Source: Alienimonas chondri (lineage in GTDB: Bacteria > Planctomycetota > Planctomycetia > Planctomycetales > Planctomycetaceae). Taken from it: a stretch of DNA of 42,040 bases. The notes beneath the pieces are model-generated. The model was given only the letters and a program-made list of their open reading frames with translations. It was not told the DNA's origin and did not search any database. The position numbers and the translations under genes were made by a program. This document shows positions 1-42,040 of this stretch, piece after piece (positions within the stretch are counted from its first letter, which is position 1; each line of letters begins with the position of its first letter). Location: positions 1-42,040 of the forward strand of contig NZ_WTPX01000026.1 of NCBI RefSeq assembly GCF_013036045.1, given 5' to 3'.

Positions 1-61
1 GTCGAACGCCCCCGGCAGCCGCGTGGGGGCGGGGGCCGAACTGGCGCCGGGGGCGTTCGAC
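1..61. repeat. 15-bp perfect inverted repeat inside the partial FAD oxidoreductase gene
   Basis: GTCGAACGCCCCCGG at 1-15 is exactly reverse-complemented at 47-61, with a 31-base spacer. Both arms are in coding sequence (residues SNAPG and PGAFD). The left arm begins at the first base of the window, so it may be longer. No transposon-like neighbours are visible. Confidence 0.6.
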
Positions 62-592
62 GCCGACTTCTTCGATCCCGGCACGATCCACATGGCTGTC
101 GCCGGGGGCGGTTACGTCGGCGCGACGATCACCGAAGGCGGCGAGTTGAACCTTGCGGGCGCCTACGATCTGTCGTTCCTCAAATCGCGGGGCGGTCCGG
201 GAGCGGCGTCGGCGGCGATCTTCGCGGCGGCGGGCTTCCCCGTCTCCGACACGATGGCGACGGCCGCGTGGGCCGGCACCCCGCCGTTGACCCGCACCGC
301 GGCCGACGTGGCGGACGACGGCGTGTTTCTCATCGGCGATGCGGCCGGGTACGTCGAACCGTTTACCGGCGAGGGGATGGGCTGGGCCGTCGCCTCCGCC
401 CGCGCCGCCGCGGACCCGGTCGAAGCCTTCCTGAAAGGCGACCCGACTGCCGAAGAGCAATGGCGAACGGCCTATCAGCGGCGCGTCGGACGACGCAAAG
501 GCTGGTGCCGCGCGGTCGCCGTGGCGACCCGCGCGGCGCTGAACCGGGCGCCGATCCTCGCGGGGCCTTTGGTGCGGCACTTGGCGGGGTGA
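2..592 (+). CDS. FAD-dependent oxidoreductase, C-terminal part (5' end outside window)
   Basis: The reading frame is open to the left edge, so only the last 196 residues are present. The clearest signature is GDAAGYVEPFTGEGMGWA (about positions 340-393), the conserved FAD-contacting GD motif near the C-terminus of the geranylgeranyl-reductase/PHBH-like flavoprotein superfamily; the Rossmann GxGxxG end lies outside the window. Family members reduce or hydroxylate isoprenoid, quinone or polyketide-type substrates; the substrate here cannot be told. The C-terminal 70 residues are Arg/Ala-rich and helical in character, as in this family. The gene converges on the oxidoreductase at 600-1628 with only 7 bases between stop codons. 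A valine GTG at 23 is an internal codon, not a convincing start, because the frame continues upstream. Confidence 0.8.
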   Translation, partial: SNAPGSRVGAGAELAPGAFDADFFDPGTIHMAVAGGGYVGATITEGGELNLAGAYDLSFLKSRGGPGAASAAIFAAAGFPVSDTMATAAWAGTPPLTRTAADVADDGVFLIGDAAGYVEPFTGEGMGWAVASARAAADPVEAFLKGDPTAEEQWRTAYQRRVGRRKGWCRAVAVATRAALNRAPILAGPLVRHLAG

Positions 593-599
593 CGACGGC

Positions 600-1628
600 T
601 CAGCCGCCGATCGTCACCACGACTTTGCCGAAGTGCGAACCGCTTTGCAGGTGCTTGTAGGCGTCGATCGCTTCGTCGAAGCCGAAGGTGCGGTCGATGA
701 CGGGGCGAATCGCGTTGGCGGAGAGGTGCCGGTTCAGGGCCGCGAACATCTGCCGACTGCCGACGTAGATGCCGTCGATCGACAGCCGTTCGAAAACGCA
801 GGGCAGCGGGTTCACGGCGCCGCTGGTGCCGGTCAACACGCCGATCAGACCGATATGGCCGTTGAGGGCGCAGGCTCGCATGCTCTTCTCCAGCGTGCCC
901 GGTCCGCCGACCTCCACCACGTGATCGACGCCGCGGCCGTCGGTCAGCTTGCGGACCTCTTTGTGCCAGTCGGGAGTGGTCTTGTAATTGACCGTTCCGT
1001 CGGCGCCGAGTTCCTTCGCCCGCTCCAGCTTTTCATCGCTGGAAGAGGTGATGTAGACCGTTGCCCCGGCCGCTTTGGCGAGTTGCAGAGCGATCGTGCT
1101 GACGCCGCCGGTGCCGAGGCAAAGCACGCTTTGGCCGGCGGTCAGGTCGCCTTTGACGAACAACGCCTGCCACGCGGTGACCGCGGCGCAGGGCAGGCAG
1201 GCGGCTTCCTCGAACGACAGATGCTCCGGGATCGGCAGCAGCGCCCGCTCCGGAAAGAGCACGCGCTCGGCAAGCACCCCGTCGATGCCGCCGCCGTAGG
1301 AACTCCGCATCTCCTGCTCGGTCGGGTCGCCGGCGATCCAGTCGCGGAAGAACGTGTTCACCACGCGATCGCCGACGGCGAAGTTCGTCACGCCCTCGCC
1401 GATCGCGTCCACGACGCCCGCCCCGTCGGAGAGCGGCACGCAGGGGAAACTGTCGTTTCGCGGATAGCCGCCGGCGGCGACGATCGTGTCGCGGAAGTTC
1501 AGGCTCGCGGCCCGCATCGAGACGAGAACCTCGCCCGGACCGGGCCCGCCGTCGCCGCCGGGGTCGGGACGTTCGACGCGTTCGATCGCGTCGGGACCGC
1601 CGTCGGAAGTGACGAGATAAGCCTGCAT
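600..1628 (-). CDS. NAD(P)-dependent MDR-family oxidoreductase (quinone oxidoreductase/alcohol dehydrogenase type)
   Basis: A 342-residue medium-chain dehydrogenase/reductase of usual length. The N-terminal GroES-like domain (about 1-130) contains ASLNFRDT, the position where zinc ADHs carry a catalytic cysteine; here it is Asn/Phe as in zinc-independent quinone oxidoreductases, and there is no four-cysteine structural zinc lobe. The Rossmann domain starts near residue 165 with VLCLGTGGVSTIALQLA, followed by an acidic/basic turn (SSSDEKLERAKELGAD) for the cofactor. Expected role is cytosolic NAD(P)H-dependent reduction of a quinone, enone or carbonyl; the substrate is unknown. The start ATG lies 29 bases downstream of the stop of the PDZ gene on the same strand, so the two may be cotranscribed. 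Confidence 0.88.
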   Translation of the reverse strand: MQAYLVTSDGGPDAIERVERPDPGGDGGPGPGEVLVSMRAASLNFRDTIVAAGGYPRNDSFPCVPLSDGAGVVDAIGEGVTNFAVGDRVVNTFFRDWIAGDPTEQEMRSSYGGGIDGVLAERVLFPERALLPIPEHLSFEEAACLPCAAVTAWQALFVKGDLTAGQSVLCLGTGGVSTIALQLAKAAGATVYITSSSDEKLERAKELGADGTVNYKTTPDWHKEVRKLTDGRGVDHVVEVGGPGTLEKSMRACALNGHIGLIGVLTGTSGAVNPLPCVFERLSIDGIYVGSRQMFAALNRHLSANAIRPVIDRTFGFDEAIDAYKHLQSGSHFGKVVVTIGG

Positions 1629-1657
1629 AGAAACGCTGAGGGGATCGAAGGGGCGGG

Positions 1658-2548
1658 TCAGCGACGGGGGATCCCGCCGCGGGGTTGTGGGGCACGGTAC
1701 AGAGGATCGAGGCCGTAACCGCTGTCGTAGCGGGGGGGGCCGAGCGGGTTCACGCCTGTTCCGAAGCCGGTGTCCGGGCCGTAGAGCGAACCGGCGCCCG
1801 GCCGCGGGCGGTAGGGGTCGCCATACCCGGATTCATAGCCGGGCGGGCTGGTCGGTCCATACCGACTCACGGGCCGGACCGTGACGGTCGTGATCTGCCG
1901 GGTGCGATGGTCCTGGACGAGCAACTCGGCGTCGCCGGTCGGGGAGAGACGTCGGGCGAGTTCCACGCCGAGCGGATAAACCCGCGGACCGTTCGGCGTG
2001 CTCACCACGCCGACCTGATAGCCGCTGACGGTCAAGATGCGGTCGCCCCGCTCCAGGCCGGCTCGTTCCGCCGGCGTGCCTCGGACCACGTTGGTGACCA
2101 GTACCCCCGAGGCGGTGTCCGTCCCGCTGACGCCCAGCAAGACCGGGCTGTCGTCCGGGTCGAACCCGGGCAAACCGCCGGCGCCGGGGACGAGCCGGGT
2201 GGAAGGGATGTCTAACAGCGGGGAGACCGGCTGGCCCGACGGGGGGCTGTACTCGTAGCCGTTCGATGGCCCGGGGACCGCTCGCGGGTCGGGCGCAGAC
2301 CTTGGATCGCGGACCTCGCCGGGCCTCTCGGCGGGGTCGGGGGTGAAGCGACGGGCGTCGATGCCGTCCTCCCGCACCCGCGCGTCCCCGGTGGGGCCCT
2401 CCTCCGGGGCCGAGAGGCCGTCGGGCAGCTCCGGCAGTCGCGGCGGTTCCTGAGCGACCGCCGCGGACGGGACGAGCGTCGAGAGAGCCGCGACGGCCAG
2501 CGAGGCGGCGAACGTCGCGACCGGCCGGCGGGGAACGGGGCGGAACAT
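1658..2548 (-). CDS. Secreted PDZ-domain protein
   Basis: 296 residues. A signal peptide is clear (basic start MFRPVPRRP, hydrophobic stretch about 12-30, probable cleavage after AVA at 32). Residues 33-135 are Pro/Arg/Asp-rich and look disordered. A PDZ domain covers about 137-227: LLGV carboxylate-binding-loop region, GVLVTNVVRGTPAERAGL, and GDRILTVSGYQV. The tail after 228 is rich in Gly, Pro and Tyr (repeated SGYG-like units). No protease domain is attached, so it is not a DegP/CtpA enzyme; a periplasmic adaptor or peptide-binding role is an inference. It is divergent from the sulfatase (77-base gap) and is followed by the MDR oxidoreductase. Confidence 0.8.
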   Translation of the reverse strand: MFRPVPRRPVATFAASLAVAALSTLVPSAAVAQEPPRLPELPDGLSAPEEGPTGDARVREDGIDARRFTPDPAERPGEVRDPRSAPDPRAVPGPSNGYEYSPPSGQPVSPLLDIPSTRLVPGAGGLPGFDPDDSPVLLGVSGTDTASGVLVTNVVRGTPAERAGLERGDRILTVSGYQVGVVSTPNGPRVYPLGVELARRLSPTGDAELLVQDHRTRQITTVTVRPVSRYGPTSPPGYESGYGDPYRPRPGAGSLYGPDTGFGTGVNPLGPPRYDSGYGLDPLYRAPQPRGGIPRR

Positions 2549-2625
2549 GGAACCGGCGGGGCGTGCGGAGACGAGCGGGGGACGGCATCATCCTACCCGC
2601 CCGCCCACGCTGATCGGAGCGCCCA

Positions 2626-4110
2626 ATGCCGCGTTCGTCCCTCGCCGTTCTCCCCCTGCTGCTCCTCGCCGGACCGCTATACGGCGACGAAACCAGCCGA
2701 GTTGCGACGCGGCCGAACATCCTGCTGCTGATCGCGGACGACCTCGGCTACGGCGAATGCGGCTTCCAGCACGGGCCGGGGACGAAGTCGGTCAAAGCGG
2801 GCGGCGTCGGCGCCGTGCCGACCCCGCACCTCGACGCCCTCGCCGCGGACGGCGTGCGGTTCACGCAGGGCTACGTGACGGCCTCCTACTGTTCCCCGAG
2901 CCGGGCCGGGCTGCTGACCGGCGTGCTGCAAACCCGATTCGGCCATGAATTGAACCCCGTCGGGCCGCACAACGAACATCCCCTCGCCGGGTTGCCGATC
3001 GGTCGCAAGACGCTCGCCGATCATCTCCGCGGACAGGGCTACGCCACCGCATTGATTGGCAAGTGGCACCTCGGCGGGCATCCCACGGCCCATCCGCTGC
3101 GGCGGGGCTTCGATCGCTTCTGGGGCTTCCTGCACGAGGGCCACACCTACGCCGATCCGTTCGCCGGACCGCCGGTTGTCTCCTTTCTCCGTCGCAAGAC
3201 GCTGCCGGACGGGCGAACCGACGGCGTCTGGGAAAGCCCGGACGGTCGCCTGTTCCTGCACACCGGCGCCCCGATCAGCGAACCGCCCTACGACGCGAAC
3301 AACCCCGTCCTCGCCGACGGCACGCCGGTCACGCCGGAGGGCTATTTCACGCACGCCATGACCCGCGAGGCGGAGCGGTTCCTCGACGACGCCGCCGGTC
3401 GCCCGTTCTTCCTGTGCGCCAGTTACTCCGCCGTGCATTCGCCGATGCAGGCGCTGCCGGAGGATTACGCGGCGTTCGCCCACCTCGACGATCCGCAGCG
3501 CCGGGTGTTCGGCGGGATGCTCAAGGCGATGGACGAGAGCGTCGGGGCCCTCCGCGCCTCGCTGGAGCGTCGCGGTCTGAGCGAGAACACGCTCGTCCTC
3601 TTCCTCTCCGACAACGGCGGCCCGACCGCCGAACTGACCAGCACGAACCTGCCCCTGCGCGACGGCAAGGGGAGCCTGTACGAAGGCGGAGTCCGGGTGC
3701 CCATGCTGGCCGCGTGGCCGGGCGTCTTGCCGCAGGGGACGGACTTCGAGGAGCCGGTGTGGAGTCTCGACCTCACCGCGACCGCTCTCGCCGCGGCGGG
3801 CGGGGACGTGCCGAAGGAGTGGGACGGCGTCGACCTGCGACCTTGGATCAACGGGCCGATGGCGGGGGAACGCGATCCCCGGACGTTCGCTTGGCGGATG
3901 GGACCGAAAGCGGCGTTTCGGTACGGCGACCTGAAGGCCGTGCGACCGTCACGCGACTCGGAGTGGGAACTCTATGATCTCGCCGCAGATCCCTCGGAGA
4001 GCCGCGACCTCGCCGCGGAGCGACCCGACGATCTCGAATTGCTGGTTGCAGCCGTGTGGGGCAAGGAGGAAGCGAAGATGGTCCCGCCGCGCGACTTCAA
4101 GGCTCGGTGA
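2626..4110 (+). CDS. Secreted sulfatase (arylsulfatase family, S1)
   Basis: 494 residues with a signal peptide (MPRSSLAVLPLLLLAGPLYG). The start is supported by GGAG at 2616-2619. N-terminal metal-binding Asp pair is D38-D39 in LLIADDLGYGE. The sulfatase signature CSPSRAGLLTG begins at Cys89, the residue that must be oxidised to formylglycine; it is the Cys-type site served by formylglycine-generating enzyme. Also visible are GKWHLGG, HSPMQALPEDY and LFLSDNGGPTAE (metal and sulfate ligands), and the C-terminal subdomain ending in ELYDLAADPSESRDLA. It would hydrolyse sulfate esters outside the cytoplasm, in planctomycetes commonly from algal polysaccharides; the exact substrate cannot be told. 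An FGE-type lipoprotein is encoded about 11 kb away (15376-16686). Confidence 0.95.
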   Translation: MPRSSLAVLPLLLLAGPLYGDETSRVATRPNILLLIADDLGYGECGFQHGPGTKSVKAGGVGAVPTPHLDALAADGVRFTQGYVTASYCSPSRAGLLTGVLQTRFGHELNPVGPHNEHPLAGLPIGRKTLADHLRGQGYATALIGKWHLGGHPTAHPLRRGFDRFWGFLHEGHTYADPFAGPPVVSFLRRKTLPDGRTDGVWESPDGRLFLHTGAPISEPPYDANNPVLADGTPVTPEGYFTHAMTREAERFLDDAAGRPFFLCASYSAVHSPMQALPEDYAAFAHLDDPQRRVFGGMLKAMDESVGALRASLERRGLSENTLVLFLSDNGGPTAELTSTNLPLRDGKGSLYEGGVRVPMLAAWPGVLPQGTDFEEPVWSLDLTATALAAAGGDVPKEWDGVDLRPWINGPMAGERDPRTFAWRMGPKAAFRYGDLKAVRPSRDSEWELYDLAADPSESRDLAAERPDDLELLVAAVWGKEEAKMVPPRDFKAR

Positions 4111-4139
4111 GACTTCAAGGTTGGGTGAACGGACAGCGA

Positions 4140-4178
4140 AAGAACCAAGGCCCGGGACTCTCCCGGACCTTGGTTCTT
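4140..4178. terminator. Bidirectional terminator hairpin between convergent genes
   Basis: AAGAACCAAGG (4140-4150) pairs perfectly with 4168-4178. After a single C/A mismatch, CCGGGA (4152-4157) pairs with TCCCGG (4161-4166) around a CTC loop. The 17 paired bases lie between the stops of the sulfatase (4110) and the minus-strand cysteine-rich gene (4215). The stem ends in A-rich/T-rich bases, so either strand gives a short U-rich tail. It probably terminates both genes. Confidence 0.75.
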
Positions 4179-4214
4179 GATCTCTTGGTCATTGAAGCTT
4201 CCGCGAAGCGGACT

Positions 4215-5687
4215 TCACTCCGCCTCGTAGGCGCCGCTGAACATCGTCAGGGCCAGGTGGGCCGGTTCGCCGGGACCCGGGGTGCCGACGAAGCCGATCC
4301 CGCCAAACAGGGTGTGCGAGACCGTCATCGACTGCCCGCTGACCCGGCAGCGGGCGCTGAAGGGCTGGTCGATCAGCGAGCGGCAGAAGGTTTCGATCTC
4401 CACGCAGGCGACCGGGTCGACGCTGTCGGTGTTCGACTCGCTCGGGCAGGCTTTGGCGGAGGTGACGACGCCGAACAGCAGGCCGTCCGCGGTGGCCCGG
4501 CAGTCGCCGGTGACCTTCAGGGAGCAACCGGCGTTCGGAACGGTGCAGACGGCGGCAAAGGAGCCGTCGGCGGCGACGGCGATCGTCACGGACTGATCGT
4601 TCAGCGTGCGGGTCCAGCGACCGACCGGCAGGCCGGGGTTCGCCTCGACCGGGACGGCATAGGAGGCCGAGCTGATCGAAGGAGCCGGGCTGACGGCGGC
4701 GGTACGAACCACGCCGTAGGTCTGGCCGCCGTACAGGCCGGGCGGCTCGTAGGCGATCGGGTAGGGAGCGGCGAGCGACGCGGTGGCGTGCCACTCGGCG
4801 AGGGCGCCGGCGTCGCCGGATTCGCACTGCGTTTTGCAGGGGCTGATCTCGCGGGCGAGGGCGCCGGTCACGCCGTCGGGGCAGGGGCCGCCGTCGCATT
4901 CAGGGCCGCGACAGGCGGTTCCGCACGCGGCCAGGCACCCGGTCCCGCAGACGGACGGGCCTTCGCTGCCGCAGACCGACGGGCATTCGGGAGCGGAAAC
5001 GGCGGTGATGAACGCCTTGGAGACGGTCGTGGAGCCGCACACCGAGAGCGGGCAGGCGTCACCGTTGCAGGCCGTGAGCCGCTTGGGGGACGGCGGGGTG
5101 TCGGCCGACGAAGCGGAGCAGACGACAACCGCGGTGGACGGAGTCGCCTCGCCGCAGGTGGCGACGGTGGCGGTCGCGGGCGCCGGCGGGGCGTTGCAGG
5201 CGAGTGCCGTACCGCACTTCGGCGGGGAGCAAGGGACGTAGCTGACCATCGGTGAGTTCGCGATCTCTTCGCAGGCAGCTTTGCGAGGAGCCAACTTCGC
5301 CTTCCAGACCATCAGTTTGGCAGCCGAATCGTCCGGGAAGAGCGTGCGGACCCGCTTCGCGGTGGCGAGGGCGGCGACGAACTCCCGGCTGCGCAGCTGG
5401 TCTTTGCAACGGTCCGCCAAAGCTTTGAAGCTCTCTTCGCAGCAGCCCATCTCTTCGCAGCAGGCGGAGCCGGGGCCGGTGCAGGTCGCGGGGCAGTCTG
5501 CCGTCGGGCAGGCCGTGGCGTCAGCCGTGCGGGCCGGGATGGCGCAGCAGCCCGCGTTGGCGGTGCAGGCGGCCGCGTCGGCGGTGCAGGCGGCGGCGGA
5601 GCAGGCCGGCGGAGCGGGAGCCGCGGACAGGGCGTCCGAAGCGGCGACGCCGATCGCCAGGATGGCGGCGAGTTTCAGGGCGTTCAT
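4215..5687 (-). CDS. Cysteine-rich secreted protein of planctomycete type, function unknown
   Basis: The start is set at 5687 because it is followed by a clear signal peptide (MNALKLAAILAIGVAASDALSA) and preceded by AAGGAAGAG; a longer frame up to 5858 would overlap mutM and adds an Arg-rich non-secretory stretch. I count 39 cysteines in the 490 residues. The region after the signal peptide is an Ala/Cys low-complexity segment with CC pairs (about 28-80), followed by a short helical Lys-rich part (about 85-140), a Cys/Gly/Pro-rich middle (about 140-300), and a C-terminal domain (about 360-490) beginning VGRWTRTLNDQSVTI with ADGLLFGVVTSAK. That last domain resembles a beta-rich module I know from other uncharacterised planctomycete secreted proteins. 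A disulfide-stabilised envelope role is inference; Cys pairs could also bind metal. Confidence 0.72.
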   Translation of the reverse strand: MNALKLAAILAIGVAASDALSAAPAPPACSAAACTADAAACTANAGCCAIPARTADATACPTADCPATCTGPGSACCEEMGCCEESFKALADRCKDQLRSREFVAALATAKRVRTLFPDDSAAKLMVWKAKLAPRKAACEEIANSPMVSYVPCSPPKCGTALACNAPPAPATATVATCGEATPSTAVVVCSASSADTPPSPKRLTACNGDACPLSVCGSTTVSKAFITAVSAPECPSVCGSEGPSVCGTGCLAACGTACRGPECDGGPCPDGVTGALAREISPCKTQCESGDAGALAEWHATASLAAPYPIAYEPPGLYGGQTYGVVRTAAVSPAPSISSASYAVPVEANPGLPVGRWTRTLNDQSVTIAVAADGSFAAVCTVPNAGCSLKVTGDCRATADGLLFGVVTSAKACPSESNTDSVDPVACVEIETFCRSLIDQPFSARCRVSGQSMTVSHTLFGGIGFVGTPGPGEPAHLALTMFSGAYEAE

Positions 5688-5836
5688 CGGAGGTCTCTTC
5701 CTTGAGACGGGGGGAGGGTGGGTCACGACCTCGTCTGCCCGGCGTCCTCTGAGCGTACCGGGCAGCCGATCGGGCGGTCGCGCTCGCGTCTTCGCATAGA
5801 ACCCTCCGCGCGCGAACCCCGGGTTCGCCGCACACG

Positions 5837-6730
5837 TCACCGCTGGCAGGCGGGGCAATGGAACGTGCTGCGTTGCGCCTGCACGGTGCGGACGATCGCC
5901 GTGCCGCAGCGCGGGCAGGGGACGTCGGCTCGTTGATAGACCCGGTGTTCGTTCCGGTAGCGACCCGGATCGCCGAGGGCGTTCATATACGTTCCGTCGG
6001 ACAGCGTGCTGCCTTCGTACTCGATCGCCTCGGTCAGCACCTCGACCGCCGCGGCGGCGAGCATTCGCACCTCTTCCCTACTCAACCCGTTCCCGGGCCG
6101 ATCCGGGGCGATGCGGGCGTGAAACAGCGCCTCGCTGGCGTACAGATTGCCGATCCCCGCGGCGACCTTCTGATCGAGCAACGCGACCTTCACCGGCCGA
6201 GCCGTCTTCGCCAACGCCGAACCCAGCGACGCCGCCCATTCCTCGGGCGACAGCCGCAGCGGGTCCGGCCCGAGCTTGTGCGGACCGAGGTGCGTGTCCA
6301 ACTCGCCCGGTTCGTACAAACGCACCGTTCCCAACCCGCGACGATCCCAGAACCGCAGCACCGGATAGCCCTCGCCCGAACCTGTCGCCGAATCGACCGC
6401 CGGTCCGAGGTGCAATTCGAGCCGGACGTGATCGGTCGTCGGCGGAGCGCCCAGCAGCATCAGCCCGGTCATCCGCGGCTCCACCGCGATCGCCCGGCCG
6501 CCCTCCAATCGCAGCACGACCCGCTTGGCCCGGCGCTCGACCGCCTCGATCATCTTTCCCCGCACCCGGGCCGCGAGCGATGACAGGGAAGGGGTGAGGC
6601 TGATCGGCCGCAGCGGCTGTCCGGCGGCGTTCGTGCCGCCGCTGGGGCGTTTGACCGCCGTAATCGTCCGGCCGACGGCGTGCGGCCGCACGCCCCGCAC
6701 CATCGTTTCAACCTCGGGCAGTTCCGGCAC
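5837..6730 (-). CDS. mutM: Formamidopyrimidine-DNA glycosylase (Fpg/MutM)
   Basis: 297 residues, slightly longer than the usual 270. Removes oxidised purines (8-oxoguanine, FapyG) from DNA and nicks the abasic site. The N-terminus MPELPEVETM carries catalytic Pro2 and Glu3; the beta-hairpin lysine is Lys69 in RRAKRVVLRL. The helix-two-turn-helix region reads KVAAGIGNLYASEALFHAR, and the C-terminal zinc finger has CPRC and CPAC with the lesion-contacting Arg in QRSTFHCPACQR. The start is GTG at 6730, fixed by the catalytic Pro2-Glu3. It is divergent from the DUF1598 frame by only 17 bases, so the mutM promoter must lie within what would be coding sequence of that neighbour if that neighbour starts at 6748. 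Confidence 0.96.
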   Translation of the reverse strand: MPELPEVETMVRGVRPHAVGRTITAVKRPSGGTNAAGQPLRPISLTPSLSSLAARVRGKMIEAVERRAKRVVLRLEGGRAIAVEPRMTGLMLLGAPPTTDHVRLELHLGPAVDSATGSGEGYPVLRFWDRRGLGTVRLYEPGELDTHLGPHKLGPDPLRLSPEEWAASLGSALAKTARPVKVALLDQKVAAGIGNLYASEALFHARIAPDRPGNGLSREEVRMLAAAAVEVLTEAIEYEGSTLSDGTYMNALGDPGRYRNEHRVYQRADVPCPRCGTAIVRTVQAQRSTFHCPACQR

Positions 6731-6747
6731 GGGCGACGCGGTTCTCG

Positions 6748-8292
6748 GTGGACGGGCGGCGAGGTGGGGGAAAACGGACGAGCGCGATTTTAGCGGCGGG
6801 TCATGCCGTCGAGCCGGGTGGCCGTCATCTGCGACAGCGTGCGGGCGGCGGCGACGACAGTCTCGCCGGCGGTTCGCTCGCCAACTTCCAGCCGCTGATC
6901 GACCTGATTCAAGCTACCACCGGCGGAATCGACAACGGCGGCGGTTGGGAAGAGATCGACGGCGAGGGCGGGGCCATGGAAGAGTACGACAGCGGGGTGC
7001 GGGTCGACCCGCTCGGCAAGATGGCCGCCCTGACGGTTCGTGAGCGGGCTGATCGCCTCGAAGCCCTCGGCCTCGCCGCCTCCGCCGCGACGCTGAACGA
7101 AGACCTCGCCGCTCGCTCCGATCTGCGGCTCGTTTCGCTGCGGGGTTTGGAAGCAGAAGTCGCCAGCCGCCTCGCCGAAGGCCGGGCGCTGCCCGGTTCG
7201 ATGCGGCACCTCGCCGGCCTCACGCAGGTGAAGTACGTCCTGCTGGTCGAGCCGACCGCGGACCAACCCGGCGACATCCTCCTCGGCGGCCCCGCCGCCG
7301 GCTGGAGCACGGACGACGCCGGTCGCGTCGTGACGGACGAGGGGCGTCCGGCGTTGCACCTCGACGACCTCGTCACCGTGCTGCGGACCTTCTCCGACAA
7401 CGGCAGCGGCATCTTCCAGTGCCTGATCGTTCCGCGTCAGGAAGGGTTGAAAGCCGTTAAAGAGTACGCCGAAGCCTCGCAGGCTCGCGGCCCGCTGTCG
7501 GGCCGTTCGGCCACCCGTCAGTTCGTCGCCGGTCTGGGCCAGGCGCTGGGCGAGCAGGACGTCGTTTATAACGGAGTCCCCGCCGAAAGCCGCGTCGCCC
7601 GCGTGATCGCTGAAGCCGACTACCGGATGAAGCTGATCGGCATCGATAAGGTGCAGGGCGCCGGCATTCAGAGCTACTTCGACCTGCTCGGCGCCAGCGG
7701 CGACACCTCCGGCGTGCCGATGAAGGCCCTGCGGTGGTGGCTGACGACCGACTTCGATGCCGTCCTGCACACCGAAAACCGCGACGTGTTCGAGTTCGTC
7801 GGCAGCCGCGTGCTCTGCAAAAGCGAAGACGAGTTCATCAACGCGGACGGCACCCGGGAGCACACCGGCCAGAGCAGCCCGGTGAACAGCCAGTTCGCCG
7901 CGGACTTCACCGCGAAGTTCGATCAGCTCGCTCTGGAAGATCCGGTCTTCGCGGAACTGCAGAACGTGTTCGATCTGTCCCTCGCCGCGGCGTTGATCTC
8001 GCAGGAGAACCTGGGCGAGCGGGCCGGCTGGACCGGCGAGGCGTTCGCCAGCGAAGCCCTGTACCCGGTCGCCGGCGGCGCCGAAATCGCCACGGTCGAC
8101 ACCGCCGTCAACCACCGCGTGTATCGCGGCGGCGAGGTCGTCGTGCAGGTGGCCGGCGGCGTCCGCGGCGACCTGAACCGCGTGCTGGCGGACTCCGAGG
8201 TCTATAAGACCGGCGTGCGTTTGCAGAACAAGTTCAACGACGGCGAACTGACCCGTCCCGACGGCCGTTGGTGGTGGGACGCGGCGAAGTGA
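6748..8292 (+). CDS. DUF1598-domain protein with uncertain 5' end
   Basis: 514 residues from a GTG at 6748. The region from FQPLIDLIQATTGG onward (about residue 47) followed by GVRVDPLGKM and, further on, LDDLVTVLRTFSDNGSGIF, matches my recollection of the DUF1598 family, which is characteristic of planctomycetes, has no known function and normally carries a signal peptide. Here residues 1-46 are Arg/Gly-rich with no hydrophobic segment. The only other in-frame start is ATG 6976, which would remove part of the conserved N-terminal region. So either the secretion signal was lost, a frameshift separates it, or the gene starts in an unconventional way. A strong terminator follows at 8323-8356. 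Confidence 0.72.
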   Translation: MDGRRGGGKRTSAILAAGHAVEPGGRHLRQRAGGGDDSLAGGSLANFQPLIDLIQATTGGIDNGGGWEEIDGEGGAMEEYDSGVRVDPLGKMAALTVRERADRLEALGLAASAATLNEDLAARSDLRLVSLRGLEAEVASRLAEGRALPGSMRHLAGLTQVKYVLLVEPTADQPGDILLGGPAAGWSTDDAGRVVTDEGRPALHLDDLVTVLRTFSDNGSGIFQCLIVPRQEGLKAVKEYAEASQARGPLSGRSATRQFVAGLGQALGEQDVVYNGVPAESRVARVIAEADYRMKLIGIDKVQGAGIQSYFDLLGASGDTSGVPMKALRWWLTTDFDAVLHTENRDVFEFVGSRVLCKSEDEFINADGTREHTGQSSPVNSQFAADFTAKFDQLALEDPVFAELQNVFDLSLAAALISQENLGERAGWTGEAFASEALYPVAGGAEIATVDTAVNHRVYRGGEVVVQVAGGVRGDLNRVLADSEVYKTGVRLQNKFNDGELTRPDGRWWWDAAK

Positions 8293-8322
8293 ACCGCTGA
8301 ATCCCCGTCGACCCGGGCATCG

Positions 8323-8356
8323 ACGCCCCGGACGCTCCCGCGTCCGGGGCGTTTTT
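8323..8356 (+). terminator. Rho-independent terminator after the DUF1598 gene
   Basis: ACGCCCCGGACG (8323-8334) pairs perfectly with 8341-8352 across a 6-base loop and runs directly into TTTTTATTTTTATAT. A 12-bp GC-rich stem plus T-tract 31 bases after the stop codon is a textbook intrinsic terminator. Confidence 0.92.
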
Positions 8357-8463
8357 ATTTTTATATCGTCGCGGCACCGGGACGCCGGACGTCGTTGCAT
8401 CCGCCGATACGTTCGGGACAATGCGCATCCGTTTCAAATCCTGAGTCCTACAACGACCATTCC

Positions 8464-9141
8464 ATGCGACGCTTCGCCCCGCTGCTGACCTCCGCCGCTC
8501 TGCTCGCCTTTGCGCTGACGCCCGTCGCCCAGGCGGACCACCACGAGAAGGACGGCGAGGACGGCTTCACCGTGCTGTTCGACGGCAAGACTCTCGACGG
8601 CTGGGAGCAGCGGAACGGAACCGCGACCTATAAAATCGAAGACGTGGACGGCGCCCCGGCGATCGTCGGTCGCACGGCGAAGGGCAGCCCGAACTCGTTT
8701 CTGTGCACCAAAGAGAAGTACGGCGACTTCATCCTGGAATTTGAAGTGAAGCTGCCGACGAAGAACCTCAACAGCGGCGTGCAGATTCGCTCCAACAGCA
8801 AGGGCGGCACGACGGACGGTCGCGTGAACGGACCGCAGGTCGAGATCGAAAGCAGCCCCGGCGACGCCGGCTATATCTACGGCGAGGCGATGGGCGGCTG
8901 GATGGACCCGCCGAACCAGCACCCCAAGCAGAACACCTTCAAGAACGGCGAATGGAACAAGTTCCGCGTCGAAGCCAAAGGCGACAACGTCCACACCTTC
9001 GTCAACGGCGAGGCCGTCTCCACGCTGCAAAGCGACAAACTGCCGGAGGATGGATTCATCGGCCTGCAGGTGCACAGCTACCGCGGCGACGAGACCGGCG
9101 TCGTCATGTGGCGAAACATTCGCATCAAGCCGTTGAAGTAA
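8464..9141 (+). CDS. Secreted DUF1080 protein (3-keto-disaccharide hydrolase domain, LamG-like fold)
   Basis: 225 residues from ATG 8464, chosen because it begins a good signal peptide (MRRFAPLLTSAALLAFALTPVAQA); an in-frame extension to 8395 adds no signal. The domain begins with FTVLFDGKTLDGWEQ and contains GDFILEFEVKLPTKNLNSGV, IEDVDGAPAIVG, a QVEIES segment and the terminal MWRNIRIKPL, all typical of DUF1080, a jelly-roll domain named for 3-keto-disaccharide hydrolases. It acts outside the cytoplasm, probably on sugars. The gene stands alone between two terminators. A poor promoter-like pair (TTGCAT 8395, ACAATG 8418) precedes it, but I do not call it. Confidence 0.9.
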   Translation: MRRFAPLLTSAALLAFALTPVAQADHHEKDGEDGFTVLFDGKTLDGWEQRNGTATYKIEDVDGAPAIVGRTAKGSPNSFLCTKEKYGDFILEFEVKLPTKNLNSGVQIRSNSKGGTTDGRVNGPQVEIESSPGDAGYIYGEAMGGWMDPPNQHPKQNTFKNGEWNKFRVEAKGDNVHTFVNGEAVSTLQSDKLPEDGFIGLQVHSYRGDETGVVMWRNIRIKPLK

Positions 9142-9176
9142 CCCGGCGACGACCCGTCGACGAGCACGGCATTAAG

Positions 9177-9212
9177 AACGACCCGGACGCGACTGGCGGC
9201 CGGGTCGTTTTC
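9177..9212 (+). terminator. Rho-independent terminator after the DUF1080 gene
   Basis: AACGACCCGG (9177-9186) pairs with CCGGGTCGTT (9200-9209) across a 13-base loop, followed by TTCTTT. It lies 35 bases after the DUF1080 stop. It could also act on the minus-strand DUF2238 gene that ends at 9245. Confidence 0.8.
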
Positions 9213-9244
9213 TTTGATGAACCAATCGCCAGCGGCGGCCGCTC

Positions 9245-9904
9245 TCAAGACGGAGCGGCGGGGCGTGCAACGCGATCCGAACCCGTCCGCCGGGCCAACG
9301 CGACCGATGCCGGCAACGCCAGTAGGGCGCCGAGTCCCGCGAGGAACATGTCCTTCTGGGCGTCCCACTCGTCGCCCTGCAAGCCGTTGTAGCGGTCGGC
9401 GTAAGCTGGGTTGAGGATCGCCGTCAGCGACCACTCGAACACCTCATAGACCGCGGCGATCGCCAACAGCAGGCAAACGCCGAAACCGGTCGCCCAAGCG
9501 GTTTTCATTCCGCCGAACCGGGACGCCAGTTCGCTCGCGATCGGCGCCAGCAGCAGGCCGGAACAAAAGTGAACGAGCCGATCGAAGTGGTTTCGTCCCT
9601 CCGGCCCGCCCAGCGAGAACCACGTCAAATGCTCCCCGCCGGGCACGGTCGAGTAGAGGAACCGGGCCGCGACCGCGTGCAGCAGAAAGAAGACGGCGAC
9701 GCCGGCCGCCGCCGGGCCGGAGATCCACCCCCGCCGTCCGCCCAGCCAAAGCCCTCCGAGCACCAGCGGCGTGGCGAGGTGCTGGAGAAACTGCTCCCAC
9801 GGATGCGGCGGGGCGATCGCGGAGAGAACCGTGATCGCCCCCACCAGCGCCGCGAACCGCCCGGGCCAGGGCGTGGGGGAGCGGTTCGATCGCGGGGAGT
9901 TCAT
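9245..9904 (-). CDS. DUF2238-family integral membrane protein
   Basis: 219 residues from ATG 9904 (MNSPRSNRSPTP); a longer frame to 9955 would run through the hairpin at 9919-9946. Several membrane segments are visible: FAALVGAITVLSAIAPP, LATPLVLGGLWLG, AAGVAVFFLLHAVAARF, RLVHFCSGLLLAPIASEL, WATGFGVCLLLAIAAVYEV and a final MFLAGLGALLALPASVAL. The motifs NHFDRLVHFCSGLL, YEVFEW and GDEWDAQKDM are the signature of DUF2238 (YjdF-like inner membrane proteins). Function is not established. It lies 55 bases downstream of the thioredoxin-YHS gene on the same strand, separated by a hairpin. Confidence 0.85.
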   Translation of the reverse strand: MNSPRSNRSPTPWPGRFAALVGAITVLSAIAPPHPWEQFLQHLATPLVLGGLWLGGRRGWISGPAAAGVAVFFLLHAVAARFLYSTVPGGEHLTWFSLGGPEGRNHFDRLVHFCSGLLLAPIASELASRFGGMKTAWATGFGVCLLLAIAAVYEVFEWSLTAILNPAYADRYNGLQGDEWDAQKDMFLAGLGALLALPASVALARRTGSDRVARPAAPS

Positions 9905-9918
9905 CCCCCCACCCTGAC

Positions 9919-9946
9919 CGTCCCTTGCCCTGACCGGCAAGGGACG
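9919..9946 (-). terminator. Hairpin between thioredoxin-YHS gene and DUF2238 gene
   Basis: CGTCCCTTGCC (9919-9929) pairs perfectly with 9936-9946, loop CTGACC. It sits directly after the thioredoxin-YHS stop. There is no T-tract on either side, so it may be an attenuator or RNA-stability hairpin rather than a full terminator. Confidence 0.5.
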
Positions 9947-9958
9947 AACGCTCACGCT

Positions 9959-11038
9959 TTAGGAACCCATCAACGGGTCGTCGTCCGTCTCAGCAGCGGT
10001 CTTCGCGACATCCGCGGCGCTCGGGTAGATCCGCTGCGGCAAGGCGTGGCCGGCCGGGTCGGCGATAAACGCCTTGCGGCTCGCTTCGGTGGCGTGCAAA
10101 TACAGGTTCCCTTCGTAGAACGCCGCGAACTCCGCCCGCCCCGGCACCGCGCGGGCGGTGGTGGAGAGCAGGTGCGGGTCGTACCCGCTGAGCTGCGGGG
10201 CGTACCGGCTGGGGTTCGCACGGAACTTGGCCAGCGTCGCGGCGTCCTTCAGGTGATAGGCGACGCCGCCGAAACTCCAGGCGAACTTCGCCTCGCCCTT
10301 TTCCCACACGCGGCCGTCGATCAGCGAGACCGGGCAGTACCCCTTCAGACCCAGTTCGATGCACCCGGGACCGCGGCGACGGGCCCATTCTTCCAGCAAT
10401 TCGGCCGGATCGCCCGGCTCGCATTTGGGACATTCGAGCAGGTCGGCGGCGTCGGTGGCGGGCAGGTGAGCCGCGACGCGGGAGAGGCGACCGGCGTACC
10501 CCGCCGCGTCGGTCGGACCGACGGCCCGCGTGAGCAGGGTGCCGTCCGCCTGCAGGAAGACATCTGCCGGCAGCGCCGTCACGCCGAACTCCTCGGCGAG
10601 GTCTTCGTGTTCGTCCACATCCACTTTGACGCCCACCACACCGTCGCCGCCCAGTTGGGCCAGCACGGCCGGATCGCCGAGCACATTGTGCTCCATCTCC
10701 TGGCAGGGCCGGCACCATTCCGCATGAAAGTGCAGCACGACCGGGCGGCCCGTGGCGCCGGCGGTGACGCGGGCGGTCTCGACGTCCTCGACCCAACAGC
10801 CGGGCTGCGGTTTGCCGTCCGGCTCCGCTTCGGCGATCGTCGATCCGATGCCCGCCGGCCGCAGGGTTGTTTCGGGGGCGACGGTCGAAACGCTCGGCCG
10901 ATACCCGGCGGTTCGCTCGGCGGGCGGTTTTTCGCCGGCGACGAGGGACGAGGCGCTGAGAACGGTCATCGTCGCGACGGACGAGACGGCCCAGCGGGAG
11001 AAGCGGGGAACGGGGGGCATGCCGAGGCGGTACCGCAT
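9959..11038 (-). CDS. Secreted thioredoxin-fold protein with C-terminal YHS domain
   Basis: 359 residues. An N-terminal hydrophobic signal (WAVSSVATMTVLSASSLVAG, about 16-35) exports it; the start may be Met1 (11038) or Met7 (11020), neither with a good ribosome site. The thioredoxin domain (about 80-195) has VLHFHAEWCRPCQEME with redox cysteines C109 and C112, and the cis-proline region FGVTALPADVFLQ. The C-terminal part (about 230-300) starts GLKGYCPVSLIDG and includes FGGVAYHLKD, the YHS domain often linked to metal binding. Expected role is thiol-disulfide exchange, perhaps coupled to metal handling, outside the cytoplasm; the fusion recurs in planctomycetes but is uncharacterised. CPKC at about 212-215 could be a second redox or metal site. 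Confidence 0.85.
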   Translation of the reverse strand: MRYRLGMPPVPRFSRWAVSSVATMTVLSASSLVAGEKPPAERTAGYRPSVSTVAPETTLRPAGIGSTIAEAEPDGKPQPGCWVEDVETARVTAGATGRPVVLHFHAEWCRPCQEMEHNVLGDPAVLAQLGGDGVVGVKVDVDEHEDLAEEFGVTALPADVFLQADGTLLTRAVGPTDAAGYAGRLSRVAAHLPATDAADLLECPKCEPGDPAELLEEWARRRGPGCIELGLKGYCPVSLIDGRVWEKGEAKFAWSFGGVAYHLKDAATLAKFRANPSRYAPQLSGYDPHLLSTTARAVPGRAEFAAFYEGNLYLHATEASRKAFIADPAGHALPQRIYPSAADVAKTAAETDDDPLMGS

Positions 11039-11457
11039 ACGGAGTCTGCTCGCGTTCGGGAGAGAAGGCCGCCCCGGTCCTTGGGGCGAAAGAGGCAGTC
11101 CAGGGCGACCTGGCAGGTTGTGCGGGTCGCAAAGCTGAGTTTGATTGGCGGGGACGATACGGTTCCGCGCGACGCATGCAACCGAATGATGGGCGTTTTC
11201 CCGAGCGGCCCCGCAGGGGCGCCCTCTGCGGGGGCTGCTGGAATTGCCGAAGGTCTTGCTGGTTCAGGCTCTACGGCTGATCGAACTTCTCATCACGGGA
11301 CCGGAATTTCTTTTCGAGCGAGCCGCCGGATCGCATCAGGGAACGCGGATCAAACCGCTTTCGCGAACGCGACCCAGTGCGGTTGCGAGTCTGACGGACG
11401 AACCGAAGATGTCGGCGCGTCCCGCTCTCCCGTATCCGTTCCGATCGCCCGATCCGC
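11039..11457. other. 419-bp intergenic region between divergent genes
   Basis: It separates the minus-strand thioredoxin-YHS gene from plus-strand gpmI and must hold both promoters. No convincing -35/-10 pair is visible. It contains a hairpin in which CCCCGCAG (11209-11216) pairs with CTGCGGGG (11226-11233); the loop holds the palindrome GGGCGCCC. Frames across it are Arg-rich and unlike coding sequence. No known riboswitch was recognised. Confidence 0.5.
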
Positions 11458-13071
11458 ATGTCCGCCTCGCACCGCCCCGTCGTTTTGATCATTCGCGACG
11501 GATGGGGCCATAACCCTCGGGCCGATCAGGACTTCTGCGACGCCACCGTGCAAGCCGCCACCCCGGTCGGCGATCGTTTGCTGGCGGACTACCCGCACGT
11601 GCAAATCAAGACCAGCGGCACCGACGTCGGCCTCCCTCCCGGCGTGATGGGGAACAGCGAGGTCGGCCACCAGAACCTCGGCGCCGGGCGGATCGTCGAC
11701 CAGGAACTGATGCGGATTACCAACGCGGTGGCGAGCGGAGCGTTTCTGGAAAACCCCCGATTGCTGGAAGCGGTCAACCGGGCGAAGAGTTCCGGCAAGG
11801 TCGTGCACCTGCTGGGCCTGCTGAGCGACGGCGGCGTGCATAGCCACATCGACCATTGTCTGGCTCTGATCGATCTGTGTGCGCAGGCCGATCTGCCCAA
11901 GGATCAACTCGCGGTGCACGTCATCACGGACGGTCGGGACACCGCCCCGACCGGCGGCGCCGGCTACGTCGCCAGGGTCGAAGAGAAACTGGCCGACCTG
12001 AACTTCCCGCCGGTCGCCAGCGTGGTCGGTCGGTTCTATGCGATGGACCGCGACTTCCGTTGGGATCGCGTGCAAAAGGCGTACGACCTGTTAGTCGGCC
12101 GCGGCGGGGATCCCGGGGAGAGCGCCGGCGCCGTGCTGGCGAATTACTACGAGAACCCCACCGAGCCGGAGCGATTCGGCGACGAGTTCGTCGCCCCGCA
12201 CTACACGGACTATTCGGAGGGCGCCGGCCCTCTGAACGGCGGACGCATCGCCGACGGGGACTCCGTCATCTTCTATAACTTTCGCGGCGATCGCCCGCGG
12301 GAGATCACCAAGGCGTTCGTGCTCAGCGACGCCGAGTGGGCGGACATCAAGGGCGGGGGCTTCGACCGCAAACCCGTGCCGAGCGACCTCTATTTCTGCA
12401 CGATGGCCCGCTACGAGACGGGCTTGGAAACGGAGGTCGCCTTCGAGAAACCGCCCAAAATGGAGGGCATCCTCGGCGACGCCGTCAGCGCCGCGGGCCT
12501 CACGCAGTATCGCTGCGCGGAAAGCGAGAAGGCCCCGCACGTGACCTTTTTCTTCAACGACTATCGGGAAGAGCCGTTCACCGGCGAGGTCCAGCAGGAA
12601 ATCCCCAGCCCCCGCGACGTGAGCACCTACGATCAAAAGCCTGAGATGAGCGCCCGCGGCGTGACGGACGCCGTCTTGAACGTCATCAACAACAGCGAAG
12701 CGGACTTCGTGCTGGTCAATTACGCCAACGGCGACATGGTCGGCCACACCGGCGTGTTGGAGGCCGCGGTGAAGGCGGTGGAGGTGGTCGACGGCTGCGT
12801 CGGCGAGATCGTCGACGCCACGCTGGCGAAGGGCGGGGCGCTGGTCGTCACCGCGGACCACGGCAACTGCGAGCAGATGGTGGACATCGAGTCCGGCCGC
12901 CCGCACACCGCCCACACGACCTACGACGTGGACTGCGTCGTCGTCGCGAGTGACGTCGAAGGTCGGAGGTTGCGAGAGGGCGGCCGCTTGGCCGACGTCG
13001 CCCCCACCGTGCTGGACCTGATGGGCGTGTCGAAGCCCGAGATGATGACCGGCGAGAGCCTGCTGGCGTGA
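11458..13071 (+). CDS. gpmI: 2,3-bisphosphoglycerate-independent phosphoglycerate mutase
   Basis: 537 residues, normal or slightly long for the family. Cytosolic glycolytic/gluconeogenic enzyme interconverting 3- and 2-phosphoglycerate using two Mn2+ ions and a phosphoserine. Visible active-site elements: first metal Asp14 in VLIIRDGWGHNP, nucleophile Ser67 in GVMGNSEVGH, LLSDGGVHSHIDH, ITDGRDTAPTGG, FFFNDYREEPFTGE, IPSPRDVSTYDQKPEMSA, NYANGDMVGHTG and TADHGNCEQM near the C-terminus. It is preceded by a 386-base-plus gap and followed by convergent minus-strand genes, so it is monocistronic. Confidence 0.97.
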   Translation: MSASHRPVVLIIRDGWGHNPRADQDFCDATVQAATPVGDRLLADYPHVQIKTSGTDVGLPPGVMGNSEVGHQNLGAGRIVDQELMRITNAVASGAFLENPRLLEAVNRAKSSGKVVHLLGLLSDGGVHSHIDHCLALIDLCAQADLPKDQLAVHVITDGRDTAPTGGAGYVARVEEKLADLNFPPVASVVGRFYAMDRDFRWDRVQKAYDLLVGRGGDPGESAGAVLANYYENPTEPERFGDEFVAPHYTDYSEGAGPLNGGRIADGDSVIFYNFRGDRPREITKAFVLSDAEWADIKGGGFDRKPVPSDLYFCTMARYETGLETEVAFEKPPKMEGILGDAVSAAGLTQYRCAESEKAPHVTFFFNDYREEPFTGEVQQEIPSPRDVSTYDQKPEMSARGVTDAVLNVINNSEADFVLVNYANGDMVGHTGVLEAAVKAVEVVDGCVGEIVDATLAKGGALVVTADHGNCEQMVDIESGRPHTAHTTYDVDCVVVASDVEGRRLREGGRLADVAPTVLDLMGVSKPEMMTGESLLA

Positions 13072-13075
13072 CCGC

Positions 13076-13453
13076 TCATGCGTTGAGGAACCCGTACCAG
13101 ACGAACCCCGCCAGGGCGGCGATGAAACCGACGAGGCTCGCTAACTTCCCGAGGGCGCCGTACCCGTGATAGTGCGGGTGCGGCGTCCAGAAGAAGTGGG
13201 CGTGAAGGAACGCGGCTCCCGCGAGCGCCGCGCCGGCGAGGCACGCCGCTTCGGCGCCGTGCAGTTCGGTCCATCGCAACGGTCGACCGGCGACGAACGG
13301 CGCGCGGCCGGCCCACAGCCACTGTACCGCGTGCAATCCGAGGATCGACGGAGTCAAAGCGCCCGCGATCCACCGAGAGACCGGATGGTCCGGCGCCTCC
13401 TCGCCCAGCGATTCGACAGCGTCGACGAAGCGTTCAGAGTCACGGCGGAGCAT
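13076..13453 (-). CDS. Small integral membrane protein, function unknown
   Basis: 125 residues from ATG 13453 (MLRRDSERF); an in-frame TTG at 13513 would add 20 residues. Three probable membrane segments are ALTPSILGLHAVQWLWAG, AACLAGAALAGAAFLHAHFF and LASLVGFIAALAGFVWYGF. Between the second and third lies a His/aromatic stretch (HAHFFWTPHPHYHGYG), which could bind a metal but has no recognised signature. I do not recognise the family. Its stop lies 4 bases from that of gpmI (convergent), and its start faces the DUF2071 gene. Confidence 0.65.
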   Translation of the reverse strand: MLRRDSERFVDAVESLGEEAPDHPVSRWIAGALTPSILGLHAVQWLWAGRAPFVAGRPLRWTELHGAEAACLAGAALAGAAFLHAHFFWTPHPHYHGYGALGKLASLVGFIAALAGFVWYGFLNA

Positions 13454-13566
13454 CGGGCTGGGGGCTTGCGGAGCGGTATGGCCCTCAACGTGCAGCGAAC
13501 CCGAACGGTTCAAGTCGGACGATCCGGTCCGCGTTGGATGCTCGACGGGATCGCGGACATTGGGGT

Positions 13567-14352
13567 GTGACCGAGCCGACTTCCGCCCCCGTCGACCGCC
13601 TCGCCCCCGCCCGCCGTCCGGCGGGGCGGCCGGTGGGCTATCAGCAGTGGCGGCATCTCACGTTTCTTCACTGGCGCGTTCCGCCGGAGCAGGTTCGCTC
13701 CAAGCTGCCGAGGGGAATGGAACTCGACACCTTCGACGGCTCCGCATGGATCGGCTTGGTGCCGTTTCTGATGGACGGCGTGCGGCCGCGGTGGGCGCCC
13801 GCGGTCCCGGGCGTCTCCCGGTTCCCGGAGACCAACGTGCGCACCTACGTCACCCGAGTGAACGGCGAGGGCGAGTGGGAACCGGGCGTCTACTTCTTCA
13901 GCCTCGACGCGGCCAAGTGGCCCGCGGTGCTGATCGCCCGCACGGTTTGGAGCCTGCCGTACTTTCGGGCGACGATGTCCGTCGACCGCGACGGCGATCG
14001 GGCGCTCTACCGAAGCCGGCGCCTGTGGCCGGGACCGCGCGGGGCGGGGGGGAGAATTGAAGTGACGGCGGCCGGTCCGCCGGCCCCGGCGCTACCGGGG
14101 ACGCTCGATCACTTTCTCGCGGAGCGCTACCTGCTGTTCACCTCTGCCCGGGGAGCGATCCTCCGTGGGCAGGTGCATCACACGCCCTATCCGCTGCGAT
14201 CAGCACAGGCCGATCAGCTCGACGATTCGCTGGTCGCGGCGGCGGGATTCGCGGGGCTTTCCGGTTCGGAAGAAACGACCGGTCGTCCGCCGGATCACGT
14301 CTGCTTCAGCGAGGGCGTGGACGTGGAAATCTTCCAACTTCGCCGGGGCTGA
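13567..14352 (+). CDS. DUF2071 family protein (YqjF-like)
   Basis: 261 residues from GTG 13567 (VTEPTSAPVDRL); an in-frame ATG at 13534 is possible. Characteristic DUF2071 segments are WRHLTFLHWRVPPEQVRSKL, PRGMELDTFDGSAWIGLVPF, NVRTYVTRVNGEGEW, GVYFFSLDAAKWPAV, LPYFRATMSV and LDHFLAERYLLF, with the terminal CFSEGVDVEIFQLRR. The family resembles acetoacetate-decarboxylase-like folds and has no settled role; cytosolic since no signal or membrane segment is present. It ends 25 bases before the convergent DUF2062 gene. Confidence 0.88.
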   Translation: MTEPTSAPVDRLAPARRPAGRPVGYQQWRHLTFLHWRVPPEQVRSKLPRGMELDTFDGSAWIGLVPFLMDGVRPRWAPAVPGVSRFPETNVRTYVTRVNGEGEWEPGVYFFSLDAAKWPAVLIARTVWSLPYFRATMSVDRDGDRALYRSRRLWPGPRGAGGRIEVTAAGPPAPALPGTLDHFLAERYLLFTSARGAILRGQVHHTPYPLRSAQADQLDDSLVAAAGFAGLSGSEETTGRPPDHVCFSEGVDVEIFQLRRG

Positions 14353-14377
14353 CGGGGTCGAAAGCAGTCGGGGCGGT

Positions 14378-15067
14378 TCAGGCCCGCCGCGCCCGCCACT
14401 TCACAACCAGCCACCGCGTAACCGGGTAGCTCACCAGCGCGCACGCCGTGCCGACCACCACCGAGCCGATCAACATCGGCCAGCCGACCCGCAACACCAG
14501 CCCCTTCACGGTGGTCCACCACTCCGACAGGCTCTCGTATTCCAGGACGGCCGCGAGTTCGGACTTCGTCAGGTCGCCGTGCATGAACAGCGTGCCGACT
14601 TCGTAGTCGAACCAGTATATCGCCAGCATCGTCAGGGGATTTGAGATATACACCGTGACCAGCGACGCCTTCACGTTGAAGTTGAAGAACGGCTTGCACA
14701 GGTAATAAAATCCCACCACCAGCATCATCTGGACGCCCACCGTCGGCGTCATTCCCCAAAAAAAGCCCACGGCGACGCCCATCGCGATTTGATGCGGCGT
14801 GTCGTCGAGGCCGAGGATGTAGTTCAGCAGCGTCCGCGGGCTGCTCCACCATCGCAGCTTCTGCTCCGTCGGGGCGGATTCCGCGGGAGGATCGTCGGAG
14901 GAGACGGGCGCCGCGTCTTCGTCGGGGATCAGTCCGTGAGGGGGGGCGAGTTCTCCCGGCGGAATCGGGGGCGCCGGATGATGGGCGACGGAGGCAGACG
15001 TCGACGCGGGCGGGGCGGACCGATCCTCCCGATGCCCGGCGGAAGTGCGGGGAGCCGGGGCGGTCAT
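14378..15067 (-). CDS. DUF2062 membrane protein
   Basis: 229 residues from ATG 15067 (MTAPAPRTSAGH); frames extending further upstream are Arg/Pro-rich and lack support. The first 80 residues are Pro/Ala/Ser-rich and probably disordered and cytosolic. The DUF2062 domain follows: LLNYILGLDDTPHQIAMGV, FFWGMTPTVGVQMML, a membrane segment VVGFYYLCKPFFNF, and the conserved YISNPLTMLAIYWFDYEVG. A last membrane segment is near VGWPMLIGSVVVGTACALVS. Function is unknown; the DUF2062-like TIGR03546 protein at 21763-22311 is a distant relative in the same window. Divergent from the FGE-like lipoprotein gene. Confidence 0.88.
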   Translation of the reverse strand: MTAPAPRTSAGHREDRSAPPASTSASVAHHPAPPIPPGELAPPHGLIPDEDAAPVSSDDPPAESAPTEQKLRWWSSPRTLLNYILGLDDTPHQIAMGVAVGFFWGMTPTVGVQMMLVVGFYYLCKPFFNFNVKASLVTVYISNPLTMLAIYWFDYEVGTLFMHGDLTKSELAAVLEYESLSEWWTTVKGLVLRVGWPMLIGSVVVGTACALVSYPVTRWLVVKWRARRA

Positions 15068-15375
15068 GAGCACGGGGGAGCCTGTCGGAACGGACGGCAC
15101 GGGAAGGGGAGTGCCGTGGGAGCCCGCAGGCGGGGCGTCGAACCGTCGGCGGGCGGCGGAAGACGAGGGGCAACCGGGGCGGCGGACGATTCTAACGCCT
15201 GTCCGGCTCCCCGACGCCCTTCGATCGCCGCTTTGCCCGCGGACGACCCCGACGCGTACGATGGCGCCGGCGCCACCTGCACCGAAGCCGCCCCGGCATC
15301 GATTCAAACGGCGCTCGACGGATCACCCCGTCGCCGTCGCCCGATGCGACCGGCCCCCGTTCATTTTCTTCCCAG
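15068..15375. other. 308-bp divergent intergenic region
   Basis: Lies between the starts of the DUF2062 gene (minus) and the FGE-like gene (plus) and must contain both promoters. I see no convincing promoter, repeat, RNA or short gene. Open frames here are Arg/Pro-rich in both directions. Confidence 0.45.
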
Positions 15376-16686
15376 ATGAGTCCGCCCGTGCCACGCCCCC
15401 GCTCTCGCGCCGCCGCGGTTCTCCTCGCCCCGCTGCTTGGCGCGCTGCCCCTCGCCCTGACCGGCTGCGAAGAGACGGACGCCGCCGTCGCCGCGCCGGC
15501 GATCGAGTCGTCGTCGCAGCTGGCGGCCGCCGTGGATACGCCCGAATTATCGAAGCCTGCCCCGATCGACGCCGCGATCGACCCCGAGACGATCGCGGCC
15601 CTGGAACGCGACGGCCTGGTCGCGATCCCCGGCGGATCGTTTTCGATGGGGACGGAGAATCCCCCCCGGCTGCACACGGACGAATCGCCCGTCCATACCG
15701 TGACGCTCTCGCCGTTCTGGATGGACGCGACGGAGGTCACCAACGATCAGTTTGCGGAGTTCGTCGCCGCGACCGGCTACGTCACCGCCGCGGAGAAGCC
15801 CATCACCCGGGAAGATCTGGAGGGGATGGTGCCGGAGGATTTCCTCGCCCAGATCCCCGAAGGGGGGATTGAACCGGGCAGCATCTGCCTCAGCCCGACT
15901 TTCGACCCGCGGATGGCTTTAAAGATCGGTCAGGATCCCAACCTGGTCGTCGCCGCGGGCGTCTGGCAGATGCAGAACGGCGCCGACTGGCGGCACCCGG
16001 AAGGGCCGGATTCCGACCTCGAAGGGAAGGGCGATCATCCGGTCGTGCACGTCTCCTGGAACGACGCCGTCGCCTACGCCGAATGGGCCGGCAAGACGCT
16101 GCCGACCGAGGCTCAGTGGGAATACGCCGCCCGCGGCGGGCACAAGGGGAGAGAGTTCCCGTGGGGCGACGAACTCGTCCCGACCGACGCCGAGGGCGAA
16201 GAGGATCACCGGGCGAACGTCTACCAGGGCCGCTTCCCGTTTGAAGACGCCGGCGACGACGGCTTTGAAGTCGGGACCAGCCCGGTCAAAGCCTATTCGC
16301 CCAACGATTACGGCCTGTACGCCGTCAGCGGCAACGTCTGGGAGTGGTGCCGCGACTGGTATCGCGCGGATTATTACCAGACCAGCCCAAGCAAGAACCC
16401 CCGCGGTCCGGCCAGCAGTCTCGACCCCAACGAGCCCAACGTTCCCAAACGCATCCAGCGGGGCGGCAGCTTCCTGTGCAGCGACAACTACTGCACCGGC
16501 TATCGGGTCGCGAGCCGGATGAAGGGCGACCCCGGCACCGGCAGCTTCCACTGCGGCTTCCGCTGCGTCGTGGAGGATGTCGAGAAATGGAAGGCCGCTC
16601 CGCAACGGACCGCGAAGGCCGAATCGGCCGAACCAAGCGTCGATTCGAACGAGGAATCCAGCGAAGAGCCGAGCGAGAACGGCTGA
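15376..16686 (+). CDS. Lipoprotein with formylglycine-generating-enzyme (SUMF1) domain
   Basis: 436 residues. The N-terminus is a lipoprotein signal with lipobox LTGC (Cys31), so the mature protein is predicted to be membrane-anchored outside the cytoplasm. The SUMF1/FGE domain runs from about 80 to 395: LVAIPGGSFSMGTE, DESPVHTVTLSPFWMDATEV, HPVVHVSWNDAVAYAEWAGK, LPTEAQWEYAARGG, GNVWEWCRDWY and RGGSFLCSDNYC. Cys368 and Cys373 in that last motif have the spacing of the two catalytic copper-binding cysteines of FGE, which many SUMF1-domain relatives lack. FGE oxidises the Cys of CxPSR in sulfatases to formylglycine. The C-terminal 40 residues are acidic and Ser-rich. Alternatives: a related hydroxylase or nonenzymatic SUMF1 protein. 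Confidence 0.9.
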   Translation: MSPPVPRPRSRAAAVLLAPLLGALPLALTGCEETDAAVAAPAIESSSQLAAAVDTPELSKPAPIDAAIDPETIAALERDGLVAIPGGSFSMGTENPPRLHTDESPVHTVTLSPFWMDATEVTNDQFAEFVAATGYVTAAEKPITREDLEGMVPEDFLAQIPEGGIEPGSICLSPTFDPRMALKIGQDPNLVVAAGVWQMQNGADWRHPEGPDSDLEGKGDHPVVHVSWNDAVAYAEWAGKTLPTEAQWEYAARGGHKGREFPWGDELVPTDAEGEEDHRANVYQGRFPFEDAGDDGFEVGTSPVKAYSPNDYGLYAVSGNVWEWCRDWYRADYYQTSPSKNPRGPASSLDPNEPNVPKRIQRGGSFLCSDNYCTGYRVASRMKGDPGTGSFHCGFRCVVEDVEKWKAAPQRTAKAESAEPSVDSNEESSEEPSENG

Positions 16687-16818
16687 CGCCGCTGGTTCCT
16701 CGGGCGAGCGGGGCGAAGCCGTTCCCGCTGCCCGAGTCGCTCACTACACTCCCGGCCACGTCGCTCGCTTCGCCCGCGTTCGTCTCTCCGCGTCCCGCTT
16801 CGCCCCGCCGCCCGCGTT

Positions 16819-18738
16819 ATGGTTCTGCTGTCCGCCGCCGATCTGTCTCGGCAGTTCGATCGTACGCCGGTTTTCAAACAGGTCACGTTCGACGTGCGGG
16901 CCGGCGAGCGCGTCGGCCTGGTCGGTCCGAACGGGACCGGCAAAACGACGTTGATGCACTGCCTGATCGGTCGCGAGACGCCGGACACCGGCGCCGTCAC
17001 CACCCCGCAGGGGGCGACCGTCGGCCTGCTCGAACAGGAAGCGACCTTCCCCCCGGGCCGCACGTTGATGGACGAGGCGAAAGCCGGCCTGGCCCATTAC
17101 TACGCCCTGCATAAAGAGAGCGAAAAGATTGCTCATAAAATGGCGGAGGTCTGGGAGGGGCCGGAGGCGGAAAAACTCCACCGCCGCTTCGACGCGATTC
17201 AGGAAGAATTAACCCGTCACGACGCCTTCGAGTTGGACTATAAAGTCGAAGAAGTGCTCGGCGGACTGGGCTTCACGAAAAGCCAGTACGACGCGGATCT
17301 CGCGGAGATGTCCGGCGGCCAGCGGAGCCGGGCGATTCTGGCGAAGCTGTTGCTGACCGACCCGGACGTGATGCTGCTGGACGAACCGACCAACCACCTC
17401 GACGTGGCCGGGACCGAGTGGCTGGAAGGCTATCTGCCGCGAGTCGGCGGGGCGGTGATCGTCGTCTCGCACGATCGCTACTTCCTCGACAACGTCACCA
17501 CCCGCACCTTTGAACTGCTGGGCGGCACGCTGCACGAATATAAAGGGAACTTCAGCGTCTATCGTTCCCAGCGTGAGGAACGTCTCAAAGTCCTCGAACG
17601 CACCGCCGAGAAGCAGCGGGACACGATCGAGAAAGCGGAACGCTTCGTCGCCAAGAACCGCTACGGCACCAAGAGCAAGCAGGCCCAAAGCAAGCTGAAA
17701 TCAATCGCCAAGCTGGAGGAAGACCGCGTCGAAGTGCCGGTCTACGACGAATCCGGCCCGCGGATGAAGTTCTCCCCCGCCGACCGCACCGGCGATAAAA
17801 CGCTGGACATCGTAAATTTATCGAAGGGATTCGACGAGGGGCCGCTATTCGAAAACGTCTCCCTGCGGGTCGAGCGCGGCGATCGGATCGGCATCGTCGG
17901 CCATAACGGGTGCGGCAAGACGACGTTCTTGAAGTGCGTCGTCGGGAATATCACGCCCGATACCGGCACGGTGACCGAGGGGGCGAACGTCCGCGTCGGG
18001 TATTTCGATCAGCGCCTCGACTCCGTCAGCCCCGAGGACACCGCCGTCGACGCCGTCCGTCCGCCCGGCGACGACCCGTTCAATCCCGGGTTCGGCCGCG
18101 GCATGCTCGCCAAGTTCGGCGTGAAAGACGATATGGGGTTGATGAAGGTCGGCGCGATGAGCGGCGGCGAGAAGACCCGCGTCGCCCTCGCGCGTCTGGC
18201 GACCGGCGATTACAACACGATGGTGTTGGACGAACCGACCAACCACCTCGATCTCTGGAGCCGCGACGCGCTTGAACGGGCGCTGTTGGAGTTCGGCGGC
18301 ACGCTGCTGTTCGTCTCGCATGACCGGTATTTCATGGATCGGATCGCCACCAAGGTGCTGGTCTTCACGCCGGAGGGGGTGAAGGAGCACGAGGGGAATT
18401 ACTCCGAATACGTCGCCTTCCGCGACGCGACGAAGGCCGCGGAGGACGCCCACGCCGCCTCGTTGGATGCAAAGCGGGCGACCGCAAAAACGAAGGCCCC
18501 GGCGTCGCGGAACGGGGCCGCGAAGGAGGCTCCGAAAAAATTCCCCTATAAGCCCGCGGAACAGATCGAAGCGGAGATCGCGGAGACCGAGGGCGCCATC
18601 GAATCGTTGCAGACCGAACTGGCCGCCCCGGAAATCGTGCGCGACGGCGCCGCGGTGAAGAAGGTCCAGAAGAAGTACGACCGGGCGAAGAACCGTTTGG
18701 CGGAGTTGTGGGAACACCTTGAAGAAGTCGCCGGTTAG
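16819..18738 (+). CDS. ABC-F family ATPase (Uup/YheS-like)
   Basis: 639 residues with two ABC nucleotide-binding domains and no membrane segment, which defines ABC-F proteins that act on the ribosome. First Walker A is GPNGTGKTT (about 36-44), signature SGGQ, Walker B LLLTDPDVMLLDEPTNHLD. A Lys/Arg-rich linker (about 240-320, including AKNRYGTKSKQAQSKLKSI) corresponds to the P-site tRNA interaction motif region. Second Walker A is GHNGCGKTT, signature SGGEKTRVALARL, Walker B VLDEPTNHLDLWS, and switch His in LLFVSHDRYFMD. A C-terminal coiled-coil extension (about 575-639, AEIAETEGAIESLQTEL onward) resembles Uup. Probable role is translation quality control; subfamily not fixed. Confidence 0.93.
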   Translation: MVLLSAADLSRQFDRTPVFKQVTFDVRAGERVGLVGPNGTGKTTLMHCLIGRETPDTGAVTTPQGATVGLLEQEATFPPGRTLMDEAKAGLAHYYALHKESEKIAHKMAEVWEGPEAEKLHRRFDAIQEELTRHDAFELDYKVEEVLGGLGFTKSQYDADLAEMSGGQRSRAILAKLLLTDPDVMLLDEPTNHLDVAGTEWLEGYLPRVGGAVIVVSHDRYFLDNVTTRTFELLGGTLHEYKGNFSVYRSQREERLKVLERTAEKQRDTIEKAERFVAKNRYGTKSKQAQSKLKSIAKLEEDRVEVPVYDESGPRMKFSPADRTGDKTLDIVNLSKGFDEGPLFENVSLRVERGDRIGIVGHNGCGKTTFLKCVVGNITPDTGTVTEGANVRVGYFDQRLDSVSPEDTAVDAVRPPGDDPFNPGFGRGMLAKFGVKDDMGLMKVGAMSGGEKTRVALARLATGDYNTMVLDEPTNHLDLWSRDALERALLEFGGTLLFVSHDRYFMDRIATKVLVFTPEGVKEHEGNYSEYVAFRDATKAAEDAHAASLDAKRATAKTKAPASRNGAAKEAPKKFPYKPAEQIEAEIAETEGAIESLQTELAAPEIVRDGAAVKKVQKKYDRAKNRLAELWEHLEEVAG

Positions 18739-18760
18739 CCGTTCTCTTCAGGAGAGCGGC
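18738..18760. terminator. Small hairpin over the convergent stop codons
   Basis: GCCGTTCTC (18738-18746) pairs with GAGAGCGGC (18752-18760) with one G-T pair and a 5-base loop. It overlaps the stop codons of the ABC-F gene and the DnaA-like gene, which are 10 bases apart. No T-tract, so termination is only suggested. Confidence 0.35.
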
Positions 18761-19905
18761 GAACGTCTCCGCAGCTCCCGACGCACGGCGGCGACATGGC
18801 CGCGGAATGCGGCGTCCTTCTTCTCGCGTTCTTCGAATCGCTTAAGAGCGTACATGACGGTGCCGTGATCGCTGCGGCCGAAGTGCTTGGCGACGGCGGC
18901 GAGCGACTCGCCGGTCAACTCACGACACAACGCCATCCCCGCTTGGCGGGCCGGGACGACCGTCGCGCTGCGCCCCGGGCGTCGCAATTGATCGACCGAC
19001 AGGCCGAACCGCCCCGCGACCGCCCGGCTCACGGTTCCCAGCGACAGCGGCGGAACGTCCGCGACGGCATCCGCTCGGCCAGCCGCGAGCGCCGCGGCGA
19101 TCTCCGCCGTCCAACCGCTCGTCCCCGCGGCGCGGGCCAATTCGCCCATCCGGTCCGCGATCGATTCCAGCTCCCGCACGGAGGTTCCGGCGAGGTCGGC
19201 GGTCAACGTTCGCAGGGCGGCCGGAGTCGCCCTCGCTCGCCGATGTTCCGCGAACCGGCGGAGTAACTCGCTCGCAGACTCCCTCGCGGGAGTCGCGACG
19301 CTCGCGCAGACTCCCCCGCGGAGACGGTCGATGAGTCGAGGGGAGACAGCCGGGAGTTCGCCCGGCAGGCACGGCCCGGTGAGCGCCGCCCGTCCGCCGG
19401 ATCGCTCGACGGCGTCCAACGCGGCGATCAACAGATCCTGAGTCTTCGGCTTCGCACGCACCCCGGCGAGATCCTCGACGATCAGCAATCTTGCCTCCAG
19501 CAGATCCTCCCGCAGCGGCCCGGGGAAGCCGCCGACGAGCGCTTCGTCCAGCGCCGCGGCGAGTCCGGCGCCGGTGAACCGTACGACGCCGGCCGCTTTT
19601 CGCTCGACCGCGGTGCGGGCGCCGCCGGTCGCGCGATCCAGACGCAGGAGTTCGTCGATCAATCGAGTCTTCCCGCACCCCGCGGGACCGTGCAGATAGA
19701 GCCGCGGACCGGGTGGCAGGGCGTCCGGGGACTCTCCGTCCCGCGGTGGGACGAAGTCGGCCAGCGCCCGCACCGCGGCGAGGGCGGCGGCGTTCTCCGG
19801 GATCTCCACCAGCGGCGCCGGGCCGCGGTCGGTGACGGCCGTCGTGCCCGGTCCGCGCAGAGCCGGAGCAAACGGGGAGGCGCCGGCGTCGCGCGCGTCC
19901 GCCAT
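18748..19905 (-). CDS. DnaA-like AAA+ ATPase with DNA-binding domain IV, lacking domain I
   Basis: 385 residues from ATG 19905 (MADARDAGAS), chosen because GGGAG lies 8 bases upstream. There is no DnaA domain I; about 35 residues precede the AAA+ domain. Walker A is GPAGCGKT (73-80), Walker B LLIVEDL (140-146, usual DnaA form ends in Asp-Asp), and the sensor region reads GPCLPGELPAVSPRLIDRL (177-195). Domain IV (about 289-360) contains LTGESLAAVAKHFGRSDHGT then VMYALKRF, clearly related to the DnaA box-binding signature RDHTTVLHA. It may be the replication initiator or, more likely given its reduced length and its operon with envelope genes, a DnaA/Hda paralogue. No DnaA-box cluster was seen beside it. 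The upstream TIGR03545 frame overlaps its coding sequence in another frame. Confidence 0.85.
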   Translation of the reverse strand: MADARDAGASPFAPALRGPGTTAVTDRGPAPLVEIPENAAALAAVRALADFVPPRDGESPDALPPGPRLYLHGPAGCGKTRLIDELLRLDRATGGARTAVERKAAGVVRFTGAGLAAALDEALVGGFPGPLREDLLEARLLIVEDLAGVRAKPKTQDLLIAALDAVERSGGRAALTGPCLPGELPAVSPRLIDRLRGGVCASVATPARESASELLRRFAEHRRARATPAALRTLTADLAGTSVRELESIADRMGELARAAGTSGWTAEIAAALAAGRADAVADVPPLSLGTVSRAVAGRFGLSVDQLRRPGRSATVVPARQAGMALCRELTGESLAAVAKHFGRSDHGTVMYALKRFEEREKKDAAFRGHVAAVRRELRRRSPLS

Positions 19906-21766
19906 CGTCAGTCTCCCGGTTGGCCGGATCAAGATCGGCCGGCTGGCGGCCGGGTGGCCGGCGATCGGCCGGCATGCGGGCGGCCGTGCGTTCAATCCGG
20001 CCGCGCCCGCCGTCCAGCCGCTCGGCGAGCGTCGCGACGCGGTGTAGCCCGTCGGTCGCTTCGCCCCATCGTTCGGACAGGTCTGCAAGGAACCGGGCTT
20101 CAGCCGCGTCGGCCTCGGCGAGCGCCGCCTTCGCCTGGTCGGCGACCGTTCGCTCCGCTTCAAGTTCAAGGGCGGCGATCAATCGCGGTCCGTCGTCCGT
20201 CTCCAGTCGCCAGTCCGGCCGCGACGCGAGACCGGACAGTCGTAGCGAACCGCTGAGGCCCCCCAACTCCGCCGCCGCTTGATTCACCGCGTTCGCCAGG
20301 GCGCCGCGGCCCCCATCGTTTCCACCCCGGCCCAATCGACCGGCGAGCCGCAGATCGACGGCGCCGTCCAACGCCGTGTCGGCGCCGCGGCCGGTCAGCC
20401 GGAGGCGTGCGGTCCAACTCAAGGAGGCCGGTTCATCGTCTGTCGGTCCGACGATCGGAATCGGCACGGATTCCACGATCGCATTCGCCCCATCGGGAAC
20501 CGTGGCGTCGACCCGCAGATCGACGTGCGTCACCGGCTCCCCGACGGAGGCGTCGTGGGTGAAGGAGAGTCTGAATCGCGGTCCCTGGACGGCCCGCGGA
20601 TCGGCGAGGGCGGTGAACGAACCGGCGATGGGCGAGCCGTACAGGGCGGGGGCGTCGGTGAGGCCGGTCAGCGTGCCGGCGAACGGGATCGGGCCGGCGG
20701 ACGTCGGCAGCGAACCGGTGACGGCGAGGTTCTCCAGCAGCACGTTCGGCCGCGGGGCGGTCGCCGGGAAGGGAATGCGCATGCCGCGACGCGGCGGCCG
20801 GGCGAGGAGGTGCGTGTCCGGCTCCGTGAGGCGTCCCCGCATCCAGCGGGTGAGCGCCAACGTCGCGGCGAGCCGCTGGGAGAGCGCCGGCCCGAGCAAC
20901 GCCCGCGAAGCGGCGTCGGAGTCCATGGTCGCAGTCTCGGGGAGGGTCCGCAGGCGGGCCGCGTCGCGAGCCCTCGCGGCGGCGAGGGCGATGCGATCCT
21001 CACCGGCCCGGGCAGCGAGGGCGGGCAGCACGCTCCGCAATCGATCCGCGTCTGCTTCCAGCGCCGCGGCGTCGGTCGTCACGTCCGCGACGACTTGCAG
21101 GCGAGCGAGCCCGCTCGGCTCCCGTTCGGCCGCATTGAGGCGGTCGGAGAGCGCCGCGGATCGCCGGTCGAGCGCCGCGCCGCGGGCGGTCAGGTCGTCC
21201 AGCCGATCCGCCCACTCCCCCCGCAATTGTCGGGCGAGACGCACGGTTTCCGACGCCTCGGTCTGCGGGGCGTCGGCGAGGAGGTCCGAAAGCGTCCCCA
21301 ACGCGCCGCGGCCGTCCCGCAATCCGTCGCAGATCGGCATCAGGTCCGACGCCGCGAGCAGCAAACCCGGCAAGGAGTCGCCCCGATCCGCGGGATGCGC
21401 GCGGGAGGATCCGAACGTCAGCCCGGTCAGCGAGCCGGCGGTGACGTGCGAGCGGCCGCGGAGCAGTTCGTTCGCATCGAGATCCGCGGTGAACCGCTCG
21501 AACGCGAGCAGGTTGCGCCCCGGCTGATCCGCGGCCGGCAGGGCGAATCCTCGGACGTCGAGGCGGGGGGGAAACAGGCCGGTTCGCACCGCGGCCAGGT
21601 CCGGCTGCACGCCGGTCGCGCGGCTCAGGGAATCCACCGCGGCGGTGCGGAGCAGGGGATCGAAGCCGAACGCCAGAAACGCCCACAGCCCCGCCGCCAG
21701 CAGGACGCGGGTCAACAGATTACGGCGATTGAGCAGCGGCACGGGGGGGGAAGACGGCGTGCTCAT
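18920..21766 (-). CDS. TIGR03545 family protein (3' end abnormal: frame runs through the DnaA-like gene)
   Basis: The start ATG 21766 overlaps the TIGR03546 stop (ATGA) and begins MSTPSSPPVPLLNRRNLLTR followed by one membrane segment (VLLAAGLWAFLAFGF). An AsmA-like part follows (LRTAAVDSLSRATGV, FTADLDANELLRG, SLTGLTFGSSR), then coiled-coil segments (about 150-260) and a beta-rich region. Credible protein continues to about residue 600 (RVATLAERLDGGRG near 19990-20045). After that the frame has no stop until 18920 but becomes Arg/Gly-rich, as expected of an out-of-frame reading of the DnaA-like gene. The natural length would be about 600-620 residues; 948 is therefore suspicious. The family is of unknown function, envelope-associated, and regularly paired with TIGR03546. 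Confidence 0.75.
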   Translation of the reverse strand: MSTPSSPPVPLLNRRNLLTRVLLAAGLWAFLAFGFDPLLRTAAVDSLSRATGVQPDLAAVRTGLFPPRLDVRGFALPAADQPGRNLLAFERFTADLDANELLRGRSHVTAGSLTGLTFGSSRAHPADRGDSLPGLLLAASDLMPICDGLRDGRGALGTLSDLLADAPQTEASETVRLARQLRGEWADRLDDLTARGAALDRRSAALSDRLNAAEREPSGLARLQVVADVTTDAAALEADADRLRSVLPALAARAGEDRIALAAARARDAARLRTLPETATMDSDAASRALLGPALSQRLAATLALTRWMRGRLTEPDTHLLARPPRRGMRIPFPATAPRPNVLLENLAVTGSLPTSAGPIPFAGTLTGLTDAPALYGSPIAGSFTALADPRAVQGPRFRLSFTHDASVGEPVTHVDLRVDATVPDGANAIVESVPIPIVGPTDDEPASLSWTARLRLTGRGADTALDGAVDLRLAGRLGRGGNDGGRGALANAVNQAAAELGGLSGSLRLSGLASRPDWRLETDDGPRLIAALELEAERTVADQAKAALAEADAAEARFLADLSERWGEATDGLHRVATLAERLDGGRGRIERTAARMPADRRPPGRQPADLDPANRETDDGGRARRRRLPVCSGSARTGHDGRHRPRPGAAGGDPGERRRPRRGAGAGRLRPTAGRRVPGRPATRSAALSARSRGVREDSIDRRTPASGSRDRRRPHRGRAKSGRRRTVHRRRTRRGAGRSARRRLPRAAAGGSAGGKIADRRGSRRGACEAEDSGSVDRRVGRRRAIRRTGGAHRAVPAGRTPGCLPSTHRPSPRGSLRERRDSREGVCERVTPPVRGTSASEGDSGRPANVDRRPRRNLRAGAGIDRGPDGRIGPRRGDERLDGGDRRGARGWPSGCRRGRSAAVAGNREPGGRGAVRPVGRSIATPGAQRDGRPGPPSGDGVVS

Positions 21767-22311
21767 GGCGACTCCCCCATGAGGCGACCGGCGGCCGGGA
21801 CCGCGCCCGACGGTCGACCGAAGCGGGTGTTCGTCCACCACGCGGCGATCGGCGCCGCCCAGGCCCGATGCGCCGCGAGCGTCCCGCGATGCAGCGGCCA
21901 GGCCGCGAGAGCGCCGCCCAGCAGGGCCGCGATTGTCACCGTGTTGTCCCACCCCGACCACGCCCCGCCGGGCAGGGCGAGCAACGCCGCGAAGGTGCCG
22001 TGCAACGGCTCGGCCGTCAGCAGGGCGAGGCCGAACCGGTGCAGAAACGGGTCCAGCAACGGGACGAGCGCCGCGGCGACCAGCGCCGCCCACGCCGCGG
22101 CGGCGAGGTTCAAACGGGTCACGGCGATCGCCAATCCCAACACGCAGGTGGTGGCGTTCTCCTTGGGCAGCAGACCGAACCAGAACCCCAGCGCGACGCC
22201 CCGGGCCGCTTCCTCCGCGGTTCCCCCGCACGCGGCTTCCAGCGCCGAGCGCAACGGGCCGGCCCATGCGGCGCAGGGCAGCCGGGTCGAAGAGACAGGC
22301 GGCGACGACAC
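21763..22311 (-). CDS. TIGR03546 family membrane protein (DUF2062-related)
   Basis: 182 residues from GTG 22311. Key segments are AARGVALGFWFGLLPKENAT, TCVLGLAIAVTRLNLAAAAW, LVAAALVPLLDPFLHRFGLA and WSGWDNTVTIAALLGG, giving about four membrane segments and the GLLPKxN motif of the TIGR03546 family. The 4-base ATGA overlap with the TIGR03545 gene indicates translational coupling, and the pairing of these two families supports both identifications. Function unknown; probably an inner-membrane partner of TIGR03545. Confidence 0.82.
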   Translation of the reverse strand: MSSPPVSSTRLPCAAWAGPLRSALEAACGGTAEEAARGVALGFWFGLLPKENATTCVLGLAIAVTRLNLAAAAWAALVAAALVPLLDPFLHRFGLALLTAEPLHGTFAALLALPGGAWSGWDNTVTIAALLGGALAAWPLHRGTLAAHRAWAAPIAAWWTNTRFGRPSGAVPAAGRLMGESP

Positions 22312-22369
22312 GGCAGACCTCCCCCAACCCCAGCGGTGCGTGAGCCGGCGGACCGGCGGCGCCCGGGGT

Positions 22370-23734
22370 TTACGTCGCCGCGGCCGGGGCGGTCAACGGA
22401 GGCTCGGCGGCCGGCGGATCGGAGCGCAGCGGCGGGTGCGTCGCTTCGGGCAGACGGCGGGCGCTCACCCGGGCGGCGATGGTCGGATCGAATCGCTCGC
22501 GGGAGAACTCTCGCAGTTCGCTGTTGAAGATCTCCAACAGCGTGTGCAGACAGGCCGCGACCACCGGGCCGACGAACACGCCCCAGACCCCCATCACCTT
22601 CAATCCGCCCAGCACGCAGACGAAGGCCAGCAACGGGTGGAGCTTGGCGTCTTTATTGAGAATCAGGGTGCGAATCAGGTTGTCCATCGTGCCCACCACG
22701 ATCGAGCCGAACAGCAGCAGGAACGTCGCCGCAATCGGGCGATCGTGCAGGTACAACCAGACGACGCACGGCCCCCAGACCAGCCAGGTGCCGGCGAGGG
22801 GGATGAGGCTCGCCAGCGTTCCCGCGACGGCGAAGGCGACGAAGTGGCCCAAACCGCAGAACTGAATGGCGAGCGCCGTCACGATTCCCTGCGCCGCGGC
22901 GGTGAGGAACGTGCTGAGCACCACCGCCCGCAGCACGGTGTCGAACCGGTCGAGCAGCGCCTGTTGGTACTCGGTTTGAACCGGAACGAGTTCGCGCGCC
23001 CCCTTCAGTAACGCCGGGCCGTCGCAGAGGAAGTAGTACAGCCCGACGCCGAACATCGCCAAGGCGACGATCAGTTCGACCGCGTTGCCCAGCACGCCTG
23101 CGGCGACACCCACGCCGGCCGCAGACGGCAAGTCTTTGCCGCCCTGCAACACGGCGGCTTTCAACTCGCCGAACTCCGCCGGCAACAGACGTGCGGCCGA
23201 GGCCACGAGGTCGCGTTCGCCTTCCGCCGGCGGTTCGAGCTTCAACGCCTTCCGCGCGTCCGCCGCGAGCAGTGTGCGATAGTCGGCGTCCTCCCGGCCG
23301 GCGATCTGTTCCAGTTCGCGGACCTTCAATTTGGCCGTATCCGCCAGTTCGATCAGATAACTGCCGGCCGCGATCGTCGCGAGCGTGATGGGCAGCAGGA
23401 TCAGCCCCAGCATCGCCGTCGTCACCACGGCCGCCGCCAATCGGCCGCGACGTTGTAGCCGACGACGCAGCCGCATGTACCACGGCCGGCAGAGCACGGC
23501 CACGACCGCCGCCAGAAACAGCGGCAGCAGGAAGGGGGCGACGACCCGGTAGAACGTCACCCCCAAAAACGCGATCAGCCCGCACAGCACGCCGAGGCTG
23601 ATGACCCGGGCAAGATTCATCCGCGAGCCGCGTTTCGCCTTCTTGGGCGGAGACGACGGCGCCTCCGCGGGCGGCGGGTTCGGCTCCCTGGGGGCGGGAA
23701 CGGTCGGATCGGCGGGGGAGGCGTCGTCGGTCAC
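22370..23734 (-). CDS. AI-2E family transporter (PerM-like permease)
   Basis: 454 residues from GTG 23734; an ATG at codon 39 is an alternative. The first 38 residues are Pro/Ala-rich and cytosolic. Membrane segments appear at VISLGVLCGLIAFLGVTFY, VAPFLLPLFLAAVVAVL, AVVTTAMLGLILLPITLAT, NAVELIVALAMFGVGLYYFL, FVAFAVAGTLASLIPLAGTW, ATFLLLFGSIVVGTMDN and VMGVWGVFVGPVVAACLHT. The PLAGTWLVWGP, GSIVVGTMDNLIR and GVWGVFVGPV motifs identify the AI-2E/UPF0118 family. Substrates are mostly unknown (signal export, ion/proton exchange). It lies 77 bases after the PQQ gene and 58 before TIGR03546, consistent with one transcript. Confidence 0.9.
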   Translation of the reverse strand: MTDDASPADPTVPAPREPNPPPAEAPSSPPKKAKRGSRMNLARVISLGVLCGLIAFLGVTFYRVVAPFLLPLFLAAVVAVLCRPWYMRLRRRLQRRGRLAAAVVTTAMLGLILLPITLATIAAGSYLIELADTAKLKVRELEQIAGREDADYRTLLAADARKALKLEPPAEGERDLVASAARLLPAEFGELKAAVLQGGKDLPSAAGVGVAAGVLGNAVELIVALAMFGVGLYYFLCDGPALLKGARELVPVQTEYQQALLDRFDTVLRAVVLSTFLTAAAQGIVTALAIQFCGLGHFVAFAVAGTLASLIPLAGTWLVWGPCVVWLYLHDRPIAATFLLLFGSIVVGTMDNLIRTLILNKDAKLHPLLAFVCVLGGLKVMGVWGVFVGPVVAACLHTLLEIFNSELREFSRERFDPTIAARVSARRLPEATHPPLRSDPPAAEPPLTAPAAAT

Positions 23735-23811
23735 GGGCGGAGTCTAACGACGACGTCCGCGGCGTGGATCACACGCGGGACCAGACGGGGGAATCGGCGG
23801 TCGCGTCCGCC

Positions 23812-25206
23812 TCACTCATTTGCCGTCAGCCGGAACAGCCGGCCGCCAGTGCGGATCAGCAGGCCGCCCGGGTCCGCGGCGACGCCGTACTGGGTGATGC
23901 CGGCGAACATCGAGGACGCAGCCCGGCGTTGCGGGTCAGCCTCTTGGGCGAGGTCCGGGTCCGGCTCGGTGGCACCTTCTTTCCACAGCCGGCTCTCGGC
24001 GAGCAGCTTGTACTCGTCGCCCGCCGACACCGTGGCCGTCACGCCGTCTTTGCCGAACAGATAGACGCGGTCGCCCACGCCCAGCGGCGTCGCCCAGCAA
24101 GAGCCGGAGGGCGTGCGCGCGGCGTACAATTGCTCGCCCGTCTCCGCGTTCAGGCAGTACAGCACGCCCTGCCGGTTCACCCAGTAGGCCCGTCCGTCGT
24201 GCACGATCGGCGAGGCCCAGCTGACGGACAGATCGCCGTCCGTCCACAGCTTCTCCGCGACATAGCCGTCTTCGGTCTTCGTCACCTGCACGGCGCCGTT
24301 CGAGATGCGGGCCGCGTCCGTGTTCTCTCCGCCGCGGCCGGCGCTGGCGCCGATGAGAAACCGTCCGTCCGCTCCGTCTTCACCAGGATACGACAGCGGC
24401 GTGACGGCGGTATTGCCGCCGACGTCATCCAGCGTCCACAACTCTTCGCCGGTGGCAGGATCGTACCCCTGCACGGCGCCGTCGGAGGAGACGACCACCT
24501 GCGGCACTCCGTCGACGGACACGATCGCCGGGGAGGACCAACTTTTACGATTCTCGCCGCGATCCGCCGTCCAGAGGACGCCGCCGTCCGCCTTGCGGAT
24601 CGCGATGAGGATGGAGGGGCCGTCGGCGTCGTCCTTCAGGATGAACAGCGTGTCCGCCGTTTGGCAGGGGGAGGAACCCAGCCCGAACGTGTTCTCAAAT
24701 CGCCCGAACTTCGACCACAGCGACAGGTGCCAGAGAAACTCGCCGTCGTGATCGAGGGCGTAGAGGTCGCCGCTTTCAAAGAAGGCGTACAGGGCGTCCT
24801 CGTCGACGCAGGGCGTCGGCGCGGCGCGGGAGACGTACAGGCTGTTTTCGACGGGGTCGGAGCTGTCCGTCCGCCGGTTCCACAGCGTTTTGCCGGACTT
24901 CAGATCGACGCCGAGCACGTGCAACGATTCCTTCTCCTTCCCGGAGACCGCCGTCACGAACGCCCGGTCCCGCCACACGACCGGCGAGCTCTGCCCGTGC
25001 CCCGGCAGCTCGGCGACCCAGGCGGGGGACTCCGGCGTCCACTCGACGGGAATCGCCTCCGGCGGGATCTCCGGCGCCCCCTGACCGAGAAACGCCGGCC
25101 AGGACGAGGGCGGAGCGTCGACCGTGTCCGCTGGGCCGATCGGCCGCGGCTCAAGCGGCAGGGGCGTGAGCGAGAGAGCGGCGAGCAACAGCGGAGCGGC
25201 GAGCAT
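23812..25206 (-). CDS. Secreted PQQ-like beta-propeller protein
   Basis: 464 residues from ATG 25206, which starts a signal peptide (MLAAPLLLAALSLTPLPL). Propeller blades are marked by repeated W/G-D motifs: WNRRTDSSDP, LYALDHDGEFLWHLSLW, AIRKADGGVLWTADRG, VQGYDPATGEELWTLDD, LYCLNAETGEQLYAAR. These are PQQ-repeat units without the tryptophan-docking and calcium sites of true quinoprotein dehydrogenases, so a structural or binding role (as in BamB-like and planctomycete outer-surface propellers) is likelier than catalysis. It follows the DUF1559 gene after a strong hairpin and precedes the AI-2E permease. Confidence 0.9.
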   Translation of the reverse strand: MLAAPLLLAALSLTPLPLEPRPIGPADTVDAPPSSWPAFLGQGAPEIPPEAIPVEWTPESPAWVAELPGHGQSSPVVWRDRAFVTAVSGKEKESLHVLGVDLKSGKTLWNRRTDSSDPVENSLYVSRAAPTPCVDEDALYAFFESGDLYALDHDGEFLWHLSLWSKFGRFENTFGLGSSPCQTADTLFILKDDADGPSILIAIRKADGGVLWTADRGENRKSWSSPAIVSVDGVPQVVVSSDGAVQGYDPATGEELWTLDDVGGNTAVTPLSYPGEDGADGRFLIGASAGRGGENTDAARISNGAVQVTKTEDGYVAEKLWTDGDLSVSWASPIVHDGRAYWVNRQGVLYCLNAETGEQLYAARTPSGSCWATPLGVGDRVYLFGKDGVTATVSAGDEYKLLAESRLWKEGATEPDPDLAQEADPQRRAASSMFAGITQYGVAADPGGLLIRTGGRLFRLTANE

Positions 25207-25247
25207 CGGTCGGTCTGGCGGGGGGCGGAGAAACAAATGATAGGGAA

Positions 25248-25277
25248 CCCGGGCCGAACGCTCGCGTTCGGCCCGGG
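25248..25277 (-). terminator. Strong hairpin after the DUF1559 gene
   Basis: A perfect 13-bp stem: CCCGGGCCGAACG (25248-25260) pairs with 25265-25277, loop CTCG. Read on the minus strand it lies 25 bases after the DUF1559 stop and is followed by TTCCCTATCATTTGTTT. It probably terminates the DUF1559 transcript and separates it from the PQQ gene. Confidence 0.75.
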
Positions 25278-25302
25278 GGAGTGACGGACGAACAACCTTT
25301 CG

Positions 25303-26400
25303 TCAGAGAGGTTCGTTTGGAACTTCGCCGCCCTTCGCGCTGCCGGCGGCCCGCCAGGTGTCCGCGTTGACGGTCTCGGAGACGAATCGCACGCTGCCGT
25401 CGCCCAAAGCGAGATTCACCCCGCCGGCGTGATACGACCGCGCCGCGGACATCCCCCGATTCACCCAGAAAAAACAGTCGAACCGCGAGTCGTTCGGAAG
25501 CAACGCGTGGTTGTATTGGGTGTTTTCATACCCCTGGCCCGCCCATATCCGCCCACGAGCGGCGACGAATCGATTCGTCCCGCCGGGAACCGTCGGCGGA
25601 GTCGTCGCGGGCGCCAAACAGTTCGATTCCGTCACCTCCGTCAGCGGAACCACGAGCGCCATATAGAGTTTGGGATCCGGCGGAGTCTCGCCGCCGGTCG
25701 TTTCGTCTACGCCGCCCGCCCCGAGAGTCCGTTCGCTCAGCAGGGCGGTATTGGTCAGCCCGTCGCGGCAGTGCGCGAGGGAACGAGGGACGAGGGAATT
25801 GAACATTCCGTCGGCGCGCTCGTCGTGGGCGCCGTCGTCGTCCTGGCCCGGTCGGTTCAGGCCGGAGCCTGTGCACGGCGCATAGTTCGTCGGGGCGGTG
25901 GTGACGTCGCCGTCCGTGCCGGCCACGCGGCGGCCTTCGCCCGAGGGGCAGAGGAAGGTCGGGATCATCGTCCCGATCGTGGGGAAGTGTTCCGCCCTCA
26001 GCGGCGATCCGCCGAAGCCGGGTTCATAAAGCGTGAGATCCGTATTTAAGGCGTTTCGCACGTTCGCCTGATCCAGGTACGGCAGCGTGTAGGCGAAGGC
26101 GCTCCAATAGTACTGCTTGTTCGCGGTCGGTTCGGTATGGCCGTTGTAGCCGATCGGAAGCGAACGGTGCGTTGATTCATAATTGTGCAGCGCCAACGCG
26201 ATCTGCTTGAGATTATTCTTGCACTGCGCGGTGCGGGCGGCTTCGCGGGCCTGCTGCACCGCGGGCAGCAATAGCGACACCAGGATCGCGATAACGGCGA
26301 TCACCACCAGCAGCTCGATTAACGTGAACCCGGTTCGATTTTGAAACCGTTGAGGGACGCGGCGGACGGGGGCGGGAAAAGGTCGGTTGTGAGTGCGCAC
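25303..26400 (-). CDS. DUF1559 protein with type IV pilin-like N-terminus
   Basis: 365 residues from GTG 26400; ATG 26490 would give a longer leader. The prepilin cleavage site is G24/F25 in [20 protein letters not shown], followed by the typical planctomycete continuation [20 protein letters not shown] and [15 protein letters not shown]. The C-terminus has the DUF1559 (SBP_bac_10) motifs [20 protein letters not shown]. Such proteins form large paralogous families in planctomycetes and are presumed pseudopilins or surface fibres processed by a prepilin peptidase; the role is not settled. Ten or so cysteines are spread through the globular part. It stands between a hairpin on each side and is probably monocistronic. 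Confidence 0.92.
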
Positions 26401-26493
26401 GAATTGAGTGGGGCGGGGCGAACCGCGAGCGCGCCCGTGTCCGACGGACCGCAACGCGAATCGCGAGAGAGGTGGGGTGCGACCCCGCATCGC

Positions 26494-26513
26494 GCCGACG
26501 CGCACGCGTCGGC
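26494..26513 (-). terminator. Hairpin after the cysteine-rich gene
   Basis: GCCGACGCG (26494-26502) pairs with CGCGTCGGC (26505-26513) around a two-base loop (the innermost pair probably opens). On the minus strand it begins 13 bases after the stop of the gene at 26526. No T-tract, so termination is suggested only. Confidence 0.45.
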
Positions 26514-26525
26514 CTCGGGGCCGCG

Positions 26526-27167
26526 TTAGAGAGCGGAGGCCGCAAGCAGCAATCGGGGCGGCGGCGTCGGCGGTTCGGCGTCCAGCGTGGCGACGCAGAC
26601 GGACCGCGGCCGTTCCCACTCGATCGGCGCCGGCAGTTCGCCGTCAAACAGGATCGGCCGCAGTGCCCAGGGCAGGGCGCCGCAGGCCGCGATCTCGCCG
26701 CGGCACTTCTGAGCCATCCAACCCAACGGGGCGGGCGGAGCGTCGTCGTCGACGTCCGCGTCCGAGTCGCAGCCCCCCCTCTTCGTCCCGCAGCAACTCG
26801 CCTTCGGCGCCGGCTTTGACTCGTTTTGAGGCTTCGTCGTCCCGCAGCAGGACTTGCCGGCCGGAGCGGCGCTCTCGGCGGCCGCCTCACGCTTTGCGGC
26901 GTCATGGACGAATGCGGGGATGCTCACCCCGTTCGCCTTCGCCCACGCGACTTTTTGAGCGTTCGTGAAGCAGCAACACCCGGTCCAACAGGCGCTCGCC
27001 GAGGCGCAGCCGCACGGCCGATCCCGGCAGGGATAGAGTTCCGAACGATCCTTCCCGTTCTCTCCGACGGCCGCGGCGGGCACGGGGATCGGCGCCGGCA
27101 GTTGGCAAACGATCATCGCCAGCAACGTCACCCACGCCACGCCCCGCTGACGAGCGGGACGCTTCAT
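26526..27167 (-). CDS. Small cysteine-rich secreted protein, planctomycete family of unknown function
   Basis: 213 residues from ATG 27167, chosen for its signal sequence ([20 protein letters not shown], then [13 protein letters not shown]); an ATG at 27200 is also possible. The conserved part (about 42-80) is a run of closely spaced cysteines, [20 protein letters not shown], followed by [19 protein letters not shown] recognise this pattern from unnamed planctomycete proteins but not a function; the CxxxxCxC...CxxxCCC arrangement suggests metal binding or a disulfide knot. Two further CCGT pairs follow in a Lys/Ala-rich segment ([18 protein letters not shown]), and a Cys-containing C-terminus. 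Context gives no partner. Confidence 0.72.
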
Positions 27168-27277
27168 CACGCGTCGGCGGCGGCTGCGGCGGGCGAACAT
27201 ACGATCGATCGCAGTGTACCTGTCCGATTCTCTCCATTGCATGCACGGGCGACGGATCGACGCGGCGCATCGACCGC

Positions 27278-27535
27278 TCATCGCCTACGTCGCAGCAAAT
27301 AGCGACCGAAATCCCAAAGCCCCGCGAAGCGGTACCCCGGATCGACGTATCTCTCGACGACGTAGAAGGCGAAGTAATACGCGCGGCAGAACGCCCACAC
27401 GCACAGAGCCAGCAGCGCCGCGGTCGTCCAAGAAGTCTCCCGAGCGATCAGCAATCCGCCGGCCAGCGTGCCGAGCGCGACGAACAGCCCGGCTTTCGCG
27501 TACAGCGCGAGGGGCGAGGCGAGGTCGCGGTTCAT
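27278..27535 (-). CDS. Small membrane protein, function unknown
   Basis: 85 residues from ATG 27535 (MNRDLASPLALYAKAG); a longer frame to 27703 overlaps the divergent permease gene and reads Arg/Pro-rich. Two membrane segments, AGLFVALGTLAGGLLIA and AALLALCVWAFCRAYYFAFY, are followed by an aromatic/basic tail VERYVDPGYRFAGLWDFGRY LLRRRR. No family recognised. It is the first gene of the minus-strand block and lies 110 bases before the cysteine-rich gene. Confidence 0.7.
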   Translation of the reverse strand: MNRDLASPLALYAKAGLFVALGTLAGGLLIARETSWTTAALLALCVWAFCRAYYFAFYVVERYVDPGYRFAGLWDFGRYLLRRRR

Positions 27536-27683
27536 GCCAACGGAACGTCGCCCGCGGGTTGAACCGCTCACGACGCCGGTCGACGCCGACGGCACTCGGG
27601 CTTTCAGCGGGGCGGACGGCGGTCTACGTTCCCGCCAAACGGAAGCCGTCTCACCCGGCCCGGCCGGGATCCCGCATTGCACC

Positions 27684-28586
27684 ATGACGAACGCCACCTC
27701 CACGCCGGTCGCCGCGGCTGACGCCGGTCCGGCGACCTCTCCCGCCGCGTCGCCGGCTTCCCCCCGGACCGTAATTCGTCCGCCGGGCGGGTGGCCGGTG
27801 CCGGACTTCTCGGAGATTTGGCGGTATCGCGATCTGCTGGTCTTATTGACGAGCCGGAACGTCGCGGCTCGTTACCGGCAAAGCGTGCTGGGGCTGGGCT
27901 GGGCGCTGGTGCGGCCCGTGACCAGCGTCGGGATCTTCACCGTGATCTTCGGCAAGGCGGTGGGGTTGGAGGACGATCTGCCTGCGGGCATCTCCTACGC
28001 GCTGTTCTCCTTCTGCGGCCTGCTGCCGTGGATGTTCTTCGCCGCCGCCCTCGCCGGCACGACGGAGAGCGTGGTGGGTGCCCAAGACATGCTGACGAAG
28101 GTCTATTTCCCGCGGATCGTGTTGCCGCTGTCGAACCTCGGCGTGGCGGCGGTCGATCTGGCGATCCAACTCGTGCTGCTCGTCATCGCGCTGGCCGTCT
28201 ATCGGATCCTGCCAGGGCTCGAAATCCTCGCACTGCCGGCGTTCCTGCTACTCGCCGCGACGGCGGCCCTCGCCTGCGGACTGTGGCTGACGGCGTTGAA
28301 CGTGAAGTACCGCGACGTGAAGTACGCGGTTCCGTTCATGCTTCAGGCGGGCATGTACCTCTGCCCGATCATTTATCCGGTGACGAAAATCCCGGAGCAA
28401 TGGCGGGCCGTTTACTTCCTTAACCCGATGGCCGGGGCGATCGAGGGCGTCCGCTGGAGCGTGCTGGGAGCCGAGCCGCCGGATTGGGGCTACGTCGGCC
28501 TGTCCGCCGCGGCGACCGCGCTGTTGTTAGCCGGCGGGACGATGTACTTCACCCGCACGGAACGCACCTTCGCGGACATCATCTGA
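27684..28586 (+). CDS. ABC-2 type permease of the polysaccharide-export (Wzm/TagG) family
   Basis: 300 residues from ATG 27684. An amphipathic, Pro-rich N-terminus (about 1-50) leads to the family hallmark IWRYRDLLVLLTSRNVAARY RQSVLGLGWALVRP. Six membrane segments follow, among them SVGIFTVIFGKAV, YALFSFCGLLPWMFFAAAL, VDLAIQLVLLVIALAVY and AATAALACGLWLTALN, then NVKYRDVKYAVPFML and PIIYPVTKIPEQWRA with LNPMAGAIEGVRW near the end. Such permeases work with an ATPase (Wzt/TagH) to export O-antigen, teichoic acid or capsule chains. No ATPase follows: the next gene is a DUF1501 protein on the other strand. The partner must be elsewhere, or the locus is a remnant. Confidence 0.9.
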   Translation: MTNATSTPVAAADAGPATSPAASPASPRTVIRPPGGWPVPDFSEIWRYRDLLVLLTSRNVAARYRQSVLGLGWALVRPVTSVGIFTVIFGKAVGLEDDLPAGISYALFSFCGLLPWMFFAAALAGTTESVVGAQDMLTKVYFPRIVLPLSNLGVAAVDLAIQLVLLVIALAVYRILPGLEILALPAFLLLAATAALACGLWLTALNVKYRDVKYAVPFMLQAGMYLCPIIYPVTKIPEQWRAVYFLNPMAGAIEGVRWSVLGAEPPDWGYVGLSAAATALLLAGGTMYFTRTERTFADII

Positions 28587-28605
28587 CCGGCCGCGGCGAA
28601 CCCTC

Positions 28606-28679
28606 GGCAGCCCGAGGCGCGAGCCGAGGCCAGACGACGTCCCAACGTTGCACAACCTCGGCTTGCGCCTCGGGCTGCC
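28606..28679. repeat. Long imperfect inverted repeat (REP-like element) between convergent genes
   Basis: The 24-base arm at 28606-28629 (GGCAGCCCGAGGCGCGAGCC then GAGG) is the reverse complement of 28656-28679 apart from one position that gives a G-U pair in RNA. The spacer is 26 bases. The palindromic unit CAGCCCGAGGCGCGAGCCGA is itself half-symmetric (CCGAGGC...GCCGAGG-like) and resembles intergenic repeats seen in other planctomycete genomes. It lies between the permease stop (28586) and the DUF1501 stop (28699), where it could also terminate both transcripts. Confidence 0.75.
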
Positions 28680-28698
28680 AATGTCGCGAGTGTTCGTC

Positions 28699-30006
28699 TT
28701 AGACGAACAACGCGCGGACTGCGTGGCCGCCGTCGGTGACGGGCACGGGGCGTTCGCCGGCGTACAACTCCAGATGCGGGTCGATGCCCATGGCGTGGTA
28801 GATCGTCGCGTGCAGGTCCGGCACGCTGACGGGGTCGGCGACGATCGACATGCCCAATTCGTCCGTTTCGCCGACGGCCCTGCCGAGGTTCAGTCCGCCG
28901 CCCGCGAGGACGGAGGTGAAGCTCTTGCCGTGGTGACCGCGGCCGCCGCCGCCGTCAAACCCGGCGGGACGGCCGAACTCCGTGGCGACGACGACCAGCG
29001 TCTTGTCCAGCAGGCCCTGAGCTGCGAGATCGTCCGTCAGGGCGGCGAGGGCGACGTCGAGCTCCCGGATGAGCAGGTGCTGCATCGCCTGGCCCTCGTT
29101 GTGCGTGTCCCAGCCGGTGCCGTTGGTGAAGGCGATATTGTGGGAGACTTCGACGAACCGCACGCCCCGCTGCACCAGTCGGCGGGCCAGCAGGCAGCGC
29201 TGGCCGAACTCGGAGCCGTAGGCGTTCCGCAGGTCGGCCGGTTCGTCGGAGGCGTCGAAGATCTGGGCGAACTCCGGCCCGGCCAGTCGCAGCGCTTCGG
29301 CGATCGTTTCGTCGTAGGCTCGAATCGCGTCGGCGCCCTCGGGAGTGCGGCCCAGCGCATCCTCGCGGATTCGGCCGAGCAGCCGTTCCCGCCGCGCCCG
29401 ACGCTCCGCCGGCAGGTTGCCGGGGACGGTCAGGCCGGAGGGACCGCGGCTGGTGTCCGTCAGATACACGAAGTTCGCGGACGGGCCGAGGAAGCCCGGG
29501 CCGCGGCTGACGGAGGGCATCCCGATCAGCATGTAGGCCGGCACGTTGTCGCCCGCGGCACCTAACTCGGACGCCATCACGCTGCCGATCGACGGGTAGA
29601 CGACCGTGCCGGTGGTGTTCCGGCCGGTGTGCATGCGGTTGACGGCCCGGGCGTGCTCGTCGATCACGTCGTGGTTCGTGGAGCGAATTACCGCCAACCG
29701 ATCCGCCCGATCGGCGAGCATCGGCAGGTGTTCGCAGAACTCCACCCCGGGAATCGCCGTCGGGATCGCGGGGTACGCCGAACCCTGCTTGCGCGTCTTG
29801 GGGTCGCCGACCCGTTTCGGGTCGAACGTGTCGATCTGACAGGCTCCGCCGCCCAGCCAGAGGACGATGCAATGCTCCGCCTTCCCAGCGGGCAGGGCGG
29901 CGGCCGCGTCTTCCGCCCGCGCGGTTCGCATCAGGCCGCGGGGGAGCGTCGCCGCGGCGCTCGCGGCGGCGGCGGAAGTCAGCAGGGAGCGACGGGTGAG
30001 GGACAT
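28699..30006 (-). CDS. DUF1501 family protein (Tat-exported)
   Basis: 435 residues from ATG 30006, which begins with a Tat-like signal MSLTRRSLLTSAAAASAAAT. The fold is of the alkaline-phosphatase/sulfatase superfamily type: LWLGGGACQIDTFDPKR, LPMLADRADRLAVIRSTNHD, GYAEP-like early loops, then a C-terminal ATEFGRPAGFDGGGGRGHH and HAMGIDPHLELYAGERPVPV. It lacks the sulfatase CxPSR site. DUF1501 proteins are abundant in planctomycetes, usually next to DUF1549/DUF1553 proteins; their activity is unproven. Located 76 bases after the LamG-DUF1549-DUF1553 gene, forming a two-gene operon. Confidence 0.93.
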   Translation of the reverse strand: MSLTRRSLLTSAAAASAAATLPRGLMRTARAEDAAAALPAGKAEHCIVLWLGGGACQIDTFDPKRVGDPKTRKQGSAYPAIPTAIPGVEFCEHLPMLADRADRLAVIRSTNHDVIDEHARAVNRMHTGRNTTGTVVYPSIGSVMASELGAAGDNVPAYMLIGMPSVSRGPGFLGPSANFVYLTDTSRGPSGLTVPGNLPAERRARRERLLGRIREDALGRTPEGADAIRAYDETIAEALRLAGPEFAQIFDASDEPADLRNAYGSEFGQRCLLARRLVQRGVRFVEVSHNIAFTNGTGWDTHNEGQAMQHLLIRELDVALAALTDDLAAQGLLDKTLVVVATEFGRPAGFDGGGGRGHHGKSFTSVLAGGGLNLGRAVGETDELGMSIVADPVSVPDLHATIYHAMGIDPHLELYAGERPVPVTDGGHAVRALFV

Positions 30007-30082
30007 CTTGGTCGGCGGGGAGAGATGTTCGGGGGCGTCCCTCACGCGGCGAGCGGTCAGGACGGGGAGCGACGTGCGGCCG

Positions 30083-33000
30083 TCACGGCACGAAGGGGAA
30101 CTCCGGGCTGTTCAGCAGCGCCCACAGCAGGTCTTCGTAGCGTTCCCGCCAGTCGTCGGTCAGCCGGGCGGTGGGCGGATCGCCGGCTTCGACCTTCCTC
30201 CGCAACTCGATCTGGCGGTTAGCCGCCTCCGAAAGGAACTGGTTCGTCCAGGTGACGCCCGGGTTCGGCAAGAAGTGCGGCGGGTTCGCCGGTTCGCCGG
30301 TCGTCCGTTCATTCCACCCTTCAGACAGCAGTTCCTTGAACAGGGAGGCCTCGTGGTCGGTCGGGGGGCGGGTGAAGATCGCCCGGACGGTGCGCTCCGC
30401 CAGCGCTTCCGGCGAATCGGCCGCGAGGGCGAACTCGGTGAAGCGGCTGTCCTCGGACAGACGGGTAAACCGTTCTCCCAGCACGCCGTTCTCCAGCAAC
30501 GCCGGCTGGGTGACGTCCGGGCTGTCGTCGCGAACGTTTCGCGGGTCCGGCCGCGAACCCCGCCAACCGAAGGCGCTCAGCAGTTCCACGAACGGTTCGG
30601 CCCGCGGCACCGTCAGGCTCTCGCGGTCACGGTCGGTGGACAGGCTGACGAACTCCCAAGCCCGCCGCGGACGGCCGAAGTTCTGGCCCTGTTTCTCGTT
30701 GCGGGCGCCGTCGGCGTCGATCGTCACCAGCCCGGCCTTCAGGCGTTTCCCGCTGGCCGAGAACAGGCTGTCGACCAGTTGCTCCGCCGTCATCCGCTGG
30801 CGCGTCGGCCCGGCGAACAGGGCGCGTTCCGCGTACTCCTCGGCGATTTGCCGTCCGTAGACGTGCGAGTTCAGAATCAGCCGGGTCACGTGCTTCAGGT
30901 CGTAGCCGGACAGAACCAACTCGTCCGCCAGATAGGCGAGCAGCTCCGGGTGGGAGGGTTCGCCGAAGCTCCAGTCGTGCGGCGTGTCGACGATTCCGCG
31001 GCCGAGGTAGCGGGTCCACAGCCGGTTGACCATCACCTCCGCAAACCGACGGTTTTGGTAGTCCGTCACCAGCAGGGCGAGGCGTTCGCGGGTGTCCTTT
31101 TCCGCCTTGAACAGGTCGATCAATTCCGGGGCCGGGTCGCCGTCCCGCAGGCCTTCGAGGGTGAACGCCGGGGCGACGGACTCGCCGGGCTTGAGCGTCA
31201 CCTCGACCGCCGCGTCGGCCACCAGATCCGGCGGGAGGCTGCTGCCGGCGGGCACCGTCTGCGGGGAGCGTTTCAGCATCGCCGCGATGCCGAACAGATC
31301 CTTCTGCAGGAACGGCCGGCTGGGAGCGTCGTGACAGCGGGCGCAGGTCATGTCGGTCGCCAGAAACGCCTGCCCCAGCACATGCGCCTTGGCGGCGAAC
31401 GGGGCGTCGTTCTGGCTCGCCAATTCGAATCCGCCCAGCCCGCCGCTGTACCGCGAACCCTTCATGCGGATCAGCTCCGTGGCGAAGCGGTCCGCGGGAA
31501 GGCTGTCGTAGAAGGCTTCGTGCAGCCACGCGCGGAACGGACCAGTATTGTTCAGCGTCGGATTGACGATCGTCGGGTTCTCCGCGAGCACGTCCTGCCA
31601 CACGCCGACCCAGCCGTCCGCCCAACCGAGGTCGTCCGCCAGATAGCGATCAACGGCGTTCGTCCGGCGTTCGTCCGCGGGATCGGCCAAGAACCGGTCG
31701 ATCTCTTCCGTGGTCGGGATGCGGCCGACGATGTCCAGCGCCGCCCGGCGGAGGAAGACGGCGTCGTCCGCCTCCGGCTGCGGCCGCACGTCCTCGGCGG
31801 CCAGCGTCGCGTTGATGAAGCGGTCGATCGCGTTGTTCTCCGGCAGCCCCTGCGTCGGCTCGGGGACGTCGGCGCGGGGCGTGTAGGCGTCGCGGGTGAA
31901 GTCGTGCCGTGCGTTCCAACGAGCGGTTTCCCCCGCGGAGGCGGCCCGGCGGCGGGTCTGATCGAGCTGCCGCATGGTTTCGGCGTACTCCTCCGTAAAG
32001 GCGACCCATTCGCCGTCGGTCAGCGCCGGGCCGAAAGGTGAACCGTCGTCGACGCTGGGGAGCAGCAGGCGGAACGGTTCGCCAGCCTCGCCTTCGGCGG
32101 GCGCCGGACGGACGAATAGGCCGGCCTCGCCGGTCTCCCGCCGCCGACCGTTTCCGCCCGCGTAGAACTCCGCCCGCACGGCGATCGGCTCGCCGTCGGC
32201 GGTGAAGCGGTGGGTGGTCTCGGCATCGCCCGGCCGCAGGCTCCGCAGACCGGGAGCGGTCAGTTTGCTCGGCGGGTACATGGGCTGGTGGGCGCTGGAA
32301 CTGCGCGTGAAGAAGCGAACGGTCGCGACCTCATCGCCGTCGAAAAACACGCGTGCCCCGCTACGGCTGCGGACCAACAGTTCCCAATCGCCTGCCGGCA
32401 GCGTCGTGCGGCCGCGGGTACGTACGACGAACGCGGCCCCGCGATCTTCTCGCACGCCGGTCGGACCGTACGCATGAGCGACCTGCGGGAAGCCGAACGC
32501 CTCTTGGACGTAGTGATCGGGCGACCGGCCGGGCAGGGGGAAGTTCCACGCCCTCGCGTTGCCCGGGACGCCGGTGACCACTTCGACTGACACCCGACCG
32601 GCGGGGGCGCGAAGCGGCGGACGAGAGGCCAGGATCGGCGGGCGGGCCGTCAGTTCCTCCTCGGACAACACCCCCCGAACGAGCCGCAACGGGCCGATCG
32701 CTCCCTTGAAGGTGCTCCCGGCGCTGCCGCCCATCGCGGAGCCGATCCACAGGTCGTCGTCGTCCGTCACCGGGGCCTTGTCGGTGGCGCCGCCCAAGTC
32801 CCAGACGCCCGCCGTCTCCGTTCCGTTGAGGAACGCCCGCAGACTATCCGGCTTGCCGAAGGTGTAGGTGAAGGCGATGCGGTGGGCACGGCCGTCGCAG
32901 GGGATCACGCCTTCGGAGGTCCAGCGGTGGAACTCTCCGGCTCGATCGGCGAACAGGAAGGAGAGCGCCGCGCTGCCGTCTTTTCCCTGAAGTCGCAGGG

Positions 33001-33460
33001 CGTAATTCTGATTGTTCGGCGGCCGCCCCGCGGCGCCGGTGCGGCCCTTGCAGAGGATGTGTCCGTATCGTCCCTGCTCCAACGCTTCGGGGAACAGCGT
33101 CGCGGTGACGGAAAACGCCTCGCCCTCGTCGATCGTCAACAGGCTGCCGGGGCCGGTGTCGCGGACCCGCAGGAAGCCGTCGGCGCCGGGGGAGAGCCGC
33201 GGCGGGTTCTCCGGGCTGACCTCCGCGGTGTTCTCCAGCGTCCCAGCGATTGGCGCCACGAATTCGCCCGTCGCCGCGACGCCGAGCGCGGTCCCGTGGG
33301 ACGAATGCGTCCAATCCCAGAGCACGTCGGGCGGCGCGTCCCCGGCGGCGGGGGCGGCGGACGGAGTCAGTAAAGCGGCGGCCAGCAGGGCGGCAGAGAA
33401 CGGCACGGCGGTCGACGCCTCGATGACAGAGCGGTGAATGGGATAGCCTTCAACATACAT
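30083..33460 (-). CDS. LamG-DUF1549-DUF1553 planctomycete protein with CxxCH motif
   Basis: 1125 residues from ATG 33460; a GTG at 33406 (VPFSAALLAAALL) would give a shorter, more typical signal peptide. Order: signal, LamG/concanavalin-like domain (about 100-255, with DLWIGSAMGGSAGSTFKGAI), a middle region with a beta-sandwich-like part, then DUF1549 (about 540-715, including RRAALDIVGRIPTTEEIDRF and CARCHD) and DUF1553 (about 800-1110, VMVNRLWTRYLGRGIVDTPH, EPSHPELLAYLADELV, ending LLNSPEFPFVP). CARCH is a potential c-type haem site but the protein has no PSCyt1 domain. Likely exported to the periplasm or cell surface. The gene shares a 172-base divergent region with the sigma-factor gene. 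Confidence 0.9.
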   Translation of the reverse strand: MYVEGYPIHRSVIEASTAVPFSAALLAAALLTPSAAPAAGDAPPDVLWDWTHSSHGTALGVAATGEFVAPIAGTLENTAEVSPENPPRLSPGADGFLRVRDTGPGSLLTIDEGEAFSVTATLFPEALEQGRYGHILCKGRTGAAGRPPNNQNYALRLQGKDGSAALSFLFADRAGEFHRWTSEGVIPCDGRAHRIAFTYTFGKPDSLRAFLNGTETAGVWDLGGATDKAPVTDDDDLWIGSAMGGSAGSTFKGAIGPLRLVRGVLSEEELTARPPILASRPPLRAPAGRVSVEVVTGVPGNARAWNFPLPGRSPDHYVQEAFGFPQVAHAYGPTGVREDRGAAFVVRTRGRTTLPAGDWELLVRSRSGARVFFDGDEVATVRFFTRSSSAHQPMYPPSKLTAPGLRSLRPGDAETTHRFTADGEPIAVRAEFYAGGNGRRRETGEAGLFVRPAPAEGEAGEPFRLLLPSVDDGSPFGPALTDGEWVAFTEEYAETMRQLDQTRRRAASAGETARWNARHDFTRDAYTPRADVPEPTQGLPENNAIDRFINATLAAEDVRPQPEADDAVFLRRAALDIVGRIPTTEEIDRFLADPADERRTNAVDRYLADDLGWADGWVGVWQDVLAENPTIVNPTLNNTGPFRAWLHEAFYDSLPADRFATELIRMKGSRYSGGLGGFELASQNDAPFAAKAHVLGQAFLATDMTCARCHDAPSRPFLQKDLFGIAAMLKRSPQTVPAGSSLPPDLVADAAVEVTLKPGESVAPAFTLEGLRDGDPAPELIDLFKAEKDTRERLALLVTDYQNRRFAEVMVNRLWTRYLGRGIVDTPHDWSFGEPSHPELLAYLADELVLSGYDLKHVTRLILNSHVYGRQIAEEYAERALFAGPTRQRMTAEQLVDSLFSASGKRLKAGLVTIDADGARNEKQGQNFGRPRRAWEFVSLSTDRDRESLTVPRAEPFVELLSAFGWRGSRPDPRNVRDDSPDVTQPALLENGVLGERFTRLSEDSRFTEFALAADSPEALAERTVRAIFTRPPTDHEASLFKELLSEGWNERTTGEPANPPHFLPNPGVTWTNQFLSEAANRQIELRRKVEAGDPPTARLTDDWRERYEDLLWALLNSPEFPFVP

Positions 33461-33632
33461 CAGAGCGTCCGCATGTGTAGCTACCGCATCGCTCCAAGCT
33501 TCATCTGAGCGCTGCTGCATCCGGTCGCCCGGCGACTTACGATGATTTCGCCTCCCATCGAAATTTGCGTGTCCGAATCGGACGGCATCCGCTCTGAGTC
33601 TCCGTCTCGCCGTTCTATCCATCCCCCGCCGC
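33461..33632. promoter_or_regulatory. Divergent promoter region of the sigma-factor locus
   Basis: 172 bases separate the two start codons, so promoters for both arms must be here. It is AT-richer than its surroundings (for example ACTTACGATGATTTCG and GAAATTTGCGTG). I see no certain -35/-10 or ECF-type GAAC/TCT pair; the location is inferred from gene orientation only. Confidence 0.5.
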
Positions 33633-34241
33633 ATGTCCGATCGTTCCTCTGCCGCCGATGTCCCCGCCGACGGTCCGCCCGTCCAAGCGGCGGTCGATCG
33701 GGCGCAGATGAACGAGTTCGCCCGCCTCCTCGGCGGGGCCCAGCGGCAGTTATTCCTGTATCTGATGGGGTTGATGGCTGATCGGGCTGCGGCGGAGGAC
33801 GTCCTGCAGGAGACGAACCTCGTTCTCTGGCGGGAGTTCGAGCGATTTGAACCCGGCACGAACTTCACCGCGTGGAGCTGCCGCGTCGCGTTCAATCAGG
33901 TGAGGGCCTACCGCACGAAGCGCGGGCGGGATCGGTTGGTGTTCAGCGATGCGTTCCTGTCCGCCGTCGACGAGGAACTGACCCGCGAGGCCGACCGCCT
34001 GGAGGAACGCCGGGCGGCATTGGCGAGTTGCCTCGATCGCCTCCCCGATCACCACCGCGAACTCGTCCGTCACCGGTATCTCGGCGAGGGCACGACCGAG
34101 GCGCTGGCGGATCGACTGGGCAAGCGACCCGATGCGGTGCTGCGGATGCTCTCCCGCGTGCGGCAGACGCTGCACGAGTGCGTCACTCGCAAGCTCGCCG
34201 GCCTCGGTTCGCCGCGCGGATCGGGGGTGGGTCTTGTCTGA
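33633..34241 (+). CDS. ECF-type RNA polymerase sigma factor (Rhodopirellula/Verrucomicrobium family)
   Basis: 202 residues. Sigma2 region (about 25-95): FARLLGGAQRQLFLYLMGLM, AAAEDVLQETNLVLWREFERF and NFTAWSCRVAFNQVRAYRTK. Sigma4 (about 130-190): LASCLDRLPDHHRELVRHRY followed by a helix-turn-helix TTEALADRLGKRPDAVLRML and SRVRQTLHECV. The variant matches the sigma family common in planctomycetes and verrucomicrobia, which is usually followed by a FecR-like protein. The stop overlaps the next start by 8 bases (TTG 34234), which implies coupled translation. It is probably autoregulated from the divergent region; the target promoters are unknown. Confidence 0.93.
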   Translation: MSDRSSAADVPADGPPVQAAVDRAQMNEFARLLGGAQRQLFLYLMGLMADRAAAEDVLQETNLVLWREFERFEPGTNFTAWSCRVAFNQVRAYRTKRGRDRLVFSDAFLSAVDEELTREADRLEERRAALASCLDRLPDHHRELVRHRYLGEGTTEALADRLGKRPDAVLRMLSRVRQTLHECVTRKLAGLGSPRGSGVGLV

Positions 34242-35931
34242 ACCGAACACGCACGCCCCGATCGCCGGTCCGGCGCCCGGTCATGAAGAGTTCAACGTCC
34301 TCTGCGATGCGGTCTTCGACGGCGTCGCGACCGCGGATCAAGTCGCCCGGTTGGAAGCGGCGGTGTTGGCGTCGCCGGCGTTGCGGCAGCGGTACGTCGA
34401 ACTCGCCGATCAGGAGGCGTCGCTGGCTTGGGTCGGGGCCGATCTGCCGGGCGCCGGGGAGTTTCAGGTCGGCGAAACCGAACCGCCGACGGTGTTCGCC
34501 CCGCCCACGGATCGCCGTCGTGCTTGGGTGTGGCCGGCAGTTGCGGCTCACACGGCGGTGATGCTCTGTCTGCTTGGCGGGTGGGTAGTCTTTGGATTGC
34601 AGGAGGAAGCCGGCTCCCCGAACTTCTCCGCAACGCCCGTTTCCACGCCGCCCGCGGCGGTTTGGGCGGCGAGCGCCGGGGCGGACCTGTTCGGCGGCGC
34701 AGTGCCCGCCGTGGGGGAAGCGGCGCCGGTCGGTCGGGAACAGGCGCTGCTGGGCGGGTGGGTGAAGTTGCGGTTCGCATCCGGCGCCGAGGCGGTGCTG
34801 GAAGGGCCGGCGGTTTTCGAGATCGCCGCCGCCGATCGCCTGATCCTGCGGGCCGGGCGATGCAGCGTGCACGCCCCCGACGGGGCGGAGGGGTTCCGCG
34901 TGGATACGCCGGACGGCCGGGTCGTGGACCTCGGCACCCGCTTCGCCGTGCGGGTACGCGACGGCGAGGCCGACGGCGGCACCGAGGTGCACGTCGTCGA
35001 GGGCGCCGCCACGTTGGAGCACGACGCATCAAACGGCGACGGCGTGGTCAGTCTGCTGGAAGGCGGGCAGGCCGACCGACTGTCCGGCCACGGCCCGCTC
35101 GTCTTCGATCCCCAGGCCTACCGGGAGTCGCTGCCCGATCGCGTCGTTTCCTACGTCGCCAGGGACGAACCAGACGGCGCCACCGTGTTGAAGGGGCTGA
35201 CGGTACAGCGCGACGGGCGGGTGCGGTCCTACGGCGCTGCGGCTCTCATCCCCGCGGCCGTCGTCGCCTTCCACGCCCCCGCCGGCGGGTATCCCTATGC
35301 CGTGCCGACGGACGCGACCGGCTCGCTGGGTAAATGGCTGTCGCGACCGTTCGTGTTGAACGCCGGCTTCATCAACCCCGGCGGGGCGAGCGAACCGCTC
35401 TCCGCCGATCCAGTTCTCGACGGTCCTGACGGCACACCGGGTCTGGCGGTGCGATTCGACTCGCCGGTGACGAACGGGCCGGGGCCGGACCTCGTGCTGT
35501 TCGACATTCAATCGGTGACGGACGTCCCGGACGGAGACGCCTTTCACCTCTCTCCCGCGACGTTCCGCCCGGGGCTGCGCTCGCACACCGTGCGGCGGTT
35601 CGATCTGACGTTGGGCGACCCCGGGACCGCGGTCGTCGCCCCGTTCATTCTGCCAAAGCCGGCCGGACCCGTTTCAACCTCCGCCGCTGACGGCGTCGCG
35701 CTCGATGCGGAGGCTCCGCGGCTCGTCCCGTCGCTGCGGTTCACCGCGAATGCGGTGGCGATCGATCTGTCCGACCTCGGCTACGGACCGGGGGAGACCG
35801 TGGGTGAACTGTTCATTCAAGACGCCCGCGACGACCCGAAATTCCTCGACCCGACCGTGATCGTCGGCCTGCCGACCGATTCGTCGGGCCGCACTTCCTC
35901 ACAACACACTCCTGACAGGGACACGCCGTGA
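34234..35931 (+). CDS. FecR-domain membrane protein, probable partner of the ECF sigma factor
   Basis: 565 residues from TTG 34234; an ATG at 34132 lies deep in the sigma gene. An N-terminal cytosolic part (about 1-95, EEFNVLCDAVFDGVATADQV) resembles a short anti-sigma-like domain. One membrane segment is at about 98-122 (VWPAVAAHTAVMLCLLGGWVV). The FecR-like domain spans about 160-280: GWVKLRFASGAEAVLEGPAV, FRVDTPDGRVVDLGTRFAV, EVHVVEGAATL. The last 280 residues (VVSYVARDEPDGATV onward) form a further extracytoplasmic region I cannot assign. Predicted role: signal transducer that restrains or activates the sigma factor. Stop overlaps the next start by 4 bases (GTGA). Confidence 0.88.
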   Translation: MSEPNTHAPIAGPAPGHEEFNVLCDAVFDGVATADQVARLEAAVLASPALRQRYVELADQEASLAWVGADLPGAGEFQVGETEPPTVFAPPTDRRRAWVWPAVAAHTAVMLCLLGGWVVFGLQEEAGSPNFSATPVSTPPAAVWAASAGADLFGGAVPAVGEAAPVGREQALLGGWVKLRFASGAEAVLEGPAVFEIAAADRLILRAGRCSVHAPDGAEGFRVDTPDGRVVDLGTRFAVRVRDGEADGGTEVHVVEGAATLEHDASNGDGVVSLLEGGQADRLSGHGPLVFDPQAYRESLPDRVVSYVARDEPDGATVLKGLTVQRDGRVRSYGAAALIPAAVVAFHAPAGGYPYAVPTDATGSLGKWLSRPFVLNAGFINPGGASEPLSADPVLDGPDGTPGLAVRFDSPVTNGPGPDLVLFDIQSVTDVPDGDAFHLSPATFRPGLRSHTVRRFDLTLGDPGTAVVAPFILPKPAGPVSTSAADGVALDAEAPRLVPSLRFTANAVAIDLSDLGYGPGETVGELFIQDARDDPKFLDPTVIVGLPTDSSGRTSSQHTPDRDTP

Positions 35932-38900
35932 CGCGGTTCGCTCGCCTATTGGTTTGCCTCCCGTCCGCCTGCTTCATCGCGGCCGGCGCTTTGACGCTCC
36001 TCGCCCCGCCGGCCGGGCAGGCGGCGGAGCCGGACGAATTGGACGCGGCGAAGGCCAAGTTCTTTGAGAACGAGGTCCGTCCGCTGCTGGCAAAGCGTTG
36101 CTTCGAGTGTCACGGCGAGGAGAAGCAGGAGGGCGAGCTGCGACTGGATTCGATGGGCCACATCCTCGCCGGCGGGTTCACCGGTCCGGCGTTGGAACGC
36201 GGGAAGCCGGCCGAGAGCCTGTTGATCGAAGCAGTGAACTACGAATCCTACGAGATGCCGCCCTCCGGCAAGCTGCCGGCGGCGGAGATCGCCGTGCTGA
36301 CGCGGTGGATCGAACTCGGCGCCCCCTGGCCGGGGGCGGAGGACGCCCCGCCGGTTCGCCCTGCCAGTGAACGCGGCCCGCAGTTCACCGAGGAAGACCG
36401 CGCGTGGTGGGCGCTGCAACCGGTCGTCGATCCGGCCGTGCCGGACGTTCCTCAGGCGGACGTTTCTCAGGACGGTGGCGAGGCCGCCTGGGGCCACAAC
36501 GAGATCGACCGTTTTCTGCTTGCGGCGATGCGGGAACGCGGTTTGTCGCCGGCGCCGGAGGCCGACCGTCGCACGCTGATCCGGCGCCTCTCGCAGGATC
36601 TCACCGGTCTGCCGCCAAGCGCCGCGGACGCCGACGCCTTCGTGGCCGACGACTCGCCGGACGCCTACGACCGCCTCGTGGATCGCCTGCTGGCCAGCGA
36701 CGCCTACGGCGAACGCTGGGGCCGGCATTGGCTGGACCTCGTCCGCTACGCCGATTCCGACGGCTACCGTGCCGACTTCGTCCGCCCCGACGCCTGGCGA
36801 TACCGGGATTACGTCATCGACAGCCTCAATAAAGACAAGCCGTACGATCGATTCGTGAGGGAGCAGCTCGCCGCGGACGAGCTGTTCCCGAACGACATCG
36901 ACGCCCAGGTGGCGCTCGGATATCTGCGACACGGGATCTACGAATACAACTCCCGCGAGGCGCCCGGCCAACGGGAGCTGATGCTGAACGAGCTGACGGA
37001 CGCCACCGCGGACGTGTTTCTCGGCCTCGGCCTGCAATGCGCGCGCTGCCACGACCACAAGTTCGATCCGCTGCCGCAGACGGACTACTACCGCCTGCGG
37101 GCGTTCTTCGAGCCGATCCTGTTCCGAGATCAGGTCGTGCTGGCCACGGAGGAGGAGCAGTCGGCCCACGCCGCCGCGATGAAGGAGTGGGAAGCCGCGA
37201 CCGCGGATCTGCGCGCGGAACTGGAGGCGATCGAAGGTCCGGCTCGGGAGCAGGCCCGCAAGAAAGCGGTTGAGATGTTCCCCGAGGACGTGCAGGCGAT
37301 TTACTGGGTTCCCGAGGCGGAGAAGACTGCCGAGCAGCGGCAGGTGTACTGGTTCGTGCAGGATCAGGTCGAATTCGAGTGGAGCCGTTTGGACAGCAAG
37401 ATCCCGTCCGATCTGAAGCCCCGGGCGGTCGAACTGCGGAAGCAGATCGCGGAGTTCGACCACCTCAAACCCGCCCCGCTGCCGACCGGCCGCGTCGCCG
37501 CGGATGCGGACGCCGTCGCTCCGCCGACGGTCGTTCCGAAGCGCAAGACCGTGGTGCCGCCGGGCAAGATCGCGCTGTTGGCGGAGGAACCGATGGAGAT
37601 TCCGGAGTTGGATCTCCCCGGCGTGAACGGCGAAGGCACCACCGGCCGGCGGGCGGCGCTGGCGAACTGGATCGCCGACCCGGAGAACCCCTTGAGCACG
37701 CGGGTGATCGTCAACCGCATCTGGCAGGGACACTTCGGCCGCGGCTTGGCTCCCAACGGCAGCGACTTCGGTCGGCTGGGCGGTCCGCCGTCGCACCCGG
37801 AGCTGTTGAATTGGCTCGTCTGCCGGTTCCTCGACGAAGGCTGGCGGCTCAAGCCGCTGCATCGGTTGATCGTCACCTCCGCGGCGTACCGGCAGTCGGC
37901 CTCGCACCCGGATGCCGCGGCCCTCGCGGAGATCGACCCCCGGAACGAGTGGTACTGGCGGGCCGACGTCCGCCGGCTCGCCGCGGAGCAGGTCCGCGAC
38001 GCCCTGTTGACGGTGACCGGTTCGCTGAAGGAGAAGGACGGCGGTCCCGGTTCGGGGCACAGCACGCCGGTCCGCAGCGTTTATCTGGAGGTGAAGCGGA
38101 ACTCCCGCGAACCGCTGATGGACCTGTTCGATCTGCCGCAGTTCTTCATCAGCGCCTCCACCCGCGATACCACCACCAGCCCGCTGCAAAGCCTGTATCT
38201 GATTAACTCCGACGCCGTGTTGAAGCACGCGGCCTCGCTCGCCGGTCGCGTCGCGGCACAGGCGCCGGGGGGGAGCGACGAGGAGCTCGCCGCGACCGCC
38301 TGGCGGACCGTGTTCGGACGTGAGCCGACCGACGGGGAACTGGCCGCCAGCGTGCGATTCCTGAGGGAACAGGCGGACCGCACCGCCGCGGAGGCGTCGA
38401 CGGGCAACGAACCGGACGGAGCGGCGCTCGCCTTTGCCGACTTCCCCACGCGGGAAGGGCGGGCCGTGGAGACGACCGAGAAAAATCCCGCGGACCTGTT
38501 CGCTCCGCACGACGCCCGACTCGCCGAGCCGCTGGCGGACGGCGGGTTCACCGTCGAAGCGTTCTTCCAATTGCGCAGCGTCTATTCGTCCGGTTCGGTG
38601 CGAACGCTGGTCTCCAAGTGGAACGGCAGCCACGGCACGCCCGGTTGGTCGTTCGGGGTGACCGGCGAAGGGTCCCGTCGCAAGCCACAGACCTTGGTGA
38701 TCCAGATATTCGGACCCGACCCGAACGGCGGATCGGTGCAGGAAGCCGCGGTGTTCAGCGATCAGCACGTCGCCCTGAACACGCCCTACTACGCGGCCGC
38801 CGCGGTCTCCCCCGCGACGGCGGACGGCCCCGGAAAGGTGACCTTCTATCTGAAGGATCTCTCGAACAACGATTCGCCGCTCTCCGTGGCGGAACGCCCG

Positions 38901-39251
38901 CACGGCGTCGCCACGGCGGGGAACCGGTTGCCGGTCGCGATCGGTCGGCAGGGGACGAAGCCGTCGGGGCTGTTCGACGGGCTGATCGATGACGTCCGCC
39001 TGTCGCGCGGCGTGCTGGACGTCGCCAGCTCGCTGTTCACCGATGAATCGCCCACCGCGTCCACGCTGGCCCACTGGACGTTCGAGCCGACCCCCGGCGC
39101 CTTCGTGGATGCCGCGGCCGCCAAGCCGGGCGAGGGATTGAACCTCACGCCCTCCCGTGCGGCGGTCGATTCCGGCGATCCGCGTCGCAAGGCGTTGACG
39201 GACCTCTGCCATGTGCTGCTGAACAGCAGCGAGTTCCTCTACGTCCAGTAA
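35928..39251 (+). CDS. PSCyt1-DUF1549-DUF1553 protein with C-terminal LamG insertion
   Basis: 1107 residues from GTG 35928, overlapping the previous stop by 4 bases. Signal peptide (LVCLPSACFIAAGALTLLAP). PSCyt1 (about 45-130) is a haem c-type domain: C58-F-E-C61-H62 with axial Met110 in YEMPPSGKL. DUF1549 (about 180-390) includes RWGRHWLDLVRYADSDGYRA and a second motif CARCH (C371, C374, H375). DUF1553 (about 570-860) includes STRVIVNRIWQGHFGRGL. A LamG-like domain (about 875-1060; FTVEAFFQLRSVYSSGSVRT, FDGLIDDVRLSRGVL) is inserted before the conserved C-terminus VLLNSSEFLYVQ. Predicted periplasmic or surface haem protein of unknown substrate. Confidence 0.93.
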   Translation: MTRFARLLVCLPSACFIAAGALTLLAPPAGQAAEPDELDAAKAKFFENEVRPLLAKRCFECHGEEKQEGELRLDSMGHILAGGFTGPALERGKPAESLLIEAVNYESYEMPPSGKLPAAEIAVLTRWIELGAPWPGAEDAPPVRPASERGPQFTEEDRAWWALQPVVDPAVPDVPQADVSQDGGEAAWGHNEIDRFLLAAMRERGLSPAPEADRRTLIRRLSQDLTGLPPSAADADAFVADDSPDAYDRLVDRLLASDAYGERWGRHWLDLVRYADSDGYRADFVRPDAWRYRDYVIDSLNKDKPYDRFVREQLAADELFPNDIDAQVALGYLRHGIYEYNSREAPGQRELMLNELTDATADVFLGLGLQCARCHDHKFDPLPQTDYYRLRAFFEPILFRDQVVLATEEEQSAHAAAMKEWEAATADLRAELEAIEGPAREQARKKAVEMFPEDVQAIYWVPEAEKTAEQRQVYWFVQDQVEFEWSRLDSKIPSDLKPRAVELRKQIAEFDHLKPAPLPTGRVAADADAVAPPTVVPKRKTVVPPGKIALLAEEPMEIPELDLPGVNGEGTTGRRAALANWIADPENPLSTRVIVNRIWQGHFGRGLAPNGSDFGRLGGPPSHPELLNWLVCRFLDEGWRLKPLHRLIVTSAAYRQSASHPDAAALAEIDPRNEWYWRADVRRLAAEQVRDALLTVTGSLKEKDGGPGSGHSTPVRSVYLEVKRNSREPLMDLFDLPQFFISASTRDTTTSPLQSLYLINSDAVLKHAASLAGRVAAQAPGGSDEELAATAWRTVFGREPTDGELAASVRFLREQADRTAAEASTGNEPDGAALAFADFPTREGRAVETTEKNPADLFAPHDARLAEPLADGGFTVEAFFQLRSVYSSGSVRTLVSKWNGSHGTPGWSFGVTGEGSRRKPQTLVIQIFGPDPNGGSVQEAAVFSDQHVALNTPYYAAAAVSPATADGPGKVTFYLKDLSNNDSPLSVAERPHGVATAGNRLPVAIGRQGTKPSGLFDGLIDDVRLSRGVLDVASSLFTDESPTASTLAHWTFEPTPGAFVDAAAAKPGEGLNLTPSRAAVDSGDPRRKALTDLCHVLLNSSEFLYVQ

Positions 39252-39312
39252 TCGTCCGCCCGACGTCTCCAGTCGCCCGCATTCTCGCCGTCTCACGCAC
39301 GGAAACTCGCTC

Positions 39313-40731
39313 ATGTCGATCGATCGCCTGCCGCACATCGCCGTTCCGCAGACCCGCCGGGAGTTTCTTGCCCGCAGCGGGGCCGGCTTCGGGGCCACGG
39401 CTCTCTCCGGATTGATGGCTGACGCCGCCGTCGCATCCGAGGTCCGCCCCGCCGGGTTGCATCACGTCCCGCGGGCGAAGTCGGTCATCTTCCTGTTCAT
39501 GGAGGGCGGGCCGAGCCACATGGACACCTTCGATCCGAAGCCGGAACTGAGCCGACTGGCCGGGCAGCCGTTGCCGGAGAGCTTCGGCAAGGTCGCGTTG
39601 GCGATGGGCGAGGCGCACGCCCCGTTGATGGCCAGCCAGCGCAAGTGGAAGCAGCACGGCGAGGCCGGCACCTGGGTCAGCGATTGGTTGCCGCACACCG
39701 CCACCTGCGTGGACGACATCGCCGTGCTGCGAAGCTGTCATACCGACGGCGTGAACCACAGCGCCGGCGTGTGCCAGATGAACACCTGCAGCCCGCTGGG
39801 CGGACGCCCGAGCCTGGGCAGTTGGGTGAGCTACGGGCTGGGCACGGAGAACAAGGATCTGCCCGCGTTCGTGGTGATGCAGGACGGCGGCAGCAGCGTG
39901 GTCAACGGCCCTCGCAACTGGAGCGCCGGCTTCATGCCCGCGGTCCATCAGGGCGTGCGGCTGAAGGAGGTCGGCGAGCCGGTCCCGAATCTCTCCACGC
40001 CGGAGTCCGTCGGCGCCGCCCGTCAGTCGGGGAAGCTGGATCTGCTGGGCAAGCTGAACCGCGAGTTCGCCGCCGCTCATCCGGAGCAGACGGAACTCGA
40101 CGCCCGGATCGCCAGCTATGAACTCGCGTTCCGCATGCAGGCCGAGGCGCCGGGCGCGGTCGATCTCTCGCAGGAGACCGCCGAGACGCAGGCGCTTTAC
40201 GGCATGGACGACAAGGAGACGGCGTCGTTCGGTCGGCTCTGCTTGCTCTCTCGCCGGCTCGCCGAGCGGGGCGTGCGGTTCATCCAGCTCTACCACGGCC
40301 CCGGCTCCAAGTGGGACGCCCACAGCGGGATCGAGGCGAACCACTCCAAGCTCTGCAAGGCGATGGACAAGCCGGTCGCCGGGTTGCTGAAGGACTTGAA
40401 GCGCCGCGGATTATTGGAGGACACGCTGGTCGTGTGGGGCGGCGAGTTCGGCCGCACCCCGATGAGCGAGCAGGGCAACGGCCGCGACCACAACCCGACC
40501 GGCTTCACGATGTGGATGGCCGGCGGCGGCGTGAAGGGCGGTCAGACGCTGGGAGCCACCGACGAGCTCGGTTTGCGAGCCGTCGAAGATCGCCTGCACG
40601 TCCACGACCTGCACGCCAGCATCCTCCACCTGCTGGGCCTGGACCGGCTGGACCTCACCTACCCCTACAAGGGCCGCCCCGAACGCCCGACGATCAACGA
40701 GGGCAAGTTCTTCGAGAAGCTGGTGGGGTAA
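39313..40731 (+). CDS. DUF1501 family protein (Tat-exported)
   Basis: 472 residues. A twin-arginine signal is present early (QTRREFLARSGAGFGATALS). Segments typical of DUF1501 are VIFLFMEGGPSHMDTFDPKP, GTWVSDWLPHTA, DDIAVLRSCHTDGVNHSAGV, LPAFVVMQDGGSSVVNGPRN, LCLLSRRLAERGVRFIQLYH, WDAHSGIEANHSKLC and VVWGGEFGRTPMSEQGNGRD, with the terminal ILHLLGLDRLDLTYPYKGR. The family belongs to the alkaline-phosphatase superfamily by fold and is regularly encoded after DUF1549/DUF1553 proteins. It is 61 bases after the cytochrome-type gene and closes the sigma-factor operon. Confidence 0.93.
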   Translation: MSIDRLPHIAVPQTRREFLARSGAGFGATALSGLMADAAVASEVRPAGLHHVPRAKSVIFLFMEGGPSHMDTFDPKPELSRLAGQPLPESFGKVALAMGEAHAPLMASQRKWKQHGEAGTWVSDWLPHTATCVDDIAVLRSCHTDGVNHSAGVCQMNTCSPLGGRPSLGSWVSYGLGTENKDLPAFVVMQDGGSSVVNGPRNWSAGFMPAVHQGVRLKEVGEPVPNLSTPESVGAARQSGKLDLLGKLNREFAAAHPEQTELDARIASYELAFRMQAEAPGAVDLSQETAETQALYGMDDKETASFGRLCLLSRRLAERGVRFIQLYHGPGSKWDAHSGIEANHSKLCKAMDKPVAGLLKDLKRRGLLEDTLVVWGGEFGRTPMSEQGNGRDHNPTGFTMWMAGGGVKGGQTLGATDELGLRAVEDRLHVHDLHASILHLLGLDRLDLTYPYKGRPERPTINEGKFFEKLVG

Positions 40732-40770
40732 GCTGACGCCTTCCAGTCCGCTCTCTCAGACCGTCCACCG

Positions 40771-41346
40771 ATGCACCGTCGAAGACTTCTCGGGGCCGCC
40801 ATCACAGCCGTGTCCGCCCCGGCTGCATGTTTGGCGACACAGACTGAAGAGGAAGAGTCACCGCCGCTCACGCTAGACGACCTGAAGTGCCGCCCGATCA
40901 CGGGACGGTTGGGGTTCCCGCTGGGCACGGAACTGCTGCTGGCAGGGACGGTCGAGTACCGGCGCCTGCGGCGGAGGCATAAACAGCGTGGCTTCTCGGT
41001 GCTTGTTACGCATGTGAACGAACGGCCCTGGGCCGCAGCGGAGCCGCGATTCGACCTGCCGGATGACGCATTTGCGGCCTCTGGGATTGAAGAGCCGTCG
41101 GCGGAGTCGGAAGCGGTCGGTCAGTCGATTGAACTGGTGGCGTACGAGACGGGAGGATTCTACGGGCTCACGAAGAGCGCCGTCCCCGACGAGGCCCTGC
41201 CGGCGCCGGATCCGTCGCTCCCGGTCTTGCCGCCGTTGGCGGGACGTCCGTTTCAGTTTGTGGCTCATCTTGAAGTGGTTGGGATCGTCCGCGGTCCGGG
41301 CTACCAGAAGAGGCGGTGGGGGCCGCCGCTTTTCAGGACGCCTTGA
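40771..41346 (+). CDS. Secreted protein of unknown function
   Basis: 191 residues with an export signal (MHRRRLLGAAITAVSAPAAC, Arg-rich start; Cys20 follows PAA, a poor lipobox). The remainder has no recognised domain: acidic segment EEEESPPLTLDDLK, a basic patch RRLRRRHKQRGF, and later VAYETGGFYGLTKSAVPD. Predicted globular with mixed strands. It is 39 bases after the DUF1501 gene on the same strand and could be part of that transcript, but no functional link is visible. Convergent with the partial gene at 41372. Confidence 0.6.
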   Translation: MHRRRLLGAAITAVSAPAACLATQTEEEESPPLTLDDLKCRPITGRLGFPLGTELLLAGTVEYRRLRRRHKQRGFSVLVTHVNERPWAAAEPRFDLPDDAFAASGIEEPSAESEAVGQSIELVAYETGGFYGLTKSAVPDEALPAPDPSLPVLPPLAGRPFQFVAHLEVVGIVRGPGYQKRRWGPPLFRTP

Positions 41347-41371
41347 GGCGCCGGCGACGAGCGGATGAGGG

Positions 41372-42040
41372 TCACTCCGTTGCTTCGTCCGCCTCGGCAT
41401 TGGACGAGCCACGGTCCGCATCGGAATCGGCCGGCTGATCCGGCTCGCCCGGGCCTTCTTCGCCGCCGTTGTCCGGCGCCGACTCACCCTGCGGCTGCGG
41501 ATAGCGAACCGAACCCCAGGTGCCGGTCTCGGCGCTGAACATGCCGAAGCTCTTCGGCGAGCGAACCATCGCGTAGTCGATGCCGACGGAGGGGGCGACG
41601 GCCTCTTCCCCCTCGCCGAGTTCGTGCAGGCCGCCTTTGCCGCTCACGCCGCTGTAGGCGTAGACCCCGTCCGCCGTTCGAGTCGCGGCGACCGTCGTGC
41701 CGACCACCGGCACGCCCAAGTGATTCACGGCGTCGCGTTCGCCGACCGGATGCGAACCCCATTTGCCGGACGAGCCGCCAAAGGCGTAGACGGTTCCGCC
41801 GACGACCAACATCGCGACGTCCTGACCGACGATCGGCTGCACCTTGCCGCGTTCCTCCTCGGGCACGTCGACCGGCAGCGGCGTCATCTTGCCGGAACTC
41901 TGCGACCATCCCCAGACCTTCGACCGGTCCGGCGAAATCAACACGAGGACGTGCCGGCCCTGCACGAAAAGCTCGCCGGTGTCCGACTCCCGCGTCTCGA
42001 CTTGCCGGAACGGGCCGCCGAACGTCCCGCCCCCAAACCC
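41372..42040 (-). CDS. Repeat protein with propeller-like blades, partial (5' end outside window)
   Basis: The frame is open to the right edge, giving the last 222 residues. Four blade-like repeats of about 45 residues share a V-x-A-F/Y-x-x-x-S-G-K/T-W pattern: KVWGWSQSSGKMTPL, TVYAFGGSSGKWGSHPVG, GVYAYSGVSGKGGLHELG and SFGMFSAETGTWGSVRYP. This is typical of WD40/Kelch-like folds but no specific family fits. The C-terminus is acidic and Asp/Glu/Pro-rich (about the last 45 residues), probably disordered. A GTG at 41965 is an internal valine. Convergent with the unknown protein at 40771 (25 bases apart). Confidence 0.6.
   Translation of the reverse strand, partial: GFGGGTFGGPFRQVETRESDTGELFVQGRHVLVLISPDRSKVWGWSQSSGKMTPLPVDVPEEERGKVQPIVGQDVAMLVVGGTVYAFGGSSGKWGSHPVGERDAVNHLGVPVVGTTVAATRTADGVYAYSGVSGKGGLHELGEGEEAVAPSVGIDYAMVRSPKSFGMFSAETGTWGSVRYPQPQGESAPDNGGEEGPGEPDQPADSDADRGSSNAEADEATE

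Follow-up and report, generated by a model that had tools for sequence, protein, structure and literature searches.

A short DnaA paralogue without domain I, widespread in the class Planctomycetia and often encoded directly before dnaN

DnaA is usually regarded as a single protein that binds DnaA boxes, melts DNA and recruits helicase. The window analysed here, a 42,040-nt stretch of the Alienimonas chondri genome, encodes a short DnaA (DnaA-S; Table 1), and the question is what such a protein does in the cell. An earlier note had described it as a DnaA paralogue with an AAA+ core and domain IV and without domain I, encoded behind two envelope genes with a good ribosome site, and had proposed a link to envelope growth among its possible roles. 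The description of the gene was borne out; the envelope link was not. We observed by computation the gene, its motifs, its distribution, its position and an origin-like element. The reading that we prefer, with a probability of about 0.48, is that DnaA-S may bind the origin as a DnaA subunit without melting DNA or loading helicase itself, and would act by co-assembly with a full-length DnaA (DnaA-L), either promoting or restraining initiation.

Table 1. Features of the DnaA-S locus, in window coordinates
Feature	Position	Strand	Details
DnaA-S, short DnaA paralogue without domain I/II	18748..19905	(-)	385 aa; ATG at 19905, stop end 18748
AAA+ domain III of DnaA-S	19065..19800	(-)	aa about 36-280; motifs, predicted fold
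Domain IV of DnaA-S, DnaA-box-binding helix-turn-helix	18763..19041	(-)	aa 289-381; Pfam, fold
Ribosome-binding site GGGAG	19913..19917	(-)	7 nt 5' of DnaA-S ATG; read from sequence
TIGR03545-like envelope gene	18920..21766	(-)	open frame; coding end between about 19970 and 19820
TIGR03546-like (DUF2062) membrane protein gene	21763..22311	(-)	182 aa, GTG start; profile match

Profile searches with DnaA-S gave a clear match to Pfam Bac_DnaA_C (65.8 bits, cut-off 31.5) and a weak one, still above threshold, to the AAA+ profile Bac_DnaA (24.4 bits, cut-off 23). The score against TIGR00362 was 118.5 bits, below the curated cut-off of 343.9. We observed that the AAA+ module retains Walker A (GPAGCGKT), Walker B (ED), the arginine finger and sensor II, and that all core residues compared are in place (G177, K178, D236, R285 and R334, E. 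coli numbering). In domain IV, R399, D433 and H434 are present and T435 is replaced by G. The predicted structure (mean pLDDT 84.3, pTM 0.65) begins with a stretch of pLDDT below 50 (residues 1-28), followed by the AAA+ module and domain IV. Its closest PDB structure was B. subtilis DnaA in the origin-opening complex (8btg; E 4.4e-17, TM 0.54-0.62), and this TM range indicates that the domains are placed differently relative to each other in the model. Hda and DnaA-S are both short DnaA homologues without domain I. Hda lacks domain IV. We rejected identity with Hda, because DnaA-S has domain IV and scored 24.3 bits against TIGR03420 (cut-off 194.8).

The window genome (G000; 355 contigs, 97% complete) contains a second DnaA on contig C303. 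It is full length and carries domain I, which rules out the window gene as the sole DnaA and agrees with the note's view of it as a paralogue. This DnaA-L scored 285.9 bits against TIGR00362, also below 343.9. A GNAT acetyltransferase-like gene, named by eye, adjoins the long dnaA in both G000 (locus L001) and G012 (L056).

To compare the two forms, we counted residues over 41 short, 34 long, 25 dnaN-linked and 20 other DnaAs. Domain I serves helicase recruitment and dimerisation. A profile of it, trained iteratively from the DnaA-L of the window genome, matched 0/41 short and 34/34 long proteins; among DnaAs of other classes it matched 22/25 dnaN-linked and 19/20 others. The short DnaAs retain the P-loop lysine K178 (41/41), the arginine finger R285 (39/41) and sensor II R334 (33/41), together with R399 (41/41) and H434 (37/41) in domain IV. 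D269 was retained in just 3/41. With DNA-binding and ATPase motifs kept and domain I absent, the earlier claim that the protein binds DNA and cannot load helicase appears sound as far as the known loading route goes.

The roles of the compared residues in E. coli are those that we take to be established, apart from V211 and R245. These two residues of E. coli DnaA are named in the available portion of PMC5835720. B. subtilis positions were converted to E. coli numbers by a shift of +21, which we verified at R264 (R285) and against 8btg. According to the accessible text of PMC10721633, alanine at N187, I190, I193, R202 or E228 of B. subtilis DnaA causes a severe growth defect. The short DnaAs have lost most of this DnaA-trio (ssDNA) pocket. 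N187 was found in 0/41 short, 26/34 long and 25/25 linked proteins, R202 in 13/41, 34/34 and 24/25, E228 in 12/41, 34/34 and 25/25, and E183 in 4/41, 33/34 and 24/25. The window protein has A/A/D/L/R/L at B. subtilis positions 183/187/190/193/202/228 and K at 222, so that only 193 (L for I), 202 and 222 are kept or similar.

The following observations count against co-assembly. The same paper, in the part seen, states that what is general in this pocket is the character of its residues; none of them is universal. DnaA-L is itself altered: the I190 position is T in 16/34 long DnaAs, and the box VII arginine R281 is E in 33/34 and D in 1/34. These changes mean that the function of DnaA-L, too, is deduced rather than given. 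The charge reversal at R281 also occurs in five long DnaAs sampled from genera without the short form, and all linked DnaAs (25/25) have R.

As queries for a survey of 150 genomes of the order, we used the window protein and a 22-protein short-DnaA alignment. Every genome has at least one DnaA, and a short DnaA was found in at least 112/150, a count that includes G010 and G144 and a few fragments (G063, G144). Thirty-two of the 38 remaining genomes were searched again (G030, G093, G100, G135, G138 and G146 were left out), and none of these 32 contained a short DnaA. In 31 of them we found one DnaA frame of 482-684 aa, and in G097 a 267-aa piece. By genus, the genomes without a short DnaA fall into g11 (n = 8), g13 (n = 3), g19 (n = 16), g27 (n = 3) and g48 (n = 1), in which no member seen has one; G123 (g46) also lacks it and its sister G111 has it. 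These 31 genomes of five genera with a long DnaA only suggest that DnaA-S is dispensable in some lineages, which argues against co-assembly. At class level (69 genomes), the short form also occurs in families f57, f58, f59, f60, f62, f64, f65 and f66. The f64 and f65 proteins have longer frames (448 and 436 aa), still without a domain-I match. The dnaN-linked DnaAs sampled from other classes are full length (25/25 rows at least 445 aa). DnaA-S is thus a short paralogue found across the class Planctomycetia.

The same survey bears on the envelope genes. In the window, DnaA-S is directly preceded, on the same strand, by a TIGR03546-like and then a TIGR03545-like gene; these scored 67.1 bits (curated cut-off 79.45) and 78.2 bits (curated cut-off 173.35), as relatives and not as certified members of these families. 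No stop closes the TIGR03545-like frame ahead of the dnaA start: it runs on to 18920 and overlaps most of the DnaA-S gene. The GC content by codon position changes phase between about 19970 and 19820, and in the sister species (G023) the corresponding frame ends just before the short dnaA start. Length differences near the end of the gene (window 19890-20000) keep the window frame open, out of phase. The missing stop may be a real change or an assembly error. A second protein resembling DUF2062/TIGR03546, named by eye, lies about 6 kb away (14378-15307, (-)), in G023 too.

The idea that a DnaA-like regulator ties replication and envelope growth together by way of the TIGR03546/TIGR03545 pair draws on the identical order of TIGR03546, TIGR03545 and short dnaA in both genomes of the genus (the window genome and G023) and on the plausibility of co-transcription. 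TIGR03545 was found in 83/150 genomes of the order. It is commoner where the short DnaA is absent (31/38) than where it is present (52/112), and the two genes lie side by side in only 2/52 genomes holding both. They are more than 1 Mb apart in 10 one-contig genomes and on different contigs in 40/52, where a contig end may cut the neighbourhood. Outside the genus the neighbourhood is therefore not conserved, and dnaN is the commonest neighbour found. We rejected envelope coupling beyond the genus on these counts and regard the idea as a whole as highly improbable. The membrane-protein neighbours of DnaA-S look like a local accident.

We then asked where the short gene usually lies. In 51/112 genomes, from 22 genera, dnaN follows it directly on the same strand, with 296-1162 bp between the matched stretches. 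The two genes share a contig at a distance in 9 genomes and lie on different contigs in 50, and no dnaN was listed in 2. Among the 50, 22 are certainly separate, since the contig continues for more than 3 kb past the short gene; 10 have the gene at the start of a contig, and 18 stayed unassigned. This leaves 82 judged genomes, 51 adjacent and 31 not; the latter 31 count against co-assembly.

We also examined GC skew. In G012, which has the order short dnaA - dnaN - DUF721/DciA-like - gyrB (the last two by eye), the best skew switch of 20 samples fell at the short dnaA-dnaN locus (25/500 shuffles as good). In G023, the skew origin was placed at 1.30-1.40 Mb (40 samples; 2/500 shuffles as good). 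dnaN lies near it, at 1.58 Mb, still ahead of DciA-like and gyrB-like genes, and the short gene (base 1) and the long gene (3.82 Mb) lie far from it. The skew of G061 gave no usable signal (321/500 shuffles as good), which counts against co-assembly. In the window's genus, a KaiC-like ATPase gene, named by eye, stands before dnaN (L039 10891-12459 (-); L247). In many other genera, the short dnaA occupies the place of this KaiC-like gene.

These positions bear on the possibility that DnaA-S is mainly a transcription factor, acting for instance at other promoters or in autoregulation of dnaA-dnaN, and is not directly involved in initiation. A gene away from dnaN in 31/82 judged genomes, and far from the origin in the window's genus, would suit that role. 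So would a domain IV that is more alike than the AAA+ module among short DnaAs (0.41 vs 0.34), an order that the long ones share (0.54 vs 0.51). The commonest home of the gene is nevertheless the dnaN locus, and the retained arginine finger (39/41) and sensor II (33/41) point to ATP-dependent oligomers. We consider such a role rather unlikely.

The gap between short dnaA and dnaN contains a GC cluster, CTA-type repeats and AT-rich DNA, an arrangement that matches the DnaA-trio anatomy described in the available text of PMC8287927 and PMC10721633. We examined 24 of the 51 gaps, from 15 genera and with 8 from one genus; where no dnaN start was set, a stretch of 450 bp past the short gene was used, and its far end may already be dnaN. 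A nine-letter trio word, ACTACTACT, was common to 12/24 gaps, compared to at most 4 in 20 base shuffles. A pattern drawn up by eye, a DnaA-trio repeat adjoining a GC cluster as in the origin basal unwinding system (BUS), was found in 22/24 gaps, a count that is not independent evidence. A profile trained on 16 gaps recovered 6/7 untrained gaps at 3/100 shuffles or fewer and missed G085; the 24th gap (G003, a near copy of G002) was left out of this test.

We applied the profile to genomes in which the short gene and dnaN are apart. In both G000 and G023 it matched the DNA before dnaN (0/100 shuffles each), with a single-base difference between the two 24-mers. On either side of the short gene these two genomes gave no profile match (43-76/100), and by profile the BUS-like element is absent from the flanks of the window gene itself (47/100 and 76/100). 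With the element at dnaN and not at the short gene, and the skew origin of G023 near dnaN, we conclude that in the window's genus the short dnaA moved and the origin stayed. The same holds for G001 and G009, where the profile scored 0/100 at dnaN, compared to 34/100 and 93/100 at the short gene. In G033, G015 and G020 the profile scored at neither place, and in G052 and G025 the short-gene side was weakly positive (4/100 and 3/100). The element was thus found at dnaN in only 4/9 tested genomes with the short gene away from dnaN, which counts against co-assembly. In four genomes without a short DnaA (L262, L263, L264 and L265), the profile found no match before dnaN (61-78/100); loss of the short gene may accompany a moved or altered origin there.

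Three further searches were less telling. At 12 long-DnaA loci, 11 gave profile scores reached by 6/40 shuffles or more. The twelfth (L146 566 (-), in G118, which has no short DnaA) scored 12.0 (0/40 shuffles) and may be coding; L145 has a similar word with a lower profile score. A pattern allowing up to three mismatches found 4 sites in 18 genomes, compared to 14 for the reversed control, and within short dnaA-dnaN gaps only those of G061 and G111. The profile succeeds in G023 and G001, both missed by this pattern, which is therefore insensitive. The box TTATCCACA occurred at 101 sites over five genomes without a cluster, and at one site in G023, which speaks against co-assembly. As to boxes next to the trios, only degenerate box-like words were seen, by eye.

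With box binding and ATP-dependent assembly apparently kept and both outputs gone, DnaA-S should act through full-length DnaA. DNA binding by DnaA-S, co-assembly with DnaA-L and any effect on initiation are what we infer from sequence. DnaA-S would bind DnaA boxes at oriC through domain IV and would co-assemble with DnaA-L via the AAA+ interface. DnaA-L, which keeps domain I and the larger part of the trio pocket, would probably open the strands and recruit helicase. DnaA-S could then be a dedicated double-strand anchor that seeds the filament, or a brake that times origin opening by DnaA-L. In the window's genus, its gene relocated to the TIGR03546/TIGR03545 locus while the origin remained before dnaN.

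Two further proposals can be set beside this one. One is a competitive or dominant-negative inhibitor that occupies boxes or caps DnaA-L filaments, as an Hda- or SirA-like brake. Loss of domain I and most of the trio pocket, with box binding, the ATP site and the arginine finger kept, is what an inhibitor would show, and its absence from five genera is compatible with this; a pure inhibitor need not stand before dnaN in 51 genomes, and we judge this proposal somewhat unlikely. The other, for which we would put the chances a little lower still, is a split initiator of Planctomycetia in which DnaA-S would be the double-strand anchor and filament seed and DnaA-L would capture single strands and load helicase, within a mixed oligomer that was later lost in five genera. 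If this were true, these bacteria would start replication with a heteromeric DnaA-S/DnaA-L complex whose subunits divide the work in a way that recalls eukaryotic ORC, and the five genera that lost it would run on one DnaA.

We assessed selection on both genes. In 12 genomes with both forms, the short DnaAs were less alike than the long ones in 66/66 genome pairs, with identities of 0.34 vs 0.51 in the AAA+ module and 0.41 vs 0.54 in domain IV. DnaA-S evolves faster than DnaA-L in the same genomes, which counts against co-assembly. The dN/dS of the short gene in five within-genus pairs was about 0.19 (G000-G023), 0.05, 0.10, 0.14 and 0.06. For the long gene it was 0.07 between G000 and G023, and two other long pairs had saturated dS. 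The short gene is under purifying selection and is less constrained than the long gene in the window's genus.

These rates are relevant to the suggestion that DnaA-S is a disappearing form of the old origin-linked DnaA, kept only for a time while DnaA-L replaces it. The faster evolution, the losses in several genera and the relocation in several genera would fit a relict. Presence across the class, retained ATP-site and DNA-contact residues and a dN/dS of 0.05-0.19 do not, and we hold this suggestion to be improbable.

We also built a quick tree of 121 rows, with no bootstrap. The 41 short proteins formed one clade (SH-aLRT 98). The 34 long proteins formed another (94), joined by two DnaAs of other classes that were not seen beside dnaN (88). 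Short, long and 14/20 of the DnaAs not seen beside dnaN grouped against the linked ones (97). A test on 59 rows, with long branches in play, rejected neither short with linked (p-AU = 0.485) nor short with long (p-AU = 0.495). DnaA-S may be orthologous to the dnaN-linked DnaA of other classes; the sole argument for this is its place before dnaN.

Compared to canonical DnaA (TIGR00362; E. coli, B. subtilis), DnaA-S shares the P-loop, Walker B, arginine finger and sensor II of the AAA+ module and domain IV, and it shares the place before dnaN in 51 genomes with an origin element in 22/24 gaps examined. It differs in lacking domains I and II, in the replacement of most trio pocket residues, and in being encoded alongside a second, full-length DnaA. 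The laboratory deletion of domains I-II in B. subtilis DnaA (residues 104-446) likewise leaves domains III-IV only and, according to the accessible part of PMC10721633, still separates strands, whereas DnaA-S lacks most of the pocket residues needed. Two DnaA genes are also known in the Chlamydiales, likewise of the PVC superphylum: Waddlia has two copies, neither at the skew origin (PMC2878342, in the part available), and DnaA1 and DnaA3 are described in PMC4989314 (likewise in part). We liken these by description; the available portions state no loss of domain I. Among the literature matches listed, with subscription papers mostly outside the scope, no title or abstract mentioned a domain-I-less DnaA in planctomycetes. 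The short dnaA genes themselves are presumably annotated in public records.

Many planctomycetes thus have an origin-adjacent DnaA without the parts for both outputs and a full-length paralogue, encoded elsewhere, that keeps them. The pair raises the question whether the origin can be marked by one protein and opened by another. It also affects how chromosomes are presented. Planctomycete chromosomes have been rotated 'to dnaA' (PMC5177795, PMC12864880, available text), and this is not one convention: many one-contig genomes, including G002, G012 and G061, start at the short dnaA, and the one-contig genome G018 and the first contigs of G249 and G252 (5 contigs each) start near the long dnaA.
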